From the NCBI GenBank assembly GCA_947653505.1, contig CANTHI010000078.1:1-10616 (forward strand): a stretch of DNA of 10,616 bases. The letters are read 5' to 3'. The position numbers were made by a program, and so were the translations under genes. Position 1 is the stretch's first letter. Every line of letters begins with the position of its first letter. Below are positions 1 through 10,616 of this stretch, in pieces. The notes under the pieces were generated by a model, which saw nothing but the letters and a program-made list of their open reading frames with translations, was not told the origin of the DNA and ran no database searches. Origin of the DNA: an uncultured Eubacterium sp. (GTDB lineage Bacteria; Bacillota_A; Clostridia; Lachnospirales; Lachnospiraceae).

Positions 1-155
1 TGTTGCATTTTGGCTGTCCGGACGCCGGATGGGAGGCGTTAGCCTGTCTGCCTGTTCCTTTTCCAGAATACTTAGAGATTCTTACATTCTGGAAACCGGA
101 ACAATGAAACAGGGCCGGTTCCCTCATCCGGCGTCCGCGTAGCCAAAATGCAACA
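1..155. repeat. Hairpin-forming repeat element with terminal inverted repeats
   Basis: The ends are perfect 15-base inverted repeats: TGTTGCATTTTGGCT at 1-15 and its complement at 141-155. The arms continue inward with a 13-base match (CGGACGCCGGATG at 19-31 against its complement at about 125-137). Two inner pairs are nested in order: CCTGTT 51-56 with AACAGG 108-113, and TTCCAGAAT 61-69 with ATTCTGGAA 86-94. The whole stretch could fold into one long interrupted hairpin. No open reading frame is evident. It resembles a small non-coding MITE- or REP-like element, but could also be a structured RNA. Its left edge coincides with the window start, so it may extend further. The inverted repeat itself is directly visible; the element class is inference. 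Confidence 0.75.
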
Positions 156-167
156 CTTTTATGTAAA

Positions 168-265
168 TGGTTGCATTTTCGCCAGCAGCTAAAGGTGCCG
201 CTCCGGGTCACAGGCAGCAGATCAACGCCTCCCTCCGGCGTCCGCGTAGCCGCAATGTAATACTT
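168..265. repeat. Degenerate second copy of the upstream repeat
   Basis: The right end (231-265) repeats the right end of the first element (121-158) in the same orientation. Both share CCCTC, then CCGGCGTCCGCGTAGCC, then a diverged AATGNAA(C/T)AC tail. The left end (TGGTTGCATTTTCGCC, 168-183) resembles the start of the first element. The two arms of this copy pair only partly, so it looks like a decayed copy with a different interior. The rest of the region up to the promoter at 325 shows nothing recognisable. Confidence 0.6.
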
Positions 266-324
266 CTTATCTGACAAACTGCTATCACACGGATGCCCTG
301 CCCGGACCCACCAATCATACAGCA

Positions 325-353
325 TTGACCTGCCAGAATGCATATGCTATACT
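325..353 (+). promoter_or_regulatory. Sigma-A promoter for the radical SAM operon
   Basis: TTGACC (325-330) and TATACT (348-353) are separated by exactly 17 bases, and TGC directly before the -10 gives an extended -10 element. Transcription should begin near 360, leaving a leader of about 55 bases before the ATG at 415. The promoter argues against any upstream translation start for the first gene, because a TTG start at 325 would lie inside the -35 box. Confidence 0.8.
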
Positions 354-414
354 GTCATTATCAAAAAACACGCAAATCCGGCATTTATTTGAAACAGAAA
401 AGGCAGGAAAAACG

Positions 415-1326
415 ATGAAGCTGTCATCTTTTGCATATTTTGCTAGATTCGGTATCAGAACAATCATATTTCGAAAAAAAGATCCCATCGTAGGAACCGT
501 CATCCTGACAGACCAGTGCAATTTAAGCTGCAGGCACTGTTCGGTAAACAATATCACCGGTGCTATGTATCCGTACCGGCAGATCCGGCAGGAAATGAAG
601 CAGTTGTATGATCTGGGCGTACGTATTTTGTTTTTCTGCGGAGGGGAAACATTTTTATGGCAGGATGATACAAAGCCCAAAAAGAAGCTGCGGGATCTGG
701 TGATTGAGGCTAAGCGCATGGGATTTTTGCTCGTCAATGTCGTTACAAATGGTACGTTTCCGATTGATCTGCCCGAAGCGGACCTGATTCTGCTCAGCCT
801 GGACGGGGACCGCAGAATTCACAATAAAATCAGAGGGGATACCTATGATACGATTATGAAAAATATCCGTAATGCTACCTCGGATAATATCTGTTTTTAT
901 ATGGCTGTGAATCAGATCAATAAAAGCGCAATCCGGGATGTCTGTCTGACGGCAAAGCGTATGCCGCATGTACGGGCAGTTTCTTTTAATTTTCATACGC
1001 CGTATCCGGATACGGCCGCACTGGCATTAAGCGGGAAAGAAAAAGAGCATTGCTGCAGGGTGATCGCGCAGATGATGAAAGAAAAGGCTCCGGTTTTTAA
1101 TCTGAAGAGTGCGTTTCCATATCTGATTCATAACCGGTTTCCGACGCCCTGTGATCAATGTGTTGTTATGGAAAATGGAAAGCTCAGTATCTGCGGACGC
1201 TGTATCGAAATACCTGGATTATGTGAAAAGTGTGGATATTTTTTCGTGGCAGAATATACGCTGTTGTTTCGCGGAAATCTGAAAATAATTCTGGATATGC
1301 TGCGTACATATTTAAAATATATTTAG
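415..1326 (+). CDS. Radical SAM protein with C-terminal cysteine cluster
   Basis: This 303-residue protein is a predicted cytoplasmic [4Fe-4S]/S-adenosylmethionine radical enzyme; its substrate is unknown. The canonical CxxxCxxC motif is C35-NLS-C39-RH-C42, followed by the SAM-binding GGE at 76-78 and beta-strand motifs VVTNGT (109-114) and LSLDGD (127-132). The C-terminus carries six cysteines (246, 249, 260, 263, 270, 273) in three CxxC pairs, as expected of a SPASM/twitch-like auxiliary cluster or a metal site. The last 30 residues are hydrophobic and basic with no clear transmembrane helix. The ATG at 415 was chosen because it follows AGGCAGGAA at a workable distance and lies downstream of the promoter; the frame stays open further upstream only through that promoter. 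The HemN-like gene starts 26 bases after the stop, so the two are probably one operon and may act together. No precursor-peptide gene is visible nearby, so a RiPP role is not supported here. Confidence 0.93.
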   Translation: MKLSSFAYFARFGIRTIIFRKKDPIVGTVILTDQCNLSCRHCSVNNITGAMYPYRQIRQEMKQLYDLGVRILFFCGGETFLWQDDTKPKKKLRDLVIEAKRMGFLLVNVVTNGTFPIDLPEADLILLSLDGDRRIHNKIRGDTYDTIMKNIRNATSDNICFYMAVNQINKSAIRDVCLTAKRMPHVRAVSFNFHTPYPDTAALALSGKEKEHCCRVIAQMMKEKAPVFNLKSAFPYLIHNRFPTPCDQCVVMENGKLSICGRCIEIPGLCEKCGYFFVAEYTLLFRGNLKIILDMLRTYLKYI

Positions 1327-1352
1327 TTTATATTAAGCAGTCAGGAGAAGCT

Positions 1353-2606
1353 ATGAGTGCAATTACAAGTCTGACAAGAATGTGGCTGACCCGTTCGGTA
1401 AAGCCGTTTGTGTTTACAAAAGAATATGACCAGCAGCTTTCTTATGAAAACTGTCAGAATCCGGGGTTATACGTGCATATTCCGTTTTGCAGAAGCATCT
1501 GTAATTTCTGTCCGTATTGCAAGGTCGTGTATTCTGAAAAACAATGCGGCAGGTATATGGATGCCCTGATCAGAGAAATTCATATGGCAGGAGAGCAGGC
1601 AGATACAAAGAAAACGGTGTCCAGCCTGTACTTTGGCGGCGGGACTCCGGCGCTTGCTGCGGATCGTATGAAAGAAATACTGGACGCAGTCCGGGAACAT
1701 TTTGTGATTACCGGAGGGATCGGAGTGGAACTGCATCCGGATGATGTGACGGTTCCGCTGCTGCGTACGCTAAGGGAAGCCGGCGTGACGAAAATCAGCA
1801 TCGGCATTCAGTCGTTTCAGAAAAAATACCAGTCGGTGCTCGGACGGAAGGGCGTTTCTTTGCAGGCGGTCAGACATGCGCTGGAAACAGTGACATTTGA
1901 GACGGTTTCGATGGATTTTATTTTTGCATTGCCGGATCAGACATTTGCAGATCTGCGGGCAGATCTGGATACCGCATTTGCAAATGGAGCCAATCATGTC
2001 GCCATATATCCAATGATTGATTTTACCTTTACACCCGGAAAAATCCGGCCAATGCCGAAAAAGGACAAGCACCGGCTGCTCAATGCCATTACAAGATACT
2101 GCAGGTCCAAAGGGTACCGCCGTACTTCCATCTGGACATTTTTCAGCGAAAAAAACGCGCGTTACTCTTCCATGACAAGAGAGAATTTTCTTGGCTTTGG
2201 CTGTTCGGCAACGACACTTTTGCCAGATCAGTTTAAGATCAATACATTTTCCATTCAGGAATACTGCCGGCGGATTGGGCAGGGGAAACTGCCGACAGCG
2301 CTGACGCTGCGGTTTACACTGCGGCAGAGAATGGTGTATTATCTGTTTTGGACGGCCTACAGTACAAAGGTGCGGGCGGCGGATTTTGAGCAGTTTTTCG
2401 GGGTTCCGTTAAAGAAGATGTACGGGGCTGAGCTATTACTGGCTAAGCTGCTTGGATTTGTGACAGAGCACAATGATGTTTACCGCATGACGTTAAAAGG
2501 AGCGTTTTACTATCATTATTATGAAAATTTTTATACACTGGCTTATATTGATAAAATGTGGGGGATTATGCGCACAGAGGCGTTTCCGGAACGGATAGAG
2601 CTTTGA
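1353..2606 (+). CDS. HemN/HemW-like radical SAM protein (coproporphyrinogen III oxidase-like family)
   Basis: This 417-residue protein belongs to the radical SAM family of oxygen-independent coproporphyrinogen dehydrogenase and the heme chaperone HemW. The cluster motif is C46-RSI-C50-NF-C53 with a fourth cysteine at C56 after PY. HemN has CxC at this point, whereas HemW has Cxx followed by an aromatic and no cysteine. GGGTP lies at 95-99, ELHPD at 126-130, GIQSF at 151-155 and DFIFALPDQT at 188-197, all family hallmarks. Residues from about 280 to the end match the HemN C-terminal region in layout (FLGFGCSA, then a helical domain). The start at 1353 follows AGGAGA at 1343-1348; the frame is open further upstream but overlaps the previous gene without a good binding site. 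The tandem arrangement with another radical SAM gene and the modified cysteine motif suggest a paralogue with its own substrate rather than housekeeping HemN or HemW. Function is otherwise unknown. Confidence 0.92.
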   Translation: MSAITSLTRMWLTRSVKPFVFTKEYDQQLSYENCQNPGLYVHIPFCRSICNFCPYCKVVYSEKQCGRYMDALIREIHMAGEQADTKKTVSSLYFGGGTPALAADRMKEILDAVREHFVITGGIGVELHPDDVTVPLLRTLREAGVTKISIGIQSFQKKYQSVLGRKGVSLQAVRHALETVTFETVSMDFIFALPDQTFADLRADLDTAFANGANHVAIYPMIDFTFTPGKIRPMPKKDKHRLLNAITRYCRSKGYRRTSIWTFFSEKNARYSSMTRENFLGFGCSATTLLPDQFKINTFSIQEYCRRIGQGKLPTALTLRFTLRQRMVYYLFWTAYSTKVRAADFEQFFGVPLKKMYGAELLLAKLLGFVTEHNDVYRMTLKGAFYYHYYENFYTLAYIDKMWGIMRTEAFPERIEL

Positions 2607-2644
2607 GCTGTTTTGGTTTTAAAAGAATATTACAATTGTAAATC

Positions 2645-2673
2645 TGTTTTCTTCCTTTGTTTTATGCTATGAT
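2645..2673 (+). promoter_or_regulatory. Probable promoter with extended -10 for the orphan gene
   Basis: TATGAT (2668-2673) is preceded by TGC, an extended -10. The -35 position 17 bases upstream (2645-2650, TGTTTT) is poor, so recognition would rely on the extended -10. A strong AGGAGG (2691-2696) follows, ahead of the ATG at 2703. A perfect 12-base palindrome, TTACAATTGTAA (2630-2641), sits just upstream of the -35 and could be an operator; this is inference. Confidence 0.5.
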
Positions 2674-2702
2674 AGTGTAAATAAACGAAAAGGAGGATTG
2701 CT

Positions 2703-3677
2703 ATGTCAGACACAGATTTGTTGCAAAAATTGGAAAAGATGGCAAAAAATGGCGAAGACATCTTACAGAATTTTGAACTGATATTTTATAGTCAGGCAGG
2801 ATGGAAAAAAGACGAAGGGGCTGAAGATGACGTAATAGCATTATACCAGCCATACGTTTTGCCGGACAAAAAAGATATTACAGGGGTAAAAAGGGTAGTC
2901 TGTACATATTTTCATTTTCTGCTGGTGGTAAAAGTTGGGACAACATCAGATGATGATAACCATTATAAAATAAAATGTAAAACCAATACTTTGGGAAAAA
3001 TAATGGGATTAAAGCTGAATATTATGGTTCAATTAAGAAAAAATGTGAATCAGGTAACTGTATATTATAAGAACTACATAGATATAATCAAAACACTTAT
3101 CATAAGTTATTTGAAGAGAAGTACGTTTAAAAAGATGAAAGAACTTACTGATTCTGTAAAAAAGCTGGATAAAGATTCTATTATTGATCCGGATCAGGCT
3201 GACTTTGGACTGACAGCTATTATAAAGGAAGCATTTAATGATGTGAAAATCCTGTATCAGGAGTATGTAAAAAAATTGCTGACGTTTATCAGAATACTGT
3301 GGAGTTTTATATTTTGTTTAAATCCGTTACTTTTGGATATTATAATAGGATTATATCTGTCTGGTGCGTATTCACCATCGCTTTTAATTAAATGCAGACG
3401 GATATGGAACAGTTGTGTATATGAACTTGATGCAAGTTATGAATTAATATTAGTAGAGGAAAGACAAATCCAGGCAGAAACACTGGTAACTGCAAATACG
3501 TTATGTGAGGTACAAACGGAAACACATAAAAATGTAAATAAAGAACTTCTTTCTAAAAAAGTGGCAGAACATGTAGAAATAAAAAAACAGGTAAATGAAA
3601 ATAAAGTGTGCAGTTATGTGATGGAAAATGTAAATAAAAATTTGAAAAAAATCATATATTACAATTGCTGTCATTAA
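2703..3677 (+). CDS. Orphan AT-rich gene, hydrophobic central segment, function unknown
   Basis: I do not recognise this 324-residue protein. The start is well supported by AGGAGG at 2691-2696. The N-terminal third is mixed charged and beta-like. Residues 140-190 are lysine-rich and helical. Residues 192-219 are strongly hydrophobic and could be one membrane helix or hairpin. Residues 250-315 are charged and helical, possibly coiled coil. The gene is much richer in A+T than its neighbours, with many AAA, ATA and TTA codons, suggesting acquisition by transfer. The 3' end is odd: after a run of seven A's (3645-3651) the current frame stops within nine codons (IIYYNCCH then TAA). The -1 frame stays open to a TGA at 3740-3742 and encodes a plausible charged helical tail. 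The annotated C-terminus may therefore result from a frameshift, slippage or a sequence error. It has its own promoter and a downstream terminator, so it is probably monocistronic. Confidence 0.7.
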   Translation: MSDTDLLQKLEKMAKNGEDILQNFELIFYSQAGWKKDEGAEDDVIALYQPYVLPDKKDITGVKRVVCTYFHFLLVVKVGTTSDDDNHYKIKCKTNTLGKIMGLKLNIMVQLRKNVNQVTVYYKNYIDIIKTLIISYLKRSTFKKMKELTDSVKKLDKDSIIDPDQADFGLTAIIKEAFNDVKILYQEYVKKLLTFIRILWSFIFCLNPLLLDIIIGLYLSGAYSPSLLIKCRRIWNSCVYELDASYELILVEERQIQAETLVTANTLCEVQTETHKNVNKELLSKKVAEHVEIKKQVNENKVCSYVMENVNKNLKKIIYYNCCH

Positions 3678-3778
3678 ATAAGAAATCGAAACAAGCTATT
3701 CTAATAAAGGATGAGCTTACGGATAAGATAAAGCTGATGTGATTGTATGATAGCGAAAACACCTGCTAAAGATTTGGG

Positions 3779-3812
3779 AAAGGGGCTGTATCAGCAGCCC
3801 CTTTCTGTTTTT
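3779..3812 (+). terminator. Rho-independent terminator
   Basis: A perfect 10-base stem, AAAGGGGCTG (3779-3788) with CAGCCCCTTT (3795-3804), has a six-base loop and is followed by CTGTTTTT. The T-tract lies on the plus side, so it mainly ends the transcript of the orphan gene. On the minus strand the hairpin would be followed by CCCAAATC, a weak tail, so its use by the convergent ACT-protein gene is possible but less certain. Confidence 0.85.
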
Positions 3813-3824
3813 GTCCTGATTCTT

Positions 3825-4256
3825 TTATAAATTTGAAAGCGCTTCCTGGCAGATGGTATGAATGCCGTTTTTGTTTAAAACCTCAATTGCCTTTTCATTG
3901 TTTTCTACCCGCAGTACCATATAAGCGGTTGCTTTTTTGCGGGTCAGAAAGGCGTACATATATTCCAGATTGACGCCGCCGTCGCCGAGCATTTTTAAAA
4001 TTTTAAACAGGCTTCCCGGCTCATCCGGCATCTCGACGGCAAGCACCGGTGTAATCGAAGCGACATATCCGGCTTCTTTTAAAATACAGGACGTCTTGTA
4101 AGCATCATCTACGATAATGCGCACAATGCCAAAATCCTGGGCTTCCGCGATGGATAACGCACGCATGTCAATCTGGGACTGCTGTAAATATTCGGTCAGT
4201 TCAGCCAGCTTCCCGGGTTTGTTTTCCACAAATATGGAAATCTGTTTTACTGTCAT
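3825..4256 (-). CDS. Tandem ACT-domain protein, partner of the downstream-type PaaK ligase
   Basis: This 143-residue protein consists of two ACT domains, roughly 1-70 and 71-143. Each opens with a beta strand followed by a Pro-Gly turn and helix (VENKPGKLAELTEYL near 10-24; MPDEPGSLFKILKML near 76-90). There is no catalytic domain. ACT domains usually bind amino acids or related small molecules allosterically. Small stand-alone ACT proteins commonly lie beside phenylacetate-CoA ligases in clostridia and other anaerobes, as here. The strong ribosome binding site AGGAGG (complement of 4263-4268) fixes the ATG at 4256. The gene begins 56 bases after the ligase stop with no obvious terminator between, so both are likely in one transcript. 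A role in sensing an aromatic amino acid or its keto-acid product is inference from the partner gene. Confidence 0.9.
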   Translation of the reverse strand: MTVKQISIFVENKPGKLAELTEYLQQSQIDMRALSIAEAQDFGIVRIIVDDAYKTSCILKEAGYVASITPVLAVEMPDEPGSLFKILKMLGDGGVNLEYMYAFLTRKKATAYMVLRVENNEKAIEVLNKNGIHTICQEALSNL

Positions 4257-4312
4257 AATCCCCCTCCTGTCTGTTTTCTATCGTTTTTATTGTGTTTGCG
4301 GGCTGTTTATAT

Positions 4313-5620
4313 TCAGTTCTGATATAAATTTCTCTGATCAATGACGCGGACCGCTTTTCCTTCGCTGCGGGTGATCGTCTTTGGATTGACGAGTTTTACT
4401 TTTACGTAAATGCCGAGCATGGCTTTTAATGCATTTACAAGCTTCTTCTCACGTTCCGCTACAACACCGGCATTATCGGAGAACATTTCCTGCGTCATTT
4501 CTACCTGTACCTCAATTGTATCGCTGTTGTTTTTACGTCCGACAAGAATCTGATAGTTGGCCGGATAGCCCTGATTGAGCAGGACGGTTTCAATCTGGGA
4601 CGGGAATACATTCACGCCTTTGACGATCAGCATATCGTCGCTGCGTCCTAATGGCTTCGTCATTTTTACGTGCGTACGGCCGCAGGAGCATTTTTCGTGG
4701 CTGAGAATGCAGATATCTCTCGTGCGGTAACGGATCAGCGGAAAAGCTTCTTTTGTGATACTTGTAAATACAAGTTCGCCTTTTTCGCCATCCGGCAGCA
4801 CTTCTCCGGTTTTTGGATTGATGACTTCGGCAATAAAGTGATCTTCGTTAATATGCATGCCGGTCTGTTCACAGCATTCGAACGATACGCCAGGGCCGGA
4901 TATTTCTGTCAGGCCGTAAATATCAAACGCTTTGATGCCGAGTTTTTGTTCAATATCACGGCGCATTTCCTGCGTCCATGCTTCGGCTCCGAAAATACCG
5001 GCTTTGAGCTTAATCTGATCCTGCAGGCCGCGTTCCCAGATGGATTCTGCCAGATAGGCCGCATAGGACGGCGTACAGCATAAGATCGTGGAACCAAGGT
5101 CACACATAAACTGAATCTGGCGGTCAGTATTTCCCGAGGACATTGGCAGCGTCAGCGAGCCGATTTTATGGGACCCGCCGTTTAAGCCAGGGCCTCCGGT
5201 AAACAGACCGTAGCCGTAGCAGACATGTACGACATCCTCTTTCGTACCGCCGGCAGCAGCGATCGCTCTGGCACAGCATTCTTCCCAAAGGTCCAGATCA
5301 TGCTGCGTATAGAAAGCAACGACCCGGCGTCCGGTTGTGCCGCTTGTAGACTGGATGCGTACACAGTCAGACAGCGGGGATGCCAGAAGACCGTACGGAT
5401 AGGCATCGCGCAGATCGTCTTTTGTCAGAAACGGCAGTTTATGCAGATCATCCACAGACTGGATATCATCCGGTTTTACACCTTCCTGATCCATTTTATT
5501 TTTATAAAAGGCTACGTTTTCATAAACCCGTTTCACTGTTTTTGCCAGTCTCTCATTCTGCCATGCCCGTATCTGCTCCCGGGAGGCACATTCGATTTCC
5601 GGCTGGTAATAGTGTTCCAT
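4313..5620 (-). CDS. paaK: Phenylacetate-CoA ligase family (aryl-CoA ligase)
   Basis: This 435-residue cytoplasmic adenylate-forming enzyme would activate an aromatic acid such as phenylacetate with ATP and then CoA. Length is normal for the PaaK family. The phosphate-binding loop is STSGTTGRR (91-99), the adenylation motif YGLTE (235-239), and RYRTRD (297-302) precedes CSCGR (311-315). GRSDDMLIVKGVNVFP (325-340) leads into the C-terminal lid domain, where the usual catalytic lysine is in SEGKAVRVID (K422). The start at 5620 follows AAAGGA (complement of 5632-5637). The frame continues upstream, but that stretch contains the promoter and is not protein-like. An ACT-domain gene follows on the same strand. 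In many anaerobes this pair sits with indolepyruvate ferredoxin oxidoreductase (iorAB), which is absent from this window, so the real substrate (phenylacetate, indoleacetate or another aryl acid) cannot be told. All expected motifs are present and it looks functional. Confidence 0.94.
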   Translation of the reverse strand: MEHYYQPEIECASREQIRAWQNERLAKTVKRVYENVAFYKNKMDQEGVKPDDIQSVDDLHKLPFLTKDDLRDAYPYGLLASPLSDCVRIQSTSGTTGRRVVAFYTQHDLDLWEECCARAIAAAGGTKEDVVHVCYGYGLFTGGPGLNGGSHKIGSLTLPMSSGNTDRQIQFMCDLGSTILCCTPSYAAYLAESIWERGLQDQIKLKAGIFGAEAWTQEMRRDIEQKLGIKAFDIYGLTEISGPGVSFECCEQTGMHINEDHFIAEVINPKTGEVLPDGEKGELVFTSITKEAFPLIRYRTRDICILSHEKCSCGRTHVKMTKPLGRSDDMLIVKGVNVFPSQIETVLLNQGYPANYQILVGRKNNSDTIEVQVEMTQEMFSDNAGVVAEREKKLVNALKAMLGIYVKVKLVNPKTITRSEGKAVRVIDQRNLYQN

Positions 5621-5654
5621 AGTTGTAGGATTCCTTTCTGTATGTAATAAGCGT

Positions 5655-5684
5655 ATTATAGCATATTTTTTTTGGTGGATGCAA
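5655..5684 (-). promoter_or_regulatory. Promoter for the ligase-ACT transcript
   Basis: On the minus strand TTGCAT (complement of 5679-5684) and TATAAT (complement of 5655-5660) are 18 bases apart, and TGC precedes the -10, an extended element with a perfect hexamer. The spacer holds an eight-A tract. A small dyad, TGTAA-N4-TTACA (5723-5736), lies upstream and might bind a regulator; that is speculative. Confidence 0.75.
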
Positions 5685-5743
5685 GAAATATTTAGCGCTT
5701 TAATGTACAAAACTGCTTTGTCTGTAACTGTTTACATCATGTG

Positions 5744-6310
5744 TTATATATTGAGCATTCTGGCAATCTCTGAGAAGTTGATAAACAAATCATCATAGAT
5801 GCTGACCCTGATCCTGGAATCGAAAGGGTATTGGACACTTAAGATATTGCTTTCAAAGTAGTTTACGGTGATGGTCTTTCTCCCTGGATCTACAATCCAA
5901 TATTCGCGTACGCCGTATTTTTCGTAATAGTACAGTTTGCGTATATAATCATCTGCCGGATTTTCTGGAGATACGATTTCGATAATGAAATCCGGGGCGC
6001 CGTTGCACCGTTTTCCATCCAGATTATTTTCGTTACAGATGACCATGATATCAGGCTGGACAATGATAAGAGGCTGATCGGATAGTTTTACATCAAACGG
6101 GGCGCTGAATATACGGCAAGGTCCTTTTTTGTGGAGTATATAGTTGTTTATAACAGTACAAAGCTGCATGGAAACGGACTGATGTATCTGTGACGGGCTG
6201 GCCATATCATAGGCAATGCCGTCAAAGACTTCTACCCTTTTGTGTTCCGGAAGGGATTCGTACTGCTCAAGAGTGATGATTTCCGGCTGTGGTTGTAATG
6301 CTGGTGGCAT
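5744..6310 (-). CDS. Uma2-family (DUF820) PD-(D/E)xK nuclease-like protein
   Basis: This 188-residue protein matches the Uma2/DUF820 layout. The N-terminus has the LEQYESLPEHKRVEVFDGIAYDMASPS type of opening (14-40) with H43 in the next helix, then VQPDIMVI (D87) and PDFIIEIVSPEN (E111). A YYEKYGVREYWIVDP segment follows (128-142), in which K131 and the earlier K125 are candidate active-site lysines. The fold is restriction-endonuclease-like, but the cellular role of these proteins is poorly known. Many are stand-alone genes and some are linked to mobile DNA; no transposase or partner is seen here. The ATG at 6310 is preferred over one at 6358 because AAAGGA (complement of 6321-6326) sits 10 bases before it and the length then fits the family. 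It probably has its own promoter at 6488-6516. No terminator is obvious after the stop, so it may read into the ligase gene. Confidence 0.88.
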   Translation of the reverse strand: MPPALQPQPEIITLEQYESLPEHKRVEVFDGIAYDMASPSQIHQSVSMQLCTVINNYILHKKGPCRIFSAPFDVKLSDQPLIIVQPDIMVICNENNLDGKRCNGAPDFIIEIVSPENPADDYIRKLYYYEKYGVREYWIVDPGRKTITVNYFESNILSVQYPFDSRIRVSIYDDLFINFSEIARMLNI

Positions 6311-6487
6311 AATATGCACTTCCTTTCCGGTATTTTGTGCAATAAGGGACGGTTCCAAAAGAACTTTTCATATGCCTGTTTTTCCTGACAGCGTCGTTCT
6401 AAAATCAGTTACATAGCTTACTGCAAAAAGTTATTTCTGAACAGTTCCTAAGTTCTTCTGGTCTGTTCCTGTCTGTTGCGTGGTAAT

Positions 6488-6516
6488 AATATATCATATG
6501 TGATTAGTAATTTCAA
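6488..6516 (-). promoter_or_regulatory. Probable promoter for the Uma2 gene
   Basis: On the minus strand TTGAAA (complement of 6511-6516) and TATATT (complement of 6488-6493) are separated by 17 bases, with TGA directly before the -10 as an extended element. It points toward the Uma2 gene and would give a leader of roughly 170 bases. Confidence 0.6.
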
Positions 6517-6536
6517 GAATATGAATACCTGTACAC

Positions 6537-6619
6537 CGTTACTTTTCACGGGTGAAGCAGACTTTCCATATCGCCCCGAATCGTTACTATGAGCGGCCCC
6601 TGGGCCGTGAATCGTAACG
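6537..6619. repeat. 83-base composite dyad with a third half-site
   Basis: The outer arms CGTTACTTTTCACGG (6537-6551) and CCGTGAATCGTAACG (6605-6619) are complementary at 13 of 15 positions. Inside, CGTTAC (6582-6587) can also pair with GTAACG (6614-6619), and CGGCCC (6594-6599) pairs with GGGCCG (6602-6607) as a tight GC hairpin. The element lies between the two divergent promoters, ending 25 bases before the kinase -35. It could be an operator array, a structured RNA, or a small dispersed repeat. Confidence 0.7.
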
Positions 6620-6644
6620 TATGAATAGGAAAGAGAGTAAATTC

Positions 6645-6673
6645 TTTACACGTACAGCTATATTCGCTATAAT
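6645..6673 (+). promoter_or_regulatory. Strong promoter for the kinase operon
   Basis: TTTACA (6645-6650) and a perfect TATAAT (6668-6673) are separated by exactly 17 bases. Transcription would start near 6680, leaving a leader of about 130 bases before the kinase ATG, which is long enough for RNA-level control. Confidence 0.82.
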
Positions 6674-6703
6674 GATTGTAGCAATTAGCAGGCTTCTGGC
6701 CGG

Positions 6704-6742
6704 AGCGTAAGCGCTGTGTAATCGCCGCGCTTTGTATTTTTT
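6704..6742 (+). promoter_or_regulatory. Terminator-like hairpin in the kinase leader, possible attenuator
   Basis: AAGCGC (6709-6714) can pair with GCGCTT (6727-6732) across a 12-base loop, followed by TGTATTTTTT (6733-6742). The same bases can instead form a competing upstream hairpin, AGCG-TAAG-CGCT (6704-6715). Two mutually exclusive folds, one of them terminator-like, is the pattern of an attenuator. The stem is short, and I recognise no known riboswitch class here. Confidence 0.35.
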
Positions 6743-6810
6743 CGGGGAAGTTATTGTTACAGAATATATTCTTTATGGGGAATGGATGAAAATTAGTTAA
6801 GGATGGTTTT

Positions 6811-8634
6811 ATGGGACATCAGATATACGAAAGTATCCGGAATGAGCCGCACCAGCTTGCTGCCGGAACGGTTCTAAACGGCAGGTATCTGATCGGGCGT
6901 TCGATTGGTCAGGGCGGATTTGGCATTACTTATGCGGGAATGGATATGAAGGACTCTGAACGGATTGCGGTAAAAGAATTTTTTCCATCCGGTATTGTCA
7001 TGCGTGATCCGGATGCAGTGGTCAGGCCCCTGCGGACTGAAGACAGCCGCTGGTTTGAGAAATACAGGGAGCGTTTTCTTCATGAATACCAGATACTGGC
7101 AGAATTATCCGGTATGCAGCAGATCGTCAGAGTCAGTGATTTCTTTTTTGCATATGGCACAGCATATATTGTTATGGAATATATCGAAGGGATAACATTA
7201 AAACAGTATGTGGAAGAACGCGGCGGCAGGCTGTCTGGTGATGAGACTTTCCGGATACTGGAACCAGTCATGCATTCTCTTGCGGGAATACATGAAGCCG
7301 GTTTAATTCACAGGGATGTCAGTCCGGATAATCTGATGATCCTTTCTGATGGAAGTGCAAAGCTTTTGGATTTTGGCGCGGTTCTGGATATTGGAGTTGC
7401 CGCAGGAGCGGATCTGCCATTGTCAAAATCTGTGACGGCAGTTATTAAAAACGGATATGCGCCTTTGGAACAATATCAGAGTCATGGCAGTCTCGGGCCG
7501 TGGACCGATGTATATGCTTTGTGCGCTACCATCTGTTACTGTCTGATTGGAAAAGCGCCGCCGGAAGCGTTGGAGCGGCTGCTGCAGGATATGCCGGTAC
7601 GGCTCCGGAAAGAGGGAGCGGATATCTCTGCCGATGGGGAAGAGGTTATCAAAAAAGGTATGGAACTGCGCGCCAGTGACAGGTTTGCGGATATGAACCA
7701 GCTTCTGGAAGCATTGTCCGGAGTGAAAGCGCTGTCCGGACATACAGCGGCAGATAGCGGAAAACCACCGGTATATAAAAAGGCCGGAGCCGGGCATACC
7801 AAAGCGGTGAAAATAAAGTGGATGTCTCTGGTTCCTGTTATACTGGCAGTTTTTTTGCTTACCGGTCTGTTCTTTTTCCAATTCCAAAGCGGAGATGGCA
7901 GCAAAAAAACTGCGGTGAATAAAGCAATCGCCGCTCCGGTCTGTTTTCGGAACTATACTGAAGAGATGGACGGCTGGGAGGAAACAGGGACAGTAATTAT
8001 GGTGGGGTGCGGGGAGGTTGCCGCATTTTCAAAAGATTATACGTTCAGCTGCAGCCTGTATCTTCCAAAGACAGCCTGTGCGGCAGATGGGGATAAGATG
8101 ATTGTTCATTGGTGGCTGGACATGGAAGATGAAAAAACGGGCCATATCGGAACGACGGACAGCCAGTATGTGTTCAGCCTGCTCCGGACACAGGATGAGG
8201 TTTTTCCGGTTGTTATGGCAGATGATCACACGGGAGACATCCTTGTGGATCAATCAGATTACAGCCGCTTCTTTCAGGTGAAAGAAGCGGGTGATTTTTA
8301 CAGACTGGACGTAACAGAACTTCCTTATTGTGAGTTACTGCATAATGAAGATGGAACAGACAGAAAGATTGTCATTGATACAGGACGGTCAGGGCAGATT
8401 GGGACCGGACTTATGGTAACGGGACTGAATCAGTCAGTTTCATCACAGATCTATCTGGATGATATCGTAATCAGGGATAAAGGGACGATTATAAAATCCT
8501 TTGATTGTTCTGCTGAAAGCCTGTATGGGCATTTTTACTGCTATGAATATGACGATGCCAGTGGCCAGCGGATTCAGGTGGATGTACCGCAGCTGTCCCC
8601 AATACCGGTTTCCAACACCAGTCCGGCAGACTGA
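6811..8634 (+). CDS. Transmembrane Ser/Thr protein kinase with a novel-looking extracytoplasmic domain
   Basis: This 607-residue protein is a predicted single-pass membrane kinase. The kinase domain spans about 25-305: glycine loop GQGGFGITY (33-41), ATP-anchoring K55 in IAVKEF, helix-C E92, catalytic HRDVSPDN (167-174, D169 and N174), DFG (187-189) and GYAPLEQY (215-222) in the activation segment. All catalytic residues are present; the common HRDLKPxN lysine is Ser, as in a known bacterial subgroup. A basic linker precedes one transmembrane helix (about 337-357). Residues 371-607 should face outside. There are no PASTA repeats, unlike the classic PrkC/PknB of Firmicutes. The ectodomain instead resembles the secreted protein encoded two genes downstream (FSKDYTFS, FPVV, KEAGDFYRL, IYLDD) and contains six cysteines. 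AAGGA seven bases before 6811 supports the start. It heads a likely three-gene operon under a strong promoter. The ligand and substrates are unknown. Confidence 0.93.
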   Translation: MGHQIYESIRNEPHQLAAGTVLNGRYLIGRSIGQGGFGITYAGMDMKDSERIAVKEFFPSGIVMRDPDAVVRPLRTEDSRWFEKYRERFLHEYQILAELSGMQQIVRVSDFFFAYGTAYIVMEYIEGITLKQYVEERGGRLSGDETFRILEPVMHSLAGIHEAGLIHRDVSPDNLMILSDGSAKLLDFGAVLDIGVAAGADLPLSKSVTAVIKNGYAPLEQYQSHGSLGPWTDVYALCATICYCLIGKAPPEALERLLQDMPVRLRKEGADISADGEEVIKKGMELRASDRFADMNQLLEALSGVKALSGHTAADSGKPPVYKKAGAGHTKAVKIKWMSLVPVILAVFLLTGLFFFQFQSGDGSKKTAVNKAIAAPVCFRNYTEEMDGWEETGTVIMVGCGEVAAFSKDYTFSCSLYLPKTACAADGDKMIVHWWLDMEDEKTGHIGTTDSQYVFSLLRTQDEVFPVVMADDHTGDILVDQSDYSRFFQVKEAGDFYRLDVTELPYCELLHNEDGTDRKIVIDTGRSGQIGTGLMVTGLNQSVSSQIYLDDIVIRDKGTIIKSFDCSAESLYGHFYCYEYDDASGQRIQVDVPQLSPIPVSNTSPAD

Positions 8635-8664
8635 CGTGAAGAACAGGAAGGGGAAGAATAGAAA

Positions 8665-9774
8665 ATGACAACACATACAAAAGAGATGATTTCGTCCGGA
8701 CATGCAACAGAAGCTCTGAGCAGAACCTCTGCCAGACATCTGGATATCGTGATTCAGGAAAACCTGACCGCAAAGGAAGCTGTGGAATTTATGAAAAGCG
8801 GTATGCAGCTCCGGACATTTACAGATAACCTCACGGCATTCTATAAAGGTGAGGATCTGGAACAAAAGCTGCTGGAAGGTCTGTGCCGTTATCGTGCAAT
8901 GTCCAGACAGAGCATCCGCCGCAAGGTGTATAACTGGCTGCACAATAAAAATCTGCCGCAGGACAGAGAGGAGATGTTTTGCATCTGTTTTATTCTGGAG
9001 CTGGATGAGACGGCATCGGATCATCTGCTTAAGCGTCTGACCGGACAAGGGATACATTACAGGGATGTCAGGGAGCTGGTGTATGCTTACTGTCTAAAGC
9101 GCCAGATTTTGTATGAGCAGGCTAAGCAGATGGCAGATACGCTGGTTTGCCCGGCTCCGGTAAAGGAAAGCGGGCGCCAGCCGCTGACGGATGTGTATAA
9201 AAGCAGGTTTCATATGCTGCAAAGTCAGGAGGAGCTGCTGCAGTTTCTGCTGGAAAATAAAAGCTGTTTTGGCGAATATCATAATACGGCTTATTCTTAT
9301 TTTATGCAGATGCTGGACCTTCTGACGGATGCCGGGGAAGAGGTTTATTCTTTAGAAACGGTCGCAGATACATATCTGAGGATGAATATGCCGTTAAATA
9401 AGCGGACTTCCGGGTTTGGAACGATTCAAAAGCTCGTAAAGAAACACTGGCCTGGCAGCCGCAGTATCAAAGCAATGAAAAACCGGACACAGGATGTTTC
9501 ACGCAAGGCGCTGCTTTTGCTATATATTGTAACAGGCGGCGTACATGAGGATGATTATGAAGAACTGGACGAAGACTATGTAATGCCGGACGAATTTCTG
9601 GAACAGCACTGCAGAAGCATAAACCGGATGCTGACAGAAAGCGGCATGGCACGTATCGACCCGCGCAATGCCTTCGATTTTCTTATATTATATGCCATAC
9701 GGCCGCAGGAGGAAGGACTTATGAGTGAGAAAATGGCGGAGATTGTACGGCAGCTGTATCAGGATTTTGAATGA
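8665..9774 (+). CDS. Soluble protein with XRE-like helix-turn-helix region, kinase-operon partner
   Basis: This 369-residue protein has no signal peptide or transmembrane helix, so it should be cytoplasmic. Residues about 48-125 read like a diverged helix-turn-helix of the XRE/lambda-repressor type: MSRQSIRRKVYNWLHNKN (79-96) would be the recognition helix with its WL-x-x-K/N ending, followed by LPQDREEMFCICFILELDETASDHLLKRL (97-125). Residues 130-158 continue the helical bundle. The remainder is helical, with an acidic patch EDDYEELDEDY near 292-302, and is not recognised. AGGGGAAG (about 8649-8656) precedes the ATG, which lies 30 bases after the kinase stop, so the two are almost certainly co-transcribed. 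A DNA-binding output protein, possibly phosphorylated by the kinase, is the natural reading; the phosphorylation part is inference. An alternative is a structural adaptor that keeps the fold but does not bind DNA. Confidence 0.8.
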   Translation: MTTHTKEMISSGHATEALSRTSARHLDIVIQENLTAKEAVEFMKSGMQLRTFTDNLTAFYKGEDLEQKLLEGLCRYRAMSRQSIRRKVYNWLHNKNLPQDREEMFCICFILELDETASDHLLKRLTGQGIHYRDVRELVYAYCLKRQILYEQAKQMADTLVCPAPVKESGRQPLTDVYKSRFHMLQSQEELLQFLLENKSCFGEYHNTAYSYFMQMLDLLTDAGEEVYSLETVADTYLRMNMPLNKRTSGFGTIQKLVKKHWPGSRSIKAMKNRTQDVSRKALLLLYIVTGGVHEDDYEELDEDYVMPDEFLEQHCRSINRMLTESGMARIDPRNAFDFLILYAIRPQEEGLMSEKMAEIVRQLYQDFE

Positions 9775-9813
9775 GAAAAAAGTTGCCCGATGTTTTCAGC
9801 TGCTCTGATAGAA

Positions 9814-9843
9814 TAGAAAACAGATTTCTAATTCCATTTTCTA
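9814..9843 (+). repeat. Small AT-rich inverted repeat before the secreted-protein gene
   Basis: TAGAAAA (9814-9820) and TTTTCTA (9837-9843) are perfect complements with a 16-base loop, in the 93-base gap between the helix-turn-helix gene and the secreted-protein gene. An extended -10-like TGATAGAAT (9806-9814) overlaps its left arm but lacks a good -35. It could be a weak internal promoter or an mRNA processing or stability structure. It is not a terminator, because no T-run follows. Confidence 0.35.
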
Positions 9844-9867
9844 CTATAAGAGCAAGGAGGACGATAT

Positions 9868-10616
9868 ATGAAAAAATCATTGAAAAAAATAGTAGCTGCT
9901 ACTCTCACAATTCCGCTGGCTTTTTGCATGGTATGCATTGGTCCATCCGGGACCAGCAGCGTACAGGCTGCAGATAACAAAGCGTTTGCCGCGCCGGTCA
10001 GGTTTCCGGGAGCCCGGCCGGAAGACGACTGGGATAGCGCTGGTACAAGACTGGGGATTGATCTTGGGGAAGTCGGTGCGTTTTCAGATAAGTATACATT
10101 CAGCTATAGTATTTTGATTCCAAAAGCTGCGCTCGAAGGACAAAAGGAGCACGCACAGGTTCAGGTAAATACATGGTTTGATTTTAGTCAGGGAGAGACG
10201 TACCTGGGCAATGTACAGTCCGGATATTCCTTTCTGATCGTTCATGACAATGGTTCTATCTTTCCGGTTGTCGTGGATGAACAAAAGGGGCAGGAACTGA
10301 AAGCCCCGGAATATAAGGATTTTTTTGCCATGCGCGAAGCCGGGGATTTCTATAAGCTGACAGTCACGGATGCGCCTGTAAACTCTATGCTGAATATAGA
10401 AGGAGATGAGCAGAACCAGACAGCTATTGATACCTCCCAGTCTGGCAGCATCTTTATGCAGACAAGAATTACCGGGATGTTTAATAAACTGACTTCTGTC
10501 GTATATCTGGATGATCTTTCTTTAAAAGCGGACGGAACCGTTGTATTCGAAACAGATTTTTCAGCTTTGATGCCTTTTACTACTCCTTTTGATGTAACTG
10601 TCGCAACTTTTTTGTT
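9868..10616 (+). CDS. Secreted protein, paralogue of the kinase ectodomain (3' end beyond window)
   Basis: The frame is open from ATG 9868 to the window end (249 codons plus two bases), so the gene is partial. An ideal AAGGAGG (9854-9860) fixes the start. Residues 1-34 are a signal peptide: basic MKKSLKKI, a hydrophobic stretch 9-25, and cleavage after VQA (34) or nearby. There is no lipobox, so the protein should be released or retained by a later domain. Residues 37-233 align along their length with the kinase ectodomain: NKAFAAPVRF (37-46), GEVGAFSDKYTFS (67-79), FPVV (132-135), FFAMREAGDFYKL (152-164), IDTSQSG (187-193), YLDDLSLKADGT (213-224). The fold is probably beta-rich, perhaps a jelly-roll binding module; this is inference. 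The sequence goes on past the shared domain (PFTTPFDV), so further domains may follow. Its position in the kinase operon suggests a shared ligand or direct interaction with the receptor. No enzyme motif is seen. Confidence 0.88.
   Translation, partial: MKKSLKKIVAATLTIPLAFCMVCIGPSGTSSVQAADNKAFAAPVRFPGARPEDDWDSAGTRLGIDLGEVGAFSDKYTFSYSILIPKAALEGQKEHAQVQVNTWFDFSQGETYLGNVQSGYSFLIVHDNGSIFPVVVDEQKGQELKAPEYKDFFAMREAGDFYKLTVTDAPVNSMLNIEGDEQNQTAIDTSQSGSIFMQTRITGMFNKLTSVVYLDDLSLKADGTVVFETDFSALMPFTTPFDVTVATFL

Follow-up and report, generated by a model that had tools for sequence, protein, structure and literature searches.

The right third of the 10,616-nt stretch of DNA analysed here (the window), from a gut-type bacterium, carries a real receptor serine/threonine kinase module, the sensor of which is of unusual origin, as it probably derives from the family of the kinase's own operon partner. 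Three genes follow one another there on the same strand, encoding a transmembrane kinase, a helix-turn-helix (HTH)-like protein and the start of a secreted protein, with gaps of 30 bases between the kinase and middle genes and 93 bases between the middle and secreted genes (Table 1). The promoter-like site located 5' of the kinase gene is suggestive only, because 8 such sites were found when 6.3 are expected in shuffled sequences.

Table 1. Features of the kinase operon and of the contig end, in window coordinates
Feature	Position	Strand	Remarks
Promoter-like site	6645..6673	+	5' of the kinase gene; 11/12 consensus bases
Transmembrane Hanks-type Ser/Thr kinase	6811..8634	+	607 aa; Pkinase 93.9 bits, cut-off 31.7
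Kinase domain	6892..7566	+	residues 28-252; GQGGFG, AVK, HRD, DFG motifs
Predicted transmembrane helix	7822..7878	+	about residues 338-356; hydropathy maximum 2.5 over 19 residues
Kinase ectodomain, homologous to the secreted protein	7918..8598	+	residues 370 to about 596
Middle gene, HTH-like protein	8665..9774	+	369 aa; family adjoins Ser/Thr kinases elsewhere; profile comparison
Middle-gene stretch homologous to HTH proteins of related kinase loci	8878..9144	+	residues ~72-160; profile match
Secreted ORF	from 9868	+	frame open at window end
Signal peptide of secreted protein	9868..9969	+	by eye: charged start, hydrophobic stretch, VQA-AD cut site
Secreted beta-sandwich domain	9976..10566	+	residues 37-233; gene cut here
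Inverted piece, not a gene	10554..10616	-	matches Big_2 part of the same gene family; contig-end chimera

The first gene encodes a Hanks-type Ser/Thr kinase, as its Pkinase match exceeds the cut-off and the glycine loop, lysine, HRD and DFG motifs are all intact; an exact APE motif was looked for and not found. The single strongly hydrophobic stretch of the protein (residues 338-356) is followed by an outer domain that starts at residue 370. No PASTA repeats occur among its Pfam matches up to E 0.1, and its score of 130.2 bits with the NCBIfam PknB_PASTA model is far under the cut-off of 450. The RsgI domain is also absent from the Pfam scan, the kinase domain standing instead.

The sequence-only reading had proposed that this ectodomain and the secreted protein are homologous and collinear, and the comparison bears it out. 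When kinase residues 366-607 were compared with the secreted ORF by BLASTP, 76 of 205 positions were identical (37%, E 7e-41), in an alignment spanning from the NKA-AAPV junction to residue 568 of the kinase and residue 233 of the secreted protein, and the local alignment score of the two domains was 326 when the maximum among 500 shuffles was 61. With intact secreted relatives included in the alignment, the similarity apparently extends about 20 residues further. Of the two blocks singled out earlier, GEV-AFS--YTFS indeed matches at 11 of 15 positions, and the EAGDFY block, for which 13 of 22 had been claimed, shows 12 of 22 when counted by eye on the BLASTP alignment. Structure prediction, suggested as a check, gave the same fold for both domains, a mostly-beta sandwich with closely similar strand order (compared by strand order) and a mean pLDDT of 93.4 for the secreted domain and 90.8 for the kinase ectodomain. 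The carbohydrate-binding modules CBM27 and CBM28 are among the nearest solved folds to the predicted domains, but no sequence relation to them was detected, as none of 20 rows matched a CBM sequence model at E up to 10 (HMMER with its filters). Foldseek with the secreted domain against the PDB returned no match at E 0.001 or better, and a PDB sequence search with the domain profile nothing convincing.

The signal peptide of the secreted protein has a hydropathy maximum of 2.08, from residue 8, and the frame then runs to the end of the contig. Read on the opposite strand, the final 63 bases correspond to residues 300-320 of an intact relative (P0001) with 90% identity, and 13 of them are shared with the sense match, which ends at 10566. 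This contig end reads as a fold-back chimera, an artefact, and the inverted match implies that the secreted gene of the window is incomplete, cut at about residue 233. P0001 itself continues into a Big_2 domain, which forms the C-terminus of the intact relatives P0001-P0005 and is absent from the cut copy, and a 12-row profile recovered 85 proteins, 76 of which have Big_2 among their precomputed domains. Normally, the secreted family is built from a signal peptide, the domain and a C-terminal Big_2, and the window copy stops before the last of these; in one locus (L050), the secreted domain is fused to a hydrolase.

The secreted family is rare. The four members with a named source come from Lachnospiraceae, Agathobacter or Firmicutes. 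G004 is a Lachnospiraceae MAG that contains locus L015, and its phenylacetate-CoA ligase shares 84% identity with that of the window. Around G004, the secreted family was found in 5 of 397 genomes of the same taxonomic family and in none of 64 of the same genus. Relatives of G080 gave 2 of 145, both already found; the genera of G080 and G153 gave 1 of 1 each, these being the centre genomes themselves; and the genus of G156 gave 5 of 10. At the level of the order there were 2 in 392 (one the centre genome) and at that of the class 1 in 391, the centre genome itself. The total is 12 copies in 10 genomes, including a weak match in G319 (E 2.3e-5, a short frame of 148 aa). A search of 5.8 billion proteins returned 5 relatives for the secreted protein and 5 kinases (P0006-P0010) for the ectodomain, so that by this protein search only the window kinase and these five bear the domain. 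Scanning genome contigs with the ectodomain alignment gave 31 pattern matches, none of them confirmed, which is weak evidence of absence because the two patterns used were strict; scanning with the kinase alignment gave 28 loci similar in the kinase part only.

Linkage to kinases was surveyed in these genomes, a dispersed domain having been named in advance as a possible refutation, and 7 of the 12 secreted copies proved to have a Ser/Thr kinase above the Pfam cut-off within 10 kb, where 0.40 would be expected (p 2e-8, assuming random placement and rounded genome sizes, with five of the ten genomes belonging to one genus). Counting that genus once (G156 kept; G459, G461, G462 and G465 dropped), linkage holds for 3 of 6 copies, with 0.21 expected (p 6e-4). 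An eighth copy, in G153, adjoins a frame truncated by the contig end; this frame contains a transmembrane stretch together with leucine-rich repeats, and its start resembles, by eye, the last part of a kinase domain. Near the other four copies (G319, G459:C83, G465 and G778) no kinase was found; an HTH gene is present at G459:C83, and the G465 contig is only 4.3 kb long. Kinase, HTH and secreted genes occur together in five loci (G080, G082, G156, G461 and G462) in differing orders, and in G082 they are about 5 kb apart with the secreted gene on the other strand. None of seven companion kinases matched the window ectodomain better than E 0.4, and of five scanned, four have leucine-rich repeats and one no recognised outer domain. 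The idea of a kinase/HTH/secreted signalling module thus stands in so far as the triad is linked elsewhere; it does not have the ectodomain at its centre, as the companion kinases lack that domain, and four copies have no kinase found nearby. An ectodomain-bearing kinase together with the HTH-like and secreted genes was seen directly only in the window; P0008 (an ectodomain kinase) and P0056 (a secreted protein), both on 4423-long contigs of one source, may represent a second case. Distant blastn of the operon against phages gave no match.

The middle gene had been read as a helix-turn-helix gene, and an HTH-like assignment is supported by family profiles only. A profile built from the window protein together with seven relatives matched, with a probability of 94.7 (E 5.6e-8, 88 columns), the profile of the HTH proteins, 142 aa long, that related kinase loci encode; the one member of this HTH group that was scanned matches Pfam HTH_31 (31 bits, cut-off 27). 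Comparison of the single middle sequence with the HTH family gave no support (probability 1.5), neither the window protein nor eight relatives matched a Pfam HTH model, and against Pfam and NCBIfam up to E 0.1 the middle protein had no match except one far below cut-off. Searching by tblastn found no relative in the set of loci searched and no match among plasmids, and a PDB sequence search with the middle-protein profile gave nothing convincing. Of 150 genomes in the family of G004, nine contain a relative of the gene; in each of these nine loci it has a relative of the window kinase as its neighbour, immediately adjacent except in L074, where the two are about 1.2 kb apart.

For the direction of transfer, we built a tree of 35 rows (6 kinase ectodomains and 29 secreted domains), hand-chosen from the loci and the 90 P proteins. 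In it the six kinase ectodomains group as a single clade (100/100) inside an 18-row clade (99/99), the rest of which is secreted, and the other secreted rows fall outside. With the root anywhere outside the 18-row clade, this nesting indicates that the domain moved once, from a secreted protein to the kinase; together with the 37% identity it also agrees with the domain duplication suggested by the sequence-only reading. The kinase has probably captured its sensor domain from the secreted family of its partner. The nearest secreted row to the kinase clade is P0012 (sister support 97/93), a placement less sure than the 18-row nesting because row L035 (branch length 1.99) and the kinase stem (0.74) are long. 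Four cysteines are kept in all six kinase rows, and among the 29 secreted rows P0012 has two and L055 one. As the companion kinases lack the domain, the tree makes HTH protein, kinase and secreted protein look like an older set to which the ectodomain copy was added later.

Among the closest systems that we know are the loci L037, L038, L049 and L052 (Lachnospiraceae-type), each of which combines an HTH protein and a Ser/Thr kinase with a protein related to the secreted one. They differ from the window in that the kinase has leucine-rich repeats and not the copied domain, the HTH protein is 142 aa long instead of 369, and the gene order is unlike. No description of HTH and leucine-rich-repeat kinase loci of this type was found in the open-access papers searched; among the matches listed, titles and abstract beginnings contained no Ser/Thr kinase with such an outer domain and no such triad, and the word "carbohydrate" does not occur in the available part of the main text of a 2005 survey of kinase architectures (PMC1262709).

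The interpretation that we favour, at about even odds, is a surface-sensing module in which a Hanks-type kinase, an HTH-like partner and a secreted beta-sandwich protein work together. The secreted protein, presumably retained at the surface through Big_2, and the kinase ectodomain would bind extracellular ligands of one and the same class, polysaccharides being the most probable; ligand binding at the ectodomain would alter the activity of the kinase, which would phosphorylate the HTH-like protein, and the latter would bind DNA and adjust transcription of the operon and of target genes. A partial parallel is offered by the RsgI anti-sigma factors of Clostridium thermocellum, membrane sensors whose outer carbohydrate-binding modules bind extracellular polysaccharides and signal to transcription (PMC4711584, in its available part). 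An outer sensor domain on a membrane protein is common to both, but signalling there passes through a sigma factor and here would pass through a kinase.

It is also conceivable, though we hold it unlikely, that the secreted protein is the protein partner of the kinase, touching its ectodomain like with like as co-receptor, ligand or antagonist, so that the shared fold would serve this contact and not a glycan. The two genes are adjacent and have the domain in common, and the four cysteines of the kinase versions, mostly missing from the secreted rows, suggest that the two copies have specialised. But the kinases found with the secreted protein in related loci do not have the domain, so direct like-with-like contact cannot have been the original role of the module. 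Somewhat doubtful, too, and rather unlikely in our judgement, is that the secreted protein is an output only, binding surfaces or fibres under the expression control of the HTH-kinase pair and having no part in sensing. The nine middle-gene loci have this pair without the secreted gene (no secreted relative was reported for them in the 397-genome draw, except in G153), and the four copies without a near kinase and the hydrolase fusion point the same way; uptake of the same domain by the kinase of this lineage is, however, left unexplained.

There is little to recommend a cell-envelope sensor comparable to the PASTA kinases PknB and StkP, in which the domain would read the cell's own wall or capsule. 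Those kinases are likewise of Hanks type, with one transmembrane helix and an outer sensor domain, and the PASTA ectodomain of StkP binds peptidoglycan fragments (available part of PMC12077195). The window kinase, however, has in place of PASTA repeats a beta sandwich common to its secreted neighbour, the rarity of the family (5 of 397) is unlike that of a housekeeping wall sensor, and each of the ten genomes carries other kinases too. Least probable of all is an anti-phage kinase system with accessory genes, since the 34 PADLOC models that match the kinase (best PD-T4-6, 145.6 bits, no PADLOC cut-off being given) do so in the kinase domain, the middle and secreted proteins match no PADLOC model at E 0.01, and MAD6 is far below its NCBIfam cut-off (131 against 460 bits).

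Returning to the surface-sensing module, a more specific version can be offered tentatively: the receptor would have arisen by capture of the pathway's own secreted domain, and the operon would make two paralogues, one a membrane receptor and the other soluble and receptor-like, which either compete for one ligand or present it together. Such an operon would be the prokaryotic equivalent of a receptor that has a soluble decoy or co-receptor, with Ser/Thr phosphorylation linking it to an HTH-like regulator of its own.

To our knowledge, most bacterial receptor Ser/Thr kinases other than those of the PASTA group have no known ligand. In this operon a soluble twin accompanies the sensor domain and provides a purifiable and screenable handle on what the sensor detects, and the dedicated partner gene may be the output of the kinase. 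A route by which receptor kinases acquire specificity is suggested by the loci as well: a domain is taken from a secreted family already encoded with HTH-kinase pairs, and sister modules use leucine-rich repeats instead. Should the ligand prove to be a glycan, Ser/Thr kinases would have to be counted among the polysaccharide-sensing mechanisms of gut bacteria.

The kinase ectodomain of the window carries outer cysteines at residues 400, 414, 423 and 566, all four of which are conserved in 6/6 kinase ectodomains, and the secreted relatives mostly do without their equivalents. Within the ectodomain coding sequence lies a perfect inverted repeat of 11 pairs, followed by a T-rich run, which appears terminator-like. 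At the contig end, the truncated secreted gene is fused to an antisense Big_2 part of its own family, and this junction is read as a fold-back chimera. In L050, a locus of a related genome, the secreted domain forms part of a fusion protein with Big_2 and an alpha/beta hydrolase, adjoined by GH5 cellulases.

The left part of the window encodes two adjacent radical SAM genes, the second HemN-like and scoring below every NCBIfam cut-off, and an ORF without a match in a Pfam scan, the region of which is possibly acquired DNA.

Features and their coordinates (window unless a locus is named)
Feature	Position	Detail
Radical SAM genes	325-2606	n=2
ORF	2703-3677	324 aa, within low-GC stretch
GC measured in the low-GC stretch	3001-4000	GC 0.33
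Inverted repeat	8265-8290	
Antisense Big_2 part	10554-10616	
Fusion protein	L050:4251-6125	624 aa

In Lachnospiraceae-type genomes (loci L066-L074), the family of the HTH-like middle protein is paired with Ser/Thr kinases of differing length, and the secreted gene is absent from most of these loci; these loci point to a wider HTH-kinase pair.
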